DNA of 64,000 nt from Tricholomella constricta (taxonomy: Eukaryota; Basidiomycota; Agaricomycetes; Agaricales; Lyophyllaceae): the NCBI GenBank assembly GCA_013368375.1, contig JAACJP010000011.1, positions 620,001 through 684,000 of the forward strand. The letters run 5' to 3'. Position numbers and translations under genes: made by a program. The notes under the pieces were generated by a model. The model saw nothing but the letters and a program-made list of their open reading frames with translations, was not told the origin of the DNA and ran no database searches. This document shows, piece by piece, positions 1 through 64,000 of the stretch (position 1 is the stretch's first letter; every line of letters begins with the position of its first letter).

Positions 1-41
1 CGACTCCGGCTCATCACCCTGGCGCTCGTACCACCTCAAGA

Positions 42-3000
42 TTGTCCACGTCATCAGTCCCGCATCACCTTCCTCTACGTACTCCTGCCGTTGTTTCTTC
101 TTTCCCAGCGGCGGGAACATGGTCACATACTTTACATCGTGCCAATTCAGTTGAGTCTCATCGTCTCGTTCCTCTTTCTTCGCGTAAACCATACAGTACT
201 ACTATCAGTCCATCCCATGCACGCAATCATTCCAATTCGTCTTACCACCCACCTCCCAGTCCATCCCCTGCCCCTCGGGAGATTTCACCCGCATATATGC
301 AGTCTTCGCACGTTTCTTTACCCGTACATGTTCATTCTCCTTCTCGTCCCCCTACAATACCGATCTCCCCTTCTCCCTTACGGCGTTCTTTCTCTCCCAT
401 TCGTTCTCCCATTCATGTTCGCATTAATACTCCTCTTGCCCCTCAACCTCGCTATCCAGTTTCTGTCCCGCTTCTGAATTCTTCATCTCCATTGCCTCCA
501 TCGCATACACCTCTCTTTTATCCTTCTCCGCTATCAGCTCCTCATTCTCATTCCACCCACATTTCTTCTGCGCATACTGTATCACCTGTTTCGGTTCGCT
601 CTCAGCTTTCTCGCCTCCCTTCTCCTGCTTGTTCTCTCCCTGACCCTCCGCAGAACCCTACCTACAATTTTACCGAAACAAAACTTCCTTCTACTGCTCA
701 TATTCCGTTACTTAATCGGGCTGATGACTGGGCGGAATGGTACTCTGGCGTGCAGAGCACTATCGAACACACGGGACTTTGGGCATTCGTCGCTCCGGAT
801 CCACTTCCTGGTGCCTACCTGGATCCGGCTTCTATCCCTACATTTCCTCCCTTTGTCGATTTCGCTGCTCATGGTGTAGGCTCCCCCGAACTCGAGGCGT
901 ATCAGGCTTGGTGGCGACTCGACGATGTCGTTTCCTATATCATTACGAGTCGTTTGGGCAGTTCTCCCCGTCGCCTTCTTCCCCTCGAAAAACGCGACGC
1001 TTACGGCCATCGTATCTCTTCATCTCAAGGTCTCTTACTCATCCTTCGGGAGAAGTATGGGGTTGGGAATGCGGCTGCTGCGGAACTCCTCAAATCGGAA
1101 ACCCTCTCTCGCAAGGCACATTCTATTGGCGGGATCGTTCCTTACGTTACATCCTGGCAACAAGCAGTTATGCAGACTCAGTCGACGCGCTGGCCTTTCA
1201 CCTACTATGAGCAAATCCAGAAATTCGTCGACGGACTCCCGCATATATCTGCCTTTGACAGCCTTCGTACCTCTGTTCGCCTTGACATAGAACGCCTGGA
1301 GGCTGAACGTCAGCTCACTTTCGATTACCTCTCGAATGAGGTTCTTAAAATCGAAATGGATCTTCGACGCCTTGCGGTAGCTCACCCGGCCCACCGTCGC
1401 TCGCACCCCTCAGCGTCCCTCGCCACTGCTCCCTCCTCCGCTCCCCCCGTTACCGTCCCAACTGCGTCTTCCTCGACTCCCTCCGATCGCCCTCTCTGCG
1501 ATAATTGCGGTTCGTACGGTCACCTACGTCCTAACTGTTGGAGGCCTGGTGGAGGTGATGAAGGTGGAAAGGAGCGTTTTCTTGCACAAAAGGCTGCTAG
1601 TCGTCCCACTGCTCTCGTTACGGTTCCTGATCCCGACCGCCCATTATCGCCTGTTGTAGAATCCGAGACCGACACGCCAATTGATTTGATTGACTTGTAC
1701 ACCGCGTGTCCACTTGAACCGCCTATTGAACCCGCTGCCACCTGTTCCCTTCCCCCGTATACTGAATTCGTCTACGCCACCGACTCTCTCGCTCTTCTAT
1801 CGTTGTCCTCCCGCTTTAACTCCCTCCTCGATTCCGGTTGCACCATCCACATCATCCGTGACCGCGACCTGTTCTGGACATACGATTCTTCGAAGGCGCT
1901 TTCTGTCGGTACTGCCAACTGCGGCATTCTTCGTACTCTGGCCAAGGGGGAAGTACGTTTCAGGACCATGCTCGATGGGAAAGAAGTCATCTATCGACTC
2001 CGTGAATGTCTTCATGCTCCGGATGCTCCTATCAACCTGCTCTCAGTTGGTAGCATGACCGAACTCGGTACTCGTCTGACTTTCGAGCCGAATTCCACCA
2101 CTATTCACTTCCCTGCATCGCAATCGCGCCTTGACGGCCATGTCCTGGATGCGACTGTTATCCGTCGTCTGTCCTTCCTATCTTGTGATTTCATCCGACC
2201 GGATTCCTCCTCCCTTCCTGTCGACCTTGCTGAGGCTGTCGTTCTCCCTGCCATCGCCCTTCAGGATTCGGACTTGCGTTTCCCGCGGATCATCGCCTCT
2301 CCAGACCTCTGGCATCGTCGCTTCGGCCACCTGGGTTCTGATGCAACGCGCGCCACCCTGACTAAACCCTTTGCGACCGGCATCGATTACTCGGGTGCTT
2401 TCTCTGACTCCCATTGTATCCCTTGCCTGATCGGCAAACAGCCTCAACGTCCTTACGACAATTTCGCCCGTCGTGCCTCCCGCGTTTGTGAACTACTCCA
2501 CATGGACACTTGTGGACCGTTCCCCGTCCAAACCCCTCAAGGTCACACTCTGTTCCATACTATCCTTGACGATTTTTCGAACTTCGGCAGCACCCGCCTC
2601 TTATCCCATAAAGATGCCGCTTCGTCTCATTATAAGGATACAGAAGCGTCCTGGGAACTCAAGACTGGTGAACGCGTTCGTAGTGTTCGTTCAGATGGTG
2701 CCGGCGAATTTGTTGGTGGAGTTCTCAAGGACCACTTTGCGTCGCGAGGCATCGAGCATCAGATTACCGCGGCCTATGCCCATTCCCAGAATGGTAAAGC
2801 GGAACGGTACATTCGGACGCTCCAGGACTCTGCGCAGACACTCCTTGCAGATTCTGGTCTACCACCTTCGTTTCTTGGCGATGCTATCCTCACCTCCCAA
2901 TACCTCCGTAATCGTCTTCCGACTTCCACTTTAGACGCTCCCCTCACTCCTTATGAAGTTATGGAGAAGAAGAAGCCGGATCTCGCCCACCTTCGAGTCT

Positions 3001-5270
3001 GGGGTTGCCAATGCTTTGTGGCGATTCCTCCCGAACTCCGTGTCAAAGGTGGCCCTCGCCGTTTTGAAGCAATTTTTGTCGGCTATGACGATTCTCGTAT
3101 CGGTTGGCGGGTTCGCGACCTCAATGGAAAGTATTCCTTTTCACGCGATGTTATTTTCAACGAGAGTGTTCGCGGTGCTCTCCGTCCTCACGATGTCGTG
3201 GTCTCCCCTCCGTCTCCTTCCCCCCACTCATCGTCCTCGTCCCCGCCTCCTCCTGACAGCTCTCCTCTTGCTTCGTTGGCTCCTCCTACACCGCCCGTAC
3301 AACCTCGTTCTCGTCGACAGGCCTCTCTTACTGATCGTGGTCGCGTGTATGCGGAGTCCATCAAGCATCGGGATGAGAACCTAGCTCGACTACGTGCTAA
3401 TCGTGCCACTCGCAAACTGGCGGAGACTGCACTTTCTGGGGTTGATCCATCTTTCCACTCTGTCGACGCTATTGAGGATTTCATCGCCCTTCTTTCGACG
3501 GATTCGTTCACATCCAACCCATCCGACCTTCTATCTTTCGAGTCCTCTACACTCGCCGACTACAAGGCCTACTCTGCGCATCCTGAAGGTCTCCACTGGA
3601 AGACTCCACGTCCCTTTAATCCTGACGTTCCCCCTGCCAGTTACGCGGAGGCCATCTCTCGCCCTGATGCTCCCGTTTGGTTAGCTGCGATGAAACGCGA
3701 ATATGATAGTCTGATGGACCTGGGCGTCTTTAAACTCTGTACTCTCCCTTCAGATCGTAAAGCTATTGGTCTTCGATGGGTCTACGACTTTAAACATAAC
3801 CCTGATGGCTCCATTATCCGCGGTCTCGAAAAGGCTCGTCTAGTCGCCCGTGGCTTTGCTCAACGTCCCGAAGACTATGGCGATACTTATTCTCCCGTCG
3901 CCAAACTTACCAGCATCCGCATCGTTTTCGCCTTCGCTGCCAAGAACGGCCTCCATCTCTTCACTTTCGACGTGAAGACCGCTTTCCTAAACGCACTCCT
4001 GTCCCACGTCCTCTACTGTAAACAAATTCCGGGTTTTCCTGAAGCCGACAAGACTCTCGTGTACCTCTGTATCCGTGCGATTTACGGGCTTAAGCAATCC
4101 TCTCACGAGTGGTATGCCCTTCTTCGTCGCGTTCTTGAGGCTATCGGCCTTGCCCGTTGTGAAGTCGACCATGCGGTCTTCTACGCTCGTTTTCTCTCTC
4201 CCCCTCACCCTTCGATCCCAATGCCTCCCGACAATCAGCCCCTCCTCATTATCATCCCCGTCCATGTCGACGACGGTCTGGTCGCTACGAACTCTGTCCC
4301 TCTGTATCATTGGGTTTTGTCCGAGATGAACAAGTCGTTCAAGGTTGTGGATCTCGGCGCGGCCTCGCTATACTTGGGTATTCGCATTATTCGTGATCTA
4401 CCTCAACGGAAACTGTGGCTCTCTCAGAAATCCTTCGTCGTTGATCTCCTCGCCCAGTACAACCTCAGTAACGCTCATCCAGCTACCCTCCCACTCCACA
4501 AAAAGTTATCTACTCTCCCTGACGCGCCGCCGAACGCCCTTCCCGAGGTCCCGGATAGTGAAGTTACCATCCATTACCAGCGCCTCGTGGGATCTATCCT
4601 CTATCTGGCACTCTGTACCCGCCCGGATTTAGCATATACCGCGATGGCGTTGGGCCAATTTAACGCCTCTCCTTCCCGGGCCCATCTTCTCGCCGCTAAG
4701 GGTGTCCTCCGGTACTTGATCAAGACCCTTGATTATTCTTTGGAGTACAACTTTTCTCAAGCTCCTGTCGGCCCCCCCCTTCGCTTGATGATTCCTAGCG
4801 ACTGTGGGATGATGGACGCCGACTGGGCTTCTGACGAGTCTCGCCGAAGCGTATCCGGGTACATTTTCTTTATGTACTCTAGCCTCGTCTCGTGGAGTGC
4901 TGTCCGCCAGCGCACCGTTGCCTTATCCTCTACTGAAGCCGAATACATGTCGATCTCCCATGCTATGAAGGAAGCCATTTGGATTCGACAATTCCTCCGT
5001 TCCCTCGGCCTCCCGGCTCCACATCCCTTTCCCCTTCTATGTGATAATCAAAGCGCTATTGAAATCGCCAACTCCGACTCCACTTCCTCTCGCTCAAAGC
5101 ATATCGACATTCGTTACCACTTTATTCGCGAACATATTCGCTCCGGTTCTTTCGCTACCTCTTGGATCTCAACTTCGGAGATGACGGCCGATATTCTTAC
5201 GAAACTTCTGCCTCTTCCACTCCATCTCCGCCATTGTCGCTCGCTAGGCTTGGTTCCTTTATCTACTTAA
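42..5270 (+). CDS. Ty1/Copia retrotransposon Gag-Pol polyprotein (intact frame)
   Basis: One uninterrupted 1742-residue frame carries the whole Copia set in the usual order. A Ser/Pro-rich N-terminus leads into a Gag region with a zinc knuckle (CDNCGSYGHLRPNC, about residue 486). Then come an aspartic protease with LLDSGC (about 595), the GAG-pre-integrase motif WHRRFGHLG (about 757), and an integrase core with D (HMDTCGP), D (RSDGAGEF) and E (NGKAERY). The reverse transcriptase has DVKTAFLNA and the active-site box HVDDGL (about 1408; HVDD in place of the common YVDD). The RNase H has DADWAS, SSTEAEY and KHIDIRYHF. Protease-integrase-RT-RNase H order defines Copia rather than Gypsy. Only 41 bp of 5' leader is in the window, so the 5' LTR lies outside. 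No frameshift or stop is seen, so the protein could be functional. Confidence 0.95.
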   Translation: MSTSSVPHHLPLRTPAVVSSFPAAGTWSHTLHRANSVESHRLVPLSSRKPYSTTISPSHARNHSNSSYHPPPSPSPAPREISPAYMQSSHVSLPVHVHSPSRPPTIPISPSPLRRSFSPIRSPIHVRINTPLAPQPRYPVSVPLLNSSSPLPPSHTPLFYPSPLSAPHSHSTHISSAHTVSPVSVRSQLSRLPSPACSLPDPPQNPTYNFTETKLPSTAHIPLLNRADDWAEWYSGVQSTIEHTGLWAFVAPDPLPGAYLDPASIPTFPPFVDFAAHGVGSPELEAYQAWWRLDDVVSYIITSRLGSSPRRLLPLEKRDAYGHRISSSQGLLLILREKYGVGNAAAAELLKSETLSRKAHSIGGIVPYVTSWQQAVMQTQSTRWPFTYYEQIQKFVDGLPHISAFDSLRTSVRLDIERLEAERQLTFDYLSNEVLKIEMDLRRLAVAHPAHRRSHPSASLATAPSSAPPVTVPTASSSTPSDRPLCDNCGSYGHLRPNCWRPGGGDEGGKERFLAQKAASRPTALVTVPDPDRPLSPVVESETDTPIDLIDLYTACPLEPPIEPAATCSLPPYTEFVYATDSLALLSLSSRFNSLLDSGCTIHIIRDRDLFWTYDSSKALSVGTANCGILRTLAKGEVRFRTMLDGKEVIYRLRECLHAPDAPINLLSVGSMTELGTRLTFEPNSTTIHFPASQSRLDGHVLDATVIRRLSFLSCDFIRPDSSSLPVDLAEAVVLPAIALQDSDLRFPRIIASPDLWHRRFGHLGSDATRATLTKPFATGIDYSGAFSDSHCIPCLIGKQPQRPYDNFARRASRVCELLHMDTCGPFPVQTPQGHTLFHTILDDFSNFGSTRLLSHKDAASSHYKDTEASWELKTGERVRSVRSDGAGEFVGGVLKDHFASRGIEHQITAAYAHSQNGKAERYIRTLQDSAQTLLADSGLPPSFLGDAILTSQYLRNRLPTSTLDAPLTPYEVMEKKKPDLAHLRVWGCQCFVAIPPELRVKGGPRRFEAIFVGYDDSRIGWRVRDLNGKYSFSRDVIFNESVRGALRPHDVVVSPPSPSPHSSSSSPPPPDSSPLASLAPPTPPVQPRSRRQASLTDRGRVYAESIKHRDENLARLRANRATRKLAETALSGVDPSFHSVDAIEDFIALLSTDSFTSNPSDLLSFESSTLADYKAYSAHPEGLHWKTPRPFNPDVPPASYAEAISRPDAPVWLAAMKREYDSLMDLGVFKLCTLPSDRKAIGLRWVYDFKHNPDGSIIRGLEKARLVARGFAQRPEDYGDTYSPVAKLTSIRIVFAFAAKNGLHLFTFDVKTAFLNALLSHVLYCKQIPGFPEADKTLVYLCIRAIYGLKQSSHEWYALLRRVLEAIGLARCEVDHAVFYARFLSPPHPSIPMPPDNQPLLIIIPVHVDDGLVATNSVPLYHWVLSEMNKSFKVVDLGAASLYLGIRIIRDLPQRKLWLSQKSFVVDLLAQYNLSNAHPATLPLHKKLSTLPDAPPNALPEVPDSEVTIHYQRLVGSILYLALCTRPDLAYTAMALGQFNASPSRAHLLAAKGVLRYLIKTLDYSLEYNFSQAPVGPPLRLMIPSDCGMMDADWASDESRRSVSGYIFFMYSSLVSWSAVRQRTVALSSTEAEYMSISHAMKEAIWIRQFLRSLGLPAPHPFPLLCDNQSAIEIANSDSTSSRSKHIDIRYHFIREHIRSGSFATSWISTSEMTADILTKLLPLPLHLRHCRSLGLVPLST

Positions 5271-5305
5271 CCTTTCCATTCATGTACTCCACTCTGATGG
5301 GGTTG

Positions 5306-5670
5306 TGTTGGACTCGTTCCTCCTCCTTTCTCATCGCTTACGTACATCTTGTCATGTGACCGTTCGTATATCTTCGCGTCGTCGCGTCGCCATCCTCAGC
5401 TGTTCCTGTTTACTCCAGAACACTGAGGATGTACGTATACTCACTATTCTCCTTTACTTGTAACTCATCCAATATCCCCTAGTCCATACTCTAGGTATAT
5501 TGAATGATTAGCTGTTCCTGTTTACTCCAGAACACTGAGGATTCCATACTCTAGATCGGATCAGGCCATCAACCCGGACCGCTGAAAGCAAATGCGAAAA
5601 CATTTCCGGGGTCAGGCGGTCATGAGGACGAACACTATAAGTAAGTAAACACATGCGGACTGCGAGAAGA
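5306..5670 (+). repeat. Probable 3' LTR of the Copia element (boundaries approximate)
   Basis: About 36 bp after the pol stop there is a short G-rich tract (GATGGGG, 5297-5303), then TGTTGGACTC, a plausible LTR start. The right end is placed just before a primer-binding-like site at 5671, but no clean CA end is visible there. The 5' LTR is outside the window, so the two cannot be compared. The segment contains short direct repeats and a hairpin, typical of an LTR regulatory region. Confidence 0.45.
5392..5542. repeat. Hairpin-forming 33-bp direct repeat in the Copia LTR region
   Basis: At 5392-5430 the arms ATCCTCAG and CTGAGGAT flank a second inner pair TGTTC/GAACA, forming a two-part hairpin. 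The segment 5398-5430 recurs at 5510-5542 without the full left arm. A smaller repeat, TCCATACTCTAG, sits after each half (about 5483 and 5544). A terminator or RNA-dimerisation role for such an LTR hairpin is speculation. Confidence 0.7.
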
Positions 5671-5681
5671 TGGTATCAGAG
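5671..5681 (+). other. Primer-binding-site-like sequence (tRNA-Met type)
   Basis: TGGTATCAGAG matches the start of the site complementary to initiator tRNA-Met used by many Copia elements. It lies downstream of the 3' LTR, where no PBS is expected for a single element. That suggests a second, tandem or recombined LTR-leader unit, unless it is chance. Confidence 0.4.
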
Positions 5682-5692
5682 TCTCGCCTCTA

Positions 5693-6999
5693 GATGTTCT
5701 CCTCGCAGTGTCCTTGCTTCTCGCGATCTTAGCTGCTGCTCCAAGTATGTCCTCGGTCACCATCGCACACTCACCAAGCTCACTTTGCTTGACCGCAGGT
5801 ATCATCACCATCAGGGACTCCACTGTCACAGAGTGAGCTTGACATTGCACGATGACAACGCGCTCCTCATCTTAATCTGCAGTGACGCAGGCTGGGGCAA
5901 GGGATTCGTAAGTACTCTGCTCAAAAAGAAAAAGAAAAAAGGTCCTAAATCCTGCTATCGTCCACAAGTGCGCAGACACCACCGGCTTAGCCAGCTGCAT
6001 CAATCTATCCGTCAGCGGGGTTAGTACCGTGACCAGTGCCGCATTCATTCTCAATTGCATATAAAACACAAGTGCTCATGCTCACCTGTCGTCCGGCTTT
6101 CACAGACTACCACTGTCTCTTGGCAGGCCCAGCCAGAATACTCGACAATGCTTTCGGCGTGCAAGACCGCTCATACCTAGCAACTATCCAGTGAGTGACC
6201 AGAATAGGAGAGAAATCCATCCCTCCAACTTATGGTCTGGGATAGATTTGGCCACAACGACCGTGAGTGAAGCAACCCTTTTCGCCCCCCGCGCACTGTA
6301 TAAAGGCACCGCAGAGAAAGTAATGAACACCGCGACCTTCGCCGACAGCCTCAAATCGCTCACCAACAAAATCCAGGTGCGTCAACCATGTCCATCCATC
6401 CGAAAATATCCAAAACCATGTCTCTGCGCGCACAGGGCGCCGGATGCTCGCCGATCCTCGTAACCTCCCTCTGCCGTCGCACCTTCTCCGGAACGACCCT
6501 GACAGACATCCTGGCGCCGTACAGCGACCAAACTATTGCCGTCGCCCGGACCCTCAAGCTCCCCGTGCGTAACCTCCCTCCTTCCCAGCAAGCCTCACTC
6601 ACTCAACCACCCCTTCCCCATATACCATATACCATATACGTATACGTATAGCTCCTCCCCCTGCTCGCAGACTGCAAGACATACATCCAGAAACTCGGAA
6701 AACCCAACGCCATGCAGTTTAACCTGGATTACACCACCACCGTCAAGAAGGACACGACCCACCTCAACGAGTCAGTCAGTCAGTTCATCAGCCTCTCTCG
6801 CTTATGTACCATGCAATTGCAATGTACCCCGGCAGGACGCTGACCAAAATGCGGTTTTTGGTCGTCCGATTACAGGCTGGGCGCGAGATACTTTGGCAGG
6901 ATGGTCGCCGACGAGGTCGAAGGCAGAATGCCTGCGCTCGGTGCGAACGTCAAGGCCGACGCAGAATTATCTGCGAAGATCGCCGCAGGCACGCTCTGA
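5693..6999 (+). CDS. GDSL/SGNH esterase, rhamnogalacturonan acetylesterase-like, probably damaged at its 5' end
   Basis: Splicing about seven short introns (for example 5833-5882 and 5908-5968) gives a protein with SGNH-hydrolase blocks in order. Block I is RDSTVTDDAGWGKGF (GDS is expected; the Gly is Arg here). Block II is NLSVSG. Block III is IQFGHND (about 6230-6260). Block V is KKDTTHLNELGARYF, with the catalytic Asp-His pair. The nearest family is CE12 esterases, which remove acetyl groups from pectin outside the cell. A signal-peptide-like stretch, VLLAVSLLLAILAAAPS, precedes block I. Its frame has no ATG, and the ATG at 5693 is one nucleotide out of frame with it, as if a frameshift follows the start. 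The next in-frame ATG is 5747, which would lose the signal peptide. The stop TGA is at 6997-6999. The fold is well supported; activity is doubtful. Confidence 0.7.
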
Positions 7000-7158
7000 C
7001 ATTGAACATGAACAGATGTGTGGGTCGGGTTCGTGGATCACGCTTCTTGATAAAGTTAGTTAAGTTAGGGTGAGAATGCCGATCCCTGAAATTAAAGCTC
7101 TGCTCAGGCAGAATCATTTTTTTGCGATTGATACACTGCAAAGAAAGATGAGCTCTTA

Positions 7159-9223
7159 TCATTCCACCCTCCTCACCCTCGGTACCAGCGCCCACAGCGC
7201 CACCATCAACGTCATCATCCCAATCAAGCTGCCCAGCCACCACAGAACACCACAATCAGCATCATAAGACCAAAAAAAAAAAAAAAAACGACAAAAGACA
7301 AGCACACTCACAACGGCTGCAAACTCCCAATCCCAAACCTCGCCGCCAGCGCGCCCGTCAAGAACGGGAGCACCGCGCTGCCCGCCTGGCCGAACCCCGC
7401 GATCCGGCCAATCGCGCCCGTCAGTATCCAGCGCGGCAATATGCGCCCCGCGTGGCTGATGGCGATGGGGTATAAAGGACCGAGGAGCCCGACGAGGGCG
7501 ACGGCGACGGCGTTGCCGATGAGGGAGGGGACGAACCAGACTGTGAATCGAGCCTTGGGGGTGGTGTTTTAATTGGGGAGGGATGGAGGGAAGGGAAAGG
7601 AAGAGAAGGGAGGGGAGGGAGACGCACCCGATTGCGAGGATGGCGTATATGAAGATGGCGAGGCGCTCTCCAACCTGAAAAAGGGCAGGTCAGTGATTCT
7701 GATTGCGACCTGAGGAACAGCCGGACAGTACCTTCTGGTTCACCCACAGCAGTGCGACGCGGCCCAGCATGAGCCCTGAAAGAACAGATAGCTATCAACC
7801 CACAGGACCGGTGCAGCGTTGAACGGGATCTCATGAGATCAGATCATGCACCTTACCGCCAAAGAACCCAGCGGAGATGTACCCAGACGACGGCCCTCCA
7901 TGTCGTTCCTCCACAATGAACGTGACGATCCAACCTGTGCGTGTTTGGACTCAGATGTTCAAGGCCCGGCTCAATTAGGGACTCTGGACAAACCTGCGAT
8001 AGTGACCTCGACGCCAACGTACACACAAGGATGAAGAATGCAAGGAGGTGCACGGTCCTATGGCTTATGATCACGCGGAACTTGTTGCTGCTGGTGCTCC
8101 CGTCTTGCTCGGCCACGGTTTCGCCAACCTGTCGTAGGCATTCTGTAGGCAGACAAGAGTAGATTGGTGGTGTGTTTAGAAGAGCGTGCCTCTCCCGGAC
8201 AAGACATGAGACCTAGACGCATACAGCACATACCGTCTTGTGTCTTGAACCGGAAGACTGCGATGAGAAAGAGGGTGTTGGAGATCGAGAGGCCCAGCGA
8301 GATGAGGAAGTAGAATGACCAGTGGTGCATCTGCGCAAACTGGGTTGCGACGAGGGGCGCGCACAATGCGCCAGCGCCTGTCATGGTAATGCATCCCGTT
8401 CAGCACCTAGTTGGCACCGACGTTACGAGTAGCTCGAGGAAACGCACCACACAGCGTGCAGGATGCCCATTTTCGCTTCGGCGTTGTCTCTGAGACGGGC
8501 TACGAAGCCGTTAGGTTGGGCATCCTGTTCTCAGCATGAGCTTGTGAAGATCTCCAATTCACTGTATGTACTCGTATATTACCTGAAGAGCTATTCCAAC
8601 ACCGTTGATCACATATGACACAACGAACGCAGGGAAGGGGAGGCCGGGCGCCTGTATTGAATAAGCTACGTTCTGACACAGGGATCCTGTGTATCGAGAT
8701 GAATGTCGGTGGTGTATCGTGGGATGGGCAGACGCGGATTACCTATTACAATGAGCTAATGGCTGTTAGTAGATCATACGGACCGATGGGCTGAATGCGG
8801 ACACACCTTGCCAAAGCCTAGCTTGTCCGATAACGGGGCATTGATCAACGCCCCGAAAATAAAGCCCTAAAAAAAGGTTATCAAGGAAGTCATGATGATA
8901 CTTACAACTCAAGCTAACACAAAGACTAACGAGACCATGGCGAACCCCACTTGATAAACATTTTGGATCCTGGGTAATAGGGAACCAAGCGTCCCGTCGT
9001 TCCAACCCGCAATGAACAGCGTCCAACACAAAGCAGAAAAATGTAATCGTGCTTTCCAGACCTGATCCCGCGTCGGCGCTAGTTTTTCATCGTTAGGTAC
9101 CGGTGGCTCCCTATTCACGGATGGAATGGTCGCGATCGCCTCATCTAAGACGTGCTTCCGACCTGAGAGATCGCGGTGAATGTCCAGGAGTTCGATCGTG
9201 GATGTATGCGACATGAGAGACAC
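7159..9223 (-). CDS. MFS transporter, BSC6/fucose-permease-like
   Basis: This is a multi-exon membrane transporter of the major facilitator superfamily. Exon 1 starts at 9223 (alternative Met at 9211) and gives a hydrophilic N-terminus, then the first membrane segment with FIAGWNDGTLGSLLPRIQ, typical of the fungal BSC6/FucP-like branch. Later exons give FGALINAPLSDKLGFGK (loop 2-3 region), GVGIALQ, DAQPNGFVARLRDN and MGILHAV. The C-terminal exons encode IGRIAGFGQAGSAVLPFLTG and a last helix ending ALWALVPRVRRVE, with the stop at 7159-7161. Introns have clear GTGAGT/GTGCGT donors. The substrate cannot be told from sequence; fungal relatives are generally uncharacterised. The gene diverges from the ELYS gene, about 230 bp separating the starts. 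Confidence 0.88.
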
Positions 9224-9451
9224 GAAGTCAACGGGAACTGGGAGCTAGGAGGAACCATTCAAGACGTGCTAAGTAAGCCAAGGAGATCGACGGGGCTGAA
9301 CTCGGGCTGAACATGCTTCCGGAGCGCGCGGTGCTTGGCAGCCGTACGTGCAGGCAGTGCGCAGGAGTTGAGAATTAATTATTGATTCGGGATCTGGAGT
9401 CGTCGACAAAGTTCACACCCGATATGTAGTAGAAGTTGTCGGTGCACTTTG

Positions 9452-12400
9452 ATGGCGTTGGATTTGGAATTTATCGTACTTTGTTGTTCGGCAGATCTAG
9501 TGATTAAAAACGATATCTTGTGAAGGCTCGATCCTGGTATATTGTCGAAAGAATGAACAGCACTTACGCAACGCCATACGAGAACCAGCGAAGTTGGGGC
9601 AGACGCTGGCGCGCGGTGCCAAGGGTGCTGACATAAGCAGCGTTTTGTTCAACCACAGTGGCGCTTCCACCAACGGCCTCGAGGCTCTAAAGCAACTCTA
9701 TCACCACCGGACTCCTACTTTAAAATGGTATGCTCTTATACTAGACAATAACCGCGATGTTAATGCTCAGTGGCAGGACGAGGAGCTTTCTCCATACCTC
9801 AGATACTTCGACGTCTCCGCCACTGGTTTCGCATGGCAGGAGCCTCGTCCAGACCAGATCGTGCGAAGGAGAGCCGACATGGACGACAAGTTCATATTCG
9901 ACATCCTTCTCGTCTCTGGAGGCATCGAGAAACCAGACACACTTTTCCCACCGCGGAACGTGGAGGATCTCAGGGCGCTGTTGCTTGCAATTTGGGATTC
10001 AGCATACGACATCCTTAAGAAGGAGTGTCTGGTATACTATCTGCTCAAGTGGCATCTGGACGGCAGGGAGGAGCGGCTCCAGATAGACCGGTGTATACCC
10101 CCGCAATTCACGGCGCTGGCAGACGCGTATTGGCACCTTGACGCGGGCGTCAACATTCCTGTGCGTTCAAAGTCATATGTCTCTTTGTCTAACGTACTGA
10201 AGCGTGTTTAGCGTGCGGTTTCTATCCTCTCGGACAATCGTCTGAACAGAGAATACGCGTCCAAAATCCTGCATGCCATATCTATCTCCTCGAACCCGTC
10301 GCCCCTCGTTGTCCAGTACGTGCGTACCGCGAAACCCCTTCTCACAGCGCCTCAGGATGTCTGGACGTATACCCTTGCTCTGGCCGACTCGAGCCTCCTC
10401 GAAGCGTGGCAATTCCAAAGGACGTTCAACGAGACCGAAGAGCTTCGGACTCAACTCCTTGAAAAAATACTCGACTGGTGTATCTCCCGTATGTCTTCAT
10501 TTACCCCCCCTCTGCTTGTCCTTCCCCCATTAACAGATCTCCTTAGCCTCACCACGCACCACAGCGCTCACCGCCTTTCTCAGCCTGCCTCTTTCCTCTT
10601 TCGAGGAGCAGTTCCTGCACAAATACGCGCTCGAGCCACCAAAATCCCTCTCCCGCCCATCCATCGCGATCCTACGAGACCTCATCTGCGTGCGCCTCAT
10701 CCAATCCGGCAAGTACGCCGAGGCCATCAAGGCGGACCACCAATTCGCGGCCTCTACGCTCAACGAGAGCAAAACCCACTCCCAGGACCGCCGCAAAATG
10801 GTGCAGGACCTCTACGCGGCGCTGCCCCTGGCCGAACGCATGCTCCTTGATTCCGAGCTCGAGCTCGAGCTCATCACAAACGGCGGGCAGCAGAAACCCA
10901 AACCCACACCCACACCCACACTCACCATCAACGGCATGCCCTCGAGGTCAACCACCACCAACAACAAGGAGAACAAGAACAACAAAACAGGCGCAGCCGA
11001 CGCCAGCATGTCCCTCTCCCTTTCCCAAACATGGGAAAAAATCCCGCGGCCAACCTCCTCCCAACCCCTTACCAACGGCCACGCGCACGGCCTGGCCCCC
11101 CGCTTCGGCGGACCCCACCTAGGTGCCTCGACTTCCGCAGTAGCAGCAGCACCCACCACCGCGCCGCCCCTCATCCCCGTCTCCACCCCCGGAACCGCAA
11201 CCGCAAACGGCATCTCCACATCCCAGGGCTTCCCCTTATCCCTCTCCCTCTCCCTATCCCAGTCCCAGCCCCAGTCCCAGACCTCCACCCGCAAGTCGTT
11301 CGGCACCGCCCAGCATGCGCCGTTCTTCCCCGGTGGTGCCAGCTCAAAAGGCAGCAGCAGCAGCAGCAGCAGGCCACTGCAACGGCAACCGCAGTTTGAT
11401 TTTAATGCGTCCACCTCTACTATGACGTCGGCCTCGCGCAAGGCAAACGCGTTTTATAAGCCGCCCGTGCAGTCCCAGCCGCAGAACGCGGGCGGGGGTG
11501 GGGGATCGGGCGTCAAGCGGCCGTTTGAAGACCTCGCGGGTTCAGCTGCGGGTACGGGTACGGGTAAGGGTAAGGGTGGGAGAATGGAGGTAGACATGGA
11601 CGGAGACGAGGAGATGGATCTCGACTTCGACGTCGAGCATGAACGTGTCGCGAAAAAGGAAAAGAAACCTCAAGAGGACGAGGATGACGATGACGATGAG
11701 GATGAGATGGAGGACGAGGGACACCGGGAACGGGAGCAGGAGCAAGAGCAGGAGCAAGGGCTCGGGTTCTCCGTCTCCGTATTCGGGAACGGGCCTCCCC
11801 CGCGCGCGGCTCACCACACCCAGACGCAGACGCAGACGCAGACAAAAACAAAGCCGGCACCAGCGCCGGCAAGGACCTCGCGCGGAAGCAAAACCTCTGC
11901 CCCTGCCCCTGCGGTAGCTCGAACGAGCAGACGCGTGCCCCCCGGTGCCTTCGCGTCCGACGACGATGAGGAGGAGGATGAGGGGGAGGAGGAGGAGCCT
12001 CCCGCACCCACCACTACTACCACTGCGCGCAGCACCCGGACTCGGACGTCGGCGCGGCACACTCGCACTTCTACCGCCGCCGCCGCCGCCGCAGCAGAAC
12101 CCCAGTCCCGGAGGCGCGCACGGGAGGTGGAGAGGGACCGGGACCGGGACCTCGGGCGCAGTCTGCCCGGGTCGCTGATGGACGAGGACGAGGACGAGCA
12201 GGAGGAAGATGGGGAGGAGGCGGCGGACTATGTTGCGCCGCTGCGGGAGGAGGCGTCGCCGCCTGTGCGCCGGGGTGTGCGGCGTGTGCGGTCGACGACG
12301 CCCGGGTCGGATATGGGGGATGAGGACGGCGCGGCGCAAACGCGGCGTCGGTCGTCGAGACTGTCGACTGCGGGTGTCTCGCCGCCGCCGCCGCCGCCGC

Positions 12401-12495
12401 CGTCGAAGAAGGCTAGCAGTGCGGGTACGGGGGCGGGCGTTACTAAGGCGAGGAAGAGTAGGGCGGTGGGGGGTGCGGTGAAGAAGAAGCGGTAG
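9452..12495 (+). CDS. ELYS-domain nuclear pore complex protein
   Basis: Four exons are proposed: 9452-9475, 9561-10160, 10212-10488 and 10547-12495. They total 2850 nt, exactly 950 codons. Exons 2-4 carry the all-helical ELYS-like domain: the FIFDILLVSGGIEKPDTLFPP block, LKWHLDGREERLQID, CIPPQFTALADAYWHLDAG, then SSFEEQFLHKYALEPP and LICVRLIQSGKYAEAI. In other eukaryotes ELYS seeds nuclear pore assembly on chromatin and binds the Nup107-160 complex. About 500 C-terminal residues are low-complexity: Ser/Thr/Gln-rich, acidic Asp/Glu runs, and basic Arg/Lys patches that could contact DNA. The first exon is a guess: exon 2 is open but has no ATG before the domain, and the ATG at 9452 joins it in phase. 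Confidence 0.82.
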
Positions 12496-12813
12496 GGGAG
12501 GAGTTTGGGATGATATTAGGAGTAGAAGCTTGAAGCCCGAAGGTTTGTGCTTCGTGTCACGTTGATGCGCATTTCTTATCGTATATGTATATCTTACGAT
12601 ATCTGAACGATTTTTCTGCATGTTACGCGCGCGGCGTACAAGTGGTTTATATTATCCCGGAGGCATTTCCACTCCCATGAACCTCCATAAATAACAAGTA
12701 CATTTTCCTTGCAAGAGCAACGGGTCGGGTCGATCAATATGTTCTAAAAGTCCGGAGTACTTTTTGAGAGCACTGAACTATCCCATACGATGGCACCATG
12801 CTGCTGCCGAGGG
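12496..12813. other. Intergenic, convergent 3' ends of the ELYS gene and ATP10
   Basis: No gene is seen. The two neighbouring genes end tail to tail, so this should hold both 3' UTRs. AT-rich stretches with ATAAATAA near 12690 could serve polyadenylation. Confidence 0.5.
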
Positions 12814-13919
12814 CTATGATCCCTCACCAGACTGCTCCTCCGTCGTCTTCGATTTCTTCCCCGCATGAAGCCCCGTCGTCTTCTCCGCCCTCTTCAGCAG
12901 CACCCCCGTACACGTCTCCAGGGACATCGCCTCCTCAGGCGTCGCGTCCGCGCACCCGCCCCACCGAATCTTCAGATTCTCATCGACCAGATACACATAC
13001 CCGACCTTGCTGTTCGTCATGCCGAGCGCATCGCGGACGTACTCCATGTTCTGGCTGGAGACGAGATACGTGGGCTGCAGGCGCGCGGGGACGACGGCGC
13101 GCAGGGAACTTATGAAGATCTTCACGAGGAGAGACTTGAGCAGGTTTTCTTGGAGGTTTACTTGCACGTATTGGTAGAGGGGGTGCGAGGCGTATCGTGC
13201 ATTTGTTGGGTCCACGAAACCCTTCACGTGGACCTGGGAGTGGTGGTTCAGCACGGGCAGCAGCCTCCTCCAGTGGTTGGGGCACGCACCTCGGACATTC
13301 GCGTGCCGAGCATGGCAAGGACGGTTATGCGGCCGTAACACATTGTCGTGGTGTTCTTTTCTTCACTGGTGTCTATGCTTTTGCCTTTTATATTGGGTAG
13401 ATAGAGTGCTTTCTGTTCGACCGTGTCAGGTCCATGTCGCGATCGTTATCAAATGCAAGGTAACATACGTCTTCACGAATTAACGCTTTGGGCGCAATCC
13501 ACGTCTTCCCTCCATGCTTCCGGGTCATATTCATATCATAGTAATACCCTTTCCCTACTTCTTTAATCCTGTATAGTCCGAGTAAGCATGCAAAAGATCA
13601 TAGGCTCGGAAATGCCGCACAAATGTCGTCTCTGATTTAGTCGCGCCTCGCTGTCCGTCAGCAACTCCTTCACTTTCTGTGTCCGAGTTTTCAGTAGAGT
13701 GGTAGGGCGTTCAGTCACGCCTAAAGGCCTAGCGAGAGGTCCTAGTTCCGCCTGCTTGATTTCTGGGCCTTCAATTTCGCGCTGAAGGCGCTCCTGGCTG
13801 TTTAGTTTAGATTCATCCTGCCTTGGCCGACGAGTAGCGCAGAAGGAACGTCGAAAACATAATAGATGGTGCTGGGACCGCGAGAGACTTCGAGCCGGCC
13901 ACGGAGAAAGGAAAGACAT
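12814..13919 (-). CDS. ATP10: ATP10, mitochondrial F1Fo-ATP synthase assembly factor
   Basis: Four exons, in transcript order 13919-13621, 13568-13469, 13412-13290 and 13233-12814, total 942 nt, exactly 313 codons plus stop. Every junction is GT-AG. The N-terminus is Arg/Ser-rich with few acids, as expected for a mitochondrial presequence. Family blocks follow in order: ARPLGVTERPTTLLKTRTQ, MTRKHGGKTWIAPKALIRED, KALYLPNIKGKS, ITVLAMLGTRMSE, FVDPTNARYASHPLYQYVQV and NSKVGYVYLVDENLKIRWGG. Atp10 is an inner-membrane protein that chaperones Atp6 during assembly of the Fo sector in yeast. It is head-to-head with histone H2A, 206 bp between the start codons. The call rests on conserved blocks throughout, and length is normal. 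Confidence 0.95.
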
Positions 13920-14125
13920 GATAAATGGATTTCGGAAGTATTTCTGGATATTTGGATATTCTGATAGATTACATAATATTTATGCCACTGTCATGTCATC
14001 ACGTGAGAGGATAAACAGATACACATAAATTGTCGCGTTCGCGCAAAGTTTGTTGATTCATCTTTCTTGCTTCTCGACCACCACCACCTTCTTGTATCAT
14101 CTGTACAAAGTAACCCAGTATTATA
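13920..14125. promoter_or_regulatory. Divergent promoter between ATP10 and histone H2A
   Basis: The two start codons face away from each other across 206 bp, so both promoters must lie here. The middle is AT-rich (for example ATTACATAATATTTATG near 13968). Specific factor sites cannot be assigned by eye. Confidence 0.6.
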
Positions 14126-14877
14126 ATGGTATGTCTGATGCTCTTGTCGTTGGCGGGTTTCATCTCACTGACGTTGATATCCTTCCAGAGCGGCAAAGGT
14201 GTGTTTGGGAAAGATGAAGCGCCAACGTCGATTCTGACGCACTTCCTCTAGGAAAATCTGGAAAATCCGCTGGTGGCAAGGCTGGCGGTGAGGGCAAGTC
14301 GCAGTCGCGCTCTGCCAAAGCGGGTCTTCAGTTCCCCGTTGGTCGTGTCCACCGTCTCTTGAAGAAGGGCAACTACGCTCAGCGTGTCGGTGCTGGTGCT
14401 CCTGGTGCGTGATCCTCAGTTGGCAACCACGATTTTGTCGATTTCTGACGCGTCCCGTCCTCTAGTCTACCTTGCTGCCGTCCTCGAGTACCTCGCTGCC
14501 GAGATTTTGGAACTGGCTGGCAATGCTGCCCGCGATAACAAGAAGCAGCGTATCGTCCCCCGTCACTTGCAACTGGCCATCCGAAACGACGAAGAGTGCG
14601 TAGCTTTGTCCTCGCAATGCGTCCTCTTATTCATCGACTTCTTCAGGTTGAACAGGCTCCTTGGTGACGTCGTCATTTCCCAGGGTGGTGTCGTGCCACA
14701 CATTGCTGCAGTACGTCTCTTTGGCCTGCACACTTTTCTTTCCTCGACTCAATATATTTCACCAGGAACTTCTGCCCAGCAAGTCGAGGTACGCATTCTT
14801 TCTAGGTCATCCTGCCTCCCCACACTCATTCTGCTCTCCTCGTTTACAGCAAAGGCAAAAAGGACGTGGAAGAGTAA
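14126..14877 (+). CDS. Histone H2A (core type, atypical C-terminus)
   Basis: Seven exons: 14126-14128 (only the ATG), 14189-14198, 14252-14404, 14466-14595, 14647-14710, 14766-14788 and 14850-14877. They total 411 nt, giving 136 residues. The protein has a Gly/Ser/Lys-rich tail ([13 protein letters not shown]), the signature [40 protein letters not shown] and [18 protein letters not shown]. This matches core H2A and not H2A.Z, which has a different loop 1 and docking domain. It packages DNA in the nucleosome. The C-terminus reads [16 protein letters not shown] then TAA. The SQ-E/D-hydrophobic motif at the end of most fungal core H2As, phosphorylated at DNA breaks, is absent in this splice model. 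The microexon 14189-14198 is fixed by phase. Confidence 0.95.
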
Positions 14878-15693
14878 GGGATGCGCATCCCAGCGTCCAT
14901 TATCTATTATCGTCTGTGTTTATAACCCATATTCGTATTATTGTATTCTGTAGCCTGTGTCATGTAAGTTACACTCAAGTTGTGAAGATCATCTTTCCAG
15001 GGAGAAGGGATTGCGAACTGAGACTGTTTAAAGATAGCAAATACTTGTCAACAGCACGTAACACGTGGTTTTAAACACGACGCGTCTGTATTTCGAGTCA
15101 CGGAGCTCTCTTTCTGATCAGAGACCCCGGACTATCCCTACTCAGGCTTTCCAGAAGACTGTATGTAGCATTGAAGATATGCTCTCTTTCTATCTTTCGG
15201 AAACGCCTTGCTGAAGCAAATAAGAGCGTTGATGTAAATTCTCCTTACATTAGTTATGAAGTATCCTCAAGACCAAAGCAAGGCGTTGATGTTTGAATTC
15301 TCCTTCCATTCGTCATTCGTCGTTCGTCATTACATTACTTATGAAGTATCAATATCCTAACCACAGTCCAGGGGAACAAGGAAACAAATAATCTACTCCG
15401 AATCTCTCAAGGTATCGCTCCATGTGCGAAAACAACAAAAACAAAAAAAGAAAAACACAGAGAAAGTCGAAGTCACAGAAAGCAAGCAAAAGTAAGAAAA
15501 GGAAAGGGAAAAAGAAAAAGAAAAAAGGAAAAAGGAAATCCTGAACACCGATCGTGATCATGAAGCCCCTGGCGTCGTGAAGTAAACTATCGAGAATGTG
15601 ATGGAAGGTCACATAAAAAAGACCCATGGATGGGGGCGGGTGGCCATGGATGGATGGTTGGATGGTTGGATGGATGGATGGTTAGATGGATGT

Positions 15694-15726
<33 letters not shown>

Positions 15727-16129
15727 ATGGACGGATAGATACAATGCTGATCACGACGAGCCGAGTGTGAGGGTATTTATGATAAATTATGCCAAAGCAT
15801 GCCTTTATGGGTTTGATCATGCATGATAGCGTCGTTCCATGAAAGCTGAAACGAGCGGGCCATTTGGGGTATGTATGTGTGTGTGGGTGTGGGTGGGTGT
15901 GTGTGTGTCCGGCGGAACGACAAGCGAGGGCAGTGGTGATGGTTGCGCTATATGTATGCTTTTCGCTGTGCGTGCGGGTGCGGGTGTGTGGACGTACGTG
16001 GGGCGGAAGGTGCGGCGGCCAGAGAGGGACGAGGGACGAAGAGGACTGGAAAGGTAGGGTAGCGTGGGTTGGGGGTGCGAGGTGGGGGAGACGAAGACTC
16101 GGAGCCAGCAGATACATGATATCATCATT
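14878..16129. other. Intergenic with simple repeats
   Basis: No credible gene is seen. It contains an A-rich purine tract (about 15430-15540), the TGGA microsatellite below, and a GT-rich run (about 15872-15908). Open frames here are by-products of the low complexity. Confidence 0.6.
15627..15738. repeat. (TGGA)n microsatellite
   Basis: About 110 bp of TGGATGGATGG-type repeats broken by TGGT and GATGTGATGGACGG variants. It is interrupted and so probably old. It may be length-polymorphic. Confidence 0.85.
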
Positions 16130-18541
16130 CAAAGCTTGATTTTGCTGTTGACGCGGATGGCCTCGCCCCTGTAGTATACCCACACAGGGAACGGAATGCC
16201 AAGGACGATGGCCAGACCCGCAAGCAACTGGGCACAGCGGGGGGAGGGGGGGGGGGACACAGCGTGCGTTAGTTTAGTTTATCCAGCGTTGTCGGAAGAG
16301 TGAGTGTGAGGCTTACGGAGTTTCCACCGCCGACACCCAGGACGTCGAACATCTGCTTTCCGAACAGGGGGAAGGCGAAGCCGAGCATTGATCGGAAGAC
16401 CTGTGGCGTCGTTCGTTAGTTTATCGTAGATGGCTCCAGAAGACGAAGACGAAGACGAAAACGAAGGGAAGAAGAGAGGGGGGTCTGGCTCACCGAAGCT
16501 GCTGCTGTGGCGCTCGCGGCGAATCGGAAGGCGTCGACGAGGTAGAGCTGGATGGGTAGGCTAGGTGCGGGCGCGGGTCATGTCTCGTTAGCTGCGGTGC
16601 CACGAACAACAAGGCAAAGGGAACTTGGGCACGTACAAAGAAGACATCATGCCTGCAGGTTTTATATCAGAAAGACTTGTCTAATTCGTACACGGGAGGA
16701 GACTTGCTTACCAAATCCAAAGATGCCAGAACCAATGATGGGCATAATCCAATGAAGCTTGGCCTGCGCAGACCATCCATACCAGCTGTACAAGCGCACA
16801 GGTTAGTTTTACCACTGCTAGCAGTAGTTGGTGCAGCGAGACGTGACGTACAAGAGACCTATAGGCACGAAGAATGAGCCAAAGAAGAGTGCAGGAATAC
16901 GCATCTCCGGTTTGCCCTTTCCGCCGTTCTTGTCCGCCAACTTCCGGAGAACCAAAGGAGTCAGACCATAGCGTCGCGGAAAGTCTAAAAGATACCCACG
17001 TGCTTGTAGACCTGGTCAGCTGTTTTGGCACCGAAGACAGTGGCGAGGAAGAAACCCATGCCGAGGCCCAGATATGCCAAACCACCGACACCAGTCTTGA
17101 ACCCGTATGTTGACCTGAATAATTCTGTGGTGGTGTTAATCACTACATATTGTACGTTCGAGGTCAAAAAAATGCTTACGAGCGAAGGTCGCAAACATAA
17201 GATAGTATATGCCTAGACGTAATTCGTGCACGAATCAGCATACGTTGGATAAAGTCGTTTATAACCGAAACGCACCATATAAGCTGGAGACGATAGGGTC
17301 AGCAAGAGTTGTCTTGAAAACACAATGGAAACGTACAAAGCCATGTAGAGACTGAGAATGAAGCAAATAAAGCTCCGGGAGAGCATGACGAGGGGTCGAG
17401 TGAGGTTCTCCCACAGGAATGCCGCTTTATTTTCATGAACAGTGGTGACCCGCGTAATCCTGGCGAGGGCTTCGGGGTCACCCTTCGCCCTCCGCATGCG
17501 GATGACAGGACCATAAGTTTCCTTGAGTATAGGAATTCCGACAACGCCCGACAAGCCACAAAGAACTGAAATAAGCATGAGGGCGCCTGACAATATGCGG
17601 GAAGAACGGCGGCGATGCTTACTGGCAATGACAATGAACACCCATTTGATTCCCACGGTTTGTGTAATGAAGCCTCCAGCGATAGGGCCAATGACCGGAC
17701 CTGTTTTGGGGGGAGCAATCAGCACTTGGGCTGTGGCGCTGACGGAGGAGCACACCGATCAGGGGACCGAGACTGTATACAGCCATCGCTGATGCACGAT
17801 CGCGTTCTGAGAATAGATCACCGATTGATCCACCACCACACGCAATGGGGGCGCTTCCGGAGAAACCAGCTGATGAGGGGCACTTAGGACCGTTCGGGAC
17901 CGTCGAGGGGCGCGAAATCTGGACGTACAGAGGAAACGGAAGGCAATTAACGAGCCAGTGTTAGGGGAGAATGCGCATCCTAGTATGAATCCCAGCGAAA
18001 AGATGTTGCCGATGTGAAGGACCCATGTTCGGCCGTACATTTCAGATAGCGGGGCCAGGATCAGTGGCTGTGGAAACAACAATCAGTTACTCAATCAAAA
18101 GTTGTGTTCGCGGGACTCACGCCAATGGCAAAGGACAGCAAGTAGATACTGAGTGTGAGAGCGACGATTGTTGAATTCGTGATATCATATTTAATAGCCA
18201 CATCTTCCAAGCCGGGCGCCATCATCGAACTGGCGAGCGGCGAGACAAACGTGTACAGAGATACCTTGGACAGCGCTCGTCGATCAGCACTAGTATAAGA
18301 ATGGAAACAGATGGAAGGAACATACAATCGACACCGCCGTCCACTTTCTGCTAAATGACCAGTTCCGCGCATTGTCGGGGTCGTTCTCCCAGTCGTCTTC
18401 CAGGTTTTCGAGTGCCTCCTCAACCTTGTCCTCAGGTAGTGCTGACTCACCAGACATAGGACGCGCCGGAGGTGTCTTTTCGTGCTCGACGGTGACAGAG
18501 GACGCGGTAGAGGAGACCGCGTTGGGGTCGTCGTGGGTCAT
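16130..18541 (-). CDS. MFS transporter, DHA1 (drug:H+ antiporter) type
   Basis: The gene starts at 18541 with an acidic cytosolic N-terminus ending in ENDPDNARNWSFSRKW, a hallmark of the fungal DHA1/polyamine-multidrug group. Later exons encode VSPLASSMMAPGLEDVA (helix 1), APLSEMYGRTWVLHIGN (the GR.. loop 2-3 motif), GAFSPNTG-like helix 4 with LIAFRFL, PVIGPIAGGFITQTVGIKWV (motif C, antiporter signature) and GIPILKETYGPVIRMRR. The C-terminal exon encodes GIPFPVWVYYRGEAIRVN, with the stop at 16130-16132. It sits in the plasma membrane and exports small molecules by proton exchange, by family. It is a paralogue of the + strand transporter at 22972-25433, and the two share most of these blocks. 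A dozen or so short introns are present. Confidence 0.9.
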
Positions 18542-19267
18542 TATTGGATGGCTCAGGGTTCCCTTGAGAAAGGGCAGTGGCGTCTGCTGCTCCCACTCCT
18601 TTAAAGCGAGGGCGACGGATCACATATGGGTTCAACATGATCTTGACGTTATGCGCTATTGGTCAACATTCAACCGTCCCAACCCGGCCCGAGTAGACTT
18701 CATTAGCGGTGGTTTTGCAGAGCCTTATTTTTAGGGGGGGGGAAAGCAAATCTGGCGTGGAAACGGTGCTGGTTCGAACCGTTCGACATAGGTATTTTGA
18801 CTTCCACGTCCTTCTCGCAGGTACTGGCACCTTGGACGTTCGATGCTGATGGGCGAACGTTCTTGTCACCGGACTAGGCCAAGACTTATAATTGCCGTCG
18901 GTGTGAAATCTGGGCCTCCTGACAGAATAACCGGTAGCACGAGGTGCCTTGCTAAATTTACACGCTCGCAATGACCAGTTTCATAAAAGGGGATAGTGAT
19001 GATATTCCATAACCCGGAAGTTCTTCCGCTGACACTCCTCTGCTTTCATCAATATTTCGCCGGATGAAAGTATCGACAACGCGACTACGGTTAAATATCG
19101 CAAGAAGCTCCTCCATTAACAACTAGTATAGCTGCGTGGCCTGTATAAATTAAGTAGTCCGTCTAGTGATAGAATCCGTGTGGATGATGTCAGTGCTTGT
19201 AGTGCCTCTCAGAGATGATTGAACGAATGGGGTCCAAAAGATAAACGAAAACTTTTAAAAAAAATCG
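18542..19267. other. Intergenic: promoter of the DHA1 gene and 3' side of the GT61 gene
   Basis: No gene, RNA or repeat can be supported. The segment next to 18541 must hold the transporter promoter. Confidence 0.5.
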
Positions 19268-21151
19268 TTACCGAGCCAGCGCGTCGGCGACGCTTTTCAC
19301 GACGGCCGCCACATCGATTCGAATTTCCTGTGTTTCACCCGGCTGGACGACCAAGGGCAAATTATCCGAGGTAAATTTTCTACGCAAACACCACCGCGAG
19401 GTTAATATCCGGAAACAACTTCCTCATCATCACAATTAATTGCACTAACCGGTTATGCCACCAGGCGATGTAATGCAGGCCGCGGGAATGAGCAACAAGC
19501 TCTCCATCGCGTACATATGTGTCGGTGGGGAAGAACTCCATGAGCGTGGCCTGTGGCGATGGCTTCATGAAGACACTGTCTAGAAGGTCGCTGCTACAAG
19601 GCCCGAGTACGACCTGCAAAAAGAAGCAAGAAGCTTAACAACACGAGGCATAGTTTGTGGGACGCCCAACGAACGCACCGTCGATTTCACAATGGCACCC
19701 ATTCGCTCGGTCCAGCCCGCCTCATCAAACTGGCTCGAAACAACATGCACCTCGTATCCATTACCGCGCTCCATTTTTTTCAAAGCACGCACAAGCGACT
19801 GATGGTCCTCGTCGCGCAGCCTCATGCCCGTCTTTTCAGACTGCCGGTGGATGTACGTCACCGCTTTCTTTGTTTGCTTGCTCAACTCTTCTCCGAAATA
19901 TGCAGTTAACGTGCGTCGGATAGGCTCCCACCAGTGTCTAGACCCTACGAGGTCAAACGCTGGCGAGAACACTGGCTGGCCGTGTGTAACTGACGTGTCC
20001 GCAGCCTCTCTATCGGAGACAACAATGCGTTCGACGACAAATGGCACTGGAAGCTTGTGATAATCTTCCCAGTCTTCCAGGTACATGACTGTGAGTTGAG
20101 GAAAGGCAGCTTTGAGGAAAAACGGATGAAATCCCGTGTCGACGCGTCTTCGGCGAATGGTGTGGAAATGTGGTAGCGGGTTTGGGTCAGTAAAAACGCG
20201 TACTTGAGGAAAGAAGAGGCGGTGCGGTGGAGGGAGTGTGGTCCGACCAGACGAGTCAATGTGAGGGTCGAGCGAACTGTACGCGCGCCACAGAGCGAGC
20301 AAAGTCGAATTGTCTTGGAACTCGTGTCAGGTAGGACATTTAACGGCCTATGAAGCAACACATACGAGGAGTTGTGTCTGCTGACATCCACGTTACCCCG
20401 TGCAAGCTGATGAAGAGGTTATGCAATGACCTTCCTAATCTCGTAGAAGATCTCATAAAAGGGCTTACACGGCGCCGTAAGTCCCAAGCTTCTTCCTCGC
20501 GTCTTCCTTTGAAATGACTTCCCATGTGTTTTTGCCTGGGCCAACGGCTGCAACAATGGATGATATTGACGGAAAGGCATCGCGGTCATCCGTGACAATA
20601 TACACTTTCCCCTTGAAAATGAAAACATTATCCAGGATACTGTAACCTATACACGCACGCCATACAACATGAGCTCCACCAGAAACGTGACAGAGAAAGC
20701 AGCACGCACCAGAAACATGCCGAACAAGCTTTGACTGAGGAATCTCCTCCCCCCACCTCACAAACCCATCATTCACCGTCCTCTCCCCAAACCTCCTCCC
20801 TCGCAGCTCCCCAACCTCCTTTCTCCCCGCCCACGTTGCGCCATGCATCCCCACGCCAAGCTCCTGGCTTCTCTCCGCCCCATCACCGGCCAGCTGCCCC
20901 TCCTCCCAGCCCCACGAGCCAAATATCTCATCCTCCAGCGAGTCCCGCCACCCAGGCGGCCTCCTCCCGTCCGGCGCAATAAGCTTCGCGCTCCCTATCC
21001 CCAGAGAGCTCAACACCACCCCATGCGCCGTCTCGGGGTCATACCCGAGCAGCCACAACGCGTTGTCGAGGTGGTACGAGAAGAGGAAGACGGTCAGTGC
21101 GAATATGAGGAGCCAGATTTCTCGTTTATCTGGAGGGGCAGTCCATCGCAT
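19268..21151 (-). CDS. Glycosyltransferase family 61-like (DUF563/EOGT-type), type II membrane protein
   Basis: The protein starts at 21151 with a short basic tail, then one hydrophobic anchor (IWLLIFALTVFLFSY, residues about 12-26), the layout of a Golgi/ER type II glycosyltransferase. Further on are NVFIFKGKVYIVTDD, LPHFHTI, VTYIHRQSEKTGMRLRDED and VHVVSSQFDEAGWTERMGAI. The last exons have the block around GPCSSDLLDSVFMKPSP and MEFFPTDTYVRDGELVAHSR, resembling the DUF563 C-terminal region with its P..E.FP signature. The final exon ends in DALAR with TAA at 19268-19270. The family transfers xylose or GlcNAc in plants and animals; the fungal substrate is unknown. At least four introns are present. 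It lies between the two paralogous MFS genes. Confidence 0.75.
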
Positions 21152-22971
21152 GGCAAAGAAAATGGATGGGAAGAAGGGCGACTGCCTGCCGCCGCGGTGG
21201 TGAGGCTATGGGGGTGACAGCGGAAGAAATGGTGATGATCGAGCCGTCGAACTGCCTCCGCCTTGAGGAAATTCTGGGGGCGTTGGCTCGGGATTCAAAC
21301 ATTGGCAAATACGTTTCAGGAGGACAATTGACAGCGACACCTGGCAGCCGTGGCTTGGACTTTGGGTGCGATGATATATGTCCTGGATCGTTGGGATGCA
21401 AGAAAGGATGACTTTTCTCGGAACCATATTGATTCGTCTTCCTCACTCACGCGCCACGCTCTTCTCAGCGCACTCGGAACTCAACCCCATTTTCAAATTG
21501 AACGCTCTCAAATATAAACATCTGATGAGAATTGAAGTGCTTTAGCCATAGACAGCTTGGACAGCATCCCTGACATCCGTGGCCGGTGCTCTCACGACAT
21601 CCTCGTAACAAGGAACCCAAGGACCAAATCCCCTCAAGTACAATCCGCTGCTCAAGGGGGCAGCATGCGCCATAGAGACTGGGTCTTGCAAAGAGGAGGG
21701 GAAGGAAGGATCAAGAACCTGAACTTGAAGAGGAGATCGTCGCATCCATGACATGCCGGACAATCATCCTGATCGCCGTCCAGTGTCCACGTTCCCGCCT
21801 ATCCTGATTCATGACCACGTCGGTCTCTCTCCTTCTCCGACGTGACTCAAGGGGATAGAAATGTAGCGAGCCTTCGATGACTTTCGCTGAGATCTAGGGA
21901 TGGATGCTTATCTGTCAAGTGCCAGTGGCTCCGGGTCAGCTGAGGGAACCCTGTCGCTTCGGCCGCAGGCAGAGTGGGGATCGGCATTGCGTCTCAAGAC
22001 TTAGTGCTTAGGCAAGGAGCGATGGGTAGGGTAGGAGCATCGAGAAAAGAATAGCAAGCTTGAACTGAGATAGTAGCACAGACTCAACAGGATAGTAAGT
22101 CACGGTTATCAACAGAGTTTGGCGTGCCGAAGCCGCGCACCACCATCGACTAAATAGGTTCTGTGATGAGGGCAAAAAGCTTGACTGAGCTCGAGAGACC
22201 AGGAGAGGCGGGGGTCGCGCTGTGGACTCGGAGGAAGCGTTTGAAGCAGGTTTGCTCGTGTTGATTCGGAGTTCAACTTCTCTCCAGTGACCATGATGTG
22301 GGAGACAATCTAATCTCCTAAATACTTACCAGTATGTGTTCTTTGAATAATATCAGTGTGAGGGTTTCCCTTCGCCGCTGTACCCTGCCACCGAACGCAC
22401 ATGACATGTACTTCACCTTGAATTTGCCGGGCATGCCAGTTTCTTCGGGCTCGTGTCAGATGTCCATGTCCGTCGATAATTCAGATTTGTCCAGGTAAGT
22501 CGGCCAGTCATTTCTCTTAATTTTGGCCGTTAATGGATTTGTCAGGAGAGAACATAAACCTTTACCAGATCATGGCACCGCCAGTATATCTTCGATTTCA
22601 TCTCGACTTTAAACCTTTGGCAGTTCTGATCCTTGCCCACTGCCAATTACTGTTGGCTGTATTAAGTTTAACTGATCCCCCGTCAGCTTCAAGAAACCTG
22701 CCGCAGGCAGTCTATCACGACGCGACAATGTTTTTCCTTGGACAGGACAAGTCCTGCCAAATACCAAATCTACACACTGGTCATCATCAAAAATTCTGAT
22801 AGCAACTTTTCTGGCAGAGTCAAAAATGGTTGGTGGTGATAGAGGGCTAATTTTGACGGTGCCGGCCGATGTTTCGACGGCACTGTCTTCTCTGGTTCAC
22901 ACAGGACGTTTCCATCCTTCGTCGACCCTCACGAAGCAACACCAGCGCGTCCTCCTCGAACTGCAGTCAGG
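21152..22971. other. Intergenic, 1.8 kb, nothing identified
   Basis: Several short open frames occur on both strands, but none shows family motifs, codon-like bias or paired splice sites. The outer ends must contain the divergent promoters of the GT61 and MFS genes. Confidence 0.45.
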
Positions 22972-25433
22972 ATGGCACGAGGCAACGGGACCAAGTCGCC
23001 TTTGGCATCAAACTCAAAGCTTGAAACCTCCTCCTTCAGCCATGATCTACCGGAAAATGATTTGCAGCACGTTCCTTCTCTTGGGCGTGATGATTTGGCA
23101 GCCCCCACGCCAGAAAAGAACCTTGAAAAGGGCCTCGAAGATGATTGGGAGAACGACCCTGCGAATGCGCGAAACTGGTCTTCGGGACGCAAATGGACTG
23201 CTGCTGCAATCGTATGTCATTATCTCCTCTAAGCCAATATCACACGAAGGGTTGAATGTGAGTGCAGGTGTCGATGTATGCTTTCATCTCACCGCTGGCA
23301 AGCTCAATGATGGCACCCGGCCTCCCTGAAATCGCCGCAAAATATCACATCACAAATACATCGGTGCTCGCCATGACGCTAAGCATCTTCTTGCTTTCTT
23401 TTGCCTTTGGTGTAAGTTCACCACACTCTTACAAGTGTATTTTTTCCTTGACATTTCAGATTTCAGCCATTATTTCTAGCACCTCTGTCAGAGATGTATG
23501 GCCGAACCTGGGTATTTGCTCCACAAAACGCCTCTCTTACTGTCGCATTCGAACACATTCTGAACACAGCTTTTCAATATCTGCAACGTCCTCTCCATCG
23601 CCTTCAATCTTGGCTGCGCGTATGCCCCCACCACTGGCGCCCTTATCGGATTCCGCTTTCTAGGCATGTGCCATCTACGCCAACGGCAGCCTGAAAATAC
23701 TTACTTTGATACAGCGGGGTTATCTGGGAGCGCGCCCATTGCTTGCGGCGGCGGATCTATCAGTGATCTATATTCAGAACGTGACAGAGCCTCCGCCATG
23801 GCGCTATTCACACTCGGCCCCCTCATCGGTCGGTCCCGCTTTCGACGTGTCCTGTCAATTTAAACCAACCTTGATTCAATATATATATTTATCACGCAGG
23901 TCCTGCGGTAGGCCCCATCGCCGGCGGCTTCATTGCTCAAACTGTCAGTATCAAATGGGTCTTCATCGTTATCGCAGGTAAGCTCATGCTATGTAACGTA
24001 ATACCCATGTCAAATTCTTACATTCCTGGCCATGGCAGTCGTGTGTGGTGTCGCAGCCCTTTTCGGCATTCCCTTCCTCCGGGAGACCTACGCACCTGTT
24101 TTGCGTTATCGCAAAGCTGTCGAGTCTAGGGATCCTGAAAAAATAGCGAAAGCACACGCCGCACTCGTCCGGGGTTCTGAGGGAAGGCTTGCATTCATGT
24201 GGATGAGCTTCAGCAGGCCTGCGAAGATTTTCTTCACCAGCCTGACTTGTTTCATCCTCAGCTTGTACCTGGCGTTGTAAGTCATTATTCGTTCGCGAGC
24301 CATCCCTATTCACGCGCGCTGTTTTCCCCCATCTCGCAGTATGGGGGGTAAGTCATCCTGGTGAATTAAAGGATTGACTGACACTTGCGGCGTTTAAGGC
24401 ATCTACTACTTGATGTTCGTTACCTTCGCATGTATGTCTGATAAAATTCCTGACTTGGGCAAAAACTGACACGACATCGTCTTCAACATTAGCTTTCTTT
24501 TCTCAAACGTATGGGTTCGGGCCCGGCATTGGCGGGCTTGCTTACCTTGGTCTGGGCATTGGATTCTTCATCGCCACCTTCGCCGGAGCCAAGTTCGCCG
24601 ATAAAGTATACAAATACGTGCGTAGATGTTTCCCCTGCCTTCAGAAACTCATGCCCAAATCGACGATCCCACTGATCCCGATAGCTGGCGGATAAGAGAG
24701 GAGGCAAAGGGACACCGGAGATGCGGATGCCTGCGCTATTCTTTGGGTCGTTCTTCGTGCCCATCGGCCTCTTGTACGTCAACTATGCTCTTTGTTCCTC
24801 GACTTCCTGTGGACGTCGTTGGTAGCTGGTACGGTTGGTCTGCTCAAGCTAAACTACATTGGATGATGCCCATCGTGGGATCTGGTATTTTTGGATTCGG
24901 TGCGTAGACCTATCGCCTGATTCTCGATGCCTTTTGTTCAGCGACGCGACTCCTCATATTGCTGAACCTAGGGGTCGTGACGACGACGTTCGTACCACCC
25001 TATGGAGTGATTAACGTGTAGCTAATAGTAACTTCAATCAACGCAGACTTCCTATTCTATTATATCTGGTTGACGCCTTCGAGTATGCCGCCAGTGCAAC
25101 GGCCGCAGCATACGTACGTCTTTCGTTGACCAATAATCATCCTCATAGGTTTAGATTCTACTAATCCACAGGTGTTACGATCGCTTCTGGGTTTCGTGTT
25201 TCCGCTATTCGGTCAGCAGATGTTCGATACTCTCGGGATAGGTGGTGGGAACTCGGTAGGTCTATTCTGCTCCTTCACATATCATCATCGCTCCCTAAAG
25301 CACTGGTCTCCAACCCAACTTCTTGTGTATCGTGTAGCTCTTGGCAGGCCTCGCGATTCTTCTGGGCATACCGTTTCCCGTGTGGATCTACTACCGCGGC
25401 GAAGCCATTCGTCTGAAGAGTAGGGTACAATAA
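22972..25433 (+). CDS. MFS transporter, DHA1 type, paralogue of the gene at 16130-18541
   Basis: It starts at 22972 (MARGNGTKSPL) and has ENDPANARNWSSGRKW ahead of helix 1. Spliced exons encode FISPLASSMMAPGLPEIA, APLSEMYGRTW then LFNICNVLSIAFNLGC (across an intron of about 78 nt after RTW), CGGGSISDLYSERDRASAM, PAVGPIAGGFIAQTVSIKW (motif C) and GIPFLRETYAPVLRYRK. Next are YGFGPGIGGLAYLGLGIGFF, MRMPALFFGSFFVPIGLL, VDAFEYAASATAAAY and GIPFPVWIYYRGEAIRLK, with TAA at 25431-25433. About a dozen introns are needed; two exons in the middle (around 24342 and 24398) are very short. The function is probably proton-coupled export of drugs or polyamines at the plasma membrane. The order and sequence of blocks match its paralogue, so the two arose by duplication and inversion. 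Confidence 0.88.
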
Positions 25434-26030
25434 TGGTGTTTTCGAGGTGGTTATCATAAGTTGTCACGATAGTAATGTTGACATGTCTACTTGGATTTCC
25501 AGCTGATTGCTTGAGTTTCTGTTTACTAATTCCGTGTAGCTTAAGAAAGGCTAGCTGTCGGTCTCGTTGTGCTGGCGGCTACGGTTGCAAGGATGATGCC
25601 AGAAGTCGTGCTAAATGTTCTGACCGACTGGTCCTTCATTAATCATTCCGAAGCACTCCTTATATTATCCATCTGACATGACAGATCTTACTCACCGAGA
25701 TTATCTGCCTGCTGTCCCACCGGCAGGTGACTCGTAACATTTGTTAACATTTGTTAGAAAACATTGCATTTGATTTGATTTTTTCACGCATTGCCCTCTT
25801 TACCTTTCCATCATGAAATTAAGCCAGTCGGTCAAGAGCGCATCGACAGCTATAGCTCGCTCCTTGAAGGATATGTAGCGAACAAATAAATCGAGTCGCG
25901 TCGCGTCCAAGTGGGATGGGGCGATATTTGGCCTTGCTGTGCAGCGACGTGTCGCTATTTGCGTGTGTGTTCCCAGGACGTGGCCTCGCCAGAATTGTGA
26001 CCGCTGTAATCTTTCACCTCTTCTATCTCA
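25434..26030. other. Intergenic: SEC24 promoter region
   Basis: No gene is seen. A pyrimidine-rich stretch (TCACCTCTTCTATCTCA) directly precedes the SEC24 start codon. Confidence 0.5.
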
Positions 26031-29000
26031 ATGGCGTCTCCCGCCGCACAATTACCCCCCGGCTGGGCTGCTGAATGGTGCGTAAATTGCAGGTTATGTG
26101 ATCAACAAAGGCCTAAAATTGATTGTAGGGACGCAACCAACCAACGCTACCTTTTCATCGGTCAGTTTTGATGCATTAATACCGATTGCACTTAAACTAA
26201 CTTTTACTAGAAACTGCTTCTGGACACACTCAGTGGGAGGTTCCTCAGGGGGCTCCTGTTGTGCAAGATCATCAGCCTGGCGTCTCTCCACCCCCAGTTC
26301 AACACTCAAAACGGCGTCAATATGCAGCCGGTCAAACTCAGGCATACTACGGCGACGCTCTTACTGCCGATCCTACTTTTGGCGGGGGACCACAGCAGCA
26401 GCAGCAACCAGTCGCGGGCGGTCAGCTCTTTACCCCTGGCCTAGTGGGCGAGCAGCAGTTCCAAGCCCAGCAAGGCCAACCTCCGGCACCCGGCCAACCT
26501 GCGTACTACCAGCCTGGCCAAGAACCCGAATATCTCAACGGACCCGCCGCTTATGGACAGCAACCTCAGCCCGGATATGCACAAGCCCCCGTTGATGCAC
26601 TCGCGGGCCAGTTCGGTCAGATGGGCATGGGCGGAGGCCAGAAACAATTCCAGCTCTACACGACAAATCTGCTTACATCCCCCCCGGAACCGCGTGAACT
26701 CTACCGCCCGCCGCCTGAGATCCGACTCCCACCCAACTCGTGCATCTCGCCTTCGCCATTTGCGAACGCCGATCCTTCTTACAAGCGTTCCACGCTAAAC
26801 GCGATCCCGACCACGTCATCACTCCTTAACAAAGCGAAGGTCCCGCTGGCGCTCATCATCACACCGTATCGCTCCCTGAAGGAGGGCGAGGAGCCCGTTC
26901 CTTTGGTTACGGACACCGTTATTGCGCGTTGTCGGCGGTGCAGGACGTACATCAATCCGTATGTTCAGTTTATCGACGGTGGCAACCGGTAAGTGTATCG
27001 CGCAGTGGTTGCGGTTATTCATCTCATCTTGTACTAGCTGGCGGTGCTGCATGTGTAATATGTCGAATGAGGTGCCTCAACTTTTCGACTGGGATCAAGT
27101 TCGCAATCAGCCCGGCGACCGTTGGGCACGCGCTGAGCTCAACCACTCTGTTATTGAATTCGTCGCGCCCACAGAGTACATGGTTCGCCCGCCACAACCC
27201 GCCGTTTACGTGTTCTTGATCGACGTCAGTCACTCGGCTGTTCAGTCTGGTAGGTTGCTTTCGTACAACTCGCGAGATTTTATCTAACAATGTTTAGGTA
27301 TGGTTGCTACTGCTACTCGCACGATTCTTGAGAACTTGGACCGCATTCCTGACGAAGACGAGAGAACGAAAGTCGCGATCATTTGCTACGACGTCTCCTT
27401 GTACTTCTTCTCATTGCCCGTATGCTCTCTTTCGTTCCCTCAGATTCCAGTTTCTGAACTTCGACTAGCCTGGAAGCACCGATCCCACCATGCTCGTTGT
27501 ATCTGACATCGACGACGTTTTCCTGCCCAAACCCACCGATCTCTTGGTCAATCTCGCCGAAGCGCGCGGAGCCCTCGAATCGCTTCTTGGAAGGATCAAT
27601 GATATGTTCCAGGAGAACAGCATCGTCGGGAGCGCGATGGGCCCTGCATTGCAGGCTGGTTTCAAATTGATGGTATTCTCCCCCTTGCAACCAAGGTCTC
27701 CTCCTTTTTTAACATTCAATGCCAGGCTCCCATTGGAGGCAAGATCATGGTGCTCTCTTCGTCCTTGCCCAGCGTTGGCGCTGGTGCCCTTAAAAACAGA
27801 GAGGATGCCAAGGTCCTCGGAACGGCAAAGGTAAACATCTCATGATGTCGTTCAAAAATATGTAAGGATGGAGTCTAAATATTACTTACATAGGAATCTG
27901 GTCTCCTCCAAGCAGCATCGCCATTCTACAAGACCTTCGCCATCGAATGTTCAAGAGCACACGTCTCAGTTGACATGTTCCTGTTCAGTGCGGGTTACAC
28001 AGATGTTGCGAGCCTTTGTACGAAGTGATTTCTTTCCAGTTCGATCACGTTTTCCTAACCCCGTTTCAGCGTGTCTTCCTCATTATACATCCGGTCAAAC
28101 ATACTATTACCCAGCGTTCAATGCTGCCCGGTCTGAGGATGCGCTAAAATTCGCCCAGGAATTTGGAGAGGTGTTAGCGATGCCGATCATGTTGGAAGCC
28201 GTTATGCGTGTGCGTGCCTCACGCGGTACGTCATGACCAGCATTTTTTCCAATTAAAATTCCGGCTCTCATGCTCGGTCTTTCCAGGATTGCGTATGGCA
28301 TCATTCCATGGCAACTTCTTCGTGCGTTCGACGGACCTGCTCGCCATGCCCGCCGTTCCGCAAGATCAGTCGTACGCCATCGAGATCCAGATCGAGGAGA
28401 GCATCACTTCGCCATTTGTCGTCTTCCAGACTGCGGTTCTCCATACGACATGCCACGGTTCGCCAATACTATTCCTCGTTGATATTTTATATTCACTCAT
28501 TTTTCTCTAGGTGAACGGCGCATTCGAGTCATCACGCTCGCCCTACCCACCACCTCTAACCTCTCAGAAGTCTTCGCTTCCGCAGACCAGGTGGCCATTG
28601 GCACTCTGTTCGCGAACAAGGCCGTGGAGCGCGCGCTGACGCATAAGCTGGAAGACAGCCGGGACTACGTCTTCCAGAAGCTCGTCGAGATCCTCGTCTC
28701 GTATAAGGCGAGCATGACCTCCGGCGGCGCGGGTGCTAGCGCCCAGTTGGCAATTTCGGATAACTTGAAGATGCTGCCCGTCTTAGTCCTTGGTTTATTG
28801 AAGAATGTGGGTTGGACGTGGTGCTGCTTTGTGGGTATGGATGATTCTGACGTTCGATGGTTATTTACAGGTTGGTATCCGGCAAAGTGCCCAGATCCCG
28901 CCCGATATCAGGGCGTACTCCCAGTGCCTGTTGACTTCCTTGCCTTCCGAGTTGCTCATTCCCTACATCTATCCTACCTTCTATTCTTTGCACAATATGC

Positions 29001-29560
29001 CGCCAGAAGTGAGTTTGGTCTCTTTTGCTCCGCCGATGACGCTGAATCCTTCCAACAGGCTGGAACCGTCGGAGAGAACGGCTTCATCCTCCCCCCTGCC
29101 CTGCCGCTGACGTCCGAACGATTGGAGAGGCATGGTCTGTTCCTCATCGAGGACGGCCAGACAATATTCTTGTATGTTGGCCGGGATGCCGTCCCACAGC
29201 TTATCATGGACGTCTTCAACCTCCCCAGCTACGAAGTACTCCGCGGCGGAAAGGTCTGTGCAATTCCATCTCGATCTTTTACACCGCGCTCACATATTTC
29301 GCATCGCGTAACAGACCACTCTCCCCATCCTCGAGAATCCCTTCTCTGAGCGTGTCAATGCCATTATCCAGAAGACTCGCGAAATGCGTCGCGGCGCGTA
29401 CTTCCCCCATCTCTACGTGGTCAAGGACGACGGCGAACTCCCTCTGCGCCTTTGGGCACTCTCCGCACTCATCCAGGATCGTGCAGATGTCCTCCCTAGT
29501 TACCAGCAGTTCGTCTCATCCTTGAAGGACAAGGTGAACGGGATCGGCGGGGGCTACTAG
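26031..29560 (+). CDS. SEC24: SEC24, COPII coat cargo adaptor, with N-terminal WW domain
   Basis: Sec24 selects cargo for COPII vesicles at ER exit sites as a dimer with Sec23. The start is the ATG at 26031. The first three short exons splice in phase to a full WW domain: LPPGW, a central NQRYLFIET, and SGHTQWEVP (about residues 8-40). A Gln/Pro/Gly-rich linker follows. The Sec24 core then has the zinc finger [16 protein letters not shown]...[11 protein letters not shown], the trunk ([36 protein letters not shown]) and the beta-sandwich ([19 protein letters not shown]). The helical domain ([20 protein letters not shown]) and the C-terminal gelsolin-like segment ([18 protein letters not shown]) complete it. 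The stop is TAG at 29558-29560. About ten introns are present. The WW module is odd for the family; the rest is standard. Confidence 0.95.
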
Positions 29561-30255
29561 AACACCACGGGCGTGACCGTGACTTGCTTGCACTTTCCTT
29601 GTAATCCTTAAAAAAAAAAAGAGAGAACAAAAGCGGTTGGGTGCTGTAGAATATTCATCCATTGCTGGTTTGATAAAGATTTAGGGCCGAAATACATACC
29701 ATACCTTGTCCTTTTTTTTCTTCTTTACTCCCCTTGTGTCGTTTTGTAAAATTTTCATACCGTACGTTCACTACACGCGCGCCGAGCACAGATGTCCTTT
29801 ATCGTTGTGTAAATGTTAGATGGTGATTTGGCAAGTCATTGACAAACAAGCGACGAACAAGTCAATACCTGTGCGCAACCCTCATGTAGTCTGTCCGGAA
29901 CGAGGTAAACGATGAGTATTCAGGATATATACAGTCTCAAGGTATATGACTGGCTTTAGCGATATTCTTCAATGATAAGTAAGGCTCACTATCAGCATTA
30001 GTATGCGGCCGTCGGCCACGCAGAAATGTATTTCCCTTCCACCTCCATATCTGGGCCAACGGACCCAAGGATCCACAATTCACGCTGGACGATGTGTCTA
30101 ATACAGGGATATTAAGAAATAAATTATTGCACATGTAATCTCCACACATTGCACTTGTCCAAACTCCTACTAAGAAACACAACTCCGATCTTGATTTTTT
30201 ATCTCAACCTCAAAATACAAATCCCACTCTCAACCCCCCACACGGGTGTCCCGGG
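29561..30255. other. Intergenic, convergent 3' ends of SEC24 and the bHLH gene
   Basis: A-rich and T-rich runs (29609-29620, 29711-29722) suit 3' UTRs. No other feature is supported. Confidence 0.5.
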
Positions 30256-32480
30256 TCAATCCTCTCCCGGATCATCATCCCCCTCATCCTCACCCAAAGT
30301 CGGCATCGTGCCTACACCCGGCGCAGGCCCCGAGCCCATCCCCATCCCCAACGTCCCCCCTCCAAGCGCTTCCACCGCATCCAAGTCCCTCTCCAAATCC
30401 ACCTCCTCCCCCTCCTCCTCCTCCCCCTGCTGCTGAATCCCACCTCCAACTCCAAGCCTTAACCTCCTCACCTCCCTCCTCAGCCTCCCCACCTCCTCGT
30501 CCCGCCTCTCCACGCGAGCCTTCAACACCCTAATATACTCGTTCCCGCACATCAGCAGCTGCAGCTTGCTGACGCCCTTATTGGGGCCCTCCCCGCCGGC
30601 CTTGGGCGGGCCGCGCGGGGGCAGTGCACCGGGGAGGATCTCGTCCACGGGGTACCTGTCGTCCGTCGGCAGCGGGATCGGCGGGAGGAGCACGCGGAGG
30701 TCGTCGAATGTCGTCTTGAGCGAGTCCCGCCGCTTCTGCTCCGCGGCTTTGTGGGAGGTCTTGCGCACTGCCATGCCGGCGCCCGGGGTGGGGAGGAGCA
30801 GGGGCGAGGAGAGCGGTAGCGGGTGCGGGTGCGGGTACGAGCCAGCGCCTGCTGTTGTGGGGGGTTAGCCATTGCAGGAAGTGGGGAGGGGAAAGCCTAT
30901 GAGGGCTGGCTTACCTGGAAGTATGGCTTTGAGGCTGGGGCTGGTGAGGGAGCCGGAGGTCGCGGATTTGCGCGTGCCTTTACTCCGGGGGGTATCAGCG
31001 GCCTTGGGTTTGGTTGTAGCCGTCGACGAGCTTGCAGGAGCCTTTCCTTTCGAGTCAGCCTTGAGGGGTACGACCTGCCTCGTCGGGGGTGCCATGCCAT
31101 TACCGTTGTTGTTGATCCCCAGCCGGCCAAGCTTCATGATACTCGCAGGAGTCACAGGCATCAGGTGTGGGTTAAACTGCGGGGACGACGCGATCTGCTC
31201 CGAAGATAAACTTGACGAGGACGAGGACTCGAGTAAAGGCGGCGCAGGAGGCGGCATGGACAAATCCACAGGCGACGGCGTGTCACCTGGAGCCTCGCCC
31301 GCCGTACTTTCCTTTCTCGAACGCGTCGAGCGCATCAGGGGGGTCGAGCTCGTCGACTTGGAGCCTCGGACGTATTTTTTGCTGCTGCTCCCCTGCACGC
31401 TAGGATTCGTGGGGCGGATGGCGGGCGATTGCCTTTTCCGCGAGGGCATACCGCAGCCTTCGTCGCCGCTTGACGACGCATTGCGCTTATTCGAGGACGA
31501 GAAGTTGCTCATCGCCTGTTGGTGCTGATGCGCCCCGAGCCACGGGCTTGTGAGCGGCGAGATGTCGAAATCGAGATCCGCAGACGGTGGCAGATTGGTG
31601 CGGAAAGCTATATGTTCCGGCGCGGACGTTGACCCTCGGGGAGCCGCGTAATTGGAGTTCAAGCCATGGTTGTTCATGGAGCTCATGTGTGGATCCGATT
31701 GGTAGGGGGATCCTTGTGCATCCATATAACTGTTGTTGAGAATTATGGGCGACACGAAGTCGATCGGCGGCGGCTGGGCCTGAATTTCAGCCGATGGTCC
31801 TGTTAAAATGGTTAAATGTCGGGATAATATGCGAGAGAAATGACACAGTTACCTGGAGTAGGAAGTCCTGTGAATTGATGTGTTTGATCTCGTCTCGGTT
31901 CAATGGACGGAGAGCTTTGCATGATCCCTGCAGTCTGGCTGCTAATGAGGGCAATCTGAGAACGATGTCATGAGCTATGGGTGACGCCAGACGGGAAAAA
32001 AAGCAAGAAGATGATTAGGTGCGGTCTGAGAAAGACTTGGGCTCCAACTCGTCCCAAGCATATTTGCCAGCGAATTACATTGATCGCAAAGTACACAGAC
32101 GAACTGATCCTCTTCCTTATGTGAAGAAAGGAGGCAGCATAAGCGAAGCATATTCTACTCACCTGCTGCTGAAAGATCTGATTTTGCAGCTGCTGAAGCT
32201 GCTGCAACTGCGTGAGCTTGAACTGCTGCTCAAGCAATGATTGCGGGTTATATTGAGGCGATGTCGGGGAGGTAGGCTGCGATTCTATGCCCTGCATCGA
32301 CATGAGATTGTTCAACATATCCATGCTAAGCTCCGGGCTCATAGTTTGGGGCATCGATGGTTGCACCGTCGGCTGGGAGTACGGTATTGAGAACATGTTG
32401 TTGAGTTGCGGCTGTTGCTGCTGGTCATCGGAGAACATTGAGGACAGAAAGTCCTTCTCCTGGTGTTCTCGGGCGTCCAT
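30256..32480 (-). CDS. bHLH transcription factor
   Basis: The start is placed at 32480 (MDAREHQEKDFLSSMF); an in-frame ATG at 32570 would add 30 Lys/Arg/Ser-rich residues. The N-terminal half is low-complexity with Gln runs (DDQQQQPQ, LQQLQQLQNQIFQQQ) and Ser/Pro-rich segments, like activation regions. Near the C-terminus the basic region RKTSHKAAEQKRRDSLK carries the His-Glu-Arg-Arg contacts that read E-box DNA. Helix 1 is TTFDDLRVLLPPIP. A long loop of roughly 45 residues rich in Pro/Gly follows, then helix 2 with KLQLLMCGNEYIRVLKARV and a short heptad extension. An acidic tail ends in DDDPGED. Four exons are likely. Target genes cannot be inferred. The unusually long loop resembles some fungal bHLH regulators. 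Confidence 0.85.
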
Positions 32481-33859
32481 TGTAGAGATGGTGGACGTTT
32501 GGGAGGAGGAGGAACGAGACGATAAGTCAAGCGAATTTGGAAATCGCACTCGGGCCCATTTCTTTTTCATTTCATCACGGAAAAATCACGCGATCCATCG
32601 GTCCGAACTTGCCTTCCCGCGAACCGTCTGTCACACTGCCGTTGCACCGTTGCACCAACCTGCAACCGTTGGGCTTCAGATATGATATTCTCTCCAAGCC
32701 AATCATGTGGCCTGGCCGAGCAGCGTCTCGCCCTCTCTGGTGCCTATCTTGGATTAGCGACAGTGTTATCTCTTCAGGGCAGTCTGCCATCGCATCCTAC
32801 TATAGCCTATCTTGTAGAAAATCGATCACACGACAAGTTCTCGCCTCCTCATGTCCACGATACTGTAACACAGTCTAGACACCCGATATCGCCATTGAGC
32901 AACCGTAGATGCCTTCTGGTCGTCATCAGCGATTCTGGGGTACACCAAATCGCTCTGCATGCAGACGTCATTGATGTATGTATCCTTGCCTTTTCATCTC
33001 CTACGAGTCGATTAACAACGGAGTTAAGGCGTATGTCATCCATCAACCTCGAGGCAAGGCAACGATATTAAAGATCTGTTCCTAGGCTTCTGGAAGGCGA
33101 TCAATTTGTGTGGTACAAAAGTCCGACCCAAGTATTAGCTAGGCTGCTCTTGCGCATCACAACTCACTACACACCTCGGCCGAATCACTATGGGATATTA
33201 TATCATATATGTTGCTTGCGCTATGTACAACGATACTTATCAACGTCGAGTTGCGGCGTCAACACAGGAGTTTTAGGTGTGTAACATGAACACACTCAAG
33301 GCCGAGGAACATCCTAACTCGCGAGCTGGCATACGGAGACAAGGATCGTCGGGATTATGTCCGAACTCAATCACAAGAATTTGCAAACGGTAGTGCTCGT
33401 GAGGAATCCGCATTCACCTCTGAAAACACTTCCTGAGTAGCTTTAGACTGAGTAGTTTAAAGGGTCCTCGGCGCTTCGTCCAGTAGTCGCTCGTTATTTA
33501 TGGAAACCTTACATGGATGTTGAGGTCAGAAAATATCGGAGCCAGGTCGTCAGTATTTCCTTCTAAACTACCACCGCTGGCAAAGCGTATTCGCGAAAAC
33601 TTACGAAGCTCGCATACCATACAGCGGGCCTAGTGAGTTCTGCAACCTGAGCAAGCCTACAGCCGTCCGGTCTGTTGAATCCCACTAACCAAAAGCCAGC
33701 GATCCAAAAATTACAACACATTTCATGGCATTCCTTTTCTCGTATAATGATGATATGATTTTCATCACAAAATATCCACGTCAACCCTCTCAAACCCTGC
33801 ACGGCACGACCTCCTCTTTTCTCCACTTGGAGGCAAAAAGTGCCCCTAGCTTCATAGAG
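32481..33859. other. Intergenic between the bHLH gene and tRNA-Thr
   Basis: The bHLH promoter lies at the left end. The remaining 1.2 kb shows only short unconvincing frames on both strands, and no repeat structure was found. Confidence 0.45.
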
Positions 33860-33953
33860 TTCCCTCTAGCCGACTTGAACGACTGACCTCGTCATGTACT
33901 ACTATTTCGTAGGAACGTACTAGTGACGCGCTCTACCACTGAGCTAAGAGGGA
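33860..33953 (-). tRNA. tRNA-Thr (anticodon AGT) with an intron
   Basis: On the minus strand a complete cloverleaf can be drawn. The acceptor stem TCCCTCT pairs with AGAGGGA at all seven positions. The D arm is GCTC-AGTGGTA-GAGC. The anticodon stem CGTCA pairs with TGACG around the loop CTAGTA...A, with anticodon AGT at positions 34-36. The T arm is AGTCG-TTCAAGT-CGGCT with one G-T pair. About 22 nt between loop positions 37 and 38 form the intron, the standard site. The CCA end is not encoded, as is normal in eukaryotes. Confidence 0.93.
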
Positions 33954-33978
33954 TTGTTGAGTGATCGATGAGCATTCA

Positions 33979-35970
33979 CTATAAGATCTTCATCATCTCA
34001 CGCAGGAGTGTTTTGAGGAATTTCTCCAAGAACGTCCAATCGTCCATGCTTGCTGCCATGTTCATGGCATGGTCCACAAGGTCATCATATAAACCTTGTA
34101 TTCCTTTGCTCGCCGAGTAAGTAATGGCATTGAAGTCGTTACAAGCATCTTGCATGGTTGAGGGCAGCACGAACCGGTCATACAACCCAAGTACGACGTC
34201 TTCAAACGTCCAGAACTGCTTCTCGCGGTTCACATGAACGTGGCGATTGTACCACTTTCGAGCTTCGCCATCGAGAAACTTGGATGTTATCAGAACGCGC
34301 TCTTGGTTGCGTTCTTCTCCTCCAAACTGGCTCACCGCCAGCATAACGACAAGGCTCGACAGCCATTCTTCTAGGTCGCCGAACTTTGCACTTCCACTAT
34401 AAGTGCCTATGGACTTTGAGTCCGCACGCCGAGATTTCATCCCGTCCGGAAGCGACAGTCGTACCGACAAGCGCTCGTGCACTAATTGATGCAATCGCTC
34501 ATGCATCTTAGTTTTATGCTGCTCTCCGGCAGCATGTATTCCATCCGCAATTGATTGACTCCTGCGGATCGGAGCAGGCATTGAGTAGCCTCGAGTCTGA
34601 GCTCGAGGCTGCGCATATTCTGCGGGTTCACTTATTCGAACCCGCATGTCTTGATGGCCATTAGCTGTCGCCGTCGGATTATTTTTTCCGACGGCCCCAG
34701 GTCCAGTTACCAACCCACCATCCGAACCTTGAGTTTGCGAGGCTCATTGCCTCCCCATCTCATCCACAGGCATATGTCCTTCAAAGACGACTCCTTGGTC
34801 GTCATAATTCGTGAACTTGCTCCGTGATAGATGAGCATTTCTCAGACGCTGGTAAGTGATCCGGTTGTTCCACTCTTTCGCTAATGGAACACGACCATCC
34901 TTAGCCTCCATAGGTACTTGAATAGCTGGCACACTTTCATTGCCAGCTGGTTGCGAATTTGTGTCCTTACGCTCAGTGGGTGGGTCTAATGTAGACTCAC
35001 TAACAGGGGCCCATCAGGTACCTTGTGGTTGCGCAAGATGCTCTTCACGAGTCATTCTTTCGTGTTTTGCTGCCGCGGCCCGACGACGATAATTGTCGTC
35101 AGATTCTCCTAACTGGCGTGCTTGATGCAGCGCCGATACTGCCATGGCAGCCTCATCAAGAGGCTGGTTCGATCCAGAGGCCACTGCTTGAGGAGTGAAA
35201 AGGTCATCCCAACGACCTTTTCCTTTGTTGAGCGGAGCTTTCTTAGGTACAGGAGTCCCAGCCATCGAACTGACTGCTGAATTCGAAGTTCCCTTAGGGT
35301 ACTTCTTCCTGTATTCCGTAACTACTACGGACAGCGCTTCCAAGTATTGGTCAGCGTACTCCTGTGCGACCATTTCTCCAACGGATTGTGCTCCGGTTGA
35401 TCGTAGAACGAGCCTATCCGCTCGTTCCTCCAGTCGCCTTCGTCGATGCTCGCTAACAACATCGGTGGTGTCCCAGAATTGCTTCACTTGTAGCGCAAGC
35501 AATTCCCTTTTGCTGGCTTCTTCTTCATTGGTGTCGGGGTCGGACAAGTCGTCTTCGTCCGACTCTATCTTGACTATGCTCAGGGTGGACGCCCCAAACA
35601 CTCTGCTTGATAGACGGCTGTCTGGCCATCTGCTTCCAGACGTGGAGCCAGGTCGTTGTGACCTGGCCAATTCATTGACCAAGCTCCCAGGCACATTGGT
35701 GCTTGCTGTCGGCCAAAGTTCCTCCGATTCTAATCCTAGTGTATTCTGCGCTGGTGGACTTTGTCCACCAGCGACTAATCCGACTTCCACTGGTTGCAGT
35801 GGGAGTTGTGATGGAGGATGCGCTGTGAGCGCGTCCTCGAGGACCGGGGTTCGGCTCTTTCCGGATTGGGAGTTGGTGTCATCGGGTCTGGATCTCGTGG
35901 GTTCTTTTGATGATGGGTGTTCTAAATGGAATGTGGGTCTGCGTGACGTCGTGGGTACGCAGCAATAGAA
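33979..35970 (-). pseudogene. Retrotransposon gag remnant with two TGA stops
   Basis: A single reading frame of about 660 codons runs down the minus strand to a TAG at 33979, interrupted only by TGA at 35014-35016 and 34744-34746. The C-terminal third looks like a retrotransposon Gag: FLDGEARKWYNRHV, FWTFEDVVLGLYDRFVLP and IQGLYDDLVDHA follow the W...F..F layout of Gypsy-type capsids in basidiomycetes. The middle is acidic with a DEDD-rich stretch and EEHLAQPQ. No zinc knuckle, protease or pol follows, so the copy is 3'-truncated. It stops 25 bp upstream of the tRNA-Thr 5' end. The N-terminal limit is not defined. Confidence 0.75.
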
Positions 35971-36184
35971 AGCAAGGTAGCTTAAAAAAATGTAACGAAG
36001 TTACAGAGTTTGGGGACCTTGCTGTTCACGCTAGACGTAAGCTTGACAAGTCTGTCGATTGCTACGTATAGGTGTACAAGGTGGTATATACTTATTTAAT
36101 GTAATGAATTAAATAGGCAACACCAGAAGGTGTTGCCAAACAATAGCGTAATCATCTCGATAAGATACGATTAGATAACCAATA

Positions 36185-36883
36185 TTAGATAAGATAGTGG
36201 GCGCCCTTACATCGGCCTTGTCCCCACAGGGCTTTGAACGAGTTGATGTACTCGTCAATGGTGCGCCCGTTCTGGAAGTATGCCGTCGACTCGAGAGTGA
36301 GTGCGGCATGGGCGACCTCGTCAAACAGGAAGAACTCCTTCTCGAAGTTCGATGTGAAGTCGTTCCAGGTCGGGAACACACGCTTCACCAACCTGTACTG
36401 AAAGACGCGACTGACAAAGTCGGTGGCACGACCGTGTTGCATGAACGACAACACCCAGCTAATTCAGGCATGGTCATCGGTGAACTGCCCAGTGGTCAAC
36501 GAGAAGTAGAGCTGGCACGCGTTCCAGAAGGCGCGTCCACCCGACCGATCGCCATCATAGATGGGAGGGGGCGACGGCCAAATGTGCGATACCAATCGCG
36601 GAGGGGGAGGCGGCATCGGCTGGGGTGGTGCCGGCATCGCAGGGGTCGTAGGTGCTGCTGGGGAGGCAGCGGAGGGGGTTCCCAAAACGATGGTATCTAA
36701 AAGAGCGGCAATGTGGTCCATGGTGGCCGAGTTGGTGGTCTTGGATTGGGAGAGAGCCGACATTGTGGTTTCAAGGCTTGCCAATCGTTCCTCTGGCATG
36801 AGCGCAGCAGGAGACGGAGGCGTGTCAAATTCACCGAAGTCGGACATCTCGAGACAGGACTGGGCAACGATTGGAGCGAGCAC
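36185..36883 (-). pseudogene. Gypsy-type gag remnant with one TGA stop
   Basis: The minus-strand frame begins around 36883 with a Pro-rich N-terminus after a short coiled segment (PEERLASLETTMSALSQ). It continues through AFWNACQLYFSLTTGQFTDDHA, hits a TGA at 36464-36466, and resumes in the same frame with ISWVLSFMQHGRATDF, FPTWNDFTSNFEKEF and INSFKALWGQ. This is the capsid core of a Ty3/Gypsy Gag, usually written W..F...F. The copy ends abruptly at about 36200. It is a different family from the gag remnant at 33979-35970. Confidence 0.75.
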
Positions 36884-38185
36884 GCGTTGGACGGGTCGTG
36901 TGTAGCGGATGCGTGTTTCGGCGCGGAGGCAGACCGGTTGACTTCGTCGGGTCTCAGAGGTACACTATTCTGCTGTTAGGGCAACCCTTACAGCGGAGCG
37001 CGATCACACTGGCAAGGGGGAATCCGAAGTTATATTTGATGTACAGTAAACGAAGGTAAGTAAGGCTTACCTGGCAAGGGGAAATCCGAAGAGAATAGTG
37101 TAAAGGATTCCCAAATGCCAGGGGGCCGACTATATACGAGTGTAAGACGTGAGAGCTGGTCCTCCAGAGTGTACTGTACATGTAATAATAATGAATGGTG
37201 TGCAGCGCGTGTATGGACACGTTCCTGACGCTGTCCGATCCTCGTGGCTCAGGGTACGGGCACGAGGAGGGACAGCCGACGTCGGGATGTCAGGTCATTG
37301 GGATCGGTGTTGGGTGCACGCAGGGAGGGAAGGGAAACATCAGGAAGTATGTAAGTATGTACACCGACGCTTGGGTCGGAGCATCGGGTCGGGATTGTGA
37401 CCGGTCGGTCGGAGGTGATCACATGAGTCGGGGAACAATCTGTGGGTGTCGGAAGGTGTGAGCAGGGGTTCCCCTGACAGAAGCTACACATTCACGTGTG
37501 TGAAAAAGAAAAGATACAGCCCACAAGTCGTTAACCTTCGGTTGACTCCCCAGAGCTGAAGACACAGTCAAGCTCATCACAAGGTTTTGAAGAGGAAGGA
37601 AGCATGAAACGGCAAGCAGCAACAAATGGAAAGAGCTCAAAAATAGAAATGCTGCAATGGCCACTGCAATCCAACTCATTTCCACTCATTGTCAGTGTAA
37701 AACAAAAAAGGAAAGGAACGAAAAGCAACTTATAGACCCTCATTACGTGCATGTGCATCCATCTATTTGTCTGTTCTTGCAGATTTCTGGGTTGGGGTGG
37801 TGAGCTGATGCTTGAAAAGTGGGGAGCATTGTAGACATACAGGTCATCCTTCCTGACCTGGGCTTCCTCATTTGTAAATGCAGCCTTTCAAATCCCTCAT
37901 GTCCTCGCGATCCTGCCACTCCAGGCTTGCTAAGCACGACATGATGGGAATGTCGGATGTAGAAGTGAATGATAAGTATCTACACTATAGCCAGTTACAT
38001 GTCCGTGAGTGGGATAAATGTAAGCTACATACCCTTAGTATAAATGATTTAGGGTATCTAAAGGTATGGTAGGGTATATATATATACTGTAATGATAAAG
38101 AGTCCTTTGTTGTAAGTAAGATGAAAGATAAAAGGAAATAGATAGTGAATGGTCGAGCCAACACAAAGGGTGCATTTGGTGCTCT
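36884..38185. other. Non-coding, probable retroelement leader/LTR debris
   Basis: A 21-bp direct repeat (CTGGCAAGGGG, then AATCCGAAG) occurs at 37009 and 37071, just upstream of the 36.2-36.9 kb gag remnant. On the minus strand a TATATA box lies near 37135, as might be found in a decayed 5' LTR. From 37300 to 38185 nothing is recognised. Confidence 0.4.
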
Positions 38186-38545
38186 TCAGAGCCATATGCA
38201 TTCTTGTGCTGCCTCAAAAGCAGCAATGTGCTTTGCTTCGCAAGATGACGCTGTGACTGTTTTCTGCTTTTATGCCGCCCAAGAAATGGCGCCCGAGCCA
38301 AGACTCCAAGTGTATCCGCCAATGCTCTGCCTGGTGTCGAGGCAGTTTGCCCAGTCTGAATCAATGAATCTGACAAGAGAGATGGGTAGCATTCCTCCAA
38401 GATGGAGTTTCAGATCGCGGGTCCCTTTGAGATAACGCACCAGGCAGATTGCGGCATTCCAGTGTACAGTTGAATATGAGTTGACAAATTGTGTGAGTTG
38501 CTGAACGGCGTAGGCTATGTCCGGTCATGTGGATTCAATTCGCCA
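38186..38545 (-). pseudogene. Copia reverse transcriptase/RNase H remnant
   Basis: Minus-strand translation gives the RT-RNase H junction of a Ty1/Copia element. It reads PDIAYAVQQLTQFVNSYS, VRYLKGTRDLKLHLGG, FIDSDWANCLDTRQSIGGYT, then SGAISWAA, a TAA, KQKTVTASSCEA and AAQECIWL, ending in TGA at 38186-38188. The conserved Arg before PDIA is also a TGA. It lacks the rest of pol. It is a different family from the intact Copia at 42-5270, whose RNase H reads DADWASDESRRS. Confidence 0.85.
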
Positions 38546-38762
38546 TCAATTGAACTTGTCAACTCCCTTGCTTATCACAAGTTTATCATTTCTTCTGAGT
38601 CTGTCATTTCTTCACAAGTCCGTCATTTCTCTGAATCCCTGCGTGGCAAGTACAGAAAGCTGAATTATCCCTTACCATGATGCTCACTACATTGGCTTTT
38701 TGATTAGTGCTGTGCTTGTGTTCAGTGTATTCCCGACTGGGAGTCTGTGCGGTGGCATTTTC

Positions 38763-38953
38763 CAGGGTCTTGTCACATTCTGTTCAACAAACCGTGTTTT
38801 GCGTTTTGTTTTGAGACAAAACACAGTCTGTTTATTCAGTCATGCCTCCCCGTCAAGTCTCGACAACAAGACTACATTTCTCAGGGTCTTGTCACGTTCT
38901 GTTCAACAAACCGTGTTTTGTGTTTTGTCTTGAGACAAAACACGGTCTGTTTA
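38763..38953. repeat. Two copies of a 70-bp hairpin-containing repeat
   Basis: A segment beginning CAGGGTCTTGTCAC recurs 120 bp apart (about 38763-38832 and 38883-38953) with few differences. Each copy holds an inverted repeat: CCGTGTTTTGT and ACAAAACACGG, perfect in the second copy. It could derive from a small transposon terminus or an LTR. Confidence 0.75.
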
Positions 38954-39024
38954 ATTCTCAACCAAGTCATGCCTGTCGCGTCATTTCCTGCCAAGTCCTC
39001 ATTCAACAACACTAATAATATTTC

Positions 39025-41340
39025 ATGCCCTCCATATTCCTCTCTGATGATATCTTGCTCTATGTCTTGAGTGAGCTCCGGAACGCGCTCAATGCTCTCA
39101 GTGACACCCCGCCCACCGGCCTTGTTCATTTACATGGCCTTCTGGTTGAGGCTACCGTGCATATGGAGCCTACGGAACACTACTCCCCTCCCACGGCTGT
39201 CAATTCCTCGCGGACTCCTTCACCGTGTTCTGTGTTCAGGCCTTCATTACCTCCTTCCTCGCCGCCCACTCACTACTCCTCCCCAACGGCCATCAATTCC
39301 TCCTGAATTCACTCACCATGTTCCATGCCCAGGCCTTTGTTACCTCCTTCCTCACTACCCACTCACTACTCCTCTCCCACGGCTGTCAATTCCTTGCAGA
39401 CTCCTTCACCGTGTTCTGCGTTCAGGCCTTCATTACCTCCTTCCTCGCTGCCCACTCACTACTCCTCCCCAACGGCCATCAATTCCTCCTGAATTCACTC
39501 ACCATGTTCCATGCCCGGGCCTTCGTTACCTCCTTCCTCACCACCCACTCACTACTCCTCCCCAACGGCCGTCAACTCCTCGCAAAGTCATTCACCCCGT
39601 TCCACGTTCAGGCTCTCATTACCTCCTTCCTCGCCACCTTTATCACCTGTTATACTTCCGTCACCACCCCCTCTACTGCAGCCACCCATTTCCTCACACC
39701 ATTCCTCTGGCCACTCAAGCCCTCTGTCACCTACATCCCCAGCTGCTATTCCACCATGGCTGTCCACCCAAGAATCTTCTCGGGAAACCTCAGTGTCAGC
39801 CTCTTCTCTGGGCAAACGGACCCTTGACCACTCCATCTCCGATGCTTTTCAGCAAGACGAAAGGCCATGCTTGTTACTCAACAGGCATGGAGGTGATGCT
39901 GGGGGAGGGGATGGTGGACATCCAGGACATGGCATCAATTGGGATCCTGACTGTAATAGGAACGGAAATCGTGCTCGGCTGAGGGCTCAAGCAAGAGAGA
40001 GGGTCCGTCTATTAGGGTTCCCCTCCGATGCAGCGAGTGCAAAGAAACCGAGCTTCCTTGCTTCCCTGGCATACAATGAGGGCCCAGCTGAGAATGATAC
40101 CTACGACGACAATAATTACGATCCCATGAACAACAATAGCTGCCAGCCTAATGAGAATGTCGATGGTTATTATGACCCATCTCCGCCAGCAAAAAAGAGA
40201 AAATCTCGTAAACCAAAAGCACAAAACCCATCCTGGTGTACCAATGGCAGCCCTCCTCCAGTATCTCCCGTCGCTCGACGTATCATCACACAACTCTCTT
40301 CTATCACGTCACACCCAACCATAAAACTCTCGCCACACTCGTGCTGTTGCTAACAGTGGAAACACCCCCTGAAACTTTCAGTGTAAACACATCTGACTCA
40401 TTGAGTCTTCTCAAAGGTCTGGCTTTGCGTTGTAGCGAGCTGGAGGGTAATGCGCGTCTCACAGACTTCAATTTCACGGTCGCTCTGTTTTAATTGGCTT
40501 TGTCGGTGGACATGTAGGTGTTTCCTTCGCAATGTGCGGTACTCCTACTTATACAATTCCATTTAGTGTTCAGAAGTCCCAGGAAGCACTAGGCCTTTCA
40601 ACTATTGCAGCTAAAGTTGGTATACCTCCATGCAAATTCCAAGAATGGGTGGCACAGGGCACAAGATTGGCCTACCTGGCTGCGGCTGGTAAGTTTCACT
40701 CTCCCTTTTCTTCCTCTGCAAATACTGATATTATCCAACAGGTACACCCCATATTTTATTGGTTATCGCAGCCCTTCATTTAAGGGTATATCTTACTCGC
40801 TGCCAAAACTCTACCATTGAAGATATATATAGTGTAGCTTTCACATTAAGAATCCCCAGTGTATGTGGTATTGTGCCTTATCAGCTGCCACATCATAGCC
40901 TAACGACATCAATTAGCTGATGATTTGGGACAATTGGTCCAGGATCAACTTATCCCAGTACTCCGTGCACTGCGAGAAATTCCCCTTCCCACTGTAACCC
41001 TCATGTTTTTCTCTCTATCCTCTCAAGGTCACCAGGACGTTTATCATGCCAACGAAATTGAAATTTTGGACAAACAATTTGATCAAGTCATCACAAAGTC
41101 TGTCATTGTTTTATTGTTGACTTGTTATCTGTTCATTACATCTAGTGGCAAAAGTAGAAATCCTCCCTTCATTGTTGACTCTATCACGATCAAAATGTCA
41201 AAGTCTTTCAATCGAAGGCCCTGCCCTGTTACCAAGGCCAACCGAAATGAGTGGACAACAGAGCAGCAAAGGCGAGCTGAAGCTTCTCCGATTGTCGTGG
41301 ATCTTGCAGATTTGAAGACCCAGGTAAGAAACCATAATTA
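39025..41340 (+). pseudogene. Hypothetical Ser/Pro-rich multi-exon gene with internal stops
   Basis: I do not recognise this family. A frame opens at 39025 (MPSIFLSDDILLYVLSELRN), runs through the 93-bp repeats, and would reach 40353 but for two in-frame TGA codons (39304-39306 and 39490-39492), one in each equivalent repeat unit. Beyond the repeats it encodes a Ser/Pro stretch, LGKRTLDHSISDAFQQDE, a Gly/Asn-rich part, and a basic cluster AKKRKSRKPKAQ that resembles a nuclear localisation signal. Further in-phase exons to about 41325 include VGGHVGVSFAMCGTPTYT, GLSTIAAKVGIPPCKFQEWV and NRNEWTTEQQRRAEAS. Its neighbours are transposon remnants, so it may belong to a mobile gene family. Exon borders after 40353 are tentative. 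Confidence 0.45.
39175..39640. repeat. 93-bp minisatellite, about five units
   Basis: The string ACTCACTACTCCT recurs at 39268, 39361, 39454 and 39547, a spacing of exactly 93 bp, with partial units outside. Units alternate between two sub-types (one with GGCCATCAATTCC, one with GGCTGTCAATTCC), so the larger period is 186 bp. Because 93 is divisible by three, every unit keeps the reading frame and adds 31 residues. Confidence 0.92.
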
Positions 41341-41441
41341 TTCCCATTTCTATCAGACATCAATTATTTGTTCACCAGCTTTCACTCCTCAATATAAGGG
41401 ATACGGTGACTACATTCAAATTAACTCCAAAATTTGTAATG

Positions 41442-42485
41442 TCATCGTTTTCTCCAATTGGCACTTCCAAAGAGTGAGACCTTGTCTTTTCGGGGGTGTA
41501 TACGGTCGACGGGCAGCGACGTCTTGGCGACGTTACCAGAGCAAGGATTTTGGCACGGGAAACCGATCACGTGGGGGGTCACCGGCAGGTGCCCGCAGTG
41601 GCCACCACGACCCAGGTACATTTTTGCACAGTTGGTTGCGGAAGTCCTATTCATAGCGTGAGCCAATATTTATTGGATAATGAAAGCGAAAACACACCAA
41701 GCATTGACCATCATGGTCGTAAAAAGCTCACATGTGCGTGACGCAATGAAAACATGTTGAGCTGCATGGATGAAATCAAAGGGCCCCAGATAGTATGTAC
41801 GAGTTGACGCATTGTTGTGGACGTAGTAATTGGGATGATATCGGGTTTTGCACTCTGTGAAACAATTAGGACAAGCCCTCTGGTCAACAAAATGGATCTT
41901 ACGACGGCAATACATAGACGTTGATTGGCCGGGAATCGGTCCGAAGTCTTGAGTGAAAACTGTAACTTGAAAGGTGATAGCTTCGACAAGGTCCCATGGA
42001 CGATCATCCCCAGCAACGCCGCGTGTCTTCAGAACACAAGCGGGGTCAATGCAGACACGATGAGGTGAGCAGAAATGATAAAAGGCTGAAAGCCTGTGAA
42101 TAAGGCACTACATGGAAGATCTGGATGACGTACCAATACCACGGCAGAGCCCATAATCAATAAACAGCTAAATATACTCCTGCCCCAGCTGTCTGGCATC
42201 CACTGCATTTTGGAAGTACTCCCATGCAAGAACACGCAATGTCCCCCAGGCAAGCTTGGTCAGATCATCGCTGAGATTCATCGAGACCTTGAGGAAGTCG
42301 TGCACATTGACAGGCAATTGTTCTGGGGGACGAGTATTGAAGGCCGGCTGTAGGATCAATAGAAAAGGTTTGAGAATGCCAATGAGGTAGATGAATTTCA
42401 GTAGTGATGTGAAATCAAGCACAGCTGCAAGGTCAGGATGGCGGTGCAAAATCATCGCGAGAGCCTCAAGAGAAGTATTGGACAT
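41442..42485 (-). pseudogene. CxC5-like cysteine-cluster protein associated with KDZ transposons
   Basis: The frame starts at 42485 (MSNTSLEALAMILHRHPD). It shows the family blocks in order: LLKFIYLIGILKPFLLILQP, LPVNVHDFLKVSMNLSDDL, LFIDYGLCRGIG, then after a short intron CSPHRVCIDPAC, VTVFTQDFGPIPGQSTSMYC, CPNCFTECKTRYHPNYYVHN and RTYYLGPFDFI. A further intron (donor GTGTGT after VNAW) joins TSATNCAKMY. The cysteine pairs probably bind zinc. Such proteins sit next to KDZ transposase genes in mushroom genomes; their role is not known. A TAG (about 42181) interrupts the frame before LFIDYGL, probably from CAG, and the C-terminus diverges after the last exon. No KDZ transposase is found in the window. 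Confidence 0.75.
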
Positions 42486-44502
42486 GGTGTGATAATAATT
42501 ACATTGCTGAAAGACGCTTAAGTACAGCAGTAGTCGAAGCAGTCTTGTCAACGATGGACCAGCGGCGTGCAGACAATAACATGTAGAGGCTGTAGCCAAA
42601 CCAACCAAACAAGCATTGGCTGGCTGACTCATGGAGCTTATGTCATGTCCACGGACGTCCGGCAAACATGTTCGCCAGACGTTCGTCCCAGTCAATCAAT
42701 TGTCCTCCTGTAATTTGCCCGTAATTGTACCTTCTAATGTCATTATTCTAATTTCTAGCCAATGCACAAGTGTGAAATGATTTCGATGCAAGCAATTTTG
42801 CATTCTGATATTTGTGTTGTTATTGCCTTGTACTAAGCCCATATATTGGTCCCTGCCTTGCCGTAACCTACTTTAAATGGGTAATAGGATATGCAATCAT
42901 TACATTGGTTACAATGAGCACAGATATTTCATGACTTATGATTTAATTGTAATGATGTTATGAGGACTGCCATCCAGCCGTAATGGCCTTTACTAGATTG
43001 TGGACATTACGATGGATTTTATTGATTTTGAGACCCTTTTGATTGCTTCTGTTCTGCTCACAAGACTCGAACCATTTTGCTGATGTGGCAAGCCCAAATC
43101 GGTCCAACCGGTCCTGCCGGGTATCAAAAAAAGGTCGGCACAGTTGTACACAGCCGGGAAAAGGATTGCGGTGATCCTGGATTTAGTGTTGCCTGAGGTG
43201 ATCGCAGTCCGGACCACGGCCAACACAAGTTTGCCACAAGCAAGATCGACCTAAATTTGATGGCGTGGAGACCATCCGGCGCCTGAAACCAGGTTCAACC
43301 CAAGTTTAACACGTGAGGTAAGCCACCGAAAATGGTCGCTACGCCCTGATATACTCTTTCGGGGTTCCCCTTCACTGCCCTCAGGTGTACTTGCGAGATA
43401 GAAAAGATAATATATATATTGATGTACGCGAATAGGTAACACAGAGGAAATAGAATAACTAAAAACCTGCATTGATTGACAACAAGATCCGTCGAGCTGT
43501 GTTTGACAAGGAAGAAGCACCACAGCTGTTGAATTTGAGTGAGAATAAGCTCCTCCAGAAGAAACTACGACTCACCACGGCAGTTAACACGGTGACGAAT
43601 ACATCGTCCAAGAATCTGTGGAATATGACTGAGATGGAGTTTGTGAAGAAGCAACTATGACTTACGAGGGGATCAAACATAGCGGTGACCATCTCAATAG
43701 GTTTGTGCAAGGGAGGGAACAGAACAGAGAGTAGAGACCTGAATAGTGATTTAGCATGTATTTTTCCCCAACATGAATAATTTCTTACCTTAAGAAACGG
43801 TCATCGTGCCGCCTGTAAAGACAGAAGGCTGTGAGCAATGAAAATGCGGAACATAATATATACTGATTTCCTGACCTTTTGACCAATGTCGACCCTTCCT
43901 GTCCAGTATATTTGATGAAAAGGGACACACGATACAGCTCGGAGGATGCACACCTTTTATTTTGAGACCTCTCTCCTGTCGAGGAATGAAGTCAGCGCAC
44001 TGAGAAGAGAAGAGTGGCAAGAATATAACAACGCATAGATGCTTGGTGAGGCCACCCCAGGATCCGAAGGAGCTGAGACGTGGGTGGTTAAACCCTGGTA
44101 GAAAGTCGGCGATGTTGACGTGCAGTGCCCCCAACCTGTCAATGACCAAAGCCACAGGCATGTCGAGGGAAGGGAACTGGCCGAGCAAAGAAGGAGAGTT
44201 TAAAGAAATTGAAGCAGAAGGCAACAAGCAATGACCTGGGGCGGGAGAGGAAACATTGGGAAGGTGTTGGGAAGAACGACGAAGAAAATAAATGTGACAA
44301 AGTTCAACACACATGCGTTGCAGCACGTGACAACCTGAGGCGCGACACGACTCCTTGCTTTCGAGAATTAGTGGACAGGCTCAAGCACTCGCTGTTGGAT
44401 TGATGAACAGTGTTAAAGCGACATCTGTAAGTCAGAGAGACGGTATTATATTAGGACTTCAAATAATGTAAGCAATATTGCAGAAATGTTTCAAACAAAA
44501 AA
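42486..44502. other. AT-rich non-coding stretch, 2 kb
   Basis: Short frames exist (for example minus 43790-44326) but match nothing I recognise and lack convincing splice partners. An ATATATATT run near 43411 is part of an LTR-like AT-rich patch; I cannot define its ends. Confidence 0.4.
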
Positions 44503-46430
44503 TTATGCAGGGTTCATGAGCGCGCTCATTCTGTTGGATGCCCCAGACGAAATGCGGGAGGACGAAATGTTAGAAGTGGAGCCAGTAACACTTCCCCACC
44601 CATTGACATTACTTGAAGTGTGTGGAAATAGGTAAGAAGCGTGTTGAGAATGATGATGTGAAGGATGTGGTGTTTCGGAGGTCCGAGTTTGGGCTGTGTG
44701 GCTCGGTTGAGGTAAGGGTGATGGAATGGTGGACGGGTACTCAGAAAAGATGCTCGAGTGCAAGTTTTGATGAGACGGGGTTGGATTCATCATGGGGGAG
44801 AAGGCGTAGTCGGACGTGTTAGGCCAGGATTGACTTGGGGACATTGTTTGCGGCGAAGGCTGAAGTGTGGACTCCTGAGATGACGAGGGCCTTTGCTCTT
44901 CACTGAAGATCGAGCTTGCGGTTATGGCAGAGTCTGTGCTTGTATACATGACAGGAAGAGCAGGCATGAGTCGACCAGTCAATCGTCCCCACTGCCGAAC
45001 ATCGCGTTGAATGAGGCTATTATAATACCTGCACTTAAATCAATACCGACTCAAATTTCTCATCAATCTACTCACTGCTGCCATACAACAGACAACAGGT
45101 CTTCCCCGTTAGTCTTGATCAGGTCTTGCCAGTGCTTGTCGTACGCCTTCCAGAAATGTAGTTTTTTCTTGCGCTTGCGAGACGGAAATGAAACATCTGG
45201 TGATTCAACCGGGTCTTCGTCATCTTCGTCATCCTCATCATCTTCGGTGTCCAAATCAGGACTCGGAGCACCAGGGGCTTCGTAATAGTCCCATGCAAAG
45301 GAGCGCTATTAATGTCATTTAGTAATAAGATAACATGCGAAGGACAATCCTCACTAAGATGGCGAGATGCAACTGGTGGCTGTAGTGAAGAGAGGTTCCC
45401 GGCCCTCCGCGCTTGAGTTTTTCGGCCAAAAGAAGTGTTGCCTTCTCGAGATTGCATTTGATCTTGGGATCCTTGATAGTTCTGTATGCCTTGTAGTTGG
45501 TAAGGACGAGGACATGATCATGAGCCTGTGTGAAACATGACATACCCATTTTCGCATCTGATTTCGGGCGTTCGAGCACTTATCACGGCAGGCTTTGAGT
45601 AAGATCCGCTCCTTTGCTGGGTTACCAAAGATTTTGTCGAATCCGAGCCGTTGAGCATTGGCCTCTAGGAAGTCCTGTTGAATCATGTCAGCATGAAACA
45701 GTTGTGCCGTAGGAAGAGACCTTACGATGAGCTCGTGATGTACCACCATGTATTTGGTCCTTGATGGATCAAACAAAAGGTCTTTCGCGTAGACGGTGAG
45801 GTTCTCCTGGAAGACATTTACGGTTGAAAGAACATGTATATTCCGAGGTGGGAGAGAGATACCATCTGCGCACGAGTAATCGCAAACTTTCCCGCACCAA
45901 TAACTTCCTTTACTTCATCGAGCGTTTCTTTGAAAGCCAGATACTGGACGGTCTGCCCCTCGACGGCATTGAGGACTTGCAGAGTCGACGCCTGAGCATA
46001 GATCCGTAAGCGCATGTCGGCCTCTGGGAAGTCGCGGCCGAGCTATTTGTCAAACGTCAGAATAAGTACAAGTACTGAAAAATAATGCTCACATCGATCA
46101 TGCCGTAAAGGTCGGCAAGCTGTGGTGCTTTCAGAGAGAGTGTATTCGCAAGGCGGTCACACCAGGATTTGAGTGCTTTCTTCTTCCGGGCGAGCTCAGC
46201 CGTTGCGCAATTGTTACTGTTGTTAGCATCCTGAGCTCGGCTTTCACCATGATTTTGCAAAGATTCCAAGGTCAGAGAGTGCGTCGAAGACCTTGCAGAA
46301 GAAGCCTGAGAAGAAGGTGTATGTTGAGATAGAGAGGGGCGAGGAGCCCAATTAGAGTCGGAGAGCGATGAGCCGTCTGCCTGATGGGCCCTACTAGGAG
46401 CGGAACGAGGGGAGGATTAAAAGAGCGACA
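44503..46430 (-). CDS. Hypothetical multi-exon protein, fungal family of unknown function
   Basis: Six or so exons splice to one protein of about 500 residues; I do not recognise a named domain. Order: Ser/Gln-rich N-terminus; a helical part with ARKKKALKSWCDRLANTLSL, APQLADLYGMIDV and GRDFPEADMRLRIYAQAS; then LKACRDKCSNARNQMRKW and LKRGGPGTSLHYSHQLHLAI. A strongly acidic run (DEDDEDDEDDEDP) follows, then a basic RKRKKKLHFWKAYDKHW, and a Ser/Thr/Pro-rich tail ending SALMNPA with the stop at 44503. The acidic plus basic layout resembles nuclear proteins. Similar unnamed proteins are, from memory, common near transposons in Agaricomycetes. The 5' end is uncertain: the ATG near 46432 is followed at once by TAA unless an intron is spliced. 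Confidence 0.55.
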
Positions 46431-46566
46431 TGGTAGAATAAAACGGACAAGAATGGTTGGTGGTGGAGCAGCAGCTTATGAGGTTTTGATAAATGAGATC
46501 AATAAACGAAGTAACGTGAGTGTGACACCACGCGACACCGTGTTGCAAAGAATATAATGAAATTCA

Positions 46567-47308
46567 TGATCGGGACCCAGACAAGGAGCTGGATTGCACA
46601 GATCGTGATAAAGGTGTGCCGCCGCGTCCACGCCCACGCCCACGGCCCCGCCCGGTGTTTTGGGAGCTGCCAGAGATTAACTGTTCCTTTGCTTTTTGCT
46701 GATTTGTCTCCCGAGTCGCACCCTCGAGGATAGCCTTTGCACGATCCAGTCGCTGTGGTGGGATGCGAAAGTGCTGAACATGAAGGGCATCACGCATTTG
46801 TGCTGTGTTGAGCATGATGTCATGAGGAGAAAAGTGTTTGACTGCCCGGCGTGTTCGGTCAGTCATTTGTCGCTCCTCGCGTATAACCTCCGTAGCAGAT
46901 AGATCACAGTGGTTGGCAGCGCAGTTGTGCTGTACATTCACACTGCAGAGTATTGACTGTGCTCGCCGCTCGATCTCAGTAAATGTGGCGTGCATTCAGA
47001 GATGTACTTACTTTTGGATTGTGAACCAATACCAGGGATTGTTTCTGAATCGCAGGAAGGCCGTAAACGGGGGCAATTCCTGCAACCCGATAGTCTTCTA
47101 CGAGGAGCATGCTAGCGCATCCGTCAAAATGCACACCAGGGCCGTGCAATTGAAGAATCTCCAACAATCGAGCAATCATTGGGACACCCCCTCCGCGTCG
47201 CACAAGAATGAAAGACGTGAGCGAACAAACATCACCATTCTGAGCAAAGACTGATTTGTATGTGCTGAAGCGTAAGTCATGCAGTGTGGAGGTAAAAGGA
47301 TGGGACAC
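46567..47308 (-). CDS. Hypothetical protein, 5' part lost at the junction with Gypsy element A
   Basis: Two exons join in phase: 47308 to about 47012 (…LVLVHNPK) and about 46957 down to 46567, with a GTAAGT donor and ACAG acceptor. The product has STYKSVFAQNGDVCSLTSF, ARLLEILQLHGPG, CSVNVQHNCAANHCDLS (His/Cys-rich, possible metal site), ILNTAQMRDALHVQHFRIPP, and an RGRGRGRGRGG tail typical of RNA-binding RGG segments. The frame stays open upstream (YDSTKAGQLAV) until the sequence turns into element A at about 47340, so the N-terminus seems to be missing. The family is unnamed to me; it resembles hypothetical proteins clustered with KDZ-type transposons. Confidence 0.5.
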
Positions 47309-47347
47309 AGCGAGCTGTCCGGCCTTTGTTGAATCATATCTTACGTC

Positions 47348-48976
47348 TTGGAGAATGACGCCATCGCAGTCACCTGGACGATTTTTTCAGCGTCAAAGAT
47401 ATCAGAGCATACCCAGGAGCCCCTGGTCGCGAGCGTGCAGAACGAGACCGAGGCGAGCACAGCGGATGCAGACGAGCATCAGTCTAAGCGCAGCAGCAGC
47501 ACACGGACCCGAGCAGCGGCGATCCGGAAGCAGCGTCGACAAACTCGTATGAGGACACGTAACATCCCAAGGAAAAGGCGCACAAGGAGAGTGGGGGGAA
47601 CAGGCAAGCCCCCCTTGAGGGAAGTGCAGAGCGCTCCACACATTAACACGTCGCAAACCAATACTGACGGACGCGGCGACACAGCAACGACCCCAGCGGC
47701 AACACCGGTGTGCTACATCACCAGCAGCAGTGACACTACAGACATCGGAGCGGACATCACCGTTGACGAGCTGAAAGGCGACGACGGTGGGTTATTCACG
47801 CGTAAGGAAGACCCGTTCAACCCAGCACGCGTGGCGCGGATCCTGAGCAGCGTGAAGGTCGGGGACGATTTGTCCGAAGACGAGCGTGCGCGTATACTGG
47901 CTCTGATCGCGGAGCACGCGGATGTCTTTGCCCTGTCCGTAGGGGAGGTGTTCCCAATAGAAGGAGCGGTGCACAAGTTGAACATACCACCCAATGCTAA
48001 GTTCTCCACCAAGATCCGACAGAAACCGCTCACCCCACCCCAGCGCCAGTACCTTCACGAAAAAATCGACGAAATGATCGCTGCAGGCATCATAGAGGCA
48101 TGCAGCCCTAGTGACGTCAAGTGTGTATCGCCAACCACACTAGCACAGAAAGCCCATCAGGGGGCTGGACTGACATTGGAAGAGCTCCAACACCGAGTAA
48201 ACGAGCAGTGCATTATCAACGGTTTCGATCCACAATTCCAGCTGGCACCGAGGCAGGAACCCACACCGGACGATGAAACCCCTACCACGTCCCCGAAGTG
48301 GAGGATCTGCCAGAACTTCGGGGAGGTGAATAAGGTCACCGTGATTGCGCCGATGCCACAAGGGGACATACGAATGAAGCAACAAAAGCTGAGTGGTCAA
48401 CGTTGGCTGTCACTTTTCGATTTCGCATCGGGGTTCTACGCGGTTGAAATGGCGGAGGAGTCGAAACCCTACACGGCGTTCTACGTCGAAGGGAGGGGTT
48501 ACTTTTGGTATCGACACATGCCCTTTGGGCTGACGGGCGCGCCGTCAACGTTTGCCGACGTAACGGCAGGCAGCTTACACGACCTCATAGTGCAGGGTGT
48601 TATCAAACTCTTCGTCGACGATGGCGGCACGGCAGCCAACGAGTTTGAAGACATGATGAACAAACTGACACAGCTGTTCACCAGGGCACGCGAAAAGAAG
48701 TTGTCAATATCAGCACCGAAGTCTGAATTCTTTGTATCAACGGGGGTATTCGCTGGCGCCTCAGTTGGGAGAGCTGGCGTACAACCCGACCTAACCAAAT
48801 TAACAGCGATCGTCAATTGGAAAGCACCCCAGGACGCGCTGAACCTGGCGGCATTCCTCGGCCTTACAGGATGGTTCCGGGACCTAATCAAAGGGTACGC
48901 GAGGGTAGAGAAACCGTTACGAGACCTGCTTCGTGACGTAGAGATGCCTCCGGGCTGCTCGAAGTCGGTATACCGC
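47348..48976 (+). pseudogene. Gypsy element A, pol part 1: RT domain, 5'-truncated and interrupted
   Basis: The frame starts without an LTR or gag. After an Arg-rich spacer it carries a Ty3/Gypsy reverse transcriptase: LSEDERARILALIAEHADVF, TKIRQKPLTPPQRQYLHEKI, KWRICQNFGEVNKVT, SLFDFASGFYAVEM (first Asp), YRHMPFGLTGAPSTFADVT, the active-site box LFVDDGG (FVDD in place of YVDD) and AAFLGLTGWFRDLIKGYA. It stops only because element B begins at 48977: the codon CGC (48974-48976) is followed by TGA made by the LTR start. The rest of pol lies at 61942 onward in a matching frame. The left junction, about 47340, has no visible LTR end. Confidence 0.9.
48973..48976. other. Target-site duplication, left copy (CCGC)
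   Basis: CCGC precedes the 5' LTR and recurs at 61938-61941 after the 3' LTR. If the LTR end is taken as CTATC the duplication would be five bases (ACCGC). Both copies lie in element A's pol. Confidence 0.85.
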
Positions 48977-50043
48977 TGATGAGCACCGTCCCGCGCTGTA
49001 CACAGAACCTGCCCATAATACGGACAACAACCGCTGCGCCACGACGAACACGGTCCCGGATGCGACCAAAGCACCGAACCGACCGACCGACAATACGACC
49101 GACCGACAATACGACCGACCGACCAACAATACGACCAAACGACCGACGCACCGACCAAGAAACAGAGTAACTTGAAACGCCAGTTCTCCTCTCTGGGCGC
49201 ACGGAGCACGGAACGCCGTATAACCTGTCCACGACCGCGCACGTTTGTGTGCCAAGGTCTCAACCCGGCGACAACCAAACCCGATTTGAAATTATCATCG
49301 GAAACACCTTTGCCCAGCCATTCGCAGAGAGGATCCGGCCGTACCACGGAGTTCCGCACCCAAGAGCCACTAACCGATCGCAAAGCCACCACCGATCATA
49401 CATCCGACCCGACACCGCGAGCTGATCAAAAGCCCCTTTGCCGAGCCAAAGAGCGCCACACTCTCTAAAAAGCGTCGCGCGGTACCAAGCTTGGCGGCGC
49501 TTCTCACAATAAACTAGTAAAACACCTGCCTCACCGGCTCGCGAGAGGCGAGTCGGTCGCATAGTATAAAAACATACCCATGTACTACCTACCTGGGCCA
49601 GTGAATTACAGCCCGTATTTTCCCTCACACTCAGAGTGAATAGCTCGAAACCGTCGTCTCTGTCGTCTCTGCACCGTCCTCATCGTACAAACCGTCACCA
49701 CTGTCGTAAATCTCGTAACTGCCGTCTCTGCCGCCTCGTACTCGTCGCCCGAACCCGTGAGTTCTCCGTATTAACCTCGTCCGTCTCGTTGTCGCACGAC
49801 CAACACCCAAAGTCGCGTCGCCGACCCGTTCCACTCGGGAACGTCGTGTTCCATCGCCCCCGTCGCGTTGTTGTCGGTTCGGCTAGCTGCGAGTCGGATC
49901 GTCTTTACTTTCACCAAACCACCACTTTCAAACCCTGCACACTCGCGTGTTTGGGAACTTTTAACATTTCTCGCCCCCCCCCCCCATAGTTGTTAGTTGT
50001 TTTGTTGTTGTGCACAGTACCTACAGGCCTTCTAGCTCTATCA
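48977..50043 (+). repeat. 5' LTR of element B
   Basis: 1067 bp, TG...CA. It contains a CGACCGACCGACAATA-type tandem stretch (about 49076-49145), a TATAAAAA box at 49565-49572, and a C-run near its end. Compared with the 3' LTR it has one extra copy of the CGACCGA tandem unit and a longer C-run. Open frames on both strands here are not genes. Confidence 0.93.
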
Positions 50044-50046
50044 TTC

Positions 50047-50063
50047 TGGAGCCCACCGCGAGG
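50047..50063 (+). other. Primer-binding site of element B
   Basis: TGGAGCCCACCGCGAGG starts three bases after the 5' LTR. TGG pairs with a tRNA CCA end, and the rest would pair with an acceptor and T-arm ending ...CCTCGCGGTGGGCT. I cannot name the tRNA. Confidence 0.65.
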
Positions 50064-50528
50064 GTTTTAAAAGCCACCGCCGAACACGCAACCTCATTCC
50101 TCTTGTTCATAAAAACCTACGACTCGTCGACCATTCCGCCCGCAACCCGACAAGAAGCTAAAGCCCGAACCCTCCGTGCCGAAATTCGCGCTGCTCTCGG
50201 ACAAGCCGACACCGACTCAGAATCGCTCTCCCCGTTCTTCCGCTCAGTAACCCCACACCGCGCGATCCATAACAACCTCAGTCCGCTCTTCTATAGCCCT
50301 TCGTCGACACTACCGTCGCCTACCCCGACCGATCAAACACCGATCCCCGAACCAACCGCGCAACCCGACCTAGCTTTCGACCCCTTTGCGTCGGAACCTC
50401 CTACCACCGATCAAGGAGTTGAATTTAGACTCCCCTATCTATCGCCCGCGACCCCAGAAATCTCAGATTCTTCTTCACCGTCGTATTCCCCCTCCCCGTC
50501 CCCTATCCCGAAACCAATACCATCTAGC

Positions 50529-52832
50529 ATGGCACAACCACCAATCATTATAAAGCCGATGCCCGCACGTGGACAAAGCTCGGCGCCGACGTTTGTGCCC
50601 GAACGCGCGCGTGAACTGCGCCGATATTTCTCGGACTTAAATCATCTCTTCATCGAGTGTAACGTCGTAGATGAACAAGAGAAGAAAACGCACACTACGC
50701 GATACACCGACATCGATACCGCGGATCTGTGGGAGCAACTTGACGAGTTCGCAGTCGGTACCACATATGACGATTGGCGAAAAGCGATAATGGCGCTTTA
50801 CCCAGGCGCAAGCGAAGAAAGAAAGTATTCAATGGCCGACCTCGACTACCTGATCAGAGAACGACACCGACTCGGGATCCAGTCGAATAGTGACCTCGGG
50901 GAATATTACCGACAGTTCCTTTCGGTTACCCAGTTCCTTGTCAGCAAAAACCGACTTTCGATAAACGAACGCGACCGCCAATTCCGTCGCGCATTCCAGT
51001 CCGATCTATGGTCAAAGATCCATCGCAGGCTCAAGATCCTAAACCCGAACCACCATCCCGACGACCCCTACGCCACGGAAACCGTTCGAGCTGCGGCCGA
51101 ACATATCCTCCACGGAACAAACGCCGGCCAACGACAGGAAGCGCCATCAGGCGCGCCCACACAAATTACAATCGCGCCAAGCGGGTCGTTAATGGGCGCG
51201 ACCAAGTCGCCTAGCACGGGACAGCCCCTTAAGTTGGAAGAGCTCTACGAAAGAATCAACCTGTTGGAACAACATATCCAACGCTTAGGACAAGACAAAG
51301 GAGGCGACGGCGGCCGACCGAATCAGTCACCTAATGACAACTGCCACTTCTGCGGTGGTGAAGGACACTATATTCCTAACTGTCCCATACATCAAACATA
51401 CGCGACCGAAGGACGCTGCCGACGAACCGACGACAACAAGATAGGCCTACCAAGCGGCGCGCGCATACCGGCGGGAACTCCAGGTCGATACATAAAAGAC
51501 AAGTTAGACGAGTGGCACAGACGCAACCCCGGCCAAATGGCGACAGGACAGCTATCAGCGAATGCGAACCTGACCAAAAGCATGATGTTGGAAATACTAC
51601 AGTTTAACGACGTCACCGACCATGACCTGAAAATCGAGGATCGCATGATCGTGTTGGAACGAGAACTCAACACCCTGCGCGCAAGGAAAGAGGTGTTCGA
51701 CGGCGTAGAACTTATTAGCCGCGCACCGCAAAAACGACCCGTCACGGTCGAAACCGTCCCAGACGCCGACCAACCAAGGATCGCACCAGTCAGCAAGTCA
51801 GCGCCCGCGTCGCAGCCCGCCTCGGATGCGACGAAAGGCCAAGCCAAGGCTCCCCCGCCACCGTCCAACATACCTCTGATCCCCAGTACCAAGACCGACG
51901 CCACAGGCAATGCCCGCGACCAGACTCCAGTACACCCTTTCTCTAACATTCCTGAGAACCGATACATCCCCCCTACCACGCGAAACTTAGCCGCCACGGA
52001 GAAGGCGAAAGCCGACAGTGCGTACCGCACACAAGCGCCCATTACAGATCCAACCAAATCAACGACTCTATTCGAACGCGCACTCGACGCCACCATACCG
52101 GTCACAGTTCGAGAACTCTGCGGGGTAGCGCCAGAGGTTCGCGGAAAGTTTAGGGAAGCTAATACACCGAAGCGTATCATCGCCGGCAACCTCACAACGG
52201 TATACCAAGAAGTCCCCACGTCGGCGTTCATTGAGGAACTCGACGCACTACCTTGCGAATCCAACAACGACAACGCGACACCACCGCCCGGAGCGCTAGT
52301 CACCGGCGACATCTACGACACGTATTACCAGACACTACTACCTGGCGAGCATCCGGACCGACTGATCGTCGCAATGGAATCGCATGCACTCAGATCGATC
52401 ATGATAATGGTCGACGCGAGAGAACAGATAGAAAGCATCGTCGACAGCGGGTGCCAGATCATAGCCATGTCGGAAGAAGTTTGCCATGGACTAGGGGTCA
52501 AATACGACCCAACTATAGTGCTGCAGATGCAATCAGCAAACGGAACAACCGACCCGTCGCTCGGTCTAGCACGAAACGTACCTTGTACGATAGGAGAGGT
52601 CACGCTCTACCTCCAAATGCACGTCATTCGCAATCCTGCATACGATATACTCCTCGGCCGCCCGTTCGACGTACTTACTTGCTCTAACGTGAAAACGAGA
52701 TCCGCCGACGATACGATCATAACCATCACCGACCCGAACACCCGAGAGGTCATCGCGATACCGACCTTCGCGCGCGGACAACGTCGCTGCCCCAAGACCG
52801 ACGTAAATTTTCGTATACTCTCGAGGAAATAA
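50529..52832 (+). CDS. Element B Gag-protease
   Basis: The first in-frame ATG is at 50529, giving 767 residues; the same frame is open back to about 50010 with no ATG, a Pro/Ser-rich stretch that may be untranslated. The capsid part has ARELRRYFSDLNHLFIECNV, TADLWEQLDEFAVGTTYDDW and LGEYYRQFLSVTQFL, with a LEELYERINLLEQHIQRL coiled coil. The zinc knuckle CHFCGGEGHYIPNC (CX2CX4HX4C) follows at about residue 276. The C-terminal part has a retropepsin-like protease with IVDSGCQIIAMS and DILLGRPFDVL, so Gag and protease share one frame. It ends at TAA 52830-52832, 19 nt after a slippery site that leads into pol. No internal stop is present. Confidence 0.93.
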   Translation: MAQPPIIIKPMPARGQSSAPTFVPERARELRRYFSDLNHLFIECNVVDEQEKKTHTTRYTDIDTADLWEQLDEFAVGTTYDDWRKAIMALYPGASEERKYSMADLDYLIRERHRLGIQSNSDLGEYYRQFLSVTQFLVSKNRLSINERDRQFRRAFQSDLWSKIHRRLKILNPNHHPDDPYATETVRAAAEHILHGTNAGQRQEAPSGAPTQITIAPSGSLMGATKSPSTGQPLKLEELYERINLLEQHIQRLGQDKGGDGGRPNQSPNDNCHFCGGEGHYIPNCPIHQTYATEGRCRRTDDNKIGLPSGARIPAGTPGRYIKDKLDEWHRRNPGQMATGQLSANANLTKSMMLEILQFNDVTDHDLKIEDRMIVLERELNTLRARKEVFDGVELISRAPQKRPVTVETVPDADQPRIAPVSKSAPASQPASDATKGQAKAPPPPSNIPLIPSTKTDATGNARDQTPVHPFSNIPENRYIPPTTRNLAATEKAKADSAYRTQAPITDPTKSTTLFERALDATIPVTVRELCGVAPEVRGKFREANTPKRIIAGNLTTVYQEVPTSAFIEELDALPCESNNDNATPPPGALVTGDIYDTYYQTLLPGEHPDRLIVAMESHALRSIMIMVDAREQIESIVDSGCQIIAMSEEVCHGLGVKYDPTIVLQMQSANGTTDPSLGLARNVPCTIGEVTLYLQMHVIRNPAYDILLGRPFDVLTCSNVKTRSADDTIITITDPNTREVIAIPTFARGQRRCPKTDVNFRILSRK

Positions 52833-52867
52833 GTCGAGATCACGGCGATCTTGCACTCCTCCTCGAG
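52805..52867 (+). promoter_or_regulatory. -1 programmed ribosomal frameshift signal (slippery site + stem)
   Basis: AAATTTT at 52805-52811 reads A AAT TTT in the gag frame, the canonical X XXY YYZ heptamer. An 8-nt spacer follows, then a perfect 8-bp stem: CTCGAGGA (52820-52827) with TCCTCGAG (52860-52867), loop 32 nt. Shifting back one base enters the pol frame, which is open from here without a stop until 54644. The gag stop lies inside the loop. Confidence 0.85.
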
Positions 52868-55800
52868 TACGACCCACTAAGCTATACCCCGACTGTCCTT
52901 TCTTTCTGTGAACTACCGACCGAATTTAATAGCGACGCCACCTACGACGCGCAACTAGCCTCACTCTACGTCGCGGCAGCCGAACTAACCACACCAGCAA
53001 TCGCTGACCAATCCGTTAATACCAGCTCTACCCCTCTTGAACGAACGACCCTCTGCACTATTTTACCAAACAACGAGCGCCATAGTGGACGCCACACCCA
53101 AACTCTGACCAACGCCGCCACAGACACCTTCGTTGTCAAAATCAAAGGCGTACAAACCAAAAAGAAGTACAAACCAGTGGCACAAAAAGTACGATCGATC
53201 GTAGCAAGTTGTCCCGACCACTTCTGCATCGAGCGCAAAATATTGGGCGACCCTCTCGCCGACATGCCGACTCTGCTCCCCAACCCGCCACCTTTCCAAC
53301 CCACCGGCCGCTACACTCTAGAGCGAAAAGACGACTTAGACCGTGAACACCCAGACTTCTTAACGCCCTCCGAACGAGCAATTATGCACGACCTCATGTG
53401 TAAGCAGAATCTCGCTTTCGCATGGGACGATTCCGAACGCGGTAGTTTTCGATCGGATTTCTTTCCCCCTATCGATATCCCGGTCGTCGCACACACACCC
53501 TGGATCGAACGAAACATCCCCATACCGCCTGGCATCTACGATGAAGTTTGCGACATTATCAAAACTAAACTCGCCGCCGGCGTTTACGAACCGTCCAACT
53601 CCAGCTACCGATCGCGTTGGTTTTGCACTCTAAAGAAAAATGGCAAGTTCCGCCTCGTCCACAGCCTCGAACCGCTCAACCGAGTAACCATCCGACACTC
53701 GGGTGTCACTCCGATACCAGACCATGTCGCCGAACAATTCGCCGGTCGCATTTGTGGCGCAATGTTAGACCTGTTCGTCGGCTACGACGAACGGCTAATC
53801 GCACCATCGTCGCGCGACCTTACGACTTTCCAAACACCTTTCGGCGCGTTACGCCTAGTCACCTTACCTATGGGCTGGACCAACTCCGTCCCAATCTTCC
53901 ACGACGACGTCACTCACATCCTGCAACCGGAGATCCCGGACTATACACTGCCTTATATCGATGACGCTGCTATAAAGGGACCAACAACTTGGTACCCCGA
54001 CCCGGATACAGGATTGCCGAAAACACACCCCGACAATGCCGACGTACGATTCGCGATCTGGGAGTTCCTCAACAACGTCAACCGAATCCTCCAGCGCATG
54101 AAGTACTGCGGCGGCACCTTCTCCGGCAAGAAGCTGATTTTATGCGCACCACAATTTAAAGTCTTCGGACACGTCTGCACGCCCAATGGTCGCATACCCG
54201 ACGCGGACCGACTCGCGTTACTGCGTAATTGGAAGTCGTGCGCCACCCTATCAGAGTTACGCGCGTTTTTAGGAACGGTCGGAGTACTAAGGATATTCGT
54301 CAAAAACTTTGCTCATCGCGCACACCACCTCGTAAAACTAACCCGCAAGGATGCAGTCTTCGAGTTCGGCCCCGACCAGATCGCAGCGCAGCGTGACATC
54401 GTTGAGGCAATCGCAGAAGCGAAACCCCTCGTACCCATCGACTACGCCTCGGACGACCCCGTCATCCTGGCCGTCGACACTTCCCACATAGCAGTCGGAT
54501 TCTACCTCTGTCAAGCCGACCCCGTCGATCGGAAACAACGCAGATACAATCGGTTCGGTTCCATTACACTGAACGACCGCGAATCACGGTTCTCTCAACC
54601 AAAACTCGAATTTTACGGCCTATTTCAGGCGCTTGGCGCTTTATGACTGTACGTTATAGGCGTCCGCAACTTGGTCGTCGAAGTCGACGCGCGCTACATT
54701 AAAGGAATGCTCTCCAACCCCGACATCCAGCCGTCAGCTTCCATAAACAGGTGGATCGTATCTGTCCTCATGTTCCACTTCGAACTTGTCCATGTTAAAG
54801 GCACGTTCCATGGACCCGACGGTTTGTCCCGGCGCCCACGACAACCCGACGATCCAGCCGACAACTATGACGCAGAAGAAGCCGACTTCGAAGATTGGGT
54901 CGACCGGATGCAAGGACTCATGCACATTATTCAACCGCTGCCACAGCCGCCGTCGCCATTACATGTGTGCCAGATCTTCGCTATGGCTCAGGTCTCAAGT
55001 AAGGAGGAGATGGTGGCAGTATACACGGATGCGGTACCACCAGACTCAACGACTCACGAACTCGCAACCGATTCCCCACGACAACCCAGAATCCGTACCG
55101 ACAACGACACAGGAATAACCGACCCAAATGCGAATTCGACCGACATGTCATACGACGACGTGCCCAGGACCGACGCCGCTAAAGCCCAAGACCAACGCAT
55201 AGATGCGGTTAGACAATGGTTGACCAACCTCGAACGGCCAGAAGGCATGTCCGACGATCAGTACACCACCTTCATCCGATACGCCACCGGGTTCTTCCTA
55301 GACGGAACACGACTCTGGAGAAGAGATAGCCAAGGCGCACATAAACTAGTCGCCTGCCCCAACGCACGACTAGAGATTCTGCGATCCGTCCACGACAACC
55401 TCGGACACAAGCGCTTCTACGCAACACGCGCAACCTTGCTTGAACGCTTCTGGTGGCCTAATGTTCGGGCCGACGTCGTGTGGTTCGTACAGACATGTCA
55501 CATATGCCAGATCCAGCAAACGACCAAGGTCCTGATCCCCCCGGTCGTTGCGACACCCGCGCCACTGTTTGCAAAAATGTACATCGACACTATGCACCTA
55601 CCGCCGTCGAATGGTTTCAAATACATTGTCCAAGGTCGTTGCTCCTTGATTCACTTTCCTGAATGGCGCGCGCTCCGAAAGGAAAACAGTCGCACCCTCG
55701 GCGATTGGATGTATGAAGACATCATCTGCCGGTGGGGCGGACTGCGCGAAATCGTAACCGACAACGGTCCAGCCTTCATCAAAGCCGCTGAACACCTCAC

Positions 55801-56575
55801 AAAGAAATACCACATACACAACATTCGGATCTCAGGTTATAACTCCAGAGCCAACGGACTCGTCGAGCGGTCCCATTTCGACGTTCGACAGTCCCTTTTC
55901 AAAGCCGCCGACGGAAACGAAAGCAAATGGTCGCAATCAGCTTATACGGTTTTCTGGGCCGAACGGGTCACAATCCGCAAACGAATGGGATGCTCCCCCT
56001 ACTACGCCGCGACAGGTACTCAACCCCTTCTGCCGCTCGATATCGTTGAAGCCACGTACCTCCAACCGCCACCCGACTCTATCCTGTCCTCCACCGACCT
56101 CTTGACGCGACGCGCGATCGCCTTACAAAAACGAACGACCGACCTAGAGCGACTACATTCAGACGTATACGCGGCGCGAAGACAAGCGGCGATTCGCTTT
56201 GAACTTAAACACGCCAGAACCTTGCGCGACTATAACTTTAAACGCGGAGACCTCATCCTGATGCGCAACACGAAAATCGAGAAGTCGCTCAACCGCAAAA
56301 TGCGATCTAGATACCTAGGACCGCTCGTCGTGATCGCGCGAAACCGCGGGGGCGCCTACATCCTCTGCGAACTGGACGGCACCGTCTTACACCGACCTGT
56401 AGCAGCGTTCAGACTCGCGCCCTACTTCGCGCGAAACAACATCCTCCTACCCGACAGCGCTCTGGACATAGACACCAAGCGACTCAGAGAACTGGAAGCA
56501 ACAACAATCACCGACGACGAAGACCGACCCGAAGTCGTAGACGACGACTCCGAATCGGAAGACGAGCAAAACTAG
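52812..56575 (+). pseudogene. Element B pol: RT, RNase H, integrase, one nonsense codon
   Basis: The frame is continuous from the frameshift site to 56575 apart from TGA at 54644-54646. RT motifs: RSRWFCTLKKNGKFRLVHSL, AMLDLFVGYDE, TFQTPFGALRLVTLPMGWTN and the active site YIDDAA (53954-53971). RNase H starts VILAVDTSHIAVGFYLCQ. The stop falls in RNase H between FQALGAL and LYVIGVRNLVVEVD; Arg is usual there, so CGA to TGA is likely. Integrase has the zinc-binding segment HDNLGHKRF...CHICQ and the catalytic D (MYIDTMHLP), D (IVTDNGPAF) and E (GLVERSHFD). An acidic tail ends it; no chromodomain is evident. Apart from the stop it looks complete, about 1250 codons. Confidence 0.92.
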
Positions 56576-56922
56576 CCGCTCAACCTCCGACTACCCGTAT
56601 ACCCCTTTTTTTTTTAATGATATTTCGACATCTATCCCTCTCCGGTTTCTACTTAAACGTCCCACGACCCGACCATTCGCGAAGTCCAACACCCCGAACG
56701 ACAGTTTTTCCTTTCGTTCTTTTAACCCCCACTCAATTTTCAGGATTACACACACTTAATACCTGACTCCGCAGGAAAACAACACAGCGTATATTACATT
56801 TTAGCCCATTTTACGGGCTCCGACAGGTATACATACTAAACAGAAAAACGCGACGCCTCTAGTGGAGGAACGAAGCGGCCACGACACCAAGAAACCCGAA
56901 CACAACCGACAACCACCGGCAT

Positions 56923-59038
56923 CTACCCTTCAAACCCCGAGTCGCCTCTCCACTCCTCGTCATCGCCCTCTTCGTCGGTCTCTTCTGCCTCCTCTTCCGA
57001 ATCCGCGTCGTCGTCGCTCTCCGAAAAATCGACCCCGTCCGCTCGCATCAACTCGGCGCATCGCCGACGGAGCGCAGTGATCGCGCTTGCCGTTCCGGCG
57101 AATTGCTCGCGCACCCGAATGAGGCTCCAGCGGGCGATCTCCTGCCGCGATTCCCAGAGATGCAGCTCTTGGATTAACGACCGCAACAGTGCGTTGCGCG
57201 ACATTAGAGCCCGGTCGATGTCAGCCAGGGGAAGTGAGGCGACACGCGACAGATCAGTGGCGTAGCCTAAGCCATCCAGATCACGGTTGCGCGGAAGGCT
57301 GGTCCCACGGGGTACACGACCGCCGTGGACGAAGCTAGCGCCCATGCCGGACTCCTCAGCGGCGTATTGTGCGGACTGGAGGGCACCTGCGGTCGGCCCG
57401 TAGTCGTCGTCGCTGAGCACAGTTAGGTCGCGCGCTCGACGACGAGCGACAGAGGGCGACGCGGCCTCCGCATCTTCCTCGGAGTCCTCCACGACGGACT
57501 TGGAGGCGACGCGACGACGACTTCGGTGACGCGAATCCTTGACGACCGACGCGCCGGGCTTGTACTTAACCGTCTCGCACCGTTTAGAAAAAATCTTGCA
57601 TCGCGCGCAGATTCCGCCCTCAGGTTTCTGAAAGCAATCAACGGCGGCGTCTGCGCAGCGATCACACTACAACGCCGTCAGAATACGACCGACCCGACGA
57701 AGCACGCGACGACGTACCGGCTCGTCGCGAACGAAGTGGTTCGGATGGGCGACTTTGAATTCCTCAAGTCGCTCCAACCACTTGAAATCCGCAGCGGCCT
57801 TCCGGGCAGCAGTAGTCTGTCGCGCTTCTTGGCCACCGCTGTCCCCTTCTTCTCAGACGCCTTCCCAAACTTGGCCGCCCCGGACGCTTTCTCTACCTTG
57901 ACTGCCAATTCCACTGCCTCGGCCGCGGACCCCTCACCTTCGTCGGCGACAGCACGCTTCCGCTTACGGCTAGAGGACGCTGGCGCTGTGTCGATGAGGA
58001 CGATAGGCGACCCACCTACTGGAAGTGTTAGAGGAAGCCCGTCGGACGGACTGAAGGCGACGCCCGAACCGAGCACGAACTCACCCGTGGTACCGACTTT
58101 CGGACGACTACCTCCGGCCGACATGTGGGGCAGGGTAACCGGACGGTACTCGGGGTCGTGCACGCTCGATACCTTAGCCCTCGTTTTGGCCTTTGCCTTG
58201 GCAGGAGCGGAAGCGGCGCGCGGTGCAGAGGATCCCTGATCAAGCATGACGAAGTCGGGCGACCGAGGAGAACGCGACATGAGAGGGTCCCGCATCGGCT
58301 CCAGAACTTCCCGCCCCATTCGCTCTGCCATCGCCGCGACCCTAGCCGCCTCCGACCCTTGCACGAAATCCGCTATGGTCTGGGTGTCCTTGCCAGTAGT
58401 ACCAACGACGTCGCCCTCCGCTGCACCCGGCCCCGGAAGGGGGGTGGTGTTACCGACGGTAGTACTGGGCGGAGCGGCGCTGCCAGCCGTCGCGGGAGCC
58501 TCTACCGTAGGGGCCGTCGAACTCAGTGCCGACACAGCCACAGCCGTCGTCTCAGCGCCAGGCATAGACAGACCCAGACCCGTAAGTGGGGCCGCCACAC
58601 TTGTCGACGCTAACGGGTCCTCGGGCGCCACCGATTGCGACGCGCGTATGTTGGCCGCTGCACCCAAGCGTATACGACGCTCGTGTCGCCGGCGCGCGTT
58701 CTCACTCTGGGAAGGCTGGATGAGTTGACCACCCACAGACCAGTCAAAGCAACTGAACAACGCCGCACCTCAGGTTCTAGCCCACCGAATGGCCCCTTCC
58801 ACTCAGCATCCCCCCCTATGACGGACCAGACAGCCCGCAATGCAGGCTCCTCATCAGCCCACACCCAACGCGGTCCCTGGCCCTCCTGGGCACGTAGCGC
58901 CGTCACTCCCTGTAGCAGCCCCTCAAGTATGGCGAGGCGTGCTTGGCGCGGCGCATCATCGGGCAGCGCTCGCCAGTTGTCCCAATCACCCTGGAGGTCC
59001 TCGAGAATGAGCCCGTAGTTCGGGGGCAGGTCAGCCAT
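56923..59038 (-). CDS. Antisense gene 1 in element B: six-cysteine (Zn2Cys6-like) protein
   Basis: Read against pol, it starts at 59038 (MADLPPNYGLILEDLQGDWD). Exon 1 has DWDNWRALPDDAPRQARLAI and PRWVWADEEPALRAVWSVIG, ending at LEPE before a 62-nt intron. A long Ala/Ser/Pro-rich exon follows (about 58690-57720) with the basic SSRKRKRAV patch. A segment LERLEEFKVAHPNHFVRDEP is in another frame from that exon, so an unseen intron or a frameshift lies near 57830. After a last intron comes CDRCADAAVDC...CARCKIFSKRC (57666-57577), exact CX2CX6CX8CX2CX6C spacing. The C-terminal part has DLDGLGYATDLSRVASLPLA, DIDRALMSRNALLRSLIQEL and an acidic tail; stop at 56923. It is paralogous to the gene at 59435-60731. 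A nuclear DNA-binding role is inferred from the cysteine spacing only. Confidence 0.7.
57577..57666 (-). other. Zn2Cys6-like motif of antisense gene 1
   Basis: Six cysteines spaced CX2CX6CX8CX2CX6C, within the consensus for fungal binuclear zinc clusters. The basic residues usual between cysteines 2 and 3 are missing (ADAAVD), so DNA binding of the classical kind is uncertain. Confidence 0.75.
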
Positions 59039-59185
59039 GCCTGCCGACGTGTGAGAGAAAACAAAAAGAGGGAACCGAGGAAGCCTGAGGGCCTTGCAAA
59101 CATGACGCGCCGTCAAATTCAGTTGCACCGCCACCGCCGTCACACGCCACACACGCGTCAATTCTAAAAATTTCTGGCAAACCAG

Positions 59186-59233
59186 ACTCCGGGCCGACTG
59201 GGGACAGCCGGCATTTCAAGTAAAGAGGAGACA
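59186..59233 (+). repeat. Internal copy of the polypurine-tract region
   Basis: GACTGGGGACAGCCGGCATT, then TCAAGTAAAGAGGAGA, matches the segment directly before the 3' LTR (about 60853-60891) with only a few changes. Here it is followed by non-LTR sequence. It lies about 190 bp upstream of antisense gene 1. Confidence 0.88.
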
Positions 59234-59434
59234 TGACCTACAGATGGAGCGACCCGACACCACCGACAACAAAACCGACCGACACGACGAACCGACCTGC
59301 GACCTGCGCCACTTAAGGAAGCTCGAATTATAAAGAACGACCCAATTTTAGGGCCCGAACAACAAAATAGGTATATACGGAATACGCGACCGATAACGAA
59401 CACAACCCGACCGCAAAACACAAGAAACCCGAAG

Positions 59435-60731
59435 TCAAGGCGACAAACCCTCGCCACTATCGTCGCGTACGCCACCGCCGACACCGCGTCCACTGCCGCT
59501 GCCCCCACTCCTTGAATTACCCATCGCAGACGCGCCAACTAACTCTGCGTGCCGGGCCTGAAGCAAGTCAAGGGCCGACGACGTAGACACGACCTGCTCG
59601 TAAAGCTGACGGGATGACGAACGCATGACCTCTTGGCGCGATTCAAGGACTTGAATTTCCTGGACCAAAGTACGCAAGAAAACGGTGCGCGCCGAAAGCG
59701 CCCGATCTACATCGGCAAGACCGAACCGCGAAATAACCGACAACGGCTGGGTGAAGCCCAAACCACGCAAATCTTCGTTACGAAGGAAGTCCTCAGGGCG
59801 AAACACCGGACCCTGATAAAGGAGACCCGCACCCCGGTCTACCGAATCCGCAGAACGAGTCACGACAAGGCGCTGGGGGGCCCTCGCCAGATCGGGCAAA
59901 CGGACCTCGTCGAACAGCGGAGGGGGCATACACGTGTCGCAAAAGTGTCCCACTACTGAGCACGACACAAACTGGTGCGGAGCTGGCCGAAACGACCCCA
60001 CCTCGTTCGTCTTGCACCGTCTAGATTGAATCTCGCAAACCGCGCAAACGTCAATGTCGCTGCGCTGAATGCAGTCCAAGCCGTAGCTCACACAACGATC
60101 GCACTAGCCAATAAATGAACGAAAGAACAAGGACACAAGAGGACCGACGACTTACCGCTTCGCTACGAGTGTAATGCTCAGGGTACTCCTTCTTAAATTC
60201 CTCGAGACGTGCCAGCCACAAACGGTGTCGCATCCCTTGTGCCGCCAATACCGACTCCCCGGAGATCTCGACGACAGACTCTTCTTCGTCCCTGTCCCCA
60301 ACAGAGGAAGCGCACGAACGCTCCCGAACGACAGGCCCTGCCGCTCCTTCAGCAAAGGCGGCGCGCGTACGGGCGACCGTCTCTCGGGGAGGGTAATCGG
60401 ACTACCAACTAGCGCGTTAGTACTCTGCAGAAACGACCAAATAACCAGCAAGCGAACGCACACTCGGTTCTAGGTCCGCGAACCGCTCGGACCATTCGGG
60501 GTCGGACTCGATCGTAGACCATATGTTAGACAATGCCTCTTCCTCGTCGCCCCACATCCAACGCCAGGGACTAGCCACCGGCGACCTCAGCACTTCGAGG
60601 CTGTTCGACAAGTATTGTAGCACACGGGTGCGCGCGTAACGAGGGGAGTCGGCCGACAGCGACTGCCATTCGTCCCAGTCTCGTTCCAAGAAGCGGAGAG
60701 TGCGCTGAAGATCGACAGGAGGTCTCGACAT
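59435..60731 (-). CDS. Antisense gene 2 in element B: paralogue of antisense gene 1
   Basis: It starts at 60731 (MSRPPVDLQRTLRFLERDWD); an upstream in-frame ATG at 60824 is possible. Exon 1 has ERDWDEWQSLSADSPRYART and WRWMWGDEEEALSNIWSTIE, ending near LEPS at an intron with a strong ACTAAC branch point. The next exon is shorter than in gene 1 and ends with LWLARLEEFKKEYPEHYTRS then GTAAGT. The last exon begins CDRCVSYGLDC...CAVCEIQSRRC (60103-60014), the same CX2CX6CX8CX2CX6C spacing. It continues with DLRGLGFTQPLSVISRFGLA, DVDRALSARTVFLRTLVQEI and a Gly/Ser tail; stop TGA at 59435-59437. N-terminal block, cysteine motif and C-terminal helices all match gene 1 in order. It lacks most of gene 1's Ala/Pro-rich middle. 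Its start is about 160 bp inside the 3' LTR edge. Confidence 0.72.
60014..60103 (-). other. Zn2Cys6-like motif of antisense gene 2
   Basis: CX2CX6CX8CX2CX6C, spacing identical to the motif at 57577-57666. Residues between differ (VSYGLD, IQRSDIDV), yet both begin CDRC and end in (R/K)RC. Confidence 0.75.
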
Positions 60732-60877
60732 AACGATGGGTAAACCAATCAAGAACCTGAGTATATATAGGTCGCCAGCGCGTCGGCACCGCCACTTCCT
60801 CCTACCCCTGCCCCTCTTTTCCAAGACGAACGCCCCCTGACCGATGCACGGGACCGACTGAGGACAGTCGGTATTTC

Positions 60878-60891
60878 AAGTAAAGAGGAGA
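60878..60891 (+). other. Polypurine tract of element B
   Basis: AAGTAAAGAGGAGA directly abuts the 3' LTR start (TGATGAG, 60892), the expected place for plus-strand priming. Confidence 0.85.
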
Positions 60892-61937
60892 TGATGAGCA
60901 CCGTCCCGCGCTGTACACAGAACCTGCCCATAATACGGACAACAACCGCTGCGCCATGACGAACACGGTCCCGGATGCGACCAAAGCACCGAACCGACCG
61001 ACCGACAATACGACCGACCGACCGACAATACGACCAAACGACCGACGCACCGACCAAGAAACAGAGTAACTTGAAACGCCAGTTCTCCTCTCTGGGCGCA
61101 CGGAGCACGGAACGCCGTATAACCTGTCAACGACCGCGCACGTTTGTGTGCCAAGGTCTCAACCCGGCGACAACCAAACCCGATTTGAAATTATCATCGG
61201 AAACACCTTTGCCCAGCCATTCGCAGAGAGGATCCGGCCGTACCACGGAGTTCCGCACCCAAGAGCCACTAACCGATCGCAAAGCCACCACCGATCATAC
61301 ATCCGACCCGACACCGCGAGCCGATCAAAAGCCCCTTTGCCGAGCCAAAGAGCGCCACACTCTCTAAAAAGCGTCGCGCGGTACCAAGCTTGGCGGCGCT
61401 TCTCACAATAAACTAGTAAAACACCTGCCTCACCGGCTCGCGAGAGGCGAGTCGGTCGCATAGTATAAAAACATACCCTATGTACTACCTACCTGGGCCA
61501 GTGAATTACAGCCCGTATTTTCCCTCACACTCAGAGTGAATAGCTCGAAACCGTCGTCTCTGTCGTCTCTGCACCGTCCTCATCGTACAAACCGTCGCCA
61601 CTGTCATAAATCTCGTAACTGCCGTCTCTGCCGCCTCGTACTCGTCGCCCGAACCCGTGAGTTCTCCATATTAACCTCGTCCGTCTCGTTGTCGCACGAC
61701 CGACACCCAAAGTCGCGTCGCCGACCCGTTCCACTCGGGAACGTCGTGTTCCATCGCCCCCGTCGCGTTGTTGTCGGTTCGGCTAGCTGCGAGTCGGATC
61801 GTCTCTTACCTTCGTCAAACAACCCTTACAAGCCCTGCACACTCGCGTGTTTGGGAACTTTTAACATTTCTCGCCCCCCATAGTTGTTAGTTGTTTTGTT
61901 GTTGTGCACAGCACCTACAGGCCTTCTAGCGCTATCA
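60892..61937 (+). repeat. 3' LTR of element B
   Basis: 1046 bp, TG...CA, nearly identical to 48977-50043. TATAAAAA is at 61464-61471. Differences from the 5' LTR are clustered around 61804-61835, in the CGACCGA tandem units, and in the C-run. Confidence 0.93.
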
Positions 61938-64000
61938 CCGCAGGGTAATGTCTGGCTGGACACTCCCTGACAGATGGACACAGGCGCACGAGAAGGCCTT
62001 CTTGGAACTCAAACGGCTACTGACATCCGAACCGGTGCTCCGAGCGCCAAAATGGGACGGCACTCACTTTATAATCACCAGTGACGGGTGCCAAGACGCG
62101 TTCGGAGCCGTGCTCGCGCAGAAATTCACGACAGAGCTGCCTGGGGGGAAGAGTGTTACCAAGCTGCACCCGCTGGGATTCGCATCGAAACGAACCTCGC
62201 GGGCCGAAGGGAAGTACAAGCCCTTCCTACTAGAATTTGCTGCGCTGAAGTTCGCACTCGACAAGTTTTCCGATGTCGTATGGGGCTTCCCCGTAGAAGT
62301 GGTGACAGACTGCCAAGCACTGAGAGACGTCCTCACCAACGACAAGCTCAGCGCTACACACGCGCGCTGGCGAGACGGGATACTAGCGCACCAGATCGTG
62401 GACGTACGCCACGTCCCTGGACGCACAAATGTTGTCGCAGACGGCCTCAGTCGAGTTGCGGAGGGCACACCAAATACACCAGGGGATGGAAGTGATTGGA
62501 CGGTCAGCGAAGACTGGGAAGCGGTAACGGGCCTTGTCCATGACATCTTCATGGTGGCTGGTATCTCAGACGCCGACGCGCTAGTCCATCGTTTCGCAGA
62601 TGAACCAATGTTCAAGGAGGTCGTCGAGTCCCTGCGCGAACTGGACGAAGGGACAACAACGCGGGAACGAAGACGAGCTAAACACCGTGCCATGGACTAT
62701 ATGATAGATGGAGATCGACTATACAAGGTCGGAGGGGGACCCAAAGCGCGAGCGAGAGCACGAGTGGAGTGCGTCACACGCGGCGAAGCCATCGAGATGG
62801 CGCGGGCAGAACATCGGAAAGGAGGGCACTGGGGACGGGACGCGATCAAGAGGAGGCTAATGGATACGATATGGAGCCCAGGCCTCGACGCATCCATCAT
62901 GGAAGGCATCAAGGACTGTGGAAAATGCAAGAACTTCGGGGGTACGCACCTCCACTCTCTGCTGAACCCAATAACGCGCAGACACCCCTTCGAGCTCCTG
63001 GTCGGCGATTACCTCTCCTTACCGGCAGGAACAGGGGGTTTCCAAATGGTCGGCCTTTACCTCGACACGTATTCCCAACACGTGTGGGGCCACAAGTTCA
63101 AGACAGCTGGAACGGCGAAAACCACGATCAGCTCGCTAGAGCGCATCTTCCAGGACTTCGCGCCGTCGGAAGCGCTCATGGTCGACGGGGGAAGACACTT
63201 CGACAACAAAGACGTACGGGAGTTTTGCGGGAAGTGGGGAACGGAGACACATGTCGTTCCGGCCTATTCACCATGGGTGAATGGGCTGGTAGAAGGTACA
63301 AACAAGATATTGCTTCACGTCTTGAAACGACTCTGCGCTCCAGACCTAGATGAAGCCGAGTATGACGCCATGTCGATAGCAGACCTTCCAAAGACATGGC
63401 CCAAATACTTGGACGAGGCGATCCGAATCCTCAACTGGAGGATGCTCCCGGCGTTCCACCACACGCCAAAGGAACTGCTACTCGGACTCGTCGTGGGCAC
63501 ACCGAAATCAAGCACCGAGGATAGCACATCAGTGCTGAAAACAGACGACGTCAACGTGCAGCTCGCATACGCTGCGCAACAACGGCTGGATGGCTACGCT
63601 GCCGTGGTGCACCATGCCGTGAAACGGAAAGTGGCTTTCGACAGGAGTCTTAACAGAAACAAGCAGGGAAATAACATTCCGACGAGGGCAACTGGTACAG
63701 ATCTACCGCAGCGACCTTGACTATACCTTCAAAACCGAACGCAAGCTCCTCCCAAAGTGGTCCACACCCCACCGCATCAGGGAATGCGTGGTCAACTCCT
63801 ACACACTCGAAACACTCGACAGAACTGCGCTGAACAGGAGGTTCAGCGCAAGGTGGCTGCGCGAGTTCACAGCACGGAAAGGGACGGAGTTGGCGCGCGC
63901 ACAAGCAGAGCTGATGAAACGAGTCGAGAAGGAGGAACTGGAGGCACGGAGGGCCGAGGAGGAATCGGTCGAGAGGGAAAGGGAGAAGGAGAAGGACGAG
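61938..64000 (+). pseudogene. Gypsy element A, pol part 2: RNase H and integrase (runs off the window)
   Basis: The first four bases are the right target copy. From 61942 the frame continues element A's pol: RNase H with HFIITSDGCQDAFGAVLAQK, LLEFAALKFALDKFSDVVW and VVADGLSRV. Integrase follows with HRKGGHWGRDAI...CGKCKNFGG, catalytic D (ELLVGDYLSLP), D (ALMVDGGRHFDN) and E (NGLVEGTNK). At about 63666-63668, in a run of three G, the reading shifts by one base: the integrase C-terminal segment (EITFRRGQLVQIYRSDLDYT) is in a new frame. It then stays open to the window edge, ending in a Glu/Lys/Arg-rich helix. The shift looks like one extra G. With the missing 5' end, this copy is dead. Confidence 0.88.

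Follow-up and report, generated by a model that had tools for sequence, protein, structure and literature searches.

A Gypsy-type retrotransposon of Tricholomella constricta carries a pair of paralogous, spliced antisense genes between pol and the 3′ LTR

A Gypsy-type retrotransposon of Tricholomella constricta (Agaricales) carries two paralogous genes of three exons each, gene A and gene B; both are encoded on the antisense strand, in the interval from pol to the 3′ LTR, and purifying selection acts on their proteins. The window, i.e. the whole stretch of 64,000 nt that was analysed, covers positions 620,001–684,000 of the forward strand of contig JAACJP010000011.1 (GCA_013368375.1). Within it the element occupies 48977–61937 (12,961 bp), with CCGC at either edge. 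LTR comparison placed the 5′ LTR (TG...CA) at 48977–50043 and the 3′ LTR at 60892–61937, both on the plus strand, with 1020 of 1045 aligned bases identical. The gag-protease ORF (49965–52832, plus strand) measures 955 aa from stop to stop, with an aspartyl protease above and a zinc knuckle below the Pfam cut-off. Pol (52688–56575, plus strand), in another frame than gag, comprises an RT region, an RNaseH-like part below the Pfam cut-off and an integrase zinc domain above it; the RT region was assigned by its place and a YIDD-type motif, Pfam RVT_1 being unmatched. In the window copy gene B is intact, gene A is broken, and pol is interrupted by an in-frame stop (54644–54646); many relatives have an open pol frame of 1295 aa.

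The earlier note had described a minus-strand, intron-containing gene pair with shared blocks, and its coordinates, strand, exons and blocks were all borne out. Gene A consists of exon 1 (58769–59038), exon 2 (57718–58715) and exon 3 (56923–57666), and gene B of exon 1 (60462–60731), exon 2 (60156–60401) and exon 3 (59435–60103), all on the minus strand. Exon 1 encodes an N-terminal domain of 90 aa with 40% identity between the two genes; the five-helix model of the gene B domain reached a mean pLDDT of 91.2, and fold and family searches with the N-terminal domain gave no match over threshold. Exon 2 of gene A encodes a variable linker with a nuclear-localisation-like RKRKR stretch; in the window copy the frame is broken in this exon, whose 5′ edge is uncertain by 9 nt. 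Exon 3 encodes the CDRC cysteine motif, a linker and a long helix with D-I-D-R-A-L in gene A, where an acidic tail follows, and D-V-D-R-A-L in gene B. Common to both genes are the alignable N-terminal domain, the CX2CX6CX8CX2CX6C motif and the long C-terminal helix, and DWD.W, W.W.DEE, CDRC...C (with identical spacing) and D(I/V)DRAL are present in each.

Both introns lie at matching positions in the two genes. Those of gene B, whose product has 394 aa, measure 60 and 52 nt, and intron 2 of gene A (57667–57717, minus strand; 51 nt, GT...AG) is located directly ahead of CDRC. One splice has the support of a public gene model, P0001 (D9615_010527), which joins onto CDRC at the same acceptor that had been predicted from the related locus L035. 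The gene A ORF is uninterrupted, with 657–667 aa, in 11 of 16 distinct complete A-type copies (a 17th, on C19, was left out of the count because the locus end cuts through it), and the gene B frame is open throughout in 16 of 18 distinct copies. GT...AG splice ends in these copy-wise gene models are given by construction; no full model was obtained for the five A′ copies or for the L035 genes.

The six cysteines are invariant in all 16 aligned exon-3 sequences, and the motif had been called Zn2Cys6-like. The Zn2Cys6 spacing rule is CX2CX6CX5-12CX2CX6-8C; the motif follows it. It also has in common with fungal Zn2Cys6 (Gal4-type) regulators the long helix after the motif, which is N-terminal in those proteins but central here. 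Pfam Zn_clus (PF00172), however, matched three of 16 members with a best E of 0.034, short of its cut-off, and a genome search with PF00172 gave 22 matches above the cut-off, none of them at exon-3 places among the matches listed. Canonical Zn2Cys6 clusters touch DNA via basic residues in their first half (in Gal4, between the second and third cysteine), whereas the corresponding loops of A and B are of the ADAAVD or VSYALD type and not basic; basic residues are found in the second half of the motif (CKIFSKRC and CEIQSRRC). Membership of the Zn2Cys6 class is not established on these sequence grounds.

To place the pair genome-wide, we scored 73 RT-region copies (75 rows minus two second pieces) of 790 candidates. 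In addition, 151 exon-3 entries from the listed part of at least 188 matches were typed by hand on identity and length, with fragments merged; the A2 class and the Bx partners of A2 were assigned from identity alone. Among the exon-3 matches listed, 60 of the 73 placed copies have a homologous antisense exon at the corresponding place, between pol and the 3′ LTR. The remaining 13 show no antisense match inside 1.5–9 kb among these matches; two of them (C47, C5) have the genes farther off, two (C72, C42) lie at contig ends, and in another two (L030, L033) pol is interrupted by other sequence. When 20 copies were read over 10 kb, exons of both genes were present in 16, gene A only in L023, a fragment in L017 and neither gene in L030 and L033. 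Of 81 A-type exon-3 entries, 66 are paired with a B-type entry on the expected strand and at the expected distance; the other 15 have no partner, and neither have 3 of the 69 B-type entries, again among the matches listed. The position that the earlier note had proposed to check in related elements was therefore found repeatedly in this genome, and the one-off occurrence it had named as a contrary outcome was not observed.

Pairwise comparison of copies gave a median dN/dS of 0.22 for gene A and 0.27 for gene B. Values over the whole gene were below 1 in all pairs with dS > 0.03 (45 of 55 for gene A, 107 of 120 for gene B), the pairs not being independent of each other. Since both medians are this low, we conclude that A and B are selected as proteins; constraint was found, and not the neutral value near 1 that had been named as evidence against such genes. 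By exon, the gene A median is highest in the linker exon (0.33, versus 0.14 in exons 1 and 3). The INT comparison set contains outliers, with dS up to 2.08 and dN/dS up to 0.89, and a stop in 2 of 14 rows.

Each gene is preceded by a copy of a palindrome-polypurine block. The LTR-side copy (60854–60890, minus strand), 122 nt upstream of the gene B start codon, consists of the perfect palindrome CCGACTG-N4-CAGTCGG (60854–60871) and a polypurine tract, which on the plus strand runs from 60878 to 60890 and ends one base ahead of the 3′ LTR. The internal copy (59194–59230, minus strand), 155 nt upstream of the gene A start codon, has the palindrome with one mismatch (59194–59211) and a polypurine-tract-like part (59213–59230). 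Upstream of the gene B start codon lies TATATATA (60762–60769, minus strand), and gene B has a TATA-like stretch. Over 154 pairs, A-side and B-side copies are 97% identical in the palindrome and 91% in the polypurine part, versus 23% and 39% in the 20-nt windows flanking them. The sequence CCGACTGNNCNCAGTCGG has 109 matches in the genome and its reversed control none; among 100 matches listed, 70 fall in same-strand pairs 1,527–1,753 bp apart. Counting against a regulatory site, conservation of the internal block may stem from use as a second priming site or from homogenisation by exchange: one variant is common to both blocks of copy C28.

Gene A occurs in at least four divergent types and differs between elements far more than the surrounding pol and gene B. 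Two elements whose RT regions have a dS of 0.00 differ in gene A type, with synonymous divergence between the two types close to saturation. Therefore, judged from these sequences, the gene A module is most likely exchanged by recombination between near-identical elements.

Antisense genes at this position of an element are a known class, and the A/B pair is a variant within it. In the available part of PMC7264820, the plant aORF-3R genes (Grande gene23, RIRE2, Retand ORF4, PvRetro13) are antisense between pol and the 3′ LTR, conserved and present in most copies of a family, Grande with a promoter of its own. A and B likewise lie antisense to gag-pol at this place, in most family copies, and encode a conserved protein, but they differ in being a paralogous pair interrupted by introns, in the motif of six cysteines, in the deep division of gene A into types and in the palindrome-polypurine block, which is present twice. 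Among fungi, Boty of Botrytis cinerea has the antisense gene brtn between pol and the 3′ LTR (Zhao et al. 2011, as cited in the accessible text of PMC7264820, PMC8365987 and PMC4227169). The likeness to this antisense gene of a fungal LTR element is one of place and strand; brtn, in contrast, is from an ascomycete and is referred to there as one gene. An additional ORF is also reported for fungal Gypsy elements surveyed from genomes (PMC2864245), the likeness being the presence of an extra ORF; the words antisense and opposite are absent from the searched portion of that text. The earlier note knew of no fungal LTR element with a duplicated antisense cassette. A duplicated, spliced pair with a cysteine motif was indeed not found in print, in a search short of most subscription papers, but a single antisense gene is already known from Boty.

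The earlier note had suggested element-encoded regulators, for example of LTR transcription or against silencing. Its view is borne out in so far as the genes belong to the element, recur at one place and are under purifying selection, but neither of these roles is established. Our preferred reading, a tentative one, is that A and B are self-encoded nuclear accessory regulators acting via the block, and the data suggest that the pair helps the element to control itself or to evade the host. HBZ/APH of HTLVs, antisense-encoded retroelement genes for nuclear regulators, provide a precedent, and HBZ inhibits Tax-driven LTR activity (available text of PMC3185765); HBZ is, however, a retroviral bZIP protein, no sequence relation is claimed, and a regulator role of A and B would be by analogy. 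Both genes would be transcribed toward pol, each from its own promoter between block and ATG, and the spliced mRNAs would give nuclear proteins in which the long C-terminal helix mediates pairing. Recruitment to the conserved palindrome, next to the polypurine tract and the 3′ LTR, would be due to the cysteine motif and basic residues, and the proteins might thereby control both their own expression and how sense and antisense transcription are balanced, in a way comparable to HTLV-1 HBZ. Adaptation to host factors or competing elements could reside in the divergent linker of gene A. Introns would persist because the genes are antisense, as splicing of their mRNAs leaves the introns in the genomic RNA for reverse transcription.

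In favour of nuclear regulators, an RKRKR or KRKR stretch occurs in A, in A′ of L027, L032 and L036, and in Ax. The exon-3 structure model contains a single 67-residue helix (129–195), with 10-residue pLDDT means of 74–96 before the helix end, but is poor overall (mean pLDDT 59.5, pTM 0.30). Also against regulators, the LTR-side gene of the diverged family (L035) has no visible cysteine exon, an otherwise intact gene B (L022) lacks one motif cysteine, one gene A (L003/L034, the same element) reads CGRC, and gene B exon 2 alone has dN ≥ dS in 2 of 113 pairs. The block, too, is nearly identical across all gene A types examined, which fits poorly with a gene A specificity in DNA recognition.

A possible though less probable explanation is that A and B serve the retrotransposition cycle, rather than transcription, as accessory proteins: they could travel with the pre-integration complex and assist in entering the nucleus, in priming the plus strand at the two polypurine blocks, or in choosing targets. 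Genes of this kind are missing from many mobile Gypsy elements, the N-terminal domain has no fold or family match over threshold, and the palindrome is conserved too, beyond the polypurine part. On the other hand, gene A has its nuclear-localisation-like stretch, each gene is associated with a polypurine tract, the internal one for gene A and the one at the 3′ LTR for gene B, and similar roles have been proposed for plant antisense ORFs (available part of PMC7264820).

It seems rather unlikely that gene B and the block form the constant part of a modular identity or immunity-like system with gene A as exchangeable specificity module, the rarer type escaping repression by resident copies or the host, and swaps arising by recombination during reverse transcription while pol stays near-identical. 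The immunity regions of temperate phages offer a parallel for the persistence of divergent types.

We consider it unlikely that the proteins are counter-silencing factors against RNA-based or chromatin silencing by the host, with gene A types tracking a changing host target. The elevated dN/dS of the linker exon and the deep gene A types kept alongside near-identical pol would agree with such a role, but selection is overall purifying and not diversifying, gene B is less split into types, and no likeness to a known suppressor was found. Even less probable is that antisense transcription or the RNA itself matters, as dsRNA or as a hairpin at the block, with the proteins secondary: palindrome variants that keep G-U pairing favour antisense-strand RNA over the sense strand by 10 to 1, which, over few independent events, is a hint of a hairpin in the RNA rather than a binding site for protein, but dN/dS well below 1 indicates selection at the protein level. 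Finally, the broken gene A of the window and the partnerless entries might speak for chance open frames or for host sequence captured on a single occasion. As an account of this pair, this is ruled out by dN/dS and the recurrence in placed copies, together with two introns at common positions, although a related host gene may be among the partnerless entries.

If A and B do act as regulators, they would be a cellular retroelement counterpart to the antisense regulators of complex retroviruses. Within a single genome the family provides two paralogs and many divergent copies under selection, together with a defined candidate site and modules that differ naturally, and thus makes the function directly testable: both the action of the proteins on the block and a possible role of gene A types in deciding which copies regulate one another are open to direct test.

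The element spans 48977-61937 (12,961 bp), as defined by its LTR pair and edges, in the 44.1-Mb T. constricta assembly (window at G000:C11:620001-684000). Its two LTRs share 1020 of 1045 aligned positions, and CCGC is found at each edge. A second Gypsy element (47333-48979 and 61930-63720) surrounds it, the insertion lying in that element's pol gene between RT and RNaseH-integrase. The plus strand carries gag-protease and pol, whose ORFs overlap at 52688-52832 in different frames, as for programmed frameshifting. Pfam detected the aspartyl protease and integrase zinc domains above cut-off, and the RNaseH-like domains fell slightly short of it. Since the RVT_1 model was not matched, the RT region (52688-54646) was named from its position and a motif of YIDD type; the Gypsy assignment rests on domain order and RNaseH families. 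The neighbouring outer element does match RVT_1, which marks the RT of the nested element as unusually divergent.

The two antisense genes between pol and the 3′ LTR, A and the LTR-proximal B, contain three exons each, with both introns at shared places: one follows the N-domain and the other directly precedes CDRC, the start of the six-cysteine motif in exon 3. The window copy has an in-frame stop in pol and a broken gene A frame, and its gene B is intact. An uninterrupted reading frame is present for gene B in 16 of 18 distinct copies, compared with 11 of 16 for A-type gene A. Across non-independent pairs with dS>0.03, dN/dS between copies was 0.20-0.27 for gene A (median 0.22, 45 of 55 pairs) and 0.20-0.50 for gene B (median 0.27, 107 of 120 pairs), and dN was below dS in every whole-gene pair. 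The integrase median was 0.06 (85 of 91 pairs), with outliers reaching 0.89. Within gene A, exons 1 and 3 are the tightest (0.14 each) and exon 2 the loosest (0.33); in gene B exon 2, dN/dS reaches 1 in 2 of 113 pairs. These substitution patterns indicate that both genes are protein-coding and under purifying selection weaker than that on pol. The earlier note had described a paralogous, intron-containing antisense pair and named dN/dS between copies as a check; its observation is correct, and the case is stronger than was claimed.

At least 75 genome matches to the RT region of the window copy were found (73 of 790 first-look candidates scored). Among the matches listed, 60 of 73 placed RT-region copies have a homologous antisense exon 3 on the opposite strand, 1.5-9 kb away; a B-type partner lies at the expected place for 66 of 81 listed A-type entries, and the A partner is missing for 3 of 69 listed B-type entries. 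Exons of both genes are present in 16 of the 20 copies read over 10 kb. A family with an RT region about 88% identical (contig C7) likewise has two antisense genes at that place (locus L035), but no cysteine exon was seen in the LTR-side gene of this family. That gene (L035:1298-2268) retains the N-domain and the D-V-D-R-A-L helix. The sole protein found with an exon-3 profile in a large protein database was T. constricta D9615_010527, whose CDRC part is almost letter-identical to L035. In this protein the cysteine exon of the Ax gene (L035:4047-4646) is joined to sequence of DUF6534 type, probably through a gene-model fusion, or else as a host-element chimera.

On exon-3 identity, at least four types of gene A (A, A′, A2, Ax) and two of gene B (B, Bx) can be told apart. 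Classed on identity alone, A2 has B as its partner in 7 cases and Bx in 5. The frames of A′ suggest one additional intron in its middle part. Over the initial 1.2 kb of the RT region, element copies L019 and L025 are 99-100% identical; identity drops to 47-59% in gene A and is 79-88% in gene B and 87-94% in LTR windows. Between L021 and L027, dS rises from 0.00 over the 604 RT-region codons through 0.28 for integrase and 0.42 for exon 3 of gene B to about 1.9 for exon 3 of gene A, where pS is 0.69. Recombination is the simplest explanation for synonymous divergence this uneven within a single element, in which case gene A would behave as an exchangeable module.

Upstream of both genes we found a block which, read with the antisense genes, is CTCCTCCTTACTTGAAAT-R-CCGACTG-N4-CAGTCGG with small variations. 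Of 35 upstream regions taken from A, A′, B, Ax and Bx genes, 33 contain it 105-155 nt ahead of the start codon; the other two have LTR sequence in its place. On the LTR side, the polypurine tract of the element (AAGTAAAGAGGAG), one base ahead of the LTR, forms the first part of the block, and this part recurs internally upstream of gene A. In 154 A-side versus B-side pairs, the palindrome is 97% and the polypurine part 91% identical, whereas the adjoining 20-nt stretches are only 23% and 39% identical. CCGACTGNNCNCAGTCGG gave 109 genome matches (reversed control, 0); among the 100 listed are 35 same-strand pairs (70 matches) spaced 1,527-1,753 bp. Given this conservation between diverged flanks and the same-strand pairing, a gene-plus-block unit was probably duplicated long ago with both blocks retained. 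On contig C28, the two blocks of one element (135036 and 136680) have one palindrome variant in common, a hint that blocks may exchange sequence within an element. At sites preceded by ACTTGAAAT, variants keeping G-U pairing number 10 on the antisense RNA and 1 on the sense RNA, a count from 104 versus 95 matches (94 exact ones common to both lists) that reflects few independent changes. Both LTRs also hold a tandem array of ACCGACCGACCGACAATACG (49078-49147 and 60993-61046) that includes the CCGAC of the palindrome half-site.

The N-domain of gene B was modelled confidently as five helices (mean pLDDT 91.2), and fold searches with it gave no match at E ≤ 0.001. The exon-3 model is of low overall quality (mean pLDDT 59.5) and contains one 67-residue helix (129-195), which as modelled may be suited to pairing. 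The six exon-3 cysteines are invariant across 16 aligned rows; a further intact gene B copy (L022) is missing one. Basic residues of the motif lie in its second half. A stretch reading RKRKR or KRKR, or RKHKR in L025, occurs in gene A types. The cysteine spacing is compatible with a Zn2Cys6 cluster, as the earlier note had suggested, but the Pfam cut-off was unreached (3 of 16 members match, best E 0.034), and we therefore call the motif Zn2Cys6-like and no more. The Pfam model itself has 22 above-cut-off matches elsewhere in the genome.

The class of antisense genes is already known. For the proposed mechanism, the nearest working analogue is HBZ, which PMC3185765 describes as the product of an antisense transcript starting in the 3′ LTR and as an inhibitor of Tax-driven LTR activity. 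Antisense ORFs of LTR elements (plant aORF-3R; Botrytis brtn) are given as of unknown function in PMC7264820, PMC8365987 and PMC4227169, as are additional ORFs in a fungal Gypsy survey (PMC2864245). No fungal zinc-motif or duplicated antisense version was found in the largely open-access literature searched. What is new is that the pair is duplicated and spliced, that gene A is module-like and that the polypurine-palindrome block is doubled. Our model builds on directly supported features, namely coding, selection, position, the duplicated block and the much greater divergence of gene A than of the sequence around it. The introns survive retrotransposition because the genes are antisense and reverse transcription copies the sense-strand RNA. 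Recombination would generate the divergence of gene A, and both genes would be expressed from their own promoters. Their products may be nuclear pairing proteins that would act on the block and could thereby control sense and antisense expression of the element.
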